A DNA stretch of 64,000 nt from Heterotrichella gracilis (taxonomy: Eukaryota > Sar > Xanthophyceae > Tribonematales > Xanthonemataceae), in NCBI GenBank assembly GCA_032358255.1, contig JAULBX010025386.1, positions 124,001-188,000 on the forward strand, read 5' to 3'. The stretch's first letter is position 1, and every line of letters begins with the position of its first letter. This document shows, piece by piece, positions 1 through 64,000 of this stretch. The notes beneath the pieces were generated by a model. That model saw only the letters and a program-made list of their open reading frames with translations. It made no database searches and was not told the origin of the DNA. Position numbers and translations under genes: made by a program.

Positions 1-337
1 AAACATGGTGCGGTTTGCAAGGATTCAACAGCACCCAGGCGCATTCATCACGGGCACGTGTCAATGTCCCTTGCTGCTCACACTGTGCATTGGTACATTT
101 CAGATGGGAATGCTGCTTTCAGAGCTTGTCATGCTGCATTGCATGATGCACAAGGGACAAAATACATAAAATGCATCTTTGAAATTAGCCAAAAGCTGGT
201 TGCGCCTTGTGCATTGCGCATTGTATGCAGAATCAAGTAACTTCTGGGATGGGTACAACCTGATGCTTGTGTGCATATATCCTGGCTTATTTTGTCAGTT
301 TCGCATGCGTTATATCCTGCGCCTGCTTGTACTGCAG

Positions 338-3300
338 GTCTAGAAGGACATGGTACAACCACCCTGGCAGGCCTGGCCCTCCTCGCCATGGCGCTGCTGG
401 TGCAGCTCTTCTCACAAGGTGCGCACATCTTGGCACGCTATAAGCATTTCACTTGAACATACATAGTTGTTCAGTGTGACGGCAGGCTGGATGGCATGTG
501 TGGAGTGTTGGTGCGTGACTAGGGCTCGCCGCTTTGGGTCGGTTCCTGTAGGCGATGACCCTCAAACGGATTCCCTCAGAGGACCTTGGTGCCATGGTGC
601 AAAGCCAGCACCCGAGTCTGAAGGCCTTGATTCCTGTAGGCGGTAACCCTCAAAATATAATTCCCTAGAGACCCTTTGTGCCTTGATGTCAAGCCAGCAC
701 CCTTCGTTGTGTGTGCAGCCACGGTGTCCGCCACACAAGCAGCCGCCAGTGCCATCATGCTCATCCTGGTGATGGGCTTGGCCATCAATGAGCTCTGGCC
801 TGCATCCATGTCAAGGGTACGTACTGCCAGACATTACGTAATGTCCAAAGCAAACGGGTTTCGTCCGTTCTGTGACCAGTGGCAGACTCCAGGTGTTGGT
901 TTCAGATCACCACCATGTGCTTTTGTAGCAGTTTTTGGCAAGGATGGGTTTTGCTTGGCTGTGCAGGCATTCCAGTGCGTGCTAACACCAAAATGCATCA
1001 CCATGAGGATACGCTTCTATTTTTTTTAATGCAGTATTGCATGTGTGAAAGGGTCCATGCGCATTGTCTCCTTTAACGATGAACATCTGTTCCGCTGAAA
1101 TAGCCTGTCATTATCTCAGGATGATTGCATTGGTAGCCATTATATTACAATAAAATCATGTGCCCCCTGGCTCAGGTAGCGCGTGAGCCAGTCGCGGGGT
1201 GGCAGCTCACCCTGGTCCAATCAGAGGTGGTGGAGGAGCTGCGACAGGAGATGGTGCCACATGTCAAAGGTGGGCAGGGTTTAGGGTTTTGGGCAAACCG
1301 GGGATGGATGTGGAGATGAGGGGTTGGGTTGTGCGGTGGCGCCAGGAGGTTGATGCCCCGGAAATGTGGTGGGAAGTGGGATTGAAGTGTCCTTTGGGAT
1401 CCCTGGGGAAATTCCAAGGGAACGGTGATGGCATCATTCGCGGCGGCTGCACTACCAGCTTTAGGTTTGTTACTGGGCAGCCCCCACCTCCTCCTCCTCC
1501 ACTATCTTCCTCCCTCCACAAGCCCCACACCCACCCCACTCCACCCGACCCCTACCCCCCTTCTTCCCGCAGAGGAAGCCCCCCCTCCCGACCAGTTGGA
1601 ATTCACCCTTGCTGAGGCCAGCCTCACCACCCTGGTCCTAGCCACCTCCGAAGGCCCCCCACCCCCGGGGGTGGCCGAGGCGGCGCCACCTGGCAAGTGG
1701 CCCTCCTCGATAGTGGCTTTGCAGGGGCAGTACCCCCTCTTTCTGACGGATAATGTGGTTGAGCGATACATCAAGGGGTATGGGAATGTGAACAAGGCGT
1801 ATGAGGCCATGCGCGGGGCTGCGGTGCGTGGTGGTGTGGGTGTGGTGGAGTGGGGTGTGGGGAGGGGAGGCGCATGTTTGTTGTTAACCGGTACAATAAG
1901 AGTTGGAATGCTGGCAAGGCATATGTGCAAGATGTGTAGGACGGTGCGGGTGCGTGATCAACAAGGCACTTGTGCATCTCCTGACTGGTCGCAACAGTAA
2001 CCTTGATCATGCCCAAATGCAATCATGTGCGTGTGATCTTCACCCCCCACCCACCCACCCACCCCTTGCCTCTCAGGAGTGCCGCCAGGCAGATCACCGC
2101 ATTCCCTCGTTATGCCCCCCACAGCAATTGTTTTACACATCTGGGCAATACGTCAAATTTTGAGTTTTGTTAACTGAATATGGGAAAACTATGTATTGAA
2201 ACAAAGGAGAGAAGCTCTCACCGAAGCTTTTTCCCTTGTCTCTCAGGAGTGGCGGGAGGCGGAGGGTTTGGTGGATGTGCTGAGTCAGCCCAACCCTGCT
2301 TTTGGCCCAATAAAGCGCCACTACCCGCACGCAACCCTAGGGTTCAGCAAGGGGGGGTACCCAGTGGAGGTGGAGTGCATGGGGGTGTGGCGCCAGGGGT
2401 ACTACAAGATGAGGGAGGAAGGTAGGGGGCGGGGGTGGAGGCGGCATGGGGCAGCAAATTTATGTGTGTGATTAGCTAACATAAACAAATGGCACCAGCC
2501 CTCGCGCTTGACCGATGCCACTAGCCTACGGCACCTGGTGGGTCTGCTACTATACATGCCTGTTAGGGGTAGAGCTTTGACATGTCATTACTCCCCATGG
2601 TTTTTTTGGTACATCCCTGCCATGCCACATGGTTGACTGACGGCGTGCTGCGCCGCCTGTTGCTGTGACTGTAAAATGGTTGTAGGATTGTAATGGACTC
2701 GGGTTCTGTATATACTCCACTTTCCAAAGAATGTGCTCACCCCCCTGCCACCTCACACAGGCCTGACGGACGCTGCCATCCTGCGCCACATGCTGTTCTG
2801 CTACGAGTACGCATTCAGGTTCATTGCCCCGGAGCCGCTGCCCAAGGGGAAGACAATCAAGATCATAGACTGCAAGGGGCTGGGCATGGGGGACATCCAC
2901 GGGGAGCACTTCCAGCTGCTCACAAAGGTGGGGTGGGGGGTGGTGGGAGTGGCGGTGGAAGGAGGGGGCTGGGGGCATGGGAGGCATCCATGGGTAACAC
3001 TGCTATCTGCTCATGAAGATGGGGTGATGGGTGGGGTGGTGGTACGGGGGGGTGATAGTGGGGGGCGGGAGGTCACGGTGGGTGGTGAGGGTGACGGAGG
3101 TGGCACTGGGGTGGGGGGCGTGGAGGGGGGCCATTAACGGGGGACCACTTCCAGCTGCTCACAAAGGTGGGGTGGTGGTGGTGGTGGAGGGGTGGGGGTG
3201 GGTGGTTGATGGCAGTGGCGGCGGCGGTGGTGGTGTGTACGGGGGAGGAGGACATACACAGGGACTACTTCTAGCTGCTCACAATTGTGGGGTGGTGGTG

Positions 3301-4545
3301 TGTGTGGTGGGGACAATGGTGGTGGTGGTGGTGGTGCTGGGTGTGCTGATGGTGGTGGGTGGCTGGTGCATCATCTGTGATGGCGGCAGCATCTTTGACC
3401 CTAAACCCTAGACTGACGCAGTGGACCTTCCCCACCCCCTGCAGGCTGGCCAGATGCTGAACGTCAACTTCCCGCAGCGCCTATTGCGCTGCTTCATCGT
3501 GAATGTGCCCGCGTGGTGGAGCGTGGTGTGGCGCATCGTGTCGCCGCTCATTGACCAGCGCACCAGGGACAAAATCACGCTCTTCGGGAGGAAGGTGGGT
3601 ACCGCCATCCGTCCGTTGAGCTTGTCAGGGTCTCAAATTAGGGTTTCAGTCAGGGTTGCACATGCATGTGGCCTGGCACGATGTGGGTGGTCCCTTTGAC
3701 CTTATGCACGCGCTCGGCGTGGTTTTCTTTCCCTTCTTTCTTGGCACTGTGAATATGTTAGGGTACCAAGTAGGGTTTCAGTGTCGTTAGGGTTTCAGTG
3801 ACCCAGCTGCGGCAGTGGTAGTGACCAGGTAGTGGCTCATGGTATCCGTTTTGGCGGTGGAAGGCGGTACCCTGGCACACTTATCACCACCAATTGGGTC
3901 ATTGTGGTGGCATGGTCGTGCTGCTTCGCATGCTGTATGAAAATCCACGCTGTCATTCCACAAGGCATCATCGCATGGGGATCACCTCTGAGGATGCTTG
4001 TGGAGTGGTAGCTTGGATCATAATACAGCTTGTGAAGCAGCATTCCTATGTTACCGCTATGACCTAATGGGTATCATGCTGTCACACCTGGCCTGACAAT
4101 CTGCACCAAAGCCAGCACCATACTCCCGTCATTTTCCTAGCCATCATTGGCGCGTCCACCTTGGGCATGGCTAACAACACAAGCCACCTCGTGAAAGTGC
4201 GCCGCTCACTCCCGCACCCCCTCGGTGCCTTAGTTGTGTCATAAACACCGCTGCCCACCCAAGCAGCACTGCCCTTCCTGAATCAGCTGGGAAACTGGAC
4301 ATGGGACTCTTGGGTGCTGTCACTGTAAAGCGCTCACCCAAGCACCCCCCCAAAACAAAAAACCCTAAACCCTAAACGTCCTTTTGCCTCAGGACAAGGA
4401 GCCCCTGCGTGCCGCCCTACTGGAGCTGGTAGACGCGCACCACGTGCCCCAGGAATACGGCGGCACCTGCACATCCGCGCTATATGACAGCCCCCTGGAG
4501 CTGGAGATGCGCGCTTTTGTGGAGAAGCTGAACTCGGCTGCCTGA
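338..4545 (+). CDS. Membrane-anchored Sec14-like (CRAL-TRIO) lipid transfer protein, 5' partial
   Basis: Eight exons keep phase: 338-418, 719-816, 1176-1269, 1573-1823, 2247-2421, 2761-2927, 3445-3594 and 4393-4545 (TGA). The last six read as a CRAL-TRIO N-terminal helix bundle (FLTDNVVERYIKGYGNVNKA) followed by the lipid-binding Sec14 fold (KTIKIIDCKGLGMGD, NVNFPQRLLRCFIVNVPAWW, then QEYGGTCTS near the end). Family members bind a phospholipid in a closed pocket and move it, or present it, between membranes. Exons 1 and 2 each encode a hydrophobic segment (LAGLALLAMALLVQL and AIMLILVMGLAINELW), so this copy is predicted to be held in a membrane, unlike soluble yeast Sec14. The start codon was not found: exon 1 needs one base from an upstream exon that I cannot place, possibly left of the window. 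About 390 residues are visible. The lipid ligand cannot be told from sequence. Confidence 0.85.
543..703 (+). repeat. Two-copy tandem repeat, period about 87 bases, in a Sec14-gene intron
   Basis: A block starting ttcctgtaggcg at 543 recurs at 630 with clear divergence. Both copies end in a shared stretch reading agccagcaccc. The second copy runs up to the acceptor region of the exon at 719. The position just before an exon fits the exon-edge duplications seen elsewhere in the window. Confidence 0.7.
2065..2263 (+). repeat. Duplicated 3' splice site and exon start in the Sec14 gene
   Basis: The real acceptor and exon start at 2247 (tctctcag then GAGTGGCGGGAGGC) has a degenerate copy about 166 bases upstream at 2065-2095 (gcctctcag then gagtgccgccaggc). 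The upstream copy could act as a decoy acceptor. The phase-consistent model uses the downstream one. Confidence 0.65.
2990..3292 (+). repeat. Three intronic copies of an exon end and 5' splice site in the Sec14 gene
   Basis: The exon ending at 2927 finishes with cttccagctgctcacaaag followed by gtgggg. Variants of this junction recur in the following intron near 2990-3020, 3145-3170 and 3262-3290, separated by G- and GGT-rich low-complexity sequence. The copies near 3150 and 3270 keep a GT after the repeat. They look like tandem duplications of the exon edge rather than extra coding exons, because the sequence before each copy is not coding-like. Confidence 0.7.
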
Positions 4546-6279
4546 GGGGTGGGGGTCAGGGGGGGCCTGCCTCCCTGCCAGTACCTGCCTGTGGATGAGC
4601 CGGAGTGGGTGGAAATGGGGAGTCAAACATGGGAGTTTGAGGGGGGAAATCCAGTATTGGCAACGTTTTTGTTAGCAATTGCTTTTCGGGGCATTGAAAT
4701 CCCATAGGGGGCTGCTGGGTTTTACTCAGTTGCTCCTGTCCCTGCCTATGTTGCAGGGGCCTGTATTATCAGCGTAAATGGAAACAGCGTAAACAGCCAG
4801 CAGTTGCGCTTTTTTGCTAGCACCAGTATTGTCGTCTACCAGTGATTGGTTTGACCAGCAGTTCTTCTTTTGAGCATTTTTGCAGTGTAATGGTGCTAGT
4901 GGCATTGGATGTAGTGTAATGGTGCAGTGTAATGGTGCTAGTGGCGTTGGATGTAGTATTTGAATAACAAGTTGGTACCGTAGTACTGGGCGAGGGGCGG
5001 GGACTCCGCTGCTTGTGGGATCTTGATACAATGCCACGGGGGAAACCTGACCTGGCGACGTACGTCAGTTCAAGGAATGGCTTGCATCAGCCTGTAATGT
5101 AGTCCTACTATTGTTGCCCTAACGTTTGCTGCACTGCCCACACCACTGGGCAGGCTCCCTGTTGCCCCCTCTTCCCTCTCACCACCCTTGATTGCCCCAA
5201 TTTGCTCCTTTGCAGCCCCCCTTCCTCTGCCACTGTCCACCCACACTTCACACTGAGGCAGCGTAGTGCACACCTTACACTGACGACAAGCAGGTGCTGC
5301 ACTGCCCCACTGCTATCTAATACATCTGCCCAAATCTACCTTCTATCTTTCCACGCAATCCTGTCTCACTAAAGCCACCAAGTTGGATTTGGGCAGATGT
5401 GCTGTGGGTCTGGACTGAGTCTGGACATGGCAGCAAGCATTGCGTTGATTCAAACCACCACCATGGCAGCATATGGAAGCAAGGCAGGCGATGCACCCAC
5501 AGCAGCTGGGGTACTGCAATCGTCAGGGGTCTATGTGGCTCAGCTATGGGAGCTTGCACACAGACACACTTGTCTCAACTTCTCCAAGGCGAGCATGGAT
5601 CCCAGTATCATTGCGATGGGAGTGTAGGCGTGTATGCCATCAACAGGAGGTGGCTGTGAGGACTTACATCTTTGACCACGGGCCTGTCACAGTAACTTCT
5701 GCAGCTGGAACCACTTCACCAACCTTTTAACGTGTATTCCCATTTCATCCGTTTGTCCAAGGGGAACCCTCAAGCCAAAGTGCACAGTACCGAGTTGGGC
5801 TTAAAAACAGGCAAACATCTGGCAACAGGTCCTTCTTCAACAGGAGGATCGTTCTTGCTATTGTGGCTGATAAAGCATGCTTGCGAAAGCATACAGGAGC
5901 CGTAACACTGGTGCGATGGAGCAGCTTGCAAACCATAGCTGAATCAAAAAGAGTTCAAACTTACGGTGGTGGCACGGCAGCAAAAGCAAATTGTAGCATT
6001 CGTTGGGAAGAGAGACACAGCCCTGCTGTACATCAGAAGCAAGAGCGTAGTGTTGTAACACAGCAACTGGTACCTAAACTTCCCTGCTAACACAAGTATT
6101 AACAGCAACTCTGACTAAGTGTGCACTCTGTAACAATACACGACAGCTGGTATGGCCAGGCCAAGCCATCACTGCTTTGTTGCTTTCGGCCCCCCTCCCC
6201 CACTCCTAAAGCCTTGTCACACGCCTTTCACCCTAGCAGGCAGACTGAAATGTCTGTCCAAAAAAAGGGGTCACGAGGC
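4546..6279. other. Spacer between convergent Sec14 and cold-shock genes; 3' UTR with repeated TGTAA
   Basis: No exon with convincing protein similarity was seen here. Three TGTAA pentamers (4886-4890, 4915-4919, 4928-4932) lie in a short tandem repeat. TGTAA is the usual polyadenylation signal in chlorophytes, so this is a likely 3' end for the Sec14 transcript. Several open frames between 5300 and 6100 overlap on both strands without recognisable content. Confidence 0.5.
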
Positions 6280-7797
6280 TCAGTAGTAGCCACCGCCGCC
6301 GTAGCCGCCCTGCTCCTGCTCGCCGCCGTAGCCACCGCCACCGCCGTAGCCACCGCCGCCATAGCCGCCGCCACCGCGGCCGCCACCACGCCCACGGCCA
6401 CCGCCACGGCCACCGAAGCCGCCACCGCCACCGCGGGGCACGTAGTCTCCCTGAGGAGCACCACCGTAGCCCTGGTCCCTCTCCGCGCCCTACAAGGCAA
6501 CACCAAGCCGAGAAGGCGTCAGCCAAGGTGTGGTTGTGCAGAGCTCACTGGCAAAGGAAAGAAGAAAGTAGGTGCCAAAGGCATATATAAGGCGGCATGC
6601 AGCTACGCATAGCCCCCAAGTCAAGTCAGTCAGGGAACCCGACCCTTGGCAGGAGAAAAGTTGCGGTGGATGAAGCAGTGGCAGCTGAGGGAACAGTGGG
6701 GGTGCTGAGAGGGAATAACGAGATCTAGAAGGGGTTGAAATGGCAGGGTGTGGTGGAACATGTGTGGATGGCAAAGTCTTGGAGGTAGAAGCACTAGTGA
6801 AAAATGGGAAACGAGGGCGGATGGGGAAGCGCTAGGGATGGAGCGGCTGGGGAAAAAAGCTGGGTGGGATGTGTCAAAACGAGCTAAATCAGATGGTGCC
6901 CAGCGCTGGGACTACCGAGTGGCGGCTGTGCCCCACTGCGGACTGTAAGTATCTGCTCAGGGTTAAGGAACAAAGAGCGGAGGGAAGGCGCTGACAAGCG
7001 AAACCAAAGCGCTAGCAGTTGGGCACCCACGCCCTGACCGATGCAGCAGTACCACGACAAGAAAACGTGGTGGGCAGCTGGGTGGATGCCGGTACGGATA
7101 CAGTCATCAAGGTTGATTACCTGCACGGCAGCGCCGGAGGGTCCGGTCACGGACACCGCCTTCGCCCTGCCATCAGCGGCGGACTCGACGTAGAACTCTA
7201 CGCGCTCGCCCTCGCGCAGGGAGCGGAAGCCCTCCATCTGAATGTTCGTCTGCACCACATCAGCCGCCAGGTCAGGAATCAGATGATGGGCGATTCCGAC
7301 ACACTAAATCAGGCCCCCGATTAGGAGAACAACACACAAAACGAGGCACAGGAGCGATGCCCACAAGGTTAGACAGTGTTGCAGAGATACACACACAGCG
7401 GATGGTCCACTACTCGCTTGATGGCCGTCAGACTGGGGGGCATCAAACTGCCAGCGATGGCACGAAATCAAGCACCACTCAAGCACAAGCAACCAGCGCG
7501 ACTTGCCTGGTGGACGAACAGGTCAGCACCGCCGTCATCAGGGGTGATGAAGCCGTACCCCTGTAGGTAAAAAGTTGGAAGGAAGGTGGTTTAGATATTG
7601 CATCAGGATATGCCGCCGTACAGCCCGTGCCTGGGGGGGCAGAGGGGCATCCAGACAGGCTCCGTCGTGGGCGCTCGCATGTTCAAAGCGTAACAGTTCA
7701 AGATCAGAGTGTGTGCTGCAGTGGGGAAACATGCCTTGGTGCTGTTGAACCACTTTACGGTTCCTCCGGCCTTTGCGTCCCCCTCCATAGCTGCCAT
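6280..7797 (-). CDS. Cold-shock-domain protein with glycine-rich tail
   Basis: Four exons on the minus strand: 7797-7735, 7560-7507, 7249-7121 and 6489-6280, giving about 151 residues with phase 0 at every junction. The N-terminal half is a cold-shock domain with both RNA-binding motifs intact: GTVKWFN, then KGYGFITPDDGG (RNP1) and DLFVH (RNP2), followed by GFRSLREGERVEF. The C-terminal third is Gly, Arg and Tyr rich (RGGGRGRGG, GGYGGGGY) and ends in Tyr-Tyr-stop. No CCHC zinc knuckle is seen. Such proteins bind single-stranded RNA or DNA as chaperones or translational regulators; in Chlamydomonas the related NAB1 represses translation of light-harvesting mRNAs, but it carries an RRM instead of this tail. 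The first two introns begin with GC instead of GT (AAG|GCATGT and CAG|GCAAGT). The gene is divergent from the phosphofructokinase gene. Confidence 0.92.
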
Positions 7798-8921
7798 ATA
7801 ATTCTTTTGGTGAAGTTTGAAGTGATGTGTTGTCTGGGCAGGTGTTGCTACAATGCAAAGTAGTAAGACCTGATATTCTGCCCAGCTGTGGCGTGTGTGG
7901 GGCGATGGTATATAGCCATCAAGCCATCAACCGCTACGACCGTTTTGCCCGCGCCGTGGTGATACCCTCGTACACCCAACAAGTGTTGTGCTCCCCTTTC
8001 GACATGGTTTCGACCTCCTCAGATCTGCACTCTGAATATCCCCTTGCCTATGACGTAATACGACCAGGCGATGCATATGAAAGTTGGTGGAGTCTGCCTC
8101 TGATAGAAGACGCAAACCCAGGCGCAACAACAGCAGTGGGCAACCCTGTGTGTGGTGTTTTTCTCTGACTGGCAAGGATGAATGCAGTGCACCTGCGATC
8201 CCGGCCCGCATCTTTTGGTGGGCACGGAGCGGTGGCTTCAGAGGTGCGGGGCGTTGGGTTGGCGAACAGGAGTCTGCACAATCGCGCACTTTCTCGCGCG
8301 AAAACACCGCAGATAGTCAGATGCACAGCCACAGGTGAATCCGTGGCAGAGGGTTTGTCTCAGTCTGCTGCAGACGCCCAAACAGACTCCCCTTTCAAAT
8401 CAGGTGCGACTCCGAAACCCTAACCCAATGGCTGATGGTCAGATCTATGGCAGAAGGAATCTTAGGAGCGTCGTGCACTGCTCTTGGTATCCTAGAATGT
8501 AACTATGTGTTTAACCCGGGTGCATGTATGGCTCAAGGGTGGTATCATTGGTGTGAGTCATCATGTCTCAAGTGGGGTGATGTTGATGGCGGTTGCCCCT
8601 TCTGCTGCAGAGGCAAACGGCACCCTTTCTGTGAAGGATCTCAGACCAGTATTGACTCCAAGGTGCGAAAACGGCCACGCCAGCTCAATTGAGCTCTTAT
8701 ATGCCCACTGTGCTGGGACTGCTCTGGCTTTGAACCCACAGCTGAGAAGGTTGCCACGCCATGCAGGGAGAGCCCTTTTGTTGGGACCAACAACAACGGC
8801 GGGGGGTTTGGTAGGTCCACACTGCATACCTTGTGACACCAGCCCCACCGCCAAATTAAATAGAACAGCTTTTCAACCTGATGTGCTTGGACACCCCCCA
8901 ACATTGGTGCATGCTGCGCAG
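7798..8921. promoter_or_regulatory. Divergent interval between cold-shock and phosphofructokinase genes
   Basis: This holds the upstream region of the minus-strand cold-shock gene and the unresolved 5' end of the phosphofructokinase gene. A possible phosphofructokinase exon lies at about 8612-8660 (ANGTLSVKDLRPVLTP, with flanking AG and GT), but its phase does not join the next exon directly, so a further exon would be needed. No promoter motif was recognised. Confidence 0.4.
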
Positions 8922-11836
8922 TGGGTGACAAGGACAAGGTCAGGCTCAATATTGTGGAATATGAGTCGCAGGAGTCATCTGGTAGGTTTGTACTGGAGAT
9001 ACCAAAACTTGACTTGCATGTTTATCCATGCCACAGGGGCCACAGGGGCACCTCTGTTAACCGCTGTTGCTCTACACAGGTTCCAGCTGCCCGGACGGGA
9101 TCTTCAACTGCATAACTGGAGAGTGCATCCCGCTACCGCCTTTTGCTGTTCGTTCTGGACCCAGGAGAACAATCTACTGGGAGCCAGAAGGGGTAAGTTT
9201 AACTCTGTACTTGCCGCACCATACTCAGGCACTGCAGCACTGCAGCTAGGATAGTAGCCAGCCATAGTACTGTCTTGCACATACGCTCAGCAGCTGGGTC
9301 CTGGCAATGTTTGTACCTGTTGTATCGTGCGTGACCTGAGGTCTTGTTGGGTGTGTACTTGCCGCACCATTTATTACCTGGCGCCCTACATCAATTTGCT
9401 ACTATCTACTCGCCTTGGCAGGTTACAGCAGCTGTTGTCACTTGTGGTGGGTTGTGCCCCGGATTGAACGATGTCGTTCAGAACGTGGTCACCACCCTCT
9501 TGGACTATGGGGTGCCTGAAGACCAGATCTTTGGCATCAAATACGGGCTGCGGGGCTTTTACGACCGCAATGCAAAGCCCATCAACCTCACGCGGCAGTA
9601 TGTGGATGGCATCCATCTAAAGGGGGGCACACTTCTGGTGCGGCAGTGCATACCTAGTACATCCTGTATTTTTGGATTTGCTGAATAGGTAGCAGTGACA
9701 GCGTGGCTGACAAACTGCATGTTGGTGGCCAGGGCACTTCACGCGGCGGCGCCAACATCCCTGAGATCGTCAAGCGCTTGACCCTATGGGGGGTGAACAT
9801 GCTGTTTGTGGTGGGGGGGAATGGCGGCAACGCAGCGGCCAACGCCATACACGAGGAGTGCGAAAAGCAGGGGCACATCTGCTCGGTGGTGGGGGTGCCC
9901 AAGTCAATCGACAATGACATCCTGCTGGTAGGGTCACTGACACGCCATGGACCATGGCCAATGGTCAGGCTGCTTGCACTGGCTGCCATTCAGCTTGCAT
10001 TAAATCATATTTTCCTGCTCACATGGATGACATCTGTTGTCAGCACATCTGTCAACTCAGATTGGGCATGATACTGCAAAATGCAGCTGTATGAGCTGCT
10101 ATCCAATGTATTGCATGCAGCATCTAAATGGCTTATTAACTGCATTAGCTAGCACAATGCAGATGCCCATTTCCCAGATACCCATTCCTATACGATCTGC
10201 ATACACCCTGCGCGGCTGACACATGGCCCTGTATTCTCTGCAGATTGACCGCTGCTTTGGGTTCATCACAGCAGTGGAGGAGGCGCAGCGCGCACTCATG
10301 GCGGCCAAGGTGGAGGCGCGCAGCGGGCGGCACGGGGTGGGGGTGGTCAAGCTCATGGGCAGGTCATCGGGTTTCATCGCCATGGAGGCGTCGATGGCAT
10401 CGGGTGCGGCCGCAATGCACGCCAACTAGATTAGTAGCATGCAGTCATGTCAAGAGTGGCAGGCACTCTAGCGCAGTCTGCTGTACCCACTTTTTTGTGG
10501 CAGGCCTTACGCAATTTTGCACGATCTCAGCTTGTTAGGCTTTTTCTGACGGGTGGGGTTGGTCAAGGTCATGGGCAGGTCATTAGGTTCATCGCCATGG
10601 AGGCGTCGATGGCATCAGGTGCAGCTGCAATGCATGTTGATTGCTTTACTTGCATGCATTTCAGCATGACAGCAAGATTAGCTAGGAAATTCATGAGTCT
10701 GCGCCACCCAGCTGAAAAGCACGTCAACATGTTATTTGCATGCATTCTAGCATTGTAGCCAGATTAGCAGCCCTTTAGCACAGCCCCGCCACCCAGCTTT
10801 CTCATTGCAAACCTGTTGCAATCTAGGTATGTTACCTGTGATATCACATACTGAGGATGTGCGTGGGTGTGCAATCCATTTCCACACAACACTTTATTTC
10901 AGCATGCATGCCTAGAGGACATCAGCACATGTGTGCCCCAACCATTACCTTGCAGATTATAACATAGCGTTGTGGCAGTTCATGGTTTGAGCTGTCTGCG
11001 TGGCGCCCAGGTGTGGTGGACGTGGTGCTCATCCCCGAGATGCAGTTCAGCCTGGACAAGCTGCTGGAGCACGTGGAGAAGACCATCAAGCAGAAGGGAC
11101 ATGCAGTGGTGTGCGTGGCGGAGGGCGCGGGGCAAGACGTGCTGCTCAAGGACAGCTCGCTGGGAACCGACGCCAGCGGGAACCCCATCCTGGCAGACGT
11201 GGGGATGTGGCTGAGGGACCAGATCAAGTCCAAGATCAAGGTGTGTGGACGCTGACATGGGGCTTGAGATTCGGAATGGGACGTTTTTGTGACTGGCTAG
11301 CAGCAGGCTTTTTTGATGTCTTTGGCAGTAGCTTAGCCATCATCAATGCATTCCCAGTAAGGCGCTGTTCTTTATTATTTCATGCATGTTGTGAACATAC
11401 ATGTATATTATTGGTACATCAGGTCAACAGTCGCCGTTGCACAGCTTGCACCATCCAGCTCTCCTTGGCAATCCTTGTGCATGTCTGTGTGCTTGAACAA
11501 TTGAATTAAACCATAGCAAATCAAATTCTAAATTGGCAAATAAATAATCGCCATTCCTATGATTTGCAGGGCACTGACGTCAAGTACATCGACCCCACGT
11601 ACATGATCCGAGCCATCCCCACAGTCTCGGTGGACAGGACCTACTGCAAGGTGCTGGGCCAGGGGGCGGTGCACGGAGCCTTTGCCGGCTACACAGGCAT
11701 CACCGTGGGACTGGTCAACACCCACTACGTGTACCTGCCCATCCCAGTCATCATCCAAGCACCCAGGGTGGTGGATCCCAAGGGCCGCCATTGGCAGCGG
11801 TGCAGGAACGCGCTGCAGCAGCCGGACCTGGTGTGA
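8922..11836 (+). CDS. PFK: ATP-dependent 6-phosphofructokinase, plant type, N-terminus unresolved
   Basis: Seven phase-consistent exons: 8922-8981, 9080-9192, 9422-9637, 9733-9927, 10244-10403, 11011-11240 and 11570-11836. About 413 residues are seen. The enzyme phosphorylates fructose 6-phosphate to the 1,6-bisphosphate, the committed step of glycolysis. Visible motifs are [15 protein letters not shown], the nucleotide loop [10 protein letters not shown], the catalytic region [38 protein letters not shown] and [11 protein letters not shown]. The Gly after GGN marks the ATP-using rather than the pyrophosphate-using type; the loop resembles the plant PFK2-like clade, which has GGNGTHA where this protein has GGNGGNA. 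The N-terminal extension, which would hold any plastid targeting peptide, lies upstream of 8922 and could not be joined, so the compartment is unknown. The last intron but one contains a copy of an exon. Confidence 0.93.
10552..10645 (+). repeat. Decayed copy of a phosphofructokinase exon inside the next intron
   Basis: Bases 10552-10645 repeat the end of the exon 10244-10403 and its donor (ggtcatgggcaggtcattagg, then atcgccatggaggcgtcgat). The copy is about 225 bases downstream. The copy has substitutions and lacks the first half of the exon. The functional next exon at 11011 joins only to the upstream original with correct phase. Confidence 0.85.
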
Positions 11837-12300
11837 GGCTCTCGGCAGGGCGGGTGTGAGGCTGCTGGCAGAGCGTTTGTGACATGCGCAGCAGCAGCGA
11901 GGCGTGGGGCTCTCAGTAGTGCTTGTGACAGGCCGCAGGGAGTGCGTTTCTGGCATGCGCAGCAGCAGGTCAGGCGTGGGTCAGTTTGAGAGGCACCTAC
12001 ACCCAGCCCAACCCTAAACAGTCTTCAGGCTGCCGGCAGGGCGGTTCTGGCATGCGCAGCAGCAGCCAGGCTTATGAGAGGTCGCTGGCGGGGCGTTTCT
12101 GGCGTGGGCTGCTGGAGCCAGACTGTGAGGCTGTGGCCATTGGGGAAGGGGCAGGGATGCGCTGCAGCCGCCAGGCTTGGAGTGACGCTGCTGGCAGGGC
12201 GGATCTTACATGCACTGCAGATCAGTGGGAGGCTGTGCGTCTACGGCATGCGCCGTGGCAGTCAGGCTTGGTTGGCAGCTGGACGTTTCTGACCACTTAA
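11837..12300 (+). repeat. Degenerate tandem repeats in the phosphofructokinase 3' region
   Basis: Units built on gctggcagggcg, tttctggcatgcgcagcagcag and aggctgtg recur at least six times after the stop codon, in irregular order. No coding similarity is apparent. Confidence 0.6.
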
Positions 12301-13100
12301 GCACAAAAAAAAGCTGGATAAGACATGGGAGCCAATGCTGGTGTGTGTGAGTAGTTGAGGCTGGCAGGGTCTGGTAGGGTACGGTAGTGAGGTCACAAAC
12401 CTCTCATACGGATGTGATTTCCAATTTGATATTCCGCTTTTTATTGTATTTTGCCCCAATTCTTTTGTGCAAGTTCCATGCTTGCAGCTTTGTCCACAGT
12501 GCCCTGCGTTGGCGCCATGCTGTGACAGTTTGAACCTGCCAGCTATTGCAGGTCATGTGCAGCACTGCCGATTATCTACAATTGTTGCAAGGCCGATGTA
12601 GCAAGAGTAACTCTTGCAACTGTTGCAAGGCATGTTACATCGTCAATTGCAATGGCTGCTCCTTGCTTGAAACCGGCTTGGATGCGGTAGTAACACGCAC
12701 GCTTGACTCGTACATGTGTAACACGCACATGCCAGGTGTCAAAAGTCCAAATAGACTGTAATGTGCGTTTTGAGCAGCAGCTGCTGCTGCATGTACTGCG
12801 CATCATATTATGCCGCTGGCATAATGATTAATAATATGCCATATATGGTATACCATTGGTGCAGTGCCGCAGACTTAATTGCGGAAGAAGAATCAGTGCA
12901 TAATTAATTAGGCACTGATTAGTTGTTTACAGTAACTGTTTAAAAATTGAAGAAAATGCTTGCAGTCCTCTGCAGTCTCAGTCCACCCTTCAACCCTGGT
13001 GACCAAACCCTAACCTAGAGGTTGAACCCTGGACCCACCGCTAAGCGCTGCCAGGGGAAGGAGCTGCTGCGCTTGCAGACTCCGAACCCTTCAAACCCTA
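12301..13100. other. Spacer, no gene recognised
   Basis: The stretch is AT-richer than its surroundings, with near-repeats of ttgcaaggc and cttgcaa at 12585-12640 that could fold back. No exon with recognisable protein content was seen. Confidence 0.4.
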
Positions 13101-14574
13101 CAGATCAGGCCCTACAGCCAAAACCTAAAGACCCACTGTTTGCAGGGTAAGCAGCATCTGTACTTGGAGGACTCCCTTGTGATTTCAAGTAGACATCATC
13201 CCTGGCGCAGTGCGGGGACGCAAAAATCATCATTGCGCTGTGCGTCAGTCCCCAGGTGGTAGCTTCATCATGGAGGGAATCAGTGATGGTCCACCAGATT
13301 TTGGGGATTTTAAATCCCCACAGGTATGATGAGATCCCCAACATAGCCACATACAGCTGGTACAGGTGGGCGCTGGGATTTCTGTCCAGGGTTTAGGGTG
13401 TAGAGTTTAGAGTTCAGGGTATCAGCCCTTCCATATGCAGATTATATGTTCCCACAGAACTGTGATCCCCACATGAATATGTCAACATCCCCGTCCTCCC
13501 TGGGTGCCAGTCCCCAGGTGGACTCCAGCTTGGTTATGGCAAACTCCTGTGCTGGTACACTATATCCCCACAGGTTTGCACTGGAATCCCCACCATTAAT
13601 TTTTGCGATCAGGCTTCACTAGAATGGCGCAGCCTTTTTGCTTTGGATGCGGTCACAGGTGCTCATGCTTGGAGTTTGGCCAAAATGGCATTGCTGCGTG
13701 CGTGCTTTTGGGTTTGGGTTTGCGACTGGTGCGTTGAAAGCCCTAGCTAGGGTAGTTACATGCACACGGATGCATGGTATCAGTCAGGGGGAGAGAAATC
13801 CTAATAAACCCCTAATAAAGCCCAGTAAACCCTAGCCCCACCCCTCCAGCACCTGGGCATGCACTACAGCCATGCCATCTCGCGCTGGTGGCCAACCCCA
13901 GGGGTTAACAGAAACCCCACTAAAACCCTATTTCTGTGCTAAACCCTGCAGCATGTGGGCATGTACTACAACCGAATTAACTTGATTGCCAAGCTCACCT
14001 GGGGTTTCCGCCCCCGTTGCACCTTTCTCCCTCGCCACGCCACACATCGTAAGGTTCTACATGGACGGTGCGCCAAACCCTCAACCCTGAACCCTGCAGC
14101 ATGAACCCTAACCGTGCGCACCCTTCTGGGTTTCTGGAAGGGTTTAGGGCCTAGGGCTTGTTTGCCTCCCGCCCGCTAGGCGTGAAGAATTTTGTGCAGG
14201 AGGTGCATAGGGATTCTGGGGTGTAAGGATTGGGGTTTCACATGAAGGTTAGGGTTTAGGATTGGGGGTGAAGGGTTCACATGCCTTTCGCGTTTGGTCT
14301 GTTGCAGGTCAGTGGGAGAACTTATGCCTGCGCGGCAGCATGGTTAGGGTTTAGGGATCCTGGCTTCACATAATTTGCGCTGTTTCCCTCTCTATCAGGT
14401 TCAGGGGGAGTACCTGCGCCTGCGCTGGCACCCATACTATAAAACCGTATATGGAACCTTTGCCCTCAGTACCCTCCGTCAGATTCAGCGGGAATACCTG
14501 CGTCTGGGCGGTGACATGTCTCTTATATATTTCTTTTTCTTTTCCGCGGTGCCATTTCCAGTGAGCTGTTCCAG
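13100..14574 (+). other. Telomere-motif-rich region with short exon-like segments, possible broken gene
   Basis: Short segments flanked by AG and GT look like exon pieces, and several come in pairs: LGMHYSHAISRWW near 13854 and VGMYYNRIN near 13954; VQGEYLRLRW near 14399 and IQREYLRLGG near 14483. They are separated by CCCTAAA-type tracts and do not join into one frame. I do not recognise the family. The simplest reading is a decayed gene with internal tandem duplications; a real gene with very short exons is possible. Confidence 0.35.
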
Positions 14575-14834
14575 ATCCACCTCATGACCCTGGCGCCCTG
14601 CTGCGACACCTCGCAATATGGGGCACAGGTACTCCCTAAACCCGGTTTAGGCTAAAACCTAATCCATTACAAGATCACCCTGTTGACCCTGGCGCCCTGC
14701 TGCGACAGCCCACAGTATGGGGCACAGGTAAACCCTTAACCCTAAACCGTTTAGGGTAATGGGTAATGGGCCATTACCAGATCACCCTGCTGACCCTGGC
14801 GCCCTGTTGCGGTAGCCCACAGAACGGGGCACAG
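14575..14834 (+). repeat. Three tandem 54-base exon-like cassettes
   Basis: Copies at 14575-14628, 14674-14727 and 14781-14834 are each exactly 54 bases, each preceded by AG and followed by GT. They translate as IHLMTLAPCCDTSQYGAQ, ITLLTLAPCCDSPQYGAQ and a diverged third version. A length of 54 is a multiple of three, so any number could be spliced in without frame change. Linkers between copies contain CCCTAAA-like tracts. The protein family is unknown to me. Confidence 0.7.
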
Positions 14835-15127
14835 GTGAGGAATGGTCATTCTCATGTGACTGTCACAGGCTAGGAATGGTGATTTGCAATTGTAGCGGCG
14901 AGTGTGACTGTGAAGTGGGACTGGGACTGTGGCCTAGGCTCTCCCTTCCTCCCCTCCTTACCCTCCTTCCCAATTGTCGCCAGTCATGATGCATGATTAC
15001 ATGTACTTGATGGTACGTGTCACCGTCATGATTCATGATACAAACAAACAGGCGTTTCAAGCCGTCATCTGCGTATTGTCTTGTGTGCCCCTGAAGGGCA
15101 CACAATTGGAACAATATGTCCACAATG

Positions 15128-15205
15128 TCGGCACCGAGTTGTCGACACACCGACTTGTCGACACCGAAATGTCGACGCCGACTTGTCGACACCGAATTGC
15201 CGATC
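15128..15205 (+). repeat. Short tandem repeat of about 14 bases
   Basis: The unit ttgtcgacaccga and variants recur five to six times. Several copies contain the palindrome GTCGAC. No coding role is apparent. Confidence 0.75.
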
Positions 15206-15945
15206 GGTTCGGGACCCATTTAGAATTCTCAGAAGTATCGCCGCCTCTTTAGGCCGCGGTTATGCCCTCTCTTCTGATTCTTCTTCTTCGAGGTGCCCTC
15301 TACAACGGCCTTGTCTAGCCTTGAACGTGGCTCGCGCAAGGAAGGTAGGCCTGCTGACGGTTTGTACACGAGGCCAGGTCGTGGGATCCCCTGCACAGAA
15401 GGCTTGGCACCATCGGTAGCAAGGTACGTACACGCAGGTGGCAGCAACGTTGCTGGTGGTAGAGGTTGATTACTCGAGCTTCTATTGCCGGCCTAGGCCG
15501 GTACATGACACCAACACACAGCGTGTGGGTACAAGCAGTACAACCTTGACTGGCATTGCACCGCCACTGCACAGCATGACGCGCCAGGAGCACCATCACA
15601 CCGGGTACCCCTGAGGCTGACCACCTTTTATTACGGTCGCTTGAAACGTTGGCCTCTGAGGCTGACTGCCAGACATCAGTGGGGCAAGGAGATTTACCAC
15701 CTGTCTGGTATAAGTCATGACATGCATGCATGGCTAGCTAGTACCGTAGCTACCGTAGTCGAAATGGACAGCTTCGTATTCCTCGGGCACTTGCCACCTG
15801 GAAAAGTGCCTGGATTCACACACAACCCCCCCTTGCCAACCAGTTTTCGTGCCTGCGCTCCTTGCAGGGAGGGTAGTTTTGGTTCGACACGCCTGGCTAG
15901 CTATAGCTAGCACCGGCTGGGCGCGGCAACCACAGCCCGTCCACC

Positions 15946-18661
15946 ATGGCCACGGCGCTCGCCTCCCCTTTGCGCTGCCTGGCGCTGCTCCTCCTGGCCT
16001 TGGTCGCCTGTCCCGCCCGTGTGCAAGGTAAAGGCGGACGGCACAGCCGGCTGTATGTATGCGTGTCCTCCAGGTTTGCTCTCGAGCTCGAGAGGGCTCG
16101 AGCCCGGACCGTACGCGTAGTTGTTCATGTTTTATACTAATGATATGGGCAACTTGCACACGTTTGGCATGCGGGCGAAAGCCCCATCATCGTAACGTTT
16201 GATAATTTTTCGGCACTTAAGCGTCTGAGGATGCGAAAACGAGCAGTTTATGACCCGTAGGTCTCGAGATCCGATCCGTTGATACAATGGAGTAAAACCC
16301 TAAACCCTAATTACCTAATTTTAAAAGTCAAATGTATGTAATCTCTGCCATGATCTTGCAAGCCAGTTGGTGCTGAATTCGCAATGCACTTCATGTGCTT
16401 TTGTGGATTGGCGTGTATGTTGTGGCATGTGGCACTGTTTAGGGTTAAGGGTTTGTCATTATAGCGAACCAAAGAGGCCTTGTGCACCCAGAGGTGTTGA
16501 CATTTGGCACATCGTGTACCTCATGCAGGCTGGGACGCGATCTACCCTGGGCGCTTCAACCTCCTAACAACATGCGGCATTGTTTTCAGTGAAGGCTACT
16601 GCTGGGGCAATAACCAGTATGGCCAGCTTGGCACCGGCGCCCCAACATCTTTCACCGCCACTGCCCCTAGCATTTTGCCCTTGCCCGCCGATATTGCAGC
16701 AAGTGGCGGCAAGTGGACGAAATTTGCACTGGGGAATTTCCAAATATGCGGCCTGGCCACTGAGGGCCCCGGCACCAGCGTGACCACCAAGGCCTACTGC
16801 TGGGGCTATGGAGCTAATGGGGAGGTGATACCGTCGAGCAACGCAGATACCAACCTTCTCCCGGTGCCAGTCCCTCTTCCGCTCGGCGAGGTGGCTTGGG
16901 TGGACATCACCTGCGGGAATGGTTTCACCTGCGCTATTGCCACCAGCTCCGCCGATGTCATTGATCGCTCGGCATGGTCGGTCCACTGCTGGGGGTCAAA
17001 CAACTATGGACAACTGGGCATTGGAACCCAGAGTGGAACAAATACGAACTTCATTGCTGCCGCCAGGTAGGCCTGCACACAAAGGCTTTAGGGTTGAGGT
17101 AGCTTAGGGTTTAATCTCGTCACCAACTTGTAGACCTGCATCTACAAGAGGTATTCAAAAATTAAATTGACGCCTCCAAATAGTCATGCAACTAGGTTTA
17201 GAATGGGTGCCCATGGGCTTGAGGTTGAAAGTGGTAGATGCAACCGCGCTATGAGCATATGTTGAGCAAATATTGGGAGAAGATTGGACAGCATCATGTT
17301 GAAAATGGGCACCATTTCATTTTTGAATGTCCGCTACATCATGATATTGAACAAACATGTCAGAGCTACTATAATGGCTTTTCTAGAAAGTTGTTTGGTT
17401 TTTCTTGAGGGGGTAGTCTGGCTCCATCCATTCACAGACTTTGTAGCACGCGGGGTGACTTTTTCAAGCACCTTCAACAATTCGGTGAGCCAGGGTTGGC
17501 TCCCTGAATGTGACTATCAAGTAGCGCTAGCCTTCACATTAAATGAACTGAAAATAATGTGTGCTACCTTGACAGTAATTTTGCCCACATTACCTCCTGT
17601 GATTGAAGGGTGGCCCCCCTCCAGGCAGCGGTAACCCCAACCCTAAACCCCAGTCCCAAACCTGCAGGCCGGCAGGCTACACGGAGTGGAGGTCCATCAG
17701 CGCAGGGGGCAGCCATGTGTGCGGGATTGTCGCTTCCTTACCGTCAGATGATGGCAACATTGCTTGCTGGGGCTATGACAAATACGGGTACTTTACACAG
17801 AATGTCACAATCCTGACTGTGCCTACTGTGTTGAGACACGCCTCCCTTCAGAGCTGCCCAACTGTGGGCGCTGGAGGATCTCATACCTGCGCCCACTGCA
17901 CAGCGCCAGCTGGCACGCTTACGTACTGCTGGGGAGACAATGGGTATGGGCAGCTGGGGAACGGTGCTGCATCGCCGAGCACCACATGGCCAAGCCCGGT
18001 AGACGCTCCAGCCGGTGGGCAAAACATCACCAACTGGGCAATCTTGAGCGTGGCAAGTACCCAAGTCTGTGGGCTGACCTTGGACAACAAGGTGTACTGC
18101 TGGGGCAGAAACGACGTTGGGCAGATGGCTCAACCCTTAACCACAGCAGAGGCCGATTCCCCTTATCACATTACCATGCTGGACGGAGCGACAACAGTCA
18201 GTGCGGGCAACTACATGATGGCTGCCATCACCAGCACCACTACAGCCTACATGTGGGGGTCCAACGCCAATGGTGGGCTGGGTGTGGGTGTACCTGCATC
18301 CATAAAGGAGGTGATCACACCTACGCTCCTCTTAAACCCGACATCATCGCCGCCACCTACACCGCCATCACCACAGCCCCCATCACCACGGCCGCCAACA
18401 CCTCCGCCGCCATCACCCAAGCCCCCCTCGCCAGCGCCCCCATCCCCCACTCCACCACCACCATCCCCTGCGCCGCCACCACCCACACCCCCCTCGCCGA
18501 TGCCCCCGTCCCCCACTCCACCACCACCATCCCCTGCGCCGCCATCACCCGCTCCCCCATCACCCAAGCCGCCGCCACCACCACCCCCTCCCCCCCCCCA
18601 CCGACTTCAGCTTGGTGGTGCGCGGGTTCGGCTTGCGTGGCTTTGGCAGCGCGTTGGTTGA
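15946..18661 (+). CDS. Secreted RCC1-type beta-propeller protein with Ser-Pro-rich tail
   Basis: Three exons: 15946-16027, 16529-17066 and 17668-18661, in phase, about 537 residues. Exon 1 starts at an ATG followed by a strong signal peptide (CLALLLLALVACPA) ending near ARVQG. Seven RCC1-like blades follow, each marked by a Trp-Gly core: CWGNNQYGQLGTG, CWGYGANGE, CWGSNNYGQLGIGT, CWGYDKYG, CWGDNGYGQLGNG, CWGRNDVGQM and MWGSNANGGLGVG. Seven blades would close one propeller. The C-terminal tail is rich in SPPPP and PPSPxPP, the hydroxyproline-rich type found in volvocine wall glycoproteins and pherophorins. The protein is therefore predicted to be extracellular or wall-bound, not a nuclear Ran exchange factor. 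A run of C bases at about 18588-18599 lies just before the stop; a length error there would change the last 20 or so residues. The ligand is unknown. Confidence 0.85.
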
Positions 18662-21600
18662 TTTCTTTTGGCTTTCTCGACGCCGTTTGGTCAGAGGCTA
18701 AGTACCAGGTGCGGCTCTCACATTCAATGTTCCTTGCATATGGGGTATAGAGTCTTTTTGGAGGCTGAGCACCCAGATGTTCAAGTGTACACTGCGGCAA
18801 GGTGGCACCCACGCTTGTAGATCGTGACCATGATAACCTTGGTGATGTTGATGACCTTGCCAGGCAGTAGATGATGACCTTGCCAAGGAATATTGTATCA
18901 TTGCAGAACGCATCGCACAGGTAGTTTATTGTGTACTGTGTAATTATTGGGTTTTTCCTGGATTGTTTCTCTGATATGCATTAACCACCCCTTACAGCCC
19001 CAACCCCTATCCCCATCCCAGGTCAACGCGTTTTTTTCAACTTGGGCAATGACCGGGTTGTCAACAATTACATGACCAAGGTCGGCATGCTTACCCCCGA
19101 CGACATCGTGGTGGTGGAAGTGGGCAAGGCCAACGCTGGCGGTGGCACCCCGGCTGTGTGGGTGGTGGGGAATGAGGACGTTGACCTTGGTCATGCGCAA
19201 TTACCATTGACATGGTGTATTGGTTCAGCTGTGGTTGGGGAGACAAAAATCCTGCGCAAGCCACTGAAGTGTTTTTGTCATGATATCTTGCAAGCCCAGT
19301 ACTCAAAATCGTCACTAGCATTGTTTACAATTTTCAAATAATCAAATGTGGGACCTCAAATGACAACGTAGACAATGTGCATGCTCGCCTGTTACATTTG
19401 GCGGGAAGGCATACAGGAATTCGTTTAGTGATGTCCCTTATTTTTGGAAATTCCCGGAAGGCTTTTACATGGCCGCTCTGGAAGCGCCACATTGAATGGC
19501 TGTTCAGGTTCTGGGCCATGCATGCATCCGGGTCAGCCTGAGGTGGTCACCTAAATGAGTCGGACTCCTTTAAGCTCCTCTAGGAGCTACAGCTGGCTGC
19601 CCCACAGGGAATGCAGTTGTATGAAAAGCTGCTTAAGGGCACCCTTGTAAGTAGACTATCAGTTGTAACAGTGCAATAACAACAAGCAGCCTTCTGCGGC
19701 ACACTCAGAAGTTTTTATTGCACCATGCCAAGCAACCACTAGTTCAGGTGGTTCCTCAGGAATGATTCATATTGTTAGCAGCTTTATCAGAAGTACGCCA
19801 GGCGCCTAACCAATATTTACCTGATCGAGCATTACAATACTGTATGTACACGATGTGAATGCTCTATCGTCAGTGATCCCCATCATGATGCATGATGCGC
19901 ACACCAGCTGTTGAAGTTATACTTCATAAATGACATCAAGTTTTAGGCAAGGTGTACATGTAAACAATGTGACAGTTGGCGCTGCAGCATGATGCGTGCT
20001 ATCAAGTGCAGAATATTTCTGACTTCAGGGATTCCACTGATGTGTCGCACATATGCATTCATGGAAATTTGTACATTGTTTACAAACACAGTTTGCAGCC
20101 CGCCCAAGTCAATATTGATTGTGCCCTGGTGCGAGCCAGTTGCCCCCTAACTACGCCTCTGTACGTTCCCTTCCTTTCTTTTTCCCTTCTTCTAAAACTT
20201 CTGCAGATGGCGGCATGATTTGCGCCTGACGCCATGCCACTGGGAGAGTTGCCATCAAGCTGCTAGCTGACCCGCGGACCCGGTGCACATGATCCAATCG
20301 TATCAATTATTTGTATGACTGAGATGTTCTGCACAGTTGCAAGACTTTGTGTTGCTAGCCTTCCCAGGAGTACCCATTATCCAATACATCATATGGTATC
20401 AAATAAAATATCATGATCTTTCACTTCAAGAAACATTATTTCCTGAACATTGTTATGATAACAGCATTGCCCGAGCTGAGGCAAACTTAAACCGGATCAT
20501 TGCAGTACGAACTTCGTGACGTTCTTGAATGCTCAGCAAAGTCTATCACTTTTAAAGTACAGGTATTGCAATATATTAAGACCATGGCGCCTGATGCGAT
20601 AATTTATGATAAAAATAATAATAATGCATTATACTAGGAATAGTATACTGCAGTCAAACTGAATAAAGAACATCATTGTACATCTTGCAGCAGGACTATC
20701 AACCATCGACAACATGGCATTGCAGCTGCCGGTGGCTAAAAAAGAGGCTTGAATGCATAATCACCGATGCCGTGACAACCTGTCTTGAAAATAACTCTTG
20801 CAACGTCAAACGGGTGGAACATGATTTGCACACAATGTCATGGTTGAAAATTGCATGTGAAAGCATACCATGGCCCAAGGCAAAGCGAACCAAAGGGGGC
20901 ACAGGAGGCTCAATCTAGCATGGAATACAAGGCGAAAATCATTTTGCGGCTGCTTCACTCTAGTGGCATGCAGCCGTTGATTGCTGTAATTGTAGCGTAG
21001 CACGATTTTGCAAATAACAGTAAACGCAGTGCGAGTGGCACAAACAACTTGATGTACATAGGAATGCCCAAAACCACCACATGAGTTGTCAGGTCAGAAG
21101 ATGCCCTTGAAAACGGCTCTCCACAACTCTATGAACACATTGCAGCGGCGTTTACCAGGTGTTCCAGTGCTAATAGCCTAGCACTGGTTCAGGCAGTGCG
21201 TCATGATCAGAATGGGGATCACGGAGGTGGATCTATAAATACACATGCACACAATAAAATATGCCCTGCCAACCTGGGCATGTTCTCATGAAAACTATAC
21301 CATAATTTGCTTTTTGCGATCTTCAACGGCACAGAAAAGCCTCCATGGTTTACCACCTGGCCTCCCCTAGCCATGGCTCACCTATGAGTGATGACTCCTG
21401 CAGCATCATAAACGATATTTACACACCATTGTATGGTAATGCAGAGGCAATGAACTGCTTCTTACTCTACATTGGCATGTGTTGTTCACAGCAAAACTTT
21501 GGTAGCCCTGTACAACTGCTCACTCACAAGAAAGCACATTACTGGTAACAGCAGCTGCATGTTCGTGAGTGACCGCGAGCAGGTATAGACAATGATGTGT

Positions 21601-21930
21601 CGCAACTTTGGGGTGGCGTGCACCTCAGTGTACACAAGCGCCATGTACACTGTGGCGTACATCCTCGCTGTGCAGTGCACAAGGAGCAAGCAGGACTTGG
21701 TCAACAAAAATACAAGCAGTTCCATGACGAAGGGAACATCTCTAGGGCATGTTCAAATGCATACATCATAGGATGTGCTGCTCTGATACTTAGGATCTTG
21801 ATGTTTCTTTTCTCAGGTATGGAATAAGGCTTTCCAGGACATAGCCGGCTGGCGCAAGTTGTGCAAGGGTGGCTCCTGATCTGGCTGCACTGCTGCATGC
21901 CTTGTAATTATGAGCTATGAGCTGGCTTAC
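18662..21930. other. Long region without a confident gene; a few exon-like segments
   Basis: One segment at about 19021-19180 (+) has good coding character (FFNLGNDRVVNNYMTKVGML, then DDIVVVEVGKANAGG) and follows a pyrimidine-rich acceptor, but I could not connect it to neighbours or recognise it. A 45-base exon-like piece (MQLYEKLLKGTL) at about 19607-19650 ends at a gtaagt donor. The rest is AT-rich and holds one dispersed-repeat copy at 20121. The missing last exon of the HECT gene, on the minus strand, should lie in 21700-21924. Confidence 0.35.
20121..20193 (+). repeat. Dispersed repeat, copy 1 (about 70 bases with pyrimidine tail)
   Basis: The stretch starts gtgccctggtgcgagccag and continues through ctaactacgcctctg to a T/C-rich tail. 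It matches copies at 35811-35887 and 59142-59210. The flanks are unrelated between copies, so this is a mobile or formerly mobile unit rather than a segmental duplication. Confidence 0.7.
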
Positions 21931-24900
21931 CTTCATCAAACACATGGGAGCCTTGCATGGCCTGCAGCAGCTTCTGCCTCAGCACCTCTTTGGACGAGTA
22001 GGCTGGCAGGTACAGCGTGTTGAAGCAGGTTGAGGCCCGTGGCAGCCTGGCATCTCCCTCCTGCTGTGCCACGCTGATGCAGAACTTCTGGCGGTTGCCG
22101 TTGAACCCCATCAGGGCATTGAAGCCACCTGCAGAAAGGGAGGTTACAGGCTCAAAGATTCACCATGAAGCACAGCATTGTATAAAGATTGGAGGAATGC
22201 CATGTCGTGTTTTGATGAAGTATGCAAGCCGAATGAGAATGGCACACCAATAAGATATTTCATCACGGCAAAAACTGGAAACGAGTGGACACTGTAACCA
22301 GTGTACTAATTGATGTGCCATTGTTATTTGATTCACAGCACAATTGCTTTACCCTCACCTGCTGGCACTGCCATGCTGGAGGTAACAAACACCAGCACTT
22401 GCTGCCGCTGCTGCTGGGAAAACTCCTTGACCACACTCCAGAACCACAGGACCTGCTTGTTGCCAGCGGAGCACTGCTCATAGCGCGTGTTTGCCTGCCA
22501 GTCCTCCGTATCGATGATGTCATCCCCGGCAATGAGCTTGTCTAGCTCCTCCTCAGAGAGGCAACTGCAAGGTTTACAATAGTTGGTTGGTTACGTTTGA
22601 AATAATAAAACTGAAAGCAGCTGCCAGGGGTTGTCATTTTATAGCAACCTGCCCACTCCACCTCTGCAAATCACTGCTGCACGCATGACCTGTGCATTGC
22701 ACACATCAGGCACTCCTTGACTTCACACTCAGTGCTCCATGCAGCACTCTCTAAGCTCATCACGGTTCAAGGTCTCCACCTGACACCCATACTGGTACAT
22801 ACCGCTTCATGCGTGAGAGCACCCTGTCTGCCAATGGCAGTATGTTGTTCAGAATTAGGGTTTTCAATTAGGGTATACGTTTCCAGGGGCTGCACACTCA
22901 CCGCTTCATGAGTGAGAGCACCCTGTCTGGCAGTATGCGCCCTAGCCCAGTCTTGAACGCCTCTGCCTGCTTGGCGCCTCCCAGCAGCTTGTGCATGGCC
23001 AGCACAGCAATGTAATCAGATTTGTTGTCCTCCGTCACATCCAGGTGTGCGCCTCCAGGCACAAGCTCCACCTGTGGACCACGAGGTGCGCCAATTGGCC
23101 TTCCGCGCTGATGCATTTAATGCATTCGATGTCTGATCTCACAAGCAATCAGTATCCTGTGTGTGCTCCCAGCCAGCTATCAAATGCAAAGAGGATGCAT
23201 CTAGATATCACAGGCAAGTGCATATTATACATTATCACAGCCTAAAAGTTACCACAGGCTACCCCATCACATGCACTAGTAAACTGTAAACCATGTGGAA
23301 ACAATCTGACACGATGCAATGCTACATGTGCCATGCGCCAGCTCACCTCGTTGCCAAGCTCATCCCTGGCTGTGAAGGTCAAGCACATGTCCTCTGCCTT
23401 CCACTCCCCCTTGGCAAGCTTCTGTAGCTGGTCGTACAGCTGGCTGTCAGCATGCCTCAAGTCATCCACACCAAGCTCGTGCCCCAGGATGGTTTTGAGG
23501 AAGGCGACGGTGAAATGCACGCCGGGCAGCTGGGAACCATGCAGGAGTGCAAGTCCTACCACAGATCCTACAGCAAAGTAGAGAAGACAATTGCTGGCGA
23601 CTTTTAAACTTGAAAAGCATGGGTGCGCTAACACATTGCAGCAAAGTGTCAAAATTAGAATTACGTGCAAGGCATGTGCTATTGTTATTTTGATTGAGGA
23701 CACAAATTACAGGTGATGCTGGTGCTAAACCCAAAACCCTATAGATTATGTAAGCAGGGTGCACTGGAAATTCACACACAAGCAGTTGGCATTGATGCAT
23801 GCCTCATGTGGGTAGAGCAATGGCTTCTGCATTTGTGCGCTGGTCAGTGAGTCTCACCAAAGGCTTCAAAGTACGCCAGGTTGTCGGCGTGGATCTCCGA
23901 GTGGGCAGCTGGCTGGTAGGTGCGCCCATCCACTGTCGTGAAGAGGCCATAATCCAGATTCAGGTACTCACATGCCACCATCTGAAACCACTCGCGCCTG
24001 ACGCCGTCCCCTGCCCCATTCTCCCCCTCAAACTTGACGTTCACACCATGGGCCACGTGCTCTGTCATTGTGACGATGTCGTCCCTGCAGCAGTCAACCA
24101 ATGCGGATCATGATGTGTCGTATTTATGGAAGAGGGTGAGTCAACACTGGTGGCAGTCGGCGCCAGTTATAGATGCAGCAGCAATGCTTGGCTCATTTGA
24201 TGGCCATGTGCGTTGCTAAATGCCAGCATGTAATCACCTGCAGCACCTTTGTAAGCCATACCTTGCAGCTATGCACTTTACGCACCTTAGCTGGCAGATT
24301 CCATCCATGATGTTTGACCTGTGGACAGTCAGCAGGGGTCGCTCGCGCTTCCTCCCACTTATCCCATTGCAGAGAGCAGCCTCACTCTGCAGCAGTGTCT
24401 GCAAAACCAAATCAAGGCATGCTCAGCACACCCAATGGAATGTGCATGGATGTCATCATGCTCCAGAAAGAAGTGCCAGGCCGCAGGTCATTCGCCCCTT
24501 TGCAAACAGGCAAATGGCACTCAATGCATTGCAATGTCTGGCTGTAATAACCCTTTAGCAATAAGCTAACATTCATGTAAATATTTTGTATCCTAAACAG
24601 TTTGCAGCATTTGTACAGAGCCCCCGCTCACCTGCTTGTTCATCAGGTTGAGGATGTCATCATGCTCCAGCAGGAAGTGCCAGGCCACCGGGTCATTAGC
24701 CACCATCCTGCTGGCCACAATGTCGTTCAACAAGGGCCGGAAAGCCCGCAGCGCCTGAGTCATCGGGCTGTCATTCCTGCTACTGTGGGGCCAAATGAGG
24801 GTCCAGCCATCGTGGAAGGCGGTGAGTAGGCTGCCCAGGCGGCTGATCAGTGTGGGTGCCTCGACTGCCATCGATGGGTGGGTGAGCCCAGAGCGTTGCA

Positions 24901-27900
24901 CGTGCTCCAGGAGGTGCACCAGGGAGTACCACTGGAAGGTGAGGCGCTGGCGCAGCTGGGCGAGCTCCATGCCCTCGGCGCGCACGCAGAGCATGCTGAG
25001 GAGGTACGCTGGGCGCCTGCGGAGGATGATTGCAAGGGTATAACGACAAATGATCAATGAATTGGGTGTAATACATATGAATGCCGGGGACAGTTACAAG
25101 GATGTTTATAATAAATCTTACAAGATTAAACCATATACAGTACATATAGGTAACATGACAAGAAAGTCTAGCAAGCCAATCATTTATGCTGCATATTGAT
25201 ACGGGGGCATTGGTTGAGAAACCAGAACCCTAAACGGGCGCCACAAGGTGACATGAAAAGAGCTTGTATAGTAGATTGGCACAGTGTGAGAGTGCCCCAG
25301 GCCTCTGAGGCTGGCCATTCCCTTGCCTGTCCCTACCTGCCGAGGCACTTGTTGTCCATGCTTGACAGCTGAAACAGCAGCGAGTCCAGGAGCTCACACG
25401 TCATCTCAAGCAGCAGGGTGCATGCCCGGGAGGAGCGCGGGGCGCCCTGGGGCCGCTTGAAGAACTCCTCGCAGCCTGTGAAGGCCCACAGCTGGGCGCT
25501 GTTCCCCGCCACCTCCACCACCTGCGCAAGGGAAACATACAAAGAACATGAAAAACGTTTTCAACAGGCGCGGTAGTTTCAGGGCGAGGAGTTGGCGGAG
25601 GCTAGGTCATCAGGCACTTTCTCATCCTGTTCAGATACCCGTGGGCGTTTCAGAGACTGCCAGTGCATACGTGCATGACAACCCACATATGCGGGGAGAT
25701 TGATGCATCAGGGCCCTGCATCTGTGCGAGAATTGGCTGCAATGAGCGGATGGGGTGGTTGATGGCACCCGGAGCTTCCCACCAGGGAACGACACCCTGC
25801 AACACCTGCCACTGCTGCTGCGCTGTCCCTAAACCCTAAACCCTAAACTCGCTGATGGCGCACCTCCCAGTTGGTCTGGTACACGCCATGCTTGTCAAAC
25901 AGCTTGTACACCTCCGCCGCGCTCTTGTCGTCCAGCGCACACCCCGCCCCCAGCAGGCACTCCACAGCCGCCAGGTGGCCCCCTGTGGCCCCCAGCCACA
26001 GCGCAGAGCAGCCAGCCTTGTCCAGCACGCGCATCTCCGCACCCCATGCCAGCAGGGATTCCACGCAGCTGGTGTGGCCAAACTTGGCGGCCAGGTGCAG
26101 GGCGGTGCTCCCGTCTTTACCCTAGAAGGGGGATGGGTGAGGTAATGAGCATACATACAAGAATTATAAAGTACCCGTCGCGCCTCAGGAGACATATGGG
26201 GGAGGTGGGGGGACTGGGAATGTGGGGATGGAGGCAGTGTGGGAGAATGAATATGCGGATGCGGCCCAGCTGCACATCTCCACTGAAGTGGGAACGGAGA
26301 TGGGGTAAGGTTGCGGCAGCTGCATTTCTCACCTGCGTGTTCACAGCTGCATTGTACTTGTCCTTGAGGAGGGTCAGGCAGGCGTGGTGGCCCTTTGCTG
26401 CTGCGATCATGACCGGGGTGTAGCCGCAGTGCTCCTCTGCAAGCTCGGGGGTCCCGCCTGCCCCCAGGAGCGCCTCCAGGCACGCCTCATGACCGCTGCA
26501 CACCACCCAAGATAAATTGAATAATTTTAAATAAAACCATACGTAAATACAATTAGCACCAAGAGCTACGCAGCAGGCCTGCAGGAGCGCCTCCATGCGG
26601 TTGTGACCCCATGCGCATGCAACGCAGCACTGCACTGACATATTAGGTAAGGCAACCCCATTGCATTCCCAGATTGTTGTGATTATATGTGTACATGTAG
26701 CAACAAGGTTTCGCCTCACAGCAGCAACCCAATGCAGAGGTCAGGGTTACTGCTCCGCCCACCTCACAAACATTAGGGTGACAACTTCACGTCGTGCATG
26801 CCAGAGTTAGGGGTACGGGTGTTGCAACAGCAGCTCAGGTCACATTTTAGGGTTTTATTTTCGCACCTCATGGCAGCGAGCCAGACAGCGCTCCTCCCTA
26901 CCCCCGACTGGAGGTCCACAATTGCCCCCGCAGCCAGCAGCGCCTGCACACATGACAGCTGGCCTTCGCTCGCCGCAGCCATCAGGGCTGTCCACCCCTC
27001 ACTGTCGGCGCGGTCAACCTGTGCGCCCAAAAAAGAAACAATTCAATAAACATATAAAAAAATTAAAATGACCACAACAACAACCGATATGGCTGACTGT
27101 GGTGCTTTGGTACAGGGCAGTGGCCCTTAATCCTGCCTTTGTGCGTTCCCACGCACCACGCCAGTTCGTCCCAGCACAGGGAAAGGAAGCAGCAACAAGC
27201 AGGGATGCAACCTAGCACTGCCCCCCCTGCCCAGTACGCCCCCAAGACTCCCACCCTACCTGTGCGCCCATTTCCAGCAGCTTGGAGAGGCACTGCTGGT
27301 GGCCCATGGCGGCAGGATAGCATATGAAAGGCGCCTGGGCCAGTATCAGCCTCTTGACTGCGTCTGGCTGGCTGTTCAGGAAAGCGGTGGGCAGGGTATT
27401 GGCCACTGGCATGTTGAAGGCGTTGTGCCTAATAGCTTCTCCCAGCAACACCTGAGAGAGAATTGGAAGGTGAGTGATCAGGGAACGTACTAGAACACCC
27501 TAGAAGGAATCACAGGATCCGGGGCAATTAACAGGGGGTCCAGAAAATAGAAAAAGATCCTGGGGTTACCTCCGCAGTCTCAGACTGGCCAGCCAGTAGG
27601 GAGACGATGAGGGAGATGCACAGCTGGCTGTCTCGTATCTGGACCTCTGAAGCGTCCTCTGGCTGCTTGGCCAACAGGCTCTGGATAAGGTCGGTGTCCC
27701 CCTGCTTCCCAGCCAGCCCGAGGGCTGACAGGCCATTCCCGTTGCACATGTGGTGCACCTGCGAGACAAAACCACGACGTGAGAACGGGGCCTGCGAGCT
27801 AGAACAGCCTACGGTGCCCTTGGGGCGACATGCAACAGCAGCCACGGGAGCCAAGCAGGCGGGAGCTGAACAGGTTTTTCAAACCAGTGATGCCCCACCT

Positions 27901-28438
27901 GTTGGTAGGTCAGCCTGGTGAGGAGTGCGCTGACGCAAAGCTGGCACCGTCGCTCAACTGCGAGCGCCAATGGGGTTCGACCTTGGTGGTCGGGCGTGTT
28001 CAGATCCACTTGCTGAGGGAAGAGTCCCACGAGGGCTGCTACCTCGCACGGTTTGGGGTGTGCCTGGAGCTGGCCGTGACACCCGAGGTGGGTTAGGAGC
28101 AAGTGCAGAGGCGTGTTCCCCTCAGCGTCCTGGCTAGCCAAAGCTCCAACTATGCTGTCCAGCGCTGAGTTGAATTCCGCTGCGCTGAGAAGCTTGCCCA
28201 AGGAGAGCACGCACCCGTGGCGAGCTAGGTGGTGCAGGGTGTGGAATTCAAACCTCAGCAGCGCCTCAACCCCCGCCTTGCGTATCAGGGCTTGGCCGAT
28301 AAGCACCTGGCCTATCGCCTCCGCCGTCGGTCTGTCGAGCTTATCCGCAGCGCTTGTCAGGAGGAGGCACAAGACACGCTCGTTGTCAGGTAACCCCAGC
28401 CTGGGAAGTACCCAACTGATCCTGTTGATAGGACACAT
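21931..28438 (-). CDS. Ankyrin-repeat HECT-type E3 ubiquitin ligase, HACE1-like domain order
   Basis: Fifteen minus-strand exons join in phase: 28438-27899, 27758-27570, 27451-27260, 27018-26867, 26495-26333, 26121-25864, 25796-25671, 25521-25337, 25016-24632, 24398-24286, 24084-23858, 23567-23347, 23071-22902, 22564-22359 and 22128-21931, over 1100 residues. The N-terminal half holds ankyrin repeats (NTPLHLLLTHLG, GWTALMAAASEG, GYTPVMIAAAKGHHACL, GSTALHLAAKFGHTSCVESL). From about residue 730 a HECT domain follows, with LLTVHRSNIMDGI, VRREWFQMVACEYLN, TEDNKSDYIAVLAMHKLL and the catalytic cysteine in STCFNTLYLP (about residue 1077). HECT ligases take ubiquitin on that cysteine and pass it to the substrate; the ankyrins would choose the substrate. 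The last few residues lie in an exon I could not fix. The start is the first in-frame ATG; an upstream exon ending at an acceptor near 28462 is an alternative. Confidence 0.9.
22800..22845 (-). repeat. Copy of a HECT-gene exon end in the adjoining intron
   Basis: The exon end and donor at 22898-22937 (plus-strand accgcttcatgagtgagagc, then accctgtctggcagtatg) is repeated about 98 bases further along the transcript at 22800-22845. The copy is close and keeps the donor-like sequence, so it may be a competing splice site. Confidence 0.75.
24450..24500 (-). repeat. Partial copy of a HECT-gene exon in the adjoining intron
   Basis: Plus-strand gatgtcatcatgctccag and gaagtgccaggccgc at 24452-24495 repeat the end of the exon 25016-24632 (bases 24650-24695). 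About 200 bases separate the copies. The copy is truncated and does not include the donor at 24631. Confidence 0.8.
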
Positions 28439-29593
28439 TGGCTCGTAGCCCTTGGCGGGCCCTGTTTGAATACGAGCCCTCAACCCAAAACGCGCAAAGG
28501 TGAGTTCTGTCAGCCAAACCCACAAGTTTTGAACGGGTGTGGTGGGCGGTCGCCTGGCACTGTGTGACTCGGCCTAGTGGGCAGTACTGGACCCCTGAAC
28601 GCAAGGTTTCGACTGGGCCGGGTGGGGGTATCGGCAGTGACCACCGAAACGGCGTGCTATGACACAGGCGCACTCCAGATCTCGCTCAAGCTGCGTTCTA
28701 CGTTCCTCCTGGCCTTCTACTTGTCTGATCTAGCGACGTGGGAGGTTGAATTGGGGCAACTAAAGTTGCGCCCCAAGTGGGCACGTGAGCCACACTGTGA
28801 ACCCACGTGCGCCACCCTCTACACGCCTGCCTGCTGGTTTGCGCTCCTGCCTGATAGCACCACTTTAATTTCGGTGCGCTCTCAGTTTCTGCAAAATGCA
28901 TGTGTGGAAGTTGTGACTCAGCCCCCTGGCATGCGCCATGCCCCATGGCATGCAGCATTGCCTTGAGTCATGGCCGGCATGACCCCCACTGTCTAGTGTT
29001 CATCAGGTGTCACCGGCTTTCAAGAGCGACTTCCTCAGGTTGAGTCACTTTGCGTGCTTCGGCCCTTGTCCCTGTTGTCTTTTGTGACTCAAATCCCCAC
29101 AGCATGCGCCATGCCATGCCCTGTGCCCCCACACACCTTAGCGCAATGGGTCCGAGTCATTCTGCGCCATAGCGATAATCCACTAAACTTGTGTCAACCG
29201 TGCATAATGACCTCTGCCTCAGCCTCTGTGCACAGTAAAAGGTGGGATAAAAGGGTGAGGGGGGTAAAAGTGCTACTTTTACAGGGGCAAGTTGGTGTGT
29301 CCAAATCGTACACAACTGTCTTCGAGTCCAATGTGCACTCAAGAGTCCTCATAAGCATGAAAAAAAGACCTGCCATATTAATCCAGCCACAACCCCAGGC
29401 CTTGGGCCACAGTGCCAAATAGTGGTATCAGCTGGTAAAGCACCCATCCCCGCCCTTTGCCCACTTTGGTCCACCACAAACCACAGTCGGGGCTGAACCT
29501 CATGGCTCCTTCGCTGCACATGTTGGGCCAGAGAGCAAACATACCTTGCTGTGACTGGCAACAGGTGTATCAGCCTCAGCGCTAAGTGCCAGC
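28439..29593. other. Spacer between UTP18 3' end and the HECT gene, with a decayed copy of the UTP18 last exon
   Basis: Bases 29420-29530 repeat, with many changes, the final part of the UTP18 coding region (29606-29720), including the end of the last WD repeat. The rest has open frames on both strands but no recognised product. The HECT-gene promoter should lie here. Confidence 0.55.
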
Positions 29594-32500
29594 TCACACC
29601 GCCAGGTAGTGGTGTAGCCGGTACAGCAGCACCCGCCCCCGCGCGTTGCCCACCGCCAAGAACCCACAGTGTGGGCTGAACCCCATGGCGGTCACCTTGT
29701 GCAGCGGCGTCTTGGCGGTCGGCCAGTTGGCAAACACGGTGGCTGAGGGCAGGTGCACCACCCGCAGGGCGTCCTTCTTCACATTGGAGCTCATGGCCAG
29801 CATCTGGCTGTCGGGGCTGAACACCAGGTTGTCCACCCGAGTGGTGAGGTTCAGGAGGGTTTTGGCAGGGGTGACGTGTACTGCGGGGCGCGGCGCCAGT
29901 GGGCCGGCGGGGGCGGCGCCGGCGGGCGGCGGCTGATAGTGGTACAGGTTGACCACGCCGCTGCTGGCGCCCGCTGCAAGGTAGCGGTTGTCTGAGGAGA
30001 GGGCCAGGGCAGTGCCCCGGATGCATCCCTCGTCATACTCGCGCTGCAAGCAGCGCCGGGTGCGCAGGTCCCAGGTGTGCACAATCCCGTCCCCACCTGC
30101 GCACAGAGACAGGGTTTCAGACCAACTCCAGTATGATCTTTAGGTGTGGAGTTGACGGAAAAACAAAGGCTCATGATGACGCAGGTCCACATGAGGGTGC
30201 ACACAATGAGGATGCGTTGGAGGGCCAGTGTCCGCAGAAAGTCAACTTGAACAACAGCATATGGCGCGTGCCAGTGCACTCTACCCCAGACGCATGCATT
30301 AGGATGCGCACGCCTGTAACATGCCATGTCTGTTGCATGGGCGGTATGCAGCCACCCATTGCATCGGATTCCCACCTGACGTCAGCAGGTAGCTGCCATC
30401 CGCAGTAAAAGCTGCCGAGTGCACCGTTCCATTCATCTTGAGCACGCCAATGGACTGCCTGGACCGCAGCGAGAACAGGGGCACATAGCCCTGGCTGCCC
30501 AGGAACGCCACCGTGGGCTGGGAGGTGGAGACTGTGGTCACAAAGCTCTCATAGCTGCGCTCCTCCCTCCCCATCAGCCCGTTGATGCGCTCCACCTGGC
30601 CCCCCTCCACGTCCACCACGTAGAAGTGGGCGCGCCGCCCCGATGCCAGCAGCTGCATGCGCAAGGAGCAACGGTCAGCAACCCGTTGACTGCCATATGA
30701 AATTTAATGTAAACCAAGACGCAGGCTCTGGTAAGAATACACTGGCAACATTCCTTTCGTGCTCTTCACACTGAGGCCTCGTGATCCAATATTTTCCCAG
30801 GGTTTTGCAAGGGTTTTAAATGACGTTAAAAGTGGCAATGGACAATGCGCAGGATAATTTGAGGCTCCTGACAGCCACCATCCCAATGCAGACATGCCTT
30901 TGTAGATGCACCATGCGTGAATGGTGGTACATGTCCAAGGGACAACCGACATGCACCCCATACAGCTTGTTATTGACGCACACTTGCCCCCCGCCACCCA
31001 CCTGCGCTCCGCCGTTAGCAAACGCCGCCTTGTACACCGGCAGGTCATCAAAAAACACGCTCTGGACCTTGTGGTTCCGTATGCCATCTACGTGAAACAG
31101 GCTCATCCTCTTATCCAGCCCCGCAGTCATGAGCAGCTGTCCGTTGGGGTGGAACTCCACCGATCTGACCACGCTCGCGTGGGGCTCGTGCTGGTTGGCA
31201 TCCCTCAGCCGGGTGAGGGCGATGGAGCCAGATGGCAGCGAGGTGGGCTGGTCCACCAGGCTGTCAGCGGTCATGTTGAACATGGCGGCTGCGTCCAGGC
31301 TGCAGGCACAGGACGATTTGGTGAGACCCCTATTCCACCAAAACTCGAAACCCTGGAGCCTAGATCATGCGGTGCAGTAGCGTGAGGCTCCTGCCTAGAT
31401 GATATCATGTGGATGCAAGGATGCACCAAAGCAATGGCAGCGAGGTGGGCCGGTTCACATATCTGTCAGTGGCCATGTTGACCATGGCAACCGCATCCAG
31501 GCTGCATGCACTGGGGCATGTCAGTGTGGTTGCTTCAGCTGGGATGCACATGCACACGCGGTTCAATACTCCCTAGTCAAAACCAGTATGTTGTGCATGC
31601 ATTACCCATCAAACTCCTCGTCGTCGCTCCACTCCACCGCCTTTGACCCGCTGGCCCGCCCCGCCTTGGCCGCCTTCTTGGATCGCCGCTTGTCCGCGGG
31701 CACCGCCCATGAGGTGCGCACGTTGATTTTGGCATGCTGCTGCCGCAGCGCCTTCTCATACTCAAGGCCTGGCACGAGCCAATCCACGTCAGAGCCGAAT
31801 CTCTACACTCAGTCAAATCAGACCTTATCTGCCAAATTCAACCCTACACCTTGAAACCCTAAACCCTTGATCATGGGGCAATCCACATCAGGCCCCAGGC
31901 CGCAATGCACATGACCAATGCTTCATTGACCACCACATGTGCAGCTCATGCCCCCAGCTACGCCATGACGAATGCAGACCTTACACCCTGAACCCTATGT
32001 CATGCCACCATGCATGCACACTTGCACAATGGGGCAGGAAAGTGGGCACAGCATACCAGGAATGCACCCAAAACAGACGTCAAATTCCTACACTAAACAT
32101 TGCACTCATCGCTTGCTGGCCACGCCAAGCTGGGATCCATCGCAATCGCAAACCTCGTGAGAATGAGAAGGGCATGCTTCGCCCAGCATGCTTGACCCTG
32201 CCCCTGTACCTGTCAACACCTCCCCCCCCGGCCCATCCTCCTGCTGCAGCTTCTTGAGCCGGTTCCTCCCCGTGACATTGACCGTAAGCGTGGCATCATC
32301 CGCATCCTCCCACACCGGCCGCCGCGCAGCAGTGCTGGGCTTATCCGACTGACCCCGGTCCTCGTAGACTAGTTGTGAGAAGGCCTGCTCGGCAGCTTCG
32401 CCCTCCTGCCGACGCATTGCAGATACTGGTCAGCGTTATGTGTTGCAGTTGTCAATCCTAAACCCTAGACTAATCCCTAAACCCCAAACCTAGTTGACTA

Positions 32501-33153
32501 CCTGGAAGACGCCATCTCAACAGAGTCCACCTTTCACGCAGTGCATAAAATTGGCATGCAACTCAATCAGTGTCCAGCCAGGTGCATGGGGTGAGCAAGG
32601 TAAGATCACATGTTATGGGTGATAGTGGCTCTAAACTATCACTTGCTAGTGCTGCAGCTGGCATGCATGACTTGTAACACCGTACCCGATCAAGCGCCCC
32701 GATCAAATCATACAGTGTGCCGTTGTCTTCCTCGTGTGCTGGCGTTATGTTGAACAACTCCTGCTCTAGGGCTTGAAGCTGCAAGGGAAGCACAGGCAGC
32801 CCAGTGTCAGAGGACACTCGCTGATGCTGACTAGCCATGAAATCCAACACTGTCAAAAGACTTTCAATGGTCCAAACGCTCTGGAACCTTTGCACAACTG
32901 CACAGTGAATGTTAGTAACCCGAGCCACTTGCGTTGCTCTCTGGTGTCTCTAGCAGGCGTTATTACGCACACAATATGTTGTGGGCATTCCTGTCACTGG
33001 TGTGCGCCTCAAGGCGCACAAGGCAACAAGCCGGTGACAGCTGAAGATGATTTTTCACTGCAACTGCAACCCCAAACCCTGACCACACACCTGCGCAGCT
33101 TCTTCCACACCCAGTGTCTTCTGCTTCTTACTCTGGCGCTTCTCCTCCACCAT
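29594..33153 (-). CDS. UTP18: U3 snoRNA-associated protein 18 (UTP18), small-subunit processome WD40 protein
   Basis: Seven exons: 33153-33091, 32778-32686, 32405-32210, 31768-31606, 31299-31002, 30652-30376 and 30096-29594; 530 residues, all phases consistent. UTP18 is a nucleolar subunit of the UTP-B module of the small-subunit processome, which binds U3 snoRNA and nascent pre-rRNA for 18S processing. The N-terminus is Lys-rich (MVEEKRQSKKQKT), then an acidic and basic region (VEWSDDEEFDG), then WD repeats: VRSVEFHPNGQLLMTAGLDK, SYESFVTTVSTSQPTVAFLG, VHSAAFTADGSYLLTSGGDG, IVHTWDLRTRRC and VDNLVFSPDSQMLAMSS, ending HKVTAMGFSPHCGFLAVGNA. The length fits the family. The gene is divergent from RTF2, about 690 bases away. 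One intron holds a copy of its neighbouring exon. Confidence 0.93.
31431..31517 (-). repeat. Decayed copy of a UTP18 exon start in the preceding intron
   Basis: Bases 31431-31517 repeat 31231-31310, which is the beginning of the exon 31299-31002 plus its acceptor (plus-strand ggcagcgaggtgggc; ccatgttgaccatggc versus tcatgttgaacatggc). The copies are 200 bases apart. The copy retains an acceptor-like sequence but carries changes that spoil the protein match. Confidence 0.85.
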
Positions 33154-33841
33154 GGTGCTCTCGGCAATACGACAGCCCCTTAGGTATGGATGTTCAGACT
33201 GCTTATACCTTTATGAACGCCTAAACCAGCTCTGCTCACTGCAAGCTGCGTCTGCAGGCGGGGCGGTAGCAGTGCCGCCACAGCACATATGCATGCATAT
33301 GGATGTTCGATACTCGTAAGCCAAGTTGGGGTTTTCCGCTGCTCTGTAATAGCAAAGCGGCCTTTGATATCGTGGTAAGTGTTGTCTGCGTGCAAAGCGT
33401 TACGGTGTAGCGCGAACGGCTGCGAATTGGGTCCTGTGCGAGCTGGCTAGCTATAGCATTGGAAACGTGCACGTAGGTGTTGGTGTGGCGGGAGTTGCAG
33501 CGAAACGGAAAGGCGGTGACGACAGAAAATCACTGCCCTCATTGCGGTAAGTGGTTTGCAGCTGGAATATGTCCGCTGTGCATACTGGCACACACACCAG
33601 AATGGCCGCCAAGGCGACGGCCAACCCTAGGGCAAGTGCAAAACCCTAGCCATATGCATGCATTATGCGCCAACTTCGGAAACTTCACAACTTCGTAACC
33701 CCTGTAACCGCTCAATAACTAGCGCTCAGAGAACATGGTCGACACGTATCTGCGCGCCCTATTACTGGAGAATAGTTCCTGCACTGGCAGCTGCACCGGG
33801 AACTCGGAACTTGGTGACACTGAGGCCTTGACGTTGCCCAC
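33154..33841. promoter_or_regulatory. Shared upstream region of divergent UTP18 and RTF2 genes
   Basis: Two start codons face away from each other across 688 bases, so both promoters must lie here or the genes share a bidirectional one. No TATA box or other motif was recognised with confidence. A short dyad gcatatgcatgcatatg lies near 33285-33300. Confidence 0.5.
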
Positions 33842-35300
33842 ATGGGGTTGGACGGGGGATCGTATATTACGCGGTCAGATGTGCTGCGAGGCCAGTCTTG
33901 GGATGTCACCAACAGAGACACCAGTCGTTCTACTCGGGGCGGCAGCGTCAGCACATCAGGAGTGCCTGCAAAGGAGCAGGTGGATGCAAAGGCAACCAGG
34001 TAAACTTTAAAATGATGGCTCAGGTGCTGTAACTTCGGATGTAACATCTGTTCGTGGGTTGTACATGCTCTTTGCTTGTTCAGCGGGTTCTAGTAATGAC
34101 TTACAGAACAAACTTGCATGCATATAGCTGCGCAGGTTGAGTGTCACTCAGGGTTCGCGCAGCCTGCTCGCTTTCAGGCAGCGCTGAAGTTGCTATTTAC
34201 GTTGTATGGTTACCATTATATGTGTTTACCACCCACAGGCTTATGCGATTTACCACCTGTGCGCTCAGCAGCAGTGAGCTACAGTCACCAATCGTCTGCG
34301 ACTTCCTGGGATTTTTGTACAACAAAGAGGCCGTGATCACCTTTTTGCTGGCTCAGAAAGGGGTATTCAGCAATGATGCGGCACAGGTATGCTTTGCAAC
34401 CTTCCCATGTGTACATAAATACAACCTATTTTGTATTTATTTTCCCAGCATGGCATGGCATCGCGCAGCATGAACTGCGCGACATGGCATGGCGTAGCAC
34501 TTCATGGTGTTGCATGGCGTTCACCACCACCTTTGCCCGCAGCACCTGTACATCAACCAGTTGAGACAAGGCGGCACAGCTTTCAGTCACCTCAAGTCCT
34601 CCAAGGACGTGTTTCCAGTCCACCTCGCCAATGAGAGCCATGACGGGGCAGGCAGCGATCGGCCGCCTGTACCCACATGCCCCATCACCTCGCTCCCTTC
34701 AGACCAGTACCCATTCTCGGCGCTAAGCACCTGTGGGCACGTGTTCAGTGATAGGGCTATCAAACAGGTAATTGAAAGCCATGGGGTGGAAGCCTTTGGG
34801 GCGTTTGTGCTCAGGACATGGCTTGATTTGCATGCATGGATGTACTGGCGGTTTGTACTGTATGACCTGATGATGGTGAGATTTTTGACTTCATATTCAT
34901 ACGCAGCACCCACTTACCTTGGTAAAGGACAGCTGCAATCGCTCATGGATGGAGCATGTAGGGCAAACTGCTGATCTCAGACTGGATGGTTTGTTGGGAT
35001 GTATGTAATCAAGTAAAAGGCTGACGCGCTGGTAGCTATGTTGCCGTTCAGCACTGAGTCCTGATGTGGGTGCAGTTGGATGACAACCATTGCAGCGTGT
35101 GCAGCCAGCCATTTCAGGGCGATGATGTCATACCCTTGGCTAGGGTTGGGGAGCAGCTGGAGGAGCTGCGCCAACAGCTTTCCCAAAGGAGTGGCAAGCG
35201 GAAACGAGGGAGCACACGCACCGGCAAGGAGCATGCCAGCAAACGGCAAGCCAAGGCAGAAGCCACCACACAAGGAGACGGCGGCAATGCGTCAAGTTGA
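33842..35300 (+). CDS. RTF2: Replication termination factor 2 (RTF2) homologue
   Basis: Four exons: 33842-33999, 34239-34386, 34543-34767 and 35076-35300; 251 residues. The start MGLDGGSYITRSDVLR matches the conserved RTF2 N-terminus (MGxDGGSI...R). Next come SPIVCDFLGFLYNKEAV and HLYINQLRQG, then the modified RING-like zinc motifs CPIT, STCGHVFSDRAIK and CSVCSQPFQGDDVIPL. The C-terminus is basic (GKRKRGSTR, SKRQAKAE), likely a nuclear signal. RTF2 acts at stalled replication forks in fission yeast and is linked in plants and animals to fork control and pre-mRNA splicing. TGTAA motifs near 35514 and 35609 are possible polyadenylation signals. An ATG-led open frame at 33735 is out of frame with the conserved exon and was not used. 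Confidence 0.92.
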
Positions 35301-35810
35301 TTGTCAGTAAATAAATGAATCATTGATGGCGCACAGGGGATGCACGCATGCATCTTTATTTTTTGCGCAAATTGCCATGTCATGCCATCTTGAACTGCTG
35401 AAACTTTCCTGTAAAGCGAGCTAACTCAGGCGTAATCCCTGTATTTCTTTATCTTCTTGACTTTGCGCCCCTCAAAAGGCCCCGCAGTTGGCGTTGCAGT
35501 GACTTGACAACACTGTAAAGTTACAGTATTGTCAATTGAACGTACATTGGTTGCTGAACATTTGCATTTGGCGTACCTGATGCCACTGCTGCAATAACTT
35601 TACAAATGTTTGTAATTTATGCGCCATTACATGCATTGCCTTTGTTATGCACAATGAACCAAATATACGCTTGTGTTGTAACATACATCAAGGCTCCTCA
35701 CCATATCTCTTGCCACCTTTACATACGATTCCCTTCTGCATGCCATGCCTGCTGCTGGCATTGGCTAAATAGGCCTCAAGGCCTATCTTTGACCAGCCGT
35801 TCTGGCTGGT

Positions 35811-35887
35811 GTGGTGCCCTGGTGCGAGCCAGTGGTCCCCTAACTACGCCTCTGCGCGTTCCCTTTCTTCCTTTCTTTCTTCTTTCT
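35811..35887 (+). repeat. Dispersed repeat, copy 2
   Basis: The stretch reads tggtgccctggtgcgagccag, then cccctaactacgcctctgcg, then a T/C-rich tail. It is the best match to copy 1 at 20121. A short dyad gaccagccgttctggctggt precedes it at 35791-35810. The ggtgcgagcc core is one base off a pol III B box, which would suit a SINE, but no A box was found. Confidence 0.7.
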
Positions 35888-35950
35888 TACGATAATTCAA
35901 CCTTCAGTCCTGGACTGCAAGCTAGCCACGACATGTAATGCGACATATTT

Positions 35951-38900
35951 TCAACGAAATTCTGTGAGGCCCAGGCAGGCCACAAACATGCTGTCCACAA
36001 CCAGCGCCTCCGCCAGTGCCTCCGCCCCCTTGGCACCACCTCCACCACGAACTCCCCCCCCACCGCCATCCTCCTTCCCCCCCACCACCGTGCAGGCGCC
36101 CCTCCTCCCCGGGTACCCAGAACAACCATCCAGGCGCTTGCTGCACTCGGCGGCATTGCCCCACACCACCTGCCTCCCCAGCCTCCAAACGTCATCAGGC
36201 TTGCTGGGCTCGCCCGGTGCCACTTCCAGCCCATACCACCTACACGGACAGGAGGAATTACAAGGGCAAAAAGTTACAAACGCACTACAGGGTCAGCAAG
36301 GGCAGATTTGCATGGGGCAGACAAGGGTCCCCCTGGTGTCCACCTCAGGCTAAATTTACTTTAGGTAGTAGGGCCCATCAGAGAGTAAGGGCATAGATAA
36401 AGGAGAGGTAGCATGCACCTTGCTGTGCCCACCATTTTCTGCTGCCTTAAATAAAGTCAGAAATAAAAATTTTCCTTCATCTCAAGCCATCGTAGCCTTA
36501 CTTCACCCTCACACTTTTGCATTGGCACTTTGTCAAAAAAGGTGTACAATAGGCCCATATTATCATAACAAGTAAAACACCCTAGGCCCTAGATGATACT
36601 GCGCACCTGCCATGCCGCCCCACCATCTTCACCGCTGCGCCCGCACACCCCGGGCGCCACTGCAGGCTGCACGCCAGCCTGGCCACGTCTGCAGGCAGGT
36701 GCATGGCAATGCTCAGCTGTTTAATGGGCACAACCAGCCTGCGCAGCCCGTTGCCCCCCTTGTGGCACCAGCTGTGCATCACCACCTCCAGGGTGTGGAG
36801 GCAGGGCAGGTTGGGGAGCACCAGATCAAGGGTGGGCAGCTCCCCATGCGAGTCGGCAGTGGCTGGCCGGCAGTCCAGGCTGAGTGCCTGCAGCTGGGTC
36901 ATGCCTGCAAATAAATAATACATTTATTCATATAAACAGACAACAAAAATCCAGTCCAGGCTGAGTGCCTGCAGCTGGGACATGCCTGCAAAATAGATGA
37001 TCATTCAGAAGATGTCCTCTGTCCAGAACAGCGCTGCTGATGAACAACGGCAGGTGAAGGTGATGCTTTCCAAGAATCACTGATTAAGACAAGAACAGGG
37101 TGCCACAATGGGAAAGGACCAGAGGCAACTCCCGGGCGGAGCCATTCCTGACAAAAAAGGGGGGGAAGCGGGAAAACGTGGACAAAGCAAAAAACGGAAA
37201 GGAAAGAGACTGCAACCGCAACTACTACTAAGCTAAGGGTCTTGCCTGTTAGTATCTGCTCCGTGCGGCACTCGGGCACCCGCAAGGGGCTCAGAATGAG
37301 GGAGGTGAGGCGGGTGATGGGGGCCAGTACAGCAGGCAGCTGGTCGGCGTCCGCTGGCTCCCCACCCCTCCTGTCAAGGGTCAACTCCCTGAGGGTGGTG
37401 GGCAGGCTGGTGACTGCCGCCTGGCCGCACAACACCAGCTTTGTCAGGGCCGCCAGGGCTTCGAAGGCAACTGACCCAGGCCCCTGCACGCGGGCCCCGT
37501 CAAACTCCACCAACATGAAATTGACGCAGAGGCTGCTGAGGCACGGCTGTGCAGCCAGGGCCCGTACCCATGCCTGCCTGTCTTGTCCGTATGGGCAGTA
37601 TTCGGCAGAGGCTTCGAGGTGGGTGAGGCTGGGCAGGGGGGCCAGGCAAGTCAGCGCACTCAGGTTGTCCATAATCCCAATATCCAGGCGGGCAAGGCAG
37701 GGAAGGGTGCCAATCGCCTCCAGCGCCTCCTGGCAGTGCTGCTTGCCCATTGCCTCCAAGGTCAGCTGCTCAAGCGCGGTGAGGTTGCCCAAGGCTGAGA
37801 GGTGGTGCGGGCAACTTTTCAGTGGCTTGAGGCAGCCTACCAGGTCCAGGCAAAGGGTACGCAGCCTGGTCAGCCGGCATATACCCTGCAGGGAACATTT
37901 ACATCGACCATTAATAAGGCACTGGGCATGATCATCGATTAGGGGTACATGATGTTCACAATCATTACCTCATTGATCATATCTTGATCTGATTAAGTCA
38001 TCTATTATTCTTGTCAATCCATTTCATATTTACATGTATGCAGGTACCTTTTCTATTTAAAGATAATATCAACAGGTATTGCGGTATTTCCACTGTGTCC
38101 ATCTCCAATGATTAGGCAGCCCGGCCAGCCATCACACTCCCTTCAGAAAATGAAAGGAAGGGAACAAACATGGGTGGCAAACGTCACAACGTACACGACC
38201 CCATCATCGAAGGCTCATTCCCACAGATTACAGGCACATCCCAGGGAAAGAATGTTCCAATAGCACCAAGGGGCCAGCAAACAAACCTGCAGGGCCTGAA
38301 TGGCCATCTTGTCAGCCCTGGCCTGGTCCGCCTCACTCGGGCCCTCGTCGTCCGACTGGAACTGATCATCTAGGTCATTGTTGGGGTCTGGATCTGCCCG
38401 CACCCTGGCCTCCAGGTGCTGCAGGTTCACCAGTCCAGGCAGCGTGTCAAGGCAGGCCTGCTGAGTGGCCCAGCTGCATACAAATCGATACAAAATGATT
38501 ATATGTATTTAAGGCATTGAGAGTGGGAACAGTACTAGTGCAGGAGGGGCAGAGGCAACACGCAATCGCAGGGACCACTATTATGTCCCTTTATTCACAA
38601 GAGGTATCATCCACCTATAGTGATACAGAATGGCAATCCCTGGGTGAGAAAGAAAGACAGAAAGGGAACGCCTACAGGGGACCAGAGTACCTAGGCTATC
38701 TATACGCAGGCATAAGGAGGATTAAGCATCCACACTCTGTCACTACCCATTAGCCTACCCCACGAGCGGGTACACAAGAAGAAAGGAGGCATGCCACAGC
38801 GCCATATGTAGAGGAAAGAGCCCGAATCGAACCATACACAGCAGGGCAAGCATCAGCAACCCCTGGGGTTGTGGGTGTTGGGGGAAACATGTTAGGACGT

Positions 38901-39671
38901 GTAGTCGGCCCTTATTTCAAAAGAGATCAGATCCAATACCAGCAGGGGCAATCCGAACTGTAGAGGATCTGATAACTATAACGTCATACCCTTGATAACA
39001 GAGGTTTTAGGGTTTAGGGATTGTTGTGGAGGTTGCCCCCACATCACTCCAGAACTCAAGCCTTGAGGCAAGGCCCAGGCGGCCCCAAACCGCAGATCTG
39101 CCTTTTTCAGGCTGTTTAGGGCAGCTGGCTCCACCGCCAGGAGAAGGGGATCTGCACAGGGCGCACCCAACCCCAAACTGGCGGTGGTGGCCAGGCGGGG
39201 CTTGCCTTCTCCTGCTCAGCAAGTGAACAATGGGTACCATGGGGGCATTTTGTTAATATTGGTTGCGGCAGTGTAGTATGTTGCAAGTTCTACTCAGAAG
39301 ATGCTTGTACATGTACAAGTGCAGCATACCCTGCTTATCAAGTTTTTGATTTAGTTTTAGTTTTAGAGTGTGGCACATTGCCTTTAAACGGTACCTTTTG
39401 AAAGGAAGCGGACCAGCTGAGCTGCTGCTTCCAGCCAGGCTTCGTGCTGCTGCTTCTTATAGCAAGGATTCATCATGTTTGGGTGGTCCCGTCCTCTGTT
39501 CATGTGGGCGCTGTACACCTGTCCTATGTCCACATCGGCCCAGGCAAGCCCGGGTCCCAGCAGTGCAGACAGCCACCCTTTGCACACCAGCTGTGACCTT
39601 ATCCGCTCCTCCAAGGGCAGCTGGCCAATTACGGTCTGCAGGACCTCGTGGGGAAGGTCGTGCCACGGCAT
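35951..39671 (-). CDS. F-box protein with leucine-rich repeats
   Basis: Minus-strand exons: 39671-39395, one from 39211 to about 39060, then 38473-38287, 37885-37246, 36904-36607 and 36239-35951. All joins check in phase except the donor of the second exon, which I could not place. The N-terminus is an F-box (DLPHEVLQTVIGQLPLEERI, LVCKGWLSALLG). The fourth and fifth exons carry leucine-rich repeats (LTRLRTLCLDLVGC, LTALEQLTLEAMGK, LPNLPCLHTLEVV). F-box proteins join SCF ubiquitin ligases through Skp1, and the repeats bind the substrate. The C-terminal exon is Gly-rich. The fourth exon ends at a GC donor (ACAG|GCAAGA). The gene is a paralogue of the plus-strand gene at 40403-43405, head to head with it, and this copy appears to be the intact one. 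Confidence 0.8.
36948..36992 (-). repeat. Copy of an F-box gene acceptor and exon start
   Basis: The acceptor and first codons of the exon starting at 36904 recur about 66 bases upstream in the transcript at 36948-36992, reading on the minus strand tattttgcag then gcatgtcccagctgcaggc. The right-hand paralogue shows the same duplication, there in three copies, so it predates or recurs after the gene duplication. Confidence 0.8.
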
Positions 39672-40402
39672 GATAATGACCCTGGGAATACTCGTGCAGT
39701 TGCAACAGCGAAATTAACCCGTCTCAGAGTCTTGCAAGTTCAACCAGAAGTGTGTTTGCTCAGAGGTGTCGGTCGACTGGGCCCGCGCAGATGCAGTTTC
39801 ACACTAAAGGGGTTTCCGATAGTACCCCCAAGTACCCCAAGTACCCCCACCTAGACCCGTATCCTATGTGGCAAGCTTGATATTTGCATGCATCGGTGCA
39901 TGCATCGGTTGCCGGAGAAAATGTACCATCCAAATGCACATTATAATACGTAGAATAGTTGTTACTACGACAAGTATATTCAGCACCTCGGTCAGCAATC
40001 AGGCTAGGCTGTTGCAAAGCTGAAATTTCAAGGTAAGCTTATGCATGCATGCATCCTGTTATGTACCTTTCACCCCTTGAGGGTCATAAGCACGACCCAA
40101 TGGTGTCACGACAGAGTCACACAACAAACGTAGGCCTGGTTCCTTGCACGCATGTTACTTAGGGGTTTTCGACAGTTCTCTGTAGTGTGCATACCCGGTG
40201 CTCGGTTCTTTTCAGCACTCATGGCCTGCCAAGTGTCCCTCACAAGAGAATTACAGGCTCAACTGTAGTACATACGCAAGGCCTCAGCACAAACTTGTAT
40301 GACAGTTTAAGCTGTAAGTGCAAAGTTTTAATCTGGCCTAGTCCACGAATTAGCCCAGTCCAGTGCTTGAAGCAGTTCGAGTACCCACCAGGCCACCAGA
40401 CC
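39672..40402. promoter_or_regulatory. Divergent interval between the two F-box paralogues
   Basis: The two F-box start codons point outward from this 731-base gap, which must hold both promoters. A run of agtaccccc units (39821-39850) and tgcatgcatg tracts (39888-39905, 40041-40054) are visible. No wider inverted similarity between the two halves was noticed. Confidence 0.45.
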
Positions 40403-43400
40403 ATGCATTGGCATGACCTTCCCGCGGAGGTCTTGCAGACCGTGATCGGCCAGCTGCCCTTGGAGCAGCGGGTCAGGTTGCAGCTGGTGTGCAAGGGGTA
40501 AAAAGTGGCGCTGCTGGGACCAGGCCCCACCTGGACCACTGTAGACCTCTTGCCACTGTACATCGCTGACGTCCGCAGGTTTAGGGCAGGTCTAAACACG
40601 CCAGTCCCTGTGGACTGTTGGAGGCTGGAGGGGATAGCCTGGATGGAAAAGGCAGCTCAGATTGTGCGTTTGCTGTCGGAAGGTACTGGAGGGGAGGCTG
40701 GGACAGACGCATGGATAGGGAAGCCCCTGTTGGCCGCCACCACCAGCCTCCACCTGGGCCCGCCCGGGGTTGATTCGCTGTTGCTAGCAGTGGAACCTGC
40801 TGCCCTGCACACATTGAGGGAGGCGCGCCTGAGGTTTGGGGCGGGATGGACCCCCTGGGATGACCCAGCAAGGTAGGGCATGGTGACGCATTCACCCTTT
40901 ACTAGGGTTCTAGTACTGGTATACAGGGTATCGGCTCCCGGCGTCAGGGGTCAAAACCGTGTACTTAACATTCCTGCACGGCCTCAGTATGAGTACAGCT
41001 CCTGCTTACCCTGCTTGCCTTCTGTTCCCTCTTGTCCCTTATGGGTTCGGGGGCATCTTCGTCACCACCACTGCAACCTCCTTGTACATGAGGTGCACGT
41101 GCACCTGCTCCTCAGCTCAATTCCAAACCTTAAATCCTAAGGTCTGGCACCTCCTTTTCAGGTGGGACACCCAGCAGGCCTATTTTGATGCGGTGGCTGG
41201 CATGGTGAACCTGCAGCACCTGGATATGAGACTGCGGGCATCGTCAGACCCAGACTCTGATCTGGATGAGCCGGACGAGGGAGTGGAGCATCCTAGTGAG
41301 GAGGAAATGGCCAGGGCCGCTGGAATGGCCATCCGGGCTTTGCAGCTGTCTTCTTGCTGGCCCTGCAGTGCTCTTTTGCTTTTGCTTTTGGTACTGTAGT
41401 GCCCAGTGTCGTTGAACATGGTTTTGAGACGGTCACAAGGAGGGAGGCAAAGCGAGCTCACAAAGTCCTCATATTTTGCACAACGCACGATGAATAAATA
41501 GGAATGAAATGCCCTGCAGGTCGTGTGCCGGCTGACCAAACTGCGCATCCTTTGCCTCAACCTGATAGACTGCCGTGGAGCGCTGGACGATAACCCGCAT
41601 CAGCTCTCAGCCCTGGGTGGCCTCACCACTCTAGAGGATCTGACCTTGGAGATCAGGAGCAAGCACCAATGCCGGGAGGCGCTGGGGGCGCTTGGCCCCC
41701 TGTCCTGCCTTACCCGCCCGCAACTGGGGCATGCGGACCTCGGTAATGTGGACAGCCTGAGTGTGTTGGCCAGCCTGCCACCCCTGCCCAGCCTCGCCCA
41801 CCTGGATGCAACAGCCAACTACTGCCCATGTGGTGAAGCTAGGCAGGAGTGGGTGGGGGCCCTGGCTGCACAGCCTCGCCTCAACAGCCTGGCCATCAAG
41901 TACATTTGCAGCGAGGATTATCACGACCGTGGGGCCCACGGTGTGTCAATCAGCTTGGGGGCACTAACAGGATTAACCAAGCTGGTGTTTTGCGGTCCGG
42001 CCATCGTCACCAGCCTACCCACCTCCCTCAGGGAGCTGAGCCTTGATGTGGTGCCAGCAGACGCAAGCCAGCTTGCTGCGGTGCTGGAACCCCTCACCCG
42101 CATGACCTCCCTCAAGTTGGGCTCCTCGTACACAAAGGATGCGTTGTCAGGTACGTATTTGGACAACGTTGTGTCATCATTGATGCAGTCTGTTTCCTCC
42201 ACCAACGGTTTGGGTTGCTTTTTTTGCGTGCATCCTTAGGGCTTACGTATGTGTTCCCCTATCTAACACCTTGTACTTTTGAATAAGAACTGCCTGTTGT
42301 TTTCTTTGCATCATGGGGTGCAGTACGAGCAGCCTCCCCGGGACAGCGCACCGCTCTGCCCGGGTGTTACGTGATTTCTCTGGTTTTCTCAAAATGCATC
42401 GCTCTGTTCATCATTATTGTATTCACATCACCCTGCAGGCATGACCCAGTTGGAAGAACTCAGCCTGGAATACATTTGTAGTCTTTTGCCTTTAGTTCAT
42501 AACGTAAATGTATTGTTTCTTTTGCAGGCATGACCCAGCTGGAAGCACTCAGCCTAAAATGCATCTTCATTTATTCTTCATACTATAAATGTATAATTTA
42601 TTTTGCAGGCTTGACCCAGCTGGAAGCGCTCAGCCTGGTATGCACTCCAACCATCACCTACCGAGAGCTCGCCAATGGCGGAATTTGCCAAGCGCCACCC
42701 ACCTTTGACCTGCACCTCCCCAACCTGCCCTCCCTCCACACACTGGATGTGGTGCTCCACAGCTGGCGCCCCGGACACTTTCCGAGGTGGGGTCCTATGC
42801 ATGGCGTCGAGGAGGGTTGGCAGGCCAGTGCCCTGAAGCAGCTGCGTGTCACTATACAGCTCCCTATAGACGTGGGCAGGCTGGCGTGCAGCGTGGGGAT
42901 GGCAGGCGCATCGGTGAAGATGGTGGGACGGCACGGCAGGCGCGCAGCTTCTTTGTCGTTGAACTCGATGGGAAATAAGATGCAAACATTCACGCCCAGT
43001 GCATTATATCCCTCTTCGACGTTCCTGCCAGGGGGAATGTGTTGGAGGTGGCACTGGCAGCATTTGCTAGCTAAAGTTTGTCAGCAACAATGCTGCTCAA
43101 TTGGTAAAATCCTATTTCTTCCTTGCAGGTGGTACGGACTGGAGGTGGCGCCGCGTGTGCCCGATATCTGTGGGGAAATGTGGAAGACCGAGAGGCAGAT
43201 GTGGTGGGGCAATGCCGCCGAGTGCAGCAGGCGCCTTGCTGGCTGTTGTGGGTACCCGGGGGGAAGGGGCGCCTGCACGATGATAGTGGGCGAGGAGGCT
43301 GATGGTGGTAGTGGTGCTGCCGTGGGGGATGAGGCGGGGGCGGAGGCCCTGGCTGTCGACAGTATTTTTGTGACCAGCGTCACAACCCAAGCAACATTCT

Positions 43401-43405
43401 GTTAA
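40403..43405 (+). pseudogene. F-box/leucine-rich paralogue, probably decayed
   Basis: The exon order mirrors the minus-strand paralogue: 40403-40872, 41162-41345, 41520-42150, about 42609-42939 and 43129-43405. It has the F-box (DLPAEVLQTVIGQLPLEQRV), repeats (LTKLRILCLNLIDC, LTTLEDLTLEI) and a similar C-terminal exon. Two faults stand out. A TAA at 40499-40501 interrupts the F-box where the paralogue has Trp. The exon ending at 41345 is followed by ct instead of gt, so its donor is lost. The penultimate donor is GC (GGCAG|GCGCGC), and the intron 42940-43128 stays open in frame. Long parts remain open, so decay is recent, or a shorter product starting downstream survives. An assembly error cannot be ruled out for either fault. 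Confidence 0.7.
42438..42640 (+). repeat. Triplicated acceptor and exon start in the F-box paralogue
   Basis: The segment ttgcaggcatgacccag with the following codons (TQLEALSL) occurs three times, with exon starts at about 42439, 42529 and 42610; spacing is 90 and 81 bases. Only the third is followed by the full leucine-rich exon. Confidence 0.85.
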
Positions 43406-44364
43406 ACAGTAAACGTAATGGTTGTGGTCAGAGTGAATACGTAAAATAATTGTGCTTGCAGTGAGCTTTCACACTGGCCAGCCTTCGGTGGAACCCTAGT
43501 AACAATAGCGATTGCCCTGTTCTACACATCAACACCCCATGAGAGCCACACCGCTAGCGCTCGCCCAATAATTTGCTGGATCGATTGGCTGTTGCACTCT
43601 TCAATTCACGGTTGCACCTGCTTCAAATATCCAAGGGCAGGGTTGGTGCAGTGACCACACCTGCAAGCAAGATACTGGAAAGCAGGGTTTAGGGTCTAGG
43701 GTTTTAGCACTGTGACCACACCAGGTCCTCTGGCACTGTGACAACAGGCTGGCAGCCGGTTCTCAACATCGACACCAGCTCTCTTTTCTGTTCTTAACAG
43801 TTGTTCTTATCGAGATGAGTTGCAAAGGGTTACCAGCATTGCCTATCTTGCTCTGCTCTCTGTTTGGAACATTGCTGGCCTGTGTGGTTAGGAAGCAACT
43901 GAGCTGAGCAGATGCGTGCGCCTCTGCAATGCGCCTTTTCCGCAGTGTTTTCAGAGTGGGACACTGCACCGTAAAAACGCTTCAGATACAACGCTTGCAG
44001 CTGTACTCTCCTGCTGCAAGGCATAGGAGTAGCCCCACATCCATTCCACCACGCCCAACACAGACCTCCAGAAACTCTGGTAATGCACCCTTGTTATTGC
44101 CACCAATTTGCACCCTGTCTGACATGGCCGCAAAACATGTGTTTGATGTTGCTTCAGCTGGGTTAGCGTGTGAAGGGCAGTACTGTTTGCATGTGCATGC
44201 ATGCACGAAAATGCATGCATGCATGTGGTCGGAGAGTGAACAGCGTGTCTGACAAACTCGCTGTTGCCTGGTTGCCAGATCTGGTTAAAATAACCTCTAA
44301 CCACATAGTACTGATTTTATTCCGTGCAGTGCTTCGCTCACACCTGTGCTGCTCCTCTGCAACC
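43406..44364. other. Spacer upstream of the Nudix gene
   Basis: No gene was recognised. The stretch holds one CCCTAAA-type tract near 43686-43705 and tgcatgcatg tracts at 44190-44225. The Nudix promoter should lie in its right part. Confidence 0.4.
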
Positions 44365-46904
44365 ATGGCTCCTGCTGCCTCAGAGCTCCTTGGGCAGGAA
44401 GACGCCTATCAAGGCATAATAGTCGACAGCGCCAGCCTTCCTGATACAGCAGACGAGTTTGCTGAGGTGTTGGAGCGCTCGGTGGAGGTGGGTGGCGTTC
44501 CACATCCCGCAGCAGGCAGCAAGAAGTCCTTGCTTGAAGTTGTTGACACATGTGCTGAACCTGAGCAACCAACCTCTCTTGGCAGGGCTGGATAGAAGCT
44601 AAAAAGAAGGGAATATGGCTTAAAGTGCCCGCAGACAAGTCACACTTGATAAGTGTGGCTGTGGACAACAAGTTCGAGTTCCACCACGCCGAGCAGGTAC
44701 GCCAGGCCCTAGGGTTTAACAAATGTAGCTGCAAGCGCTGTCACAGGCTGACCTCATTGTGGGCAACTGCTTGTACCAGGGCTATCTAATGCTGACGAGG
44801 TGGCTACCAGATTCAGAGAACAAGCTGCCACCCAACGCATCTCACCAGGTATGGTGCATAAGACTAGGGTGCGCCCTTGTCGCCCTCTAAAACCCCCTAT
44901 GTAGGGGGATACATCCACTGATCTGCAAGAAGCACAGTACAGACAGTTTTCCTGGCACCATAAGGCTGGGAGTATGGTACCATACTCCCAGCCTTATGGT
45001 GCACCAACATGGTCCCACACACCCGCATCCATTCACCGGCAATCATGACCTCATATGGCTGCATGGACAGCTACAAGAGGCAGTGTGCAAGCACTGAACA
45101 CCATTCCTGTCTGCTAGGTGGGGGTGGGCGCTTTTGTGCTCAACGCGCGCCGGGAAGTCCTGGTTGTGCAAGAAAAGAACGGGGTTTTGCGGGGCAAGGG
45201 CGTGTGGAAGATGCCTACGGGACTGGTGCTGGCAGGGGAAGACATTGTGGAGGCAGCCGAGAGGGAGGTGTTGGAGGAAACGGTAGGGCATGCGGGGTAT
45301 GTAGGGGCTGCGTCGTTTGGCATGGTACCAGCATGCAGTGCGTGAACGATGTGGCGTTGACCTAGTTGACCAGGCCTCGCATGTATATGTATGCAGGGGG
45401 TGAAAGCCAAATTTGAAGCTGTGGTGGCCATGAAGCAGGCGCATGGGTTTGCGTTTGGGAAGAGCGATTTCTTCTTTGTGTGCGCAATGAGGTAAAATTT
45501 CAACAGCATGATCACGGCGACCACATGCACCTCTGTCCATTTGCCACATGCCATGCAATCATCAGTGGTGGCCAGCGGGATCGCTATGGCGTTGCGAGCT
45601 TCAGCAGCGCTTGGCATGCACCAAATGCTCCATTAGTAACGGAGCTCTCTGCCTGGGCACTGTTGCATCGCTCTCTACACAACGCTGCATAGGAAGCTTG
45701 AGCTCGTGTCTGCATGACTCTTCTGCACTCCACTAGCTCTCAATCTCAACTATTGGATGTTGAAAATGAAGTAAATGTGACTCAATCGAAATACTATGAT
45801 GCGATCAGACTGATCGCCAGTGCCTGCCGCCCACAGGCCAGAAGCTGGGGAGCAGCAGCTTGTGCCCCAAGATGATGAGATCGATGCTGTGCAATGGATG
45901 CCGCTGGAGGATTACCTTGCATACCCATTCACCAAAGATCGCCCCTTGCTGCATAAGGTGGGTGGGTGAACGGTGCACGCACATGGGTCGCAGGAAATTA
46001 TGCACCGCAATATATTGCTTGTCACTTGCTGCACCACTGATTGGTTTCACCACTGTGTCAAAGTTTTCCTTTGTTTTAACAACGGCCATGCATGCGATGA
46101 TGTTGACCCAGGGGGCCACTTGCATCGCCAATAAAGCACGCCCTGGCTGTCCCATGTATTATATGCATTGTGCACATGCTGGTGTATTCTGCCAGCTGTC
46201 GAGTTTTATAATCAATTAGTCCTATGTATATGAACGTAAAGCAAATAATCACATCAGGCGTTCAGAGTGGGCCCCTCTCTGTCAGATGAAACACCTAGAA
46301 TGGTACACCATCTGCATGCGTCCAGTCTTCACTGGGCGCAATGCATGTGTACATCAACATGTGCAAGGGTAAAAAGATAATAATAGTCCTATTATTGTCT
46401 TATCACCGTTGGCAAGTGTAAGCAAACGCACGAGCATCAGGCATCAGTGCAATTGTGTACTGGTATATTCCAAACAGTTGTGGGGCGCTCATGCTCTGCC
46501 ACTATATGTGCGCCAGTGCACCCATGGCACCACAACATGGGCGCAAGTTGCGGCCCCCTCATGCACCTGCATGGTGCACCCCATTCAGCTAGTTGCGTGC
46601 TTTCCAGCAACACAGCCAGGTTAGCAGCCAGCTTACACATATCTACATGCATGCGGTGCACTTCAGGTCTGGACTGTTACACCATTTGTTGACACGCACA
46701 CCCCCACGTGGCACACAGATATCCGAGAAGTGCGCCTTGTGGGCCAACGGCAACTATGCGGGCATGGTTTCAGAGAAGCTGACGACAGGCTTCCGGCCAC
46801 GCCTGGACCTGCTCTTCTTCATGGATGAGTCGGTACCAGTATGCAGCATGGAGGAGCCTGGGGCGAAGCCTGACAGTGCAGGCGATGCGCAATTAGCCAA
46901 GTGA
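44365..46904 (+). CDS. Nudix hydrolase, plant NUDT2/7/10-like
   Basis: Seven exons: 44365-44487, 44586-44696, 44747-44848, 45118-45282, 45397-45491, 45837-45957 and 46719-46904; 300 residues, every junction in phase. The N-terminal part shows the pre-Nudix fold of this subgroup (GWIEAKKKGIWLKVP, FHHAEQADLIVGNCL, RWLPDSENKLPPNASHQVG). The Nudix box is complete across the exon 4-5 junction: GLVLAGEDIVEAAEREVLEE then TGV, fitting GX5EX7REUXEEXGU. The catalytic glutamates that bind the metal are present. Plant relatives hydrolyse ADP-ribose, NADH or related nucleoside diphosphate derivatives; the exact substrate cannot be read here. No clear targeting peptide is seen, so a cytosolic site is likely. 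The third intron contains a perfect 48-base palindrome. Confidence 0.93.
44955..45002. repeat. Perfect 48-base palindrome in a Nudix-gene intron
   Basis: The two 24-base arms are exact reverse complements, centred on ggtacc between 44978 and 44979. The left arm starts gcaccataaggctggg. In RNA this would form a long hairpin in the intron 44849-45117. There is no similar sequence elsewhere in the window. Confidence 0.95.
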
Positions 46905-48379
46905 GCACTTGCCGCAGCACCATGTGACATGGCGCTGTGGTGTTGGGCCAGGGTAGTGCAGCCTGTGGTGGTGCGGTGGTGCATGCAGACATGCCGGATG
47001 CAGTGCCGTGCACCGTACACGGCACTGCGTTGCTTGGAAGAAGAACCGCTCGAAGCTGATGACAAGTTTGACTGATAACCTTCTCAGCCTCATGAGCTCA
47101 GAGCCACGCCGCGTGAAGTTCAATGCTACCAGCATGTCACTTATGCAAGCTGGCCTAACCAGCTGAAAACTGCAAACAGTGTTAACGTTGTGTATGAACT
47201 ACAGCGCTTTGAACTGCATTGAGTATTACACTCAATATCGTCTGTTTGAAACTTCGGGATGACGTTGGTCAATTGAAGGTATTTCAGCCTCGTTTTAATG
47301 TCAAATTCCTTTTTTGGCCAGCAAACTGCCGGGTTCGACCCGGGGTCCAGAGGGTGTTTGTTGAAAGGGACATCCACTGTGTCCACTTGGAAGCACTTAC
47401 CTACACAGGTTTTCAATACTGCGCCCACTAGACCTTGTTGAGTGGCATAAACATTGGGTAAGGTGGGGCCTGGTATGCAATGTGTGGCCATATATGTTGA
47501 CCCAAGAGAGTACAGAACACCTTGCAATACTCTTCGCTTGTAACATTTACAGCTGCCGTGATTGACAATTATTCACATTCACATTTGCAGGGGGCACCTG
47601 GTACAGTGTGGCTACTAGACTGGAAATCGGCCGAGGAAAATGGCTCAGCGCCTTGTTGCAACCTTGTGGTGTTGAACAATATGCCAAACAGGTGGAGCAC
47701 ACTGGTTGAAACAAACTGCACCGGAGTTGGTGGCTGTTTGCAAGACTGCAGTAAAAATACATCCCAGATTTGTTTGTTGCAGCGTGAAATGGACATAGTG
47801 ATTCGAGAGGAATGGGAGAAAAAATGGATCACAAATACAGTGTTTGATAATTGGCTCTCGGTCCTGACATGGATTTCATACCGGGACCGTGCGTGATGGT
47901 GTCAACCTTTGTGTTATGAGGTGTGGTATGAGGCGGAGCTCAAAAACCCAGACCTGGACTATATGTTAGCAGCTGAGCTGCTGGGCAAGCACTCCCAATT
48001 GGGTTTCCTTCTTAGGGTTCACAACATATCAGGAAAAGAAGGCGACAATCAAAGTCTCTATTTGTCCACAATTTAGGACAATTAGGGAAAAACTAGTTAT
48101 TCAAGCTATCACATGAGCTGATTATCTAACTTGAGCCCGCATTGGGGGCGAAAAGGTACCAAGCCCCTGGTTGCATATGAACCACTGGGGCGATGGTGTA
48201 CAGTAATTGTGTGCACCCCCTGATCAGCAGCAAAGGATCCTACACTAGTCCTGTGACTCTATTGTGACAACAAGTAGGGTTAGCAAACTTAATGCTGTTG
48301 GTGGGTCACTAGACACTGAGGTACTGGCGCTGCCCTATGACTGGACTGGTGCCCAAAGGTTTGGGCTAGACACGTTATC
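46905..48379. other. Spacer with possible coding remnants
   Basis: Plus-strand pieces with some coding character lie at about 47277-47409 (FQPRFNVKFLFWPANCRV, HCVHLEALTYTG, ending at gt), 47591-47896 (APGTVWLLDWKSAEENG onward) and 47930-48073 (VWYEAELKNPDLDYMLAAEL). The first two have plausible AG and GT borders. I do not recognise the family and could not build a full model. A minus-strand frame at 47141-47527 overlaps the first. Confidence 0.3.
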
Positions 48380-48868
48380 CTACACTGCTTGTTCCAGATC
48401 CACTTTGTCGCCCGAGGCGCGCACCATAGACTTTATCCACTCCTCCCGGGAGTTGCGCTTTTTGGGCTTCAGCGTGCCAATCAGGTCGTCGGCCCCTTGA
48501 TGGGTCTCTGGGTCATTTGGGTGTTGCTTCGTGCTTTTGCCCCTCACCCCCAACCGAAAATCGTGTGCCGACAGCTTCCTCCCAACAGCCCCAGCATGCG
48601 CAGCAGTGTCCTCCAGTTGGTTCGCAATCCGCCCTCGCTCCCAAGCTGGTAGCCCAACAACTTCCGCTACACGCCGTCTGATAAGCGGCTTGGCTTGCAA
48701 CTTGGCATCGGTGATCTTGGCAAGCCGCCAGGGTTGCACCCTTAGCGGGCTAGCCAGACAAGACGCTCCGGTTATAAACAGTGTTTGAAACACCACCAGC
48801 GTCGCTAGCCGAAGGATGACTGAACGCTTGGTCCTCCAACTGGGTTGAACACAGGCTGCCACGTGCAT
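48380..48868 (-). CDS. Small protein with hydrophobic N-terminus, unknown function
   Basis: A single open frame of 162 codons starts at an ATG. Residues 16-36 form a hydrophobic stretch (VILRLATLVVFQTLFITGA), which could be a signal peptide, a membrane anchor or part of a mitochondrial targeting sequence. The remainder is basic and hydrophilic (RRRVAEVVGLPAWERGRIAN, GRKLSAHDFRLGVRGK) and ends in an acidic tail. I do not recognise the family. It has no introns, unlike its neighbours, and could be a chance frame or one exon of a longer gene. Confidence 0.4.
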   Translation of the reverse strand: MHVAACVQPSWRTKRSVILRLATLVVFQTLFITGASCLASPLRVQPWRLAKITDAKLQAKPLIRRRVAEVVGLPAWERGRIANQLEDTAAHAGAVGRKLSAHDFRLGVRGKSTKQHPNDPETHQGADDLIGTLKPKKRNSREEWIKSMVRASGDKVDLEQAV

Positions 48869-50456
48869 TTTGGCAATACGTTTCTATACTTGGTCGTTTA
48901 CCCTTGGCCCAAGCCCCATACCTATTAGCAATCAAACAGCTGGCTTGTCACGAGATTATGCTCGTTCGATTGTGTACGCATAGGCGGAAGAGCTTGAGCT
49001 CAGTTGCAAAACGTGTCCTGGTGAGCGATGTCTGACACGATCGTTGCACGCCCGAGTGGACAAGCCGAGGCTTGGTGCCCCAACAACTTGAAGAGTTTGA
49101 AACCCCTAGTAATGCAAAAAAGGTGGCCCTCGTTTGGCCAATTCTTGCAGCACGCTTCCAGACTATGACGCTGTGTGGGCCTCAAACCCTGTTGAACAAC
49201 AGGTGATAACACAATTAGGCCGCTGCAGCTGCTTGCAAGGTACACAATAGGTCTGGTACAGGAGTGTACCTGCGACGAACACGGATGTCAAGCAGATATC
49301 CTATCCGATAAGCTTGAGACTAATCCTACATCATTGACAGGGTGCCTTTCATTCGAGGGGCAGTAACGTTTTTGCACCTGTCGGCGTGTTGCCTGAATAG
49401 GTGTCACAGTGATTCTGTTAGCTTTAGCTGCCTTTTGGGTGGCACCTCGGTTGCCCAGATGTGGTACTGTACAGACACCATCACCCAGGTCATCTTTCCC
49501 ATGCTGTAGAGCCTGGTGCCTGAGGCTAGAAGCACCTACCGAAAACTGCGTGGCGTGAGCTTTCCTGAATTTAGGTCAAAACGCAGGCATGCTCGCCACC
49601 TTACCTTGAACACAGTTTCACATGTCAGTCCTTGGAAGACTTTTAAAGTGGTTTCGCACAGAAACAGTAATAACCTGCGATTGCCCACAGGCTAATGAGC
49701 GACTGCCCAAAACTAGCTGCTCTTTCCTGCATCTTTACGCCAAAATCCTTGATGCATGCATGGCGTGGCATTGCATGCATCGATGTGCATGCATGCATAT
49801 GGCAAGTTTGCTATCAGCTTTGTTCACCGACTTTCAACAGTGATGGGTGTGGCAGCAGAAATACAGGCCATCCGTTGGTGCAGAAGTGCTGCAATATTGC
49901 GCAACAGTTGAGGCTCTGGCTAGTTACTTGGTGCTCTGAAATGTTGAACAGCACGAGAACATGCATGGTTCGACGGCTTACTACGATGCGTGCGGAAGTC
50001 AACTGCTGTGGCGCTTTAGTTGTGGTATCTGGAACGAGAAGCTTCGAAGCTGTTTGAATTTGTACTGCTGAAATGTCTAGTGAATTGGGAATGCATGCAT
50101 GCATATGCAAACGGCCTTCCAAACGTCGCAAGTTACACAGCAGAAGCCCGCGAACCTCGTATCACCAAGAAACCGGTCTTGGCGGATGGCCCGTCGCATA
50201 TCGTACCCACACAGAACATATGACTATATTCTAACTGGGCTGATTATCCAACTATTGTTGCTGGGGCACTAAAAGCCACTCAAGCCACAACTACACCCGC
50301 TGTTTTTCAACCCTGACCATTTACTCCTGCCTTCGTTCTACCGATAACCTTGCACATTCGGTTCGCTGTAGCGGTAAGCGATACACGTCAGCCACCAACC
50401 CAGCCACATGCCTGGCAGGCATCCTGGCATGCCCAGCGGCGGTTAGCAGGGGTTCG
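48869..50456. other. Spacer, no gene recognised
   Basis: Several overlapping frames on both strands have no recognisable content. tgcatgcatg tracts occur near 49751-49800 and 50091-50104. The LYRM2-like promoter should lie at the right end. Confidence 0.4.
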
Positions 50457-51153
50457 ATGGCAGAGCTCCAGCGTTTCATACTGAGGGCAGAGGTGCTCAA
50501 GCTGTACCGCTCGTTCATGCGAACAGCCAAGGGGGCACCGACCCAGGCACGAGGTAAGCGCCACGCGGGAATCTGGGCAGCAGAGATGCCCAAAGGCCGT
50601 CCCTAGCGCATCTGACCACCACAGGAGTGGGTGCACATCAAGGTGCACTAGCGTTAGTGAAGTATTCCAATAGAAAGCAAGTGGCCATCGTTGCCATGCC
50701 CACACGAAAACGCACTGTGTAGGGGTTGCATGCATGGGCAGCCGACAACCAGTCGTTTGCGCAATAAGGCAGGCACCTCATATGGGATACTCGTAGCTGT
50801 TTGTTTGTTCGTATTCGCCACCAACCTGTCTGTCTCTAGACTTAACCCTAAGCTACCTGGAACAGGTTGCACTAAGTTGTGCCCTTGTCTACCTGGAACA
50901 GGCGCCACTCGCCCCCAAATGCTTCTGCCAACCTTGCATAATAGCAGTTGTCACTGCATCACCAGCAACCTCTTCTTGAATGACACTCATCCCCGCACGC
51001 ACCTACCGCGCCACAGGAGAGCTGGTGAAGGAGGTGCGGCAGGAGTTTGACAAGTTCAGGCGCGCCCAGGACCTGTACGCCATCAAGTACCACCTGAGCG
51101 AGGGGCGCAACCGGCTGAAGCAGCTGCAGGAGATGCTGGGAATGCAGTATTGA
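50457..51153 (+). CDS. LYR-motif protein, LYRM2-like
   Basis: Two exons, 50457-50553 and 51017-51153, give 77 residues. The LYR signature sits in EVLKLYRSFMRTAK, followed by the family's second half ELVKEVRQEF and a terminal helix ending LKQLQEMLG. The start MAELQRFILRAEVLKLYR and short length match LYRM2 best; SDHAF1-like members are an alternative. LYR proteins are mitochondrial matrix adaptors that bind the acyl-carrier protein and help assemble respiratory complexes or iron-sulfur enzymes; LYRM2 is linked to complex I. The intron is 463 bases with GTAAGC and CACAG borders. The stop lies only 103 bases before the ATG of the wybutosine gene on the same strand, with no TGTAA between. Confidence 0.88.
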
Positions 51154-51256
51154 GCCAGCCTTCACCAGCAGTCGCCAGGGGCTGTCAGCAACTGCCAGCT
51201 GGCAGGCAGCTGGTTGACTCGCCAAAGCAGACAGCAACGCTGTGAAGGGCAGCGGC

Positions 51257-54200
51257 ATGTCGCTCGCCAGTTTCGATGCACGCAAAAGGCACATCATCCG
51301 GGGCTCGAATGCCAATGCAGGTACATTGAATGCGTGTTTGGATTTGGAGGCGCATTCACTTCCAAACCTAACCCATCCAAACCCTAAATCAAACCCTATA
51401 CATATCTTTTCCTTGGTGGCAGCCACTGCACGCACCTGCACGCGGCCGTAGGGAGCCAACCCTTCCACCCCTACCCCATCCCGTCCTTACACACACATGC
51501 ATAACCACCACCGCCGTAAAGTCTCCAAGCCATCCACGAGTGCGCACCCCGTGCGCAGGCGACAAGTCCCGCAAGGGCAGCGTTGACGCCCCCATCCTCA
51601 ACCTGGTGGATACCATCAACGCGCACCCGCACACCGTCACCGTCAGCTCATGTCCGGGCCGGGTGAGCGTGGTTGCCGATGCCTCCAAGGAGGTTCGGCG
51701 CCAGGACAAGAAGGGTGGGGAGTGGGTGTACGCCAGTCATGGCTTGGCGGACCCTGGCGAGGTGGTGGCGTGGGTGCAGGAGCGCATGTGCACAGGTGGG
51801 TGCAGGGGTGCGGTCTGTGGAGTTGCGGATGTAGTTGAATGGTGGAGAGAATGACATACGACACGGCATTTGCAGGGATCGCCATGTGCGCCCATTCCAC
51901 CTTCACTGCCTAACCCCTGTAGGGTCCAATTGTATTATAAGCCACCCACCCTCTGCACGCACACGTTGCGCTTCTTCCTAAGTGCTACCCATGGATTTGC
52001 ACCAGTATTATAGGCCCATGTCCCTAACCCCCAACCCTCTACCAATCTGCAGGGTCACGGCTGGTGCTGCGCTTTGAGCCCTTCATCCTGGCAGCGGAGT
52101 ACCGATCAGCCGAGGTTGCCTTCCAGCTGGTGCATGTGGCGCGCACAGCGGGGCTCAGGGAGTCTGGGGTGACGGGGCCCAAGCGCTACATTGCAGGTGG
52201 GTGGGCAGGGTGCTGTGTGCACATAAATACTATGGTAAGGTGGGAGCTAGGTTCAGTGTGTGCATAAATCATACGTGGCAGGTGGGGGGCCAGGATGCAG
52301 TGTGGGCATGAAGCATTACACTGCACATGGCTGGGAGCTGGGCTCTGGGAGTCTGGTGTATTTTGCCCAAGCGCTGCATTGCAGGATCGGGGCAGAGGGG
52401 CATGGCAGGCATCAGTCAGTGCAGATTTGTGATCAAACCCTAAACCCTAAGCATGGTACACACCGGGACCAATGCATTCCTCACAAGTGCCTGGCAAATG
52501 CATGGGAGGTGGCTTTGAACATGCCTGGTTGCTGATTTTGACATGTGTCGTGATACAGTGACATGTGCTATGATACACATCTGCATGTGGCTTCACACCA
52601 CCATTTTCCCCTGCAGGCATCAGGACATCGCTCCGCTTAGAGGTGCCTGTGGCAGAGGCGGGCCACCTGCTGGTTTCACCCGAGTACATCCACATCTTGG
52701 TGGCCATGGCAAATGACAAGATGGCTGCCAATTGGGCCAAGATCGAATGGTTCCACCAGCTGCTGCGTACCAGCCTGTCAGCCAACGGCATGCCGCCAAG
52801 TGGCGCTGCCAAGTGCGCGGACAATGACACGCTGCCATGTGGCGTTAGCAATGGCATGTTCAAAGGCGCGCTGCCAGGTGGCACTCCTGACAGCACGGAC
52901 AGCGCCAGGCCGCCAGGTGGCGCTGCAAATGGCACCCAAGTGGCTGCAAAGACTGCAAACACCACCAGCAGCAAACCAATTGGTAGTGTTGTGTCTACAG
53001 TGAAGGAAGAAGCTGCTAGTAATGCTCATTCACCAGGTGTGGCATCCTTAGAAGCTGCTGCGCACCAGCCTGTATTTGGAGCGCTTCTTGATGGTGCACA
53101 GCCCCAGCGGTCCATCCGCACTTCCAATGGGCGAGTGCGGACCACTTCAAGCGCCAGCACCACAGGAGGGAACCCGACTCCAGCCATTGGACAGCAGCAG
53201 CTGCCTGTCAAACGCCAGCCAGAGCAGCAAGGGGAGGATTTAGTGCATGGCAACAAGGGGAGGAAAGTCGGCAAGCTAGAGCGGCTGAGGCTGCGCCAAG
53301 TGGCAGTCTTTGAGCGCCTGGAGGCGCTGGAGGTGGCGGTGGCAGGGGCAGGGGAGGGTCTGGTGTGGCAGACGGTGCAGCCAGTGACCACAAAGGTAAG
53401 GGGGGCCGGGACTAAGGTTTAGGGTCGCAACTGTCAACCCTAAACCCACAGGGTGTGATGTGGCAGACGGTGCAGCTGTAACCAATCAGATAAGGGGTGG
53501 GGGTGTGTTGTCAGATACATTTCTGATTAGGCAGCAAGAATAGTGCAAAGTTCTGATGCACTCCACATGTATCAAAGCTGACCACTGCACCCTGGTGACT
53601 GCATGCACAATGCTTGCCGCGCTGTCAGCATAAGCTACAATGCTGCCCATTGCGCGCTGATATACCACAGCACCTTGTATATAGAAAACCCTTGGTGCCC
53701 ACTGCCCTAAACCCTCTTTCAATATTTTTGTGCAGGGTTCCGCTGACCACGCTGCGCTGCGTCGCTGGGGCCACTCCATGTGCACCGTGGGGAGCCGCCT
53801 GGTGGTGTTTGGAGGCTATGGAGGCAGTGATGCGCACTGCAGGCTCTCAGATGTGGTGCTGTTTGACACAGCAACCTACCACACGCAGAGGGTGGTGACC
53901 AAGGGTGGGTGCATTGTGACAGAGTCATAATGGGGATGGATGGGGGATGCACAAACTGGCTGTGACGGGGATTGGTGGTAGTTGTTTACTTCTATTACGA
54001 ACCTTTGTATTTCTAATGTGGTTGTCCTTCATTCCTCCTAGATGCCCTAGCCAGTGTCGCCTCGTCCCGTACAATCGGTGTTTTCAACGGTGATTGTTGC
54101 GCCGCACAGACAGTATCTTTTGTGAACGTTTGATCAAATGAGTGTCCCTACACAAAGCCACATTGGATGTTGGGAACGTTAATGGTGCAAAATGGCTCAA

Positions 54201-57200
54201 GTTCTTGCCCATGGCCATGTACGTGGGCAATTAAGAGTGGTTTGTGTGAAAGCGTGCAAGCTCCTCAGTGTAAAATGAGTAACAGCGCCACTTGGCATGC
54301 AGGACCCGGACCCTGCGCTAGGGTTAGCCATGCAGCAGTTGCCTTTGGCACCAGCCTGTTCATCATTGGTGGCCGCACCTCGCCCAGCACCCCACTGGGT
54401 GACACCTGGCACCTGAACGTGGATGCATGCAAGTGGCGGCAGTGCGCTACGCTGGCCGATGGGGCCTCGCTCCCCGCTCGTTACCGGCCCAGCGCTGTGG
54501 CTGTGGGTGAACATCTCAAGGTACAAAAACACACTTTCTTAATCTATGCATGGAAATACTTTGAACATATATTGAACTATAAAGTATATTCATGCTTGAT
54601 TGCCACTGGCGCCAGGGTGCACTGCGATGCCATGTCCCGAGAGTTGAAGTTTGCATCTGCACGCAGAATGGGCGCATCTTGGTGTTTGGTGGCTTCAACG
54701 GTGACTGCGCCTTGAATGACCTGTGGCAGCTTGATGTTGCAAGCTTGACGTGGCGCCAGCTGGAGCCATCGGGTATGTGCGCACCTTGCATGCATGCACG
54801 CATCTGTAAATATTATTACGAGCATTCCGACACAAACTTGGCGGCCAGATCAGCACCCATCTGTGAATATATATTGTCAGAAATTCAGCCCATGAAAAGC
54901 CCCTTTTCTTGGTGGTACCCATGGTTTCAGCGCAAGTGCATGCAAGGCCTTTCAATCAATGCTGTGACACCCCCTGCTGCGGTTTGCTCAGGTACACCCC
55001 CTGCGCCCCGCCATTCCCACGCCGCGGCAGTGATAGGCAACACCATGTTCATCTATGGAGGCTGCCAGGGCTATGGCCACGTCTTCAATGACCTCCACTG
55101 CCTGGATCTGGGATCGATGACGTGGCGCCAAGTGGCGGTGGGCGGCGACCCGCCCCTGCCGCTGTTCTCCCACAGCCTGTGTACACATGGGGCCCTGCTG
55201 GTGGCGGTCGGTGGATGCCCAAACCAGACCAGTGGTGCGCCGCGCATGTGGCATGACAGCTTGAAAATGCGCTGCACAAATGGGTGGTCCCCGCCCAGGG
55301 CGGCTCCATTTTGGAGTGTGACAGACTAATCCTCATCTTCCCCTGTCATGCATGTACCCTAAACCCTAAACAGTACATCCCCCCATAATATGCCGTTTGT
55401 CCGTCCATGCAACGCCGTTCATCGCCTGTTTGCACCCATGCAACCAACTCAAATGGGTACCCTCGCATATCACTCACCTTCGCTTTCCCCGTCCCCCTGC
55501 AGCCATACTCCAAGTGTTTGACCCGTCATGCGGCACCTGCACTCAAATGCCTGTGGCACCGCCACGTGGCAGCAAAGCAGGAGGGGTGCTTCTCGTGCGC
55601 CACACCGCTGCGGTGGTGCGCGGCAGGCTTTTGGTGATTGGCGGGGGCGCGTCCTGCTTCAGCTTTGGGACGGCTTTTGGAGCTCCCGCGATTGTGGACA
55701 TGGCGGGGGTTGAGGCGCAGCTTGTGGGTGGCGACGGCAGTGGAGCCCACCAGCTACAGTTGCCTGCGTGTCCCCAAAAGGACACATCCACATGGGGTGT
55801 GGCGCATCCATGCACTGCAGCCAGCATTGGTACTGGGGGCAAGGGGAGCATCATGAGTGCTGTGGGGGCAGTGGAAGGGGAGCAGCCATCTCAGGCAAAG
55901 ACAGCACCCAGCCCTGCAGTAAATGCAAGCGACACAGCTGCAACGTGTGTGCTGCAAGGCGGCGAGCTCCAAGCCACCTGTGATGCTGCCCTTTCGCCCA
56001 TCATTGCCAGCAGTACCGACAATGACGGGGAGAACAGTACCCAACAGACGTCCAGCGGTACCCACACCATGCTGGTTATCAGTGTCGCCACCACCTCAGC
56101 GAAAGCAGTCAAGGACCTCCTCAAGCAGCTGGGCTACCTCGACAAAACAGGCAAAGCACAGAAGCTTGAAGGTGGCCAAGCGGTGGCCCTGCCTGTACAT
56201 GCGCATACGGAGAGCGTGCTGAAAACCCTACTGGAAGGTTTTGACCCCTGCAGCGGCGACCCTTTGACAGGAGCCGGTGGAATGAGGGGCACTGGCGACG
56301 GGGTCAAGCCTGCGTTCAAACAAGCACGGGAGCAACTCGCGGATATCATCAACCTGGGAGCAACCACGCCCTCAGGCCTGTTGGGGCCAGTGGGGAGGGG
56401 TGCAAGGGTCAAGAGGGCCAAGGGGTTGGTGGCACATGGGGACACAGTAGCATTGCAGGCTCGGCTTGGGCCTCTGTTGCGTCAAGGCTGCTCGCTGCTT
56501 TGGCTGAGCGCTGGGCCCCGGCAGGCCAGTCCCAGGTTGTCTCCTCCTCAGCTGCTGCAGCAGGAGTTGAGGCTGCTTCTGGAACAGGAAGGTGCGTGTT
56601 GCCAATAACAGAGGGTGTTCCCCTTGGGTGGGTTTGTTGTCCATACACAGGCAGTTCTTTTGTGCTTAGTGCAGGTCCCAGGTCCAGGTGTGCATTGCAG
56701 GACTAGTGCATGTTGCAGCCTCAGTTGCCCATACTGCAAGGAGAGTCACAAACCCACACTCCCACGCCAGTGTGCAGTGAGTTTATGTATACACCAGTGT
56801 GGCTGCGTGCTTTTGTGAGCTGGCGGTCTGCAGCACCTGTTCATGCTCTTCGTGTGAACCGATACGCCTATCCACGCCCAGTACCACCATTACCGCAGGG
56901 ATTCCAGCTGCACGCATCGAGGAGCTCTTAAAAGATGCACCGGGCAAGTGGGAGCGGCTGGGCGACCATGCGCTCCTCCCTGCGGCTGCCTTGTCGTCGC
57001 CCGTGTGGGCCTGAGTGCCTACGGCATGGGATGTGGTCTGCGCATGCTTGGGCGTGCGCCGCCTCGCCCGCCAAGCGCCGGTAGCCAACACAGGTGCGCA
57101 ATAAAATAGGTGATTAGATTGTGTGTTTCTGGGCAATGGGGAAGGAATGTGCCAGGATCGGGTTGTCCTTCCTGAATACGTTGATAAACGGCGAAATAAG

Positions 57201-60200
57201 CCATTTTGGGCGCAGCTGCCCTTATAGCTCAGTGGTAGAGCGTTGGTCTTGTAATCAAGACGAACCATGCACTTGAATGAGTGCTCATGGAAACCAAAGG
57301 TCCGTGGTTCAATCCCGCGTGAGGGCAATGTTTTTGGCTTTTTTACCATTTAACCTTTTGCTTTTTGTCCTAAAATTCTTTGCTTTTCTTCAGCTTTTTC
57401 TTCCTGTCTTGTATGTGCGTAGAAACGAGCATGAATTCTGTTTGCACACACTGTCGCACGCGCAAACCAGCAGTGTTGAAATACCTGGGCAGACAGGCCA
57501 GCAATGAGCAGCAAAACAAAAAGCAAAACGTAGCGGGTGAACAGCGGGAAGGGGGAGGAAGCTGGTGCACTAGACATCCTAAACACTTCCCCACTGACTC
57601 CCCGAGGGCCAATGAGCCAAGGGCCCAAGAGGTGCACAGATTCCGACCTGTTGCATTGGGGACGCGGCATCACAGGGTCCAGGCACATTGGAGCTCCAAG
57701 TAGGATGCACCCACCAATATCAGGGGGTATGCTGGTCTATATAATAACACCTTCTCTGACACGCACCATTGCGGCAGGCACCTGTGACAAAATGGGGTAC
57801 AGAGTTTCGCTTTACGTTTCAGGATTTAAACATGGGTAGGGTTTAGGGTGGTAAATAGGGACAACAAGTTCAAAAGCAGTGTAAAACAACTGTAGGGTGG
57901 TACCATTGGGCTCTAAATCCTGCCAATCTCGCTCCCTCCCACAGGCACCCGAGACAGCCGTGCCCAGCTGCTAGTTGGTGACAGGGGGTGGGTGCATCAC
58001 AAGGAGAACGGGGTCAGCTTCAGCCTGGATGTGTGCCGCTGCATGTTTTCATCGGGCAATGTCATTGAGCGCATACGCATGGGGGCGGTGCAGTGCTGTG
58101 GGGAGACGGTAGTGGACCTGTTCTGTGGCATCGGGTATTATAGTGTGCCCATGCTGGTACATGGAGGTAGGTGGGAGGTTTTTTTAAGCTTTGGTGGACA
58201 ACTGCCTACTTGTGTGGTAGGCAGGGAGTGTCAAGTGGGATTCCAGCAGGGTGAAAATGTGTTTTTGTATACAACTTGGAGCCAGGCAACTTCCATAAGC
58301 TCTAATACACTATATGATGGTGGTTCTTACTAGTCCGTCTGCATGAATGCCTGCACCAAATTCAACTCCAGATACAAAAATAGTGCATGTCACTTATGCA
58401 ACAGCTCACGGGAAGAACCAGCGCCAGCAGTTTGTAGAGGCGAATCCTCTTTGCTGGCTCCTCTCCCTTGCTTTACAAGCCTGTTCAAGGATTCCTGCGC
58501 CATGTTTTCTTCTTCTTTTCCAGCATTTTATGAGAGGTGTTTGCTCTGTGTGATGCAACAGGTGCCAACAGGGTTTTTGCATGTGATTGGAACTCAAATG
58601 CATTGCATGCGCTGCAGCACAATCTCATGACCAATGGCGTAGCTGACAAATGTCATGTGCTGGAAGGAGACTGTCGAGTTAATGCCCCAAAGGTGTACTT
58701 TTTATCTTATATTTCCTGTTCTGTATGGGATGAATCTGCCCCAAATTTTGGGGCACAGCATTGGTTTTCTTACTGGCGGTGCCTGTAGGTCATTCCTACT
58801 ATAACTTCGTGTGTTTCATGCACATGGTCGCAAGCGCCTTTATCATCAATCAGGATTAGGGCTGCAAATCCACCACAATGTAATGGGATATACCATCTCA
58901 GAGTTTTGTAATCCAGTAAGAATGATGTATGATTTGCACATGTATGTATTCCTGCTGCAACTGCCAAAGCAGCACATGTACCAAGAGCAAGCCTGTCTCC
59001 TGGCGAATATACACATGTTTTAGCAGAATGCCCTCAAACTCATGCAGGAGTGCTGCACACCGCTTGAGAAAGCACAAGGGACAAATAAAAAGGACATTGG
59101 TACTTGACTATGTTTTATCTCCTCAACCTTATGTGGTTTTTGTGGTGCCCTGTTGCGAGCCTCTGGCCTCTAACCTCTGCCTTTGTGCATTCCCTTTCCT
59201 TCCGACTGTCTGGCAAGGGACTGGGCAATACCTTGCAATACCTTGATGGCTGTGAGGTAGAAGAGCAGATTATAATGCATGAGCAAGGTTTCACACGTAG
59301 TTCAAAAACAGCATGACCACATGGTGTCGCAGGGCGTTGCTGATCGGGTGCTTCTGGGCTTGTTGCCCTCCAGTGCCTGCGGGTGGAGCACAGCTGTGCG
59401 CGCGCTCAAGCCCACAGGGGGGGTGCTACACCTGCATGAAAACGTGGCGGATAAGGAGGAGGGCGATTGGGTGGCGCAGTGCTTGGAGGTGATTCAGTCG
59501 CTGGCGCGGAGCGAGGGGCGGCAATGGCATGTGCAGCTGCTGCATAAGGAGCGTGTCAAATGGTGGGTGAACAATTTTGTGGGCCAGCAAAATACGCAGT
59601 CTTTTTTCCGTTGTAAGGATTTTTCTAACACGTTACATGGCCACATTGGCCGTTTTAATGGAGTAAATGTTTTAAAGCGGCCGGGCTCGAGTCATTGCAA
59701 TGGCATTTTGTACATATTTCTTGACTGCCTTTTTTCCTTTTGAACAGAATGCGTCGTGGGCATATTCACTTCAGCTTCGATTGAATATTAAATCTGTTTG
59801 AATTAAAAAAAAAACTCCGTGCACAGGTATGCTCCCCATATCCGCCACATGGTACTCGACATCGCCTGCACCCCTGCCACCCAGCAGCTCACCAGCAGTG
59901 CAGCTGTCTGCACACCTCCAGCAACACCTAGTCAGCAAGCGCCACCTGTCAAAGTGGCAGCTATAGCCACAGCACATCTATACTCCCATGATACATCACG
60001 TAATGGAGTGGCAAAGAAGCACGCCAACATCAAATCAGCCACCAACATGAACAAAGCCATCAACAGCAACCCCATCACCATTGCACCAGCCAACATTTCT
60101 GGCCTAACCAGTGGAGCACCAGCAAACAACAATACCACCACCAACGGCACTGCCACCACCACCGCCCGTAGCAGTAAACTGCCCACTGCCCCTCTTAATG

Positions 60201-62072
60201 AAAATGATGACCTGCTCGCCACACGCACCCTATGCCCAGTGTTGAGCAATGAGGCAGGGTTTGAGTGTACTCCTAGCTGGCTCCGGGATGGCGTTCAAGT
60301 GATCGATGGACCGATCACTTTTGATCACTTCCAGCGTGTCATCAGCCCAGGCCGGCTCCCTGTTATCATGAGAGGTGCGCTCACTCTTTGAGGATATTTC
60401 TTCTTATCTACTGAAACACAGAACCACCATGGAACGCAAGTGCAATAGAGGACTGCCAGCATCACTGGTGTTACCACCATGATTTGCATACTAAACCCAG
60501 AATGGCCGAGTAAGTCTGATAAAGAAAATGGCCAACATACTGGGCAAATCAAGATCACCATCCAGCTATTTCTACTAGAATGGAGGATGTAGCTAATATC
60601 ACCCTTATGCACGCAGGAATGAACCTGGGACCCTGTGTCGCCAAATGGTCCCCAGAGTACCTGGCCACTGCCCCTGCCCTTGCCGGCACCACCGTCAGTG
60701 CGCATGTGTGCTCAGACCCACATGGCCGCATGGATTTCGTGCACAAGAACTTTGTGTTCAAGACAATGCGCTTCGTTGAGCTTGTGGGCAGGGCAGCGCG
60801 GCTCCCACAGTGGCGTGATGCGCCCCCCTTGGTGGCGCAGGCGAGAGGTGCGTGCATGCTAGTGGGTGCGGGGGTATGTATTTCTCATGTGCTGTGAATC
60901 ATGTACTTACTGCTTGATCGGTGCTTACATGCTCATATGCTGTGAAATTATCAGTGCTGTGATAATGTCCAGCATGGTGACTTTGGGCTCCACTACTGGC
61001 AACATGTTCTGCAGACTGCCCACAAAATGGTTGCGTTAGGCTGAATTCCAGGCATCATTGCCACCCACCCCACGCAACCCTCTCACACATTTTCCATCAC
61101 CACCCACCCACCCACCACCACACCCACAGCTACTACCTGCGCAGCGTGGGGACCAACCCCCGCAAGGAGCCATCTGAGCTATCAGCAACCTTCCCCAGCC
61201 TAGCTGCCGACATTGCCATACCACAGCTGTTCCCACCTGGCCGCCAGTTCTCAACAGTGCTGCGCACCGCCTCGCCTGGCCTGCGTCTGTGGACACACTA
61301 TGACATGATGGACAACATGCTGATGCAAGTGCGGGGGAGCAAGCGCGTGCGGCTGTGGGCGCCGTGTGAGGTGAGGGGCGGGGCCGGGTGGAAATGGGGA
61401 GTGCGTGACTGAGTGTAGGGGTAGGCACCAGGCTGATTGGCACCCCTTACTATTCGAGAAGAGGCCATGATCGAGGCGGGATTGATCAGATCACCTGGCG
61501 AGTAGTACTGCCGTTGCTGCTCCCACCGCAATGATGACAGACATAATGGTTATGGAATGTCCTGCCTGTCGTGGTGGTCTCATTCGTATGGATATCAATG
61601 TGGTGCACCATGTAAACTCTTTGTAAGGAAATTTGTGCAGTGCTCATGCGATGTAAATGCTCATGGCCTGTGCTGGTGTTACCCACAGGAGTCCAAGCTG
61701 TATGTTTCTGGTTCATCCTCCGCCGTCACAGACATTGACAAACCAGACCAAGCCCAATTCCCCTTGTTCCAGTCAGCACGCAGCGTGGACTGCCTGCTCC
61801 ACCCCGGGGACATCCTTTTCATCCCCTCCTTATGGTACCATAATGTACTCTCCCTGGACTTCAGCATCTCAGTGAATGTGTTCTGGAAGCACCTGCCTGA
61901 GGATGTGTATGAGGGGAAGGATTTGTATGGCAACAAGGATCTTGCACCAGCTAATCGTGCTGCGGACCTTGCTGGTAAGGTTGCGGATGAGTTGAGGAAG
62001 CTTCCAGAGGGGCACTACAGAGGGTTTTATGCGGACAGGGTGCTGCGGGGTATTCAAGAGCGCATACGTTGA
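51257..62072 (+). CDS. Wybutosine-synthesis fusion: TYW3-Kelch-TYW2-JmjC (TYW5-like)
   Basis: Seventeen exons keep phase: 51257-51320, 51559-51795, 52053-52196, 52617-53395, 53736-53904, 54303-54520, 54667-54772, 54992-55234, 55503-56591, 56899-57093, 57945-58166, 58562-58692, 59333-59562, 59827-60374, 60617-60851, 61130-61370, 61689-62072; 1745 codons with the stop. Residues 1-200 are TYW3 (FDARK, DKSRKGSVDAPI, SSCPGR). Residues 410-800 are Kelch blades (VVFGGYGGSD, FIYGGCQGYG, GGGASCFSFGTAFG). Residues 850-1285 are TYW2 with SAM motifs VVDLFCGIGYY and FACDWNSNALHAL, then GVADRVLLGLLPSS. After an Asn/Thr/Ala linker, about 1410-1744 is JmjC with iron ligands THYD (H1593, D1595) and LWYHNV (H1668), spaced as in human TYW5. 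TYW2 and TYW3 build wybutosine on tRNA-Phe G37; TYW5 hydroxylates yW-72. TYW4's methyltransferase is absent. An in-frame TGA (57012-57014, codon 1055) interrupts TYW2. Confidence 0.88.
52340..52391 (+). repeat. Intronic copy of a TYW3-domain exon end
   Basis: Bases 52343-52391 repeat the end of the exon 52053-52196 (gggagtctgg, then cccaagcgctgcattgcag against cccaagcgctacattgcag). The GT of the donor has become GA in the copy, so it should not be used. A similar short echo lies near 52265-52295. A further copy of an exon edge is in the next intron at 53452-53477, echoing 53358-53384. Confidence 0.8.
57218..57327 (+). tRNA. tRNA-Thr (UGU) with a 38-base intron
   Basis: After removing about 57254-57291, the RNA folds as a full cloverleaf of 72 bases. 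The acceptor stem gccctta pairs with tgagggc, the D arm is gctcagtggtagagc, the anticodon stem ttggt pairs with accaa around the loop cttgtaa, and the T arm cgtgg-ttcaatc-ccgcg is complete. The anticodon is TGT. The intron sits at the canonical position after the base 3' of the anticodon. The gene lies inside the tenth intron of the wybutosine gene, on the same strand. Confidence 0.95.
57331..57344 (+). terminator. RNA polymerase III terminator of the tRNA-Thr gene
   Basis: A run of five T (57331-57335) and a run of six T (57339-57344) follow the tRNA 3' end within 20 bases. Such T runs end pol III transcription. Confidence 0.85.
59142..59210 (+). repeat. Dispersed repeat, copy 3 (diverged)
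   Basis: The stretch reads tggtgccctgttgcgagcc, then taacctctgcctttgtgc and a T/C-rich end. It aligns with copies 1 and 2 but is more diverged. It lies in an intron of the wybutosine gene. Confidence 0.6.
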
Positions 62073-63224
62073 TTTCCCAGTGTGGGGCAAGGGGAGTGCT
62101 CTCCTTGGGAGTAATTCTCCTAGGCGTTGGGATATGAAAATGGCAGACATGAGCATTGTAGGAATGCATCGCAAACTCTGTGGTGTGAATCTGACGGCAG
62201 GGCCCCTATGCCTAGCATGCTCTGTGTGATGTGTATCTTACATGGCTTGGTGTTGTGATTGGAGGTCAGCTAGCTTACCATAAATAGGTTTAGTTGCCAG
62301 CATAATGCACACTGATCGCAATGGACGTTAACACTGAATGGAGAGCCTACAACACACCCTTGGTGCCAACTGCAAGGCATCTGCGGGGAGACACGCACAC
62401 AGGGCTGTTACTGACTGTCAATTTGTTCATGCATGAATGGAAAAACATTTTAAAAATTTATATAATTTCCAAATATTGATGTGTCCACGTGTCAGGCCCT
62501 CAGGACTTACAAGTTGGAGGATACGACAGCCAGATAAACTTTTTTGCTCAAGGCAAAAAATGCTAAGCGACTCTACTTCACAGTGCAGTCACAGTACTGA
62601 AACTCCGTTCAAGACAGTGAGTTTATTAATTGAGGTATCGCCAGTCAATTGCAAGACCAGCTTGGGTGGTTTGATCTGTGCCTAGGCCAGTGACATAGAG
62701 GCACAGTTGTGGCATGGGGGCGCAGTGATACGCCAGTTCAAGAACATATCGAGGAGTAGCAGCAGGACCCCTACAGCAAGTATTCAACGGGAGGCCTCAA
62801 TTACGTTGCAATGTTTGCATCACTGGGCAAGGGTACCACCGTACAACCGAGGTACGTCGACCAGTGGCTCGCTTGACTGCCCACCACGCCTGCCTGGCCA
62901 ATATGCAGGAGCTAGCGCCGTTTACAAGGGTCAGGTTGACAACACGGTGGAACCCACTGCAGGAACTGCGTGGCAACTGCGTCTCTGTCTAGCTCCAGAG
63001 CTGCGGTGGCGCACGTTCCCCTGAGGCCATGCTTGCCACTAGCCGCTCCTTTCAGCCACGGCCAGGTAACGCCTCCCTCAACCTCATCAAAGCCTGGCAC
63101 ACCCATGAGTAGCATAACAAAATGTTTTGTTTCCGTGATATAGTCATGCCAGAGGGTCTTAAGAAGTATTGGGATACTATTGGCACATGCATGTGGCAGC
63201 AGAATGCATCTCAACCACTCGTAG
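62073..63224. other. Spacer and unresolved 5' region of the solanesyltransferase gene
   Basis: No gene was recognised in 62073-63000; the part 62420-62690 is AT-rich. An ATG at 63029 followed by a short Ser-rich stretch and gtaacg at 63066 could be a first exon (MLATSRSFQPRP), but its phase does not fit the exon at 63225. A minus-strand frame at 62912-63352 overlaps the conserved plus-strand exon and was not kept. Confidence 0.4.
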
Positions 63225-63696
63225 GTGCGCGCACAACGGCTGTCTTCCGGCAGGAGGTGCGTGAGGGTGACTGCTTCTGCAGCTTCAGCAGCAGGAGATG
63301 CTCCGGTGAGTCTTGTTGCTTTCACATTCAGGAGCAGACATGCCACAAGCACTCAGTGCATCCATGCGATGTCTACCTCGCTTGTCTCGGGTGGCGTCAA
63401 CGGGCCATCAACTGTGCAGGGAGCCAGAATGATCTGTAGGGTTTGCAAATTACTAGCACTCGCTGGTGCTAGGTTATTTATCTGAAAACCAGTTGTGGTG
63501 GTGTATGCCGCTTGCTTGCCAAGCTTAACCCTAAAACCCTAACCGCAAGTTGGGTGTGCAGAGTGAGCAGAGTACTGCACAGAAGGTGGTGGCCTTCCAG
63601 TCAGCTTTCTGGAAGTTCCTGCGGCCGCACACCATCCGTGGAACCATCCTTGGGGCCTCCGCTGTCACCGCCAAGGCGCTGCTGGAGAACCCACAG
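63225..63696 (+). CDS. Homogentisate solanesyltransferase-like prenyltransferase, partial at both ends
   Basis: Two exons, 63225-63305 and 63562-63696, join in phase. The first reads as a plastid transit peptide ([18 protein letters not shown]). The second gives [20 protein letters not shown] and ends AKALLENPQ, the start of the UbiA prenyltransferase domain. The [10 protein letters not shown] form matches homogentisate solanesyltransferase, which makes the plastoquinone-9 precursor in plastid membranes, better than homogentisate phytyltransferase (RPHTxIGT). The Asp-rich catalytic motifs lie beyond the window. The true start codon lies upstream and was not fixed. Confidence 0.85.
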
Positions 63697-63754
63697 GTGG
63701 GGTTTAGGGTTTAGAGTAACTTTGCACAGCTGACAATGTGTCGAACGGGGCAAG

Positions 63755-63810
63755 GAGGTTGCTTGGAGCACCCACAGGTACTGTTGCACAGCTGACACGT
63801 GTCACACCGG
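63755..63810 (+). repeat. Copy of the solanesyltransferase exon end and donor
   Basis: The exon end ggagaacccacag followed by gt at 63684-63698 has an echo about 80 bases on, ggagcacccacag followed by gt at 63764-63780. The following gcacagctgacaatgtgtc is also repeated as gcacagctgacacgtgtc. The copy keeps a usable GT. Confidence 0.8.
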
Positions 63811-64000
63811 GCAAGTGGGGTGCCTGGGCGCAACTTTATCAATATGTGTGGCAGTATACACTGCGCAGAATTGACAGGCTGTAGACATGGGTGCTCAATA
63901 CCCTGTGCCAGGCCATGCGCTTCTCCTGCACACCTATGATAGGCATACAGTTTCATCTTTTGGTACGGTAACAGAACGCAGTAAATTGTCCAGCCATTTC

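Follow-up and report, generated by a model that had tools for sequence, protein, structure and literature searches.

The TYW5 hydroxylase of the wybutosine (yW) pathway is best known from animals. In the part of the literature accessible to us, fusion proteins of the yW pathway are described. The plant protein of the Arabidopsis At4g04670 type combines Tyw3, Tyw4c and Tyw2 (PMC2956550), and in Trypanosoma brucei, compared with Aspergillus oryzae, TYW4 carries a TYW5-like JmjC extension; hydroxywybutosine (OHyW) was detected in T. brucei, which has this fused JmjC domain (PMC4417183). TYW5 is thus not only a separate animal enzyme, as a first-pass annotation of the DNA analyzed here had assumed, and the principle of joining a TYW5-type JmjC domain to a yW enzyme is already known from the TYW4-TYW5 proteins, as far as the consulted text of that report goes. 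Our literature searches, which reached parts of the relevant papers, found no published fusion of TYW2/3 with TYW5. Here we describe an algal gene whose sequence suggests, in our view with good likelihood, a multifunctional wybutosine enzyme with TYW3, TYW2 and a TYW5-type hydroxylase in one chain.

The window is a stretch of 64,000 nucleotides from Heterotrichella gracilis. Between positions 51257 and 62072 of its + strand, 17 exons join in phase into one gene of 1744 codons (Table 1). The 16 introns range from 146 to 851 bases, all are GT-AG (16/16), and their phases are consistent. The spliced product has the domain order TYW3, Kelch propeller, TYW2, JmjC. The first-pass annotation had proposed a single in-phase frame of 17 exons; its exon count, splice sites and phases stand, but it missed a TGA at codon 1055 that interrupts the frame. 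As the annotation had it, exon 14 contains the TYW2 C-terminus (VKW, then YAPHIRHMVLDIAC), the JmjC start (VQVIDGPITFDHFQRVIS) and, between them, a low-complexity linker. All three lie in a single open frame, and a stop-free run of the 182 codons of this exon has a chance probability of about 0.002 at its own base composition. With the domains, this frame across the linker bears out the proposal of a plant-type TYW3-Kelch-TYW2 protein extended by a TYW5-type JmjC domain. At the junction of exons 15 and 16, the donor at 60851, followed by GT, keeps the frame with canonical sites; a donor at 60847 was rejected because it breaks the frame. Within intron 10, and oriented like the host gene, lies a tRNA-Thr(TGT) gene that has an intron of its own.

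Table 1. Features of the TYW3-Kelch-TYW2-JmjC gene and its intronic tRNA gene, in window positions.
Feature	Position	Strand	Evidence
Exon 1, start codon and TYW3 N-terminus (aa 1-22)	51257..51320	+	splice model; TYW3 Pfam 9-199
Exon 2, TYW3 (SSCPGR, WVYASHG)	51559..51795	+	splice model, Pfam, motif comparison with relatives
Exon 3, TYW3 (LRFEPFIL)	52053..52196	+	splice model, Pfam, motif comparison with relatives
Exon 4, TYW3 C-terminus, then low-complexity linker 1	52617..53395	+	splice model, Pfam
Exon 5, Kelch propeller	53736..53904	+	splice model, Pfam
Exon 6, Kelch	54303..54520	+	splice model, Pfam
Exon 7, Kelch	54667..54772	+	splice model, Pfam
Exon 8, Kelch	54992..55234	+	splice model, Pfam
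Exon 9, Kelch end, linker, start of TYW2 N-terminal region	55503..56591	+	splice model, Pfam
Exon 10, TYW2 N-terminal domain (KWERLGD...RLARQAPVANTG), carries in-frame TGA	56899..57093	+	splice model, Pfam, relatives' alignment
In-frame TGA, codon 1055	57012..57014	+	splice model, relatives' alignment, splice trials
tRNA-Thr(TGT) with own intron, within intron 10	57218..57327	+	Rfam RF00005 57.6 bits; ARAGORN intron mode
Exon 11, TYW2 transferase domain (VVDLFCGIGYY)	57945..58166	+	splice model, Pfam
Exon 12, TYW2	58562..58692	+	splice model, Pfam
Exon 13, TYW2 (ADRVLLGLLPSS, LHLHENV)	59333..59562	+	splice model, Pfam, motif comparison with relatives
Exon 14, TYW2 C-terminus, low-complexity linker 2, JmjC start	59827..60374	+	splice model, open-frame statistics
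Exon 15, JmjC/TYW5	60617..60851	+	splice model, solved-structure comparison
Exon 16, JmjC/TYW5 (YYLRSVGTNPRK; candidate iron ligands H1593, D1595; 2OG lysine K1608)	61130..61370	+	splice model, structure comparison, alignment
Exon 17, JmjC/TYW5 (candidate iron ligand H1668; DLYGNKD), stop codon	61689..62072	+	splice model, structure comparison, alignment

The TYW3 part matches Pfam PF02676 over amino acids 9-199 (5.1e-47; 160 bits against a cut-off of 27) and, among solved structures, AF2059 (9.8e-17); the NCBIfam Taw3 model stays below its cut-off. One motif deviates, reading SSCPGR where 15 of 18 relatives, the 15 that cover the motif, have SSC[SA]GR. No other TYW3 gene was found in the assembly, whose three TYW3 matches are exons of this gene. 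Kelch matches to Pfam extend over about residues 420-701. To see whether this propeller might be left over from a TYW4, it was compared with solved structures, among which TYW4 (2zw9, 4e-7) ranks far behind other Kelch proteins (best 1.9e-36). The transferase part comprises Pfam TYW2_N_2 (1024-1095) and TRM5-TYW2 (1100-1242, 1.6e-31). Its closest solved structure is PH0793 (3k6r, 3e-32), then Trm5b (1e-16), and its best NCBIfam model is Taw2 with 131 of 550 bits, far under that model's archaeal cut-off. It reads LGLLPSS where Trm5b has NLP, which we take to be a difference between TYW2/Taw2 and TRM5. By these comparisons the part is assigned to TYW2/Taw2 and not to TRM5.

The TYW2 frame is interrupted in its N-terminal domain, where the TGA lies in a variable loop between ...LSSPVWA and VPTAWDVVC...RLARQAPVANTG, both conserved in relatives. 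We joined 41 GT or GC donors of exon 10 to a later acceptor there or directly to exon 11. None of them gave a GT-AG splice that avoids the TGA; 12 combinations were stop-free, all with GC donors and all at the cost of residues conserved in the N-terminal part of TYW2; the least damaging uses a 54-base GC-AG intron (56962-57015). Readthrough as selenocysteine was rejected: the tRNA gene is the only Rfam match at the gathering threshold in the window, so there is no SECIS element there, and no cysteine occurs at the loop in 13 aligned relatives.

If real and fixed, the TGA would truncate the protein inside TYW2. The locus would then be a recent pseudogene or null allele, with TYW3-Kelch maybe still made and TYW2 and JmjC not. 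This is consistent with the lack of a GT-AG splice around the TGA and with an assembly-wide search in which neither exon 10 nor 59333-60850 turned up a second time; nor was a second TYW2 found (of 9 other PF02475 matches, 7 loci were compared and had no TYW2 match at 1e-3). We nevertheless consider it unlikely, as the catalytic residues are intact and the 689 codons past the TGA contain no other stop or frameshift, with about 14 stops expected by composition. Relative rates against Coccomyxa are not significantly raised either, although a nonsense change of recent date would leave no traces of these kinds. Unique changes in the JmjC part number 29 in the window and 29 in Coccomyxa sp. Obi; in TYW2 they number 34 against 20 in Trebouxia (chi2 3.63) and 32 against 22 in Coccomyxa sp. 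Obi (chi2 1.85). Otherwise invariant JmjC columns are broken at 3/65 positions in the window, 0-1 in Coccomyxa, and 7/69 each in Bryopsis and Edaphochlamys. Since rates past the TGA are not clearly raised, an old pseudogene was rejected, and the TGA is probably a recent change or an assembly error. As a background for stops, 150 of 423 WD40 candidates were scored; 2 contained stops, 3 in total, among which intron read-through and errors are indistinguishable.

The JmjC part matches Pfam Cupin_8 (aa 1446-1687, 3.4e-36). Against solved JmjC proteins, human TYW5 (3al5) scores 1.7e-84 and the next, KDM8, 4.5e-22. H1593, D1595 and H1668, presumably the iron ligands, and K1608, presumably the 2-oxoglutarate (2OG) lysine, are intact; the first histidine, the aspartate and the lysine are kept in 53/53 aligned rows and the distal histidine in 52/53, with one gap. 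A tree of TYW5 and TYW4-fused JmjC sequences, with long rows dropped, gave a green branch of 10 rows (support 96/98). The TYW4-fused P0024, which stood among the green rows in a first quick tree, had been removed beforehand as a long branch. AU tests on group order gave p values of 0.052 and 0.48, the former for the window JmjC and separate TYW5 as one clade, which is not quite rejected. Placement in the TYW5 family, away from KDM8/JMJD5, is supported by sequence and by the trees, the phylogenetic check that the first-pass annotation had called for. Two other JmjC genes, the best such matches elsewhere in the assembly (C118 and C110; the weakest, C10, reached 2.3e-4), were rejected as further TYW5 candidates, matching JMJD5-type proteins (2.6e-37, 1.8e-27) better than TYW5 (5.3e-13, 2.8e-12).

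JmjC oxygenases act on many substrates, and the domain might modify a protein or another tRNA base instead of yW-72. This seems very improbable given that TYW5 is by far the best match, that the YYLRS, PRK and YGN residues are common to the window JmjC and human TYW5, and that fusion of such domains to yW enzymes recurs, with TYW2/TYW3 in this gene and with TYW4 in other proteins.

The TYW3-Kelch-TYW2-JmjC fusion is real and is not special to this alga. Among the matches listed, the same four-part protein occurs in Coccomyxa (P0001, P0002, P0126) and Bryopsis (P0004), and TYW3-TYW2-JmjC without Kelch in Mesostigma (P0006) and 16 further clusters (P0008-P0023). The nearest relatives, Trebouxia and Coccomyxa, suggest that the gene belongs to a green alga, probably a trebouxiophyte; P0001 is already named at NCBI 'probable tRNA wybutosine-synthesizing protein 5 at C-terminar half'. 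That two genes are present, TYW3-Kelch ending at the TGA and TYW2-JmjC starting beyond the tRNA gene in the 851-base intron 10, is barely credible, since the TYW2 N-terminal domain lies on both sides of the TGA and runs on into exon 11, the first methionine past it sits well within exon 11 (CRCMFSS), and in relatives the parts form one protein.

As had been proposed, the TYW4 methyltransferase is missing from the fused protein, which has no match to the LCM domain (PF04072). Among 12 LCM matches in the assembly, with 8 loci compared with five TYW4 proteins, no TYW4-type gene was found; the assembly comprises 903 contigs and was searched exon by exon, so this absence is not proof. The sole place matched by the TYW4 LCM query, C192 (L015), was rejected as TYW4, being closer to LCMT1 (3iei, 1.7e-49) than to TYW4 (2zw9, 6.3e-19), and Kelch matches in C192:66000-75999 do not improve on E 0.15. 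A TYW1 match is present at C581, and two tRNA-Phe(GAA) loci have G37.

In the order of reactions that we infer for a multifunctional wybutosine enzyme, the TYW2 part would transfer the aminocarboxypropyl side chain onto 4-demethylwyosine at G37 of tRNA-Phe. Methylation of the tricyclic ring by the TYW3 part would then give yW-72, which the JmjC part would hydroxylate, using Fe(II), 2-oxoglutarate and O2. For the Kelch propeller a role in scaffolding or RNA binding is probable, and the fusion may hand the same tRNA from site to site. Because no LCM-type TYW4 was found, the product would be undermodified hydroxywybutosine, unless the side chain is completed by a different enzyme.

One chain would thus carry out three successive reactions on a single nucleotide and could serve to study how substrates are channelled in tRNA modification, and TYW5-type hydroxylases would extend to the green lineage. 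Tentatively, a single-chain TYW3-TYW2-JmjC protein may have been ancestral to green plants and made hydroxylated wybutosine, the hydroxylase being lost in land plants and perhaps Trebouxia, although we hold this to be somewhat doubtful. Hydroxylated wybutosine is predicted in green algae and not in land plants. Should an LCM-type TYW4 be absent from green algae, the pathway would end at free-carboxyl hydroxywybutosine (OHyW-72) or another enzyme would have been recruited, possibly LCMT1 with the Kelch part given in trans by the fusion. This sharpens the question of which enzyme is responsible for the TYW4 step where no LCM-type TYW4 is recognized.

Compared with known systems, the window protein is most like P0001 of Coccomyxa sp. 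Obi, which has the same domain order with identities of 54, 39, 59 and 54 percent by domain; P0001 differs in its linkers and has no internal stop in its listed protein. Land-plant TYW2/3/4 proteins share TYW3-Kelch-TYW2, as the first-pass annotation had stated, but lack JmjC among the matches listed (120 of 267). In the TYW4-TYW5 fusions of T. brucei and A. oryzae, as far as the consulted text describes them (PMC4417183), and of Planoprotostelium (P0007), which also has Kelch, a TYW5-type JmjC domain likewise ends a yW enzyme, but TYW4 stands where the window protein has TYW3/TYW2. Human TYW5 (3al5) resembles the window JmjC in sequence over about 300 residues, in the iron and 2OG residues and in flanking motifs, but is a stand-alone protein (338 aa in the solved chain).

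The fusion gene (51257-62072, forward strand) comprises 17 exons and 16 GT-AG introns of 146-851 bases with consistent phases, and its spliced frame runs to 1744 codons plus a stop. The first-pass annotation joined the seventeen exons into one frame; the phases and splice sites bear this out, but it overlooked an in-frame TGA at codon 1055 in exon 10 (57012-57014). Its claim that the TYW2-JmjC fusion is free of guessed splicing holds, because the end of TYW2, ~140 linker residues and the beginning of JmjC all share the single open frame of exon 14. The chance of the 182 stop-free codons of this exon is ~0.002 at its base composition.

Features of the fusion gene, its protein and its surroundings
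Feature	Position	Strand	Remarks
LYR-family gene	about 50458-51153	+	Complex1_LYR 1.1e-13, spliced by eye
tRNA-Thr(TGT) gene with own intron	57218-57327	sense to fusion gene	in intron 10, soon after the TGA-bearing exon
TYW3	aa 9-199		Pfam
Kelch repeats	aa about 420-701		Pfam
TYW2_N_2	aa 1024-1095		Pfam
TRM5-TYW2 transferase	aa 1100-1242		Pfam
Cupin_8 (JmjC domain)	aa 1446-1687		Pfam

The LYR-family gene ends ~100 bases 5' of the fusion start codon on the same strand. ARAGORN missed the nested tRNA gene unless intron mode was used. A fragment at about 63560-63700, which we take to resemble homogentisate prenyltransferases, had no Pfam match over 44 residues.

Comparison with relatives places the TGA in a loop variable in length and sequence, flanked by conserved residues upstream (KWERLGD) and downstream (RLARQAPVANTGTRDS). 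Exon 10 and the region 59333-60850 are each single copy in the assembly. Of the splices tried around the TGA, none of GT-AG type bypasses it; the 12 stop-free alternatives found all use a GC donor and all delete conserved residues. The 689 codons downstream contain 0 further stops, against ~14 expected by composition. With Bryopsis as outgroup, unique changes in the window and Coccomyxa sp. Obi number 29 and 29 for JmjC and 32 and 22 for TYW2 (chi2 1.85); for TYW2 against Trebouxia they number 34 and 20 (chi2 3.63). The lack of later stops and the relative rates together suggest that the TGA is probably a recent change, an allele or an assembly error, and claims about a wybutosine enzyme in this strain must depend on its status.

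Among solved structures the JmjC part is closest to human TYW5 (3al5, 1.7e-84), followed by KDM8 (4.5e-22). The iron-site residues are His 1593, Asp 1595 and His 1668, and Lys 1608 is the 2OG lysine; the first His, Asp and Lys are kept in 53/53 aligned rows and the distal His in 52, with one gap. A quick tree of these rows placed the window JmjC among green sequences, together with a TYW4-fused protein (P0024). A careful tree of 45 rows, from which KDM8 had been dropped together with seven rows that were long or divergent (including P0024), put ten green sequences including the window on one side of a branch (support 96/98), and another branch set off the separate TYW5 sequences (100/98). The AU test came close to rejecting a grouping of the window with separate TYW5 (p 0.052); it did not reject one clade of the green rows plus 11 three-part proteins from unnamed clusters (p 0.48). 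The TYW2 part is nearest PH0793 (3e-32), well ahead of Trm5b (1e-16), and the TYW3 part AF2059 (9.8e-17), with one odd residue in SSCPGR.

In the known pathway TYW2 produces yW-86, which TYW3 methylates to yW-72; this in turn is hydroxylated by TYW5, and TYW4 finishes the side chain. In the fusion protein the TYW2 part would yield yW-86, the TYW3 part would methylate it to yW-72 and the TYW5-type JmjC part would hydroxylate that product. Passages of PMC7694415 and PMC4682802 describe a pathway involving these four enzymes. The assembly contains the substrate, tRNA-Phe(GAA) with G37, at two loci, and a match to the first enzyme, TYW1, at C581. All three of its TYW3 matches lie within the fusion gene, and none of seven fetched loci, from nine other PF02475 matches, matches TYW2. 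The two best other JmjC matches, L026 (C118:49296-49586) and L027 (C110:52877-53314), are of JMJD5/KDM8 type; the search counted one TAG inside the former. TYW4 had been called missing from the polypeptide; in the assembly, eight loci fetched from 12 LCM matches include no LCM-type TYW4, the only clearly TYW4-like one being LCMT1, an absence tempered by the fragmented assembly. On this ground the predicted end product is undermodified hydroxywybutosine. That assembly, and a report of wybutosine in wheat cited in PMC2956550, are cautions on this prediction. For Arabidopsis that paper lists just two genes, At1g75200 (Tyw1) and At4g04670 (Tyw3+Tyw4c+Tyw2), and wybutosine derivatives went undetected in its own analysis.

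With the JmjC part as query, a search limited to the long entries among 5.8 billion proteins gave 29 matches. Local BLAST sorted the domains of 156 proteins: all 29, 116 new ones (from 120 listed of 267) and 11 chosen of 95. TYW3-Kelch-TYW2 accounts for 114; four (three Coccomyxa, one Bryopsis) have TYW3-Kelch-TYW2-JmjC, and 17 (one Mesostigma, 16 clusters from ena, lgn and jgi) have TYW3-TYW2-JmjC with no Kelch. TYW3, TYW2 and JmjC together, which the earlier annotation suggested seeking in green-algal proteomes, are thus found in Coccomyxa, Bryopsis and Mesostigma. Three proteins (P0003, P0005 and P0163, the last from Edaphochlamys) are Kelch-TYW2-JmjC with TYW3 undetected by local BLAST, perhaps as truncated models or with a split TYW3. 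Six are Kelch-JmjC and, since all have PF04072, TYW4-like; 12 have JmjC only. Land-plant proteins among the matches listed (120 of 267) lack JmjC, as do two Trebouxia TYW3-Kelch-TYW2 proteins (P0125, P0127) that end ~12 residues past TYW2, which may reflect loss or cut annotation. This occurrence argues that the TYW2/3-TYW5 fusion is, as judged from deposited sequences, a feature of several green algae already present in databases; one Coccomyxa entry already bears the TYW5 name for its C-terminal half.

No description of the TYW2/3-TYW5 fusion was found in the literature searched, which covered few subscription papers. TYW5 had been regarded as a separate animal enzyme; the named separate TYW5 proteins among the matches are indeed mostly animal, but T. 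brucei TYW4 has a TYW5-like extension, and OHyW was found in the cell (passages of PMC4417183). That case lends weight to the view that fused JmjC domains act as hydroxylases; in T. brucei the JmjC domain extends TYW4, and here it follows TYW2.
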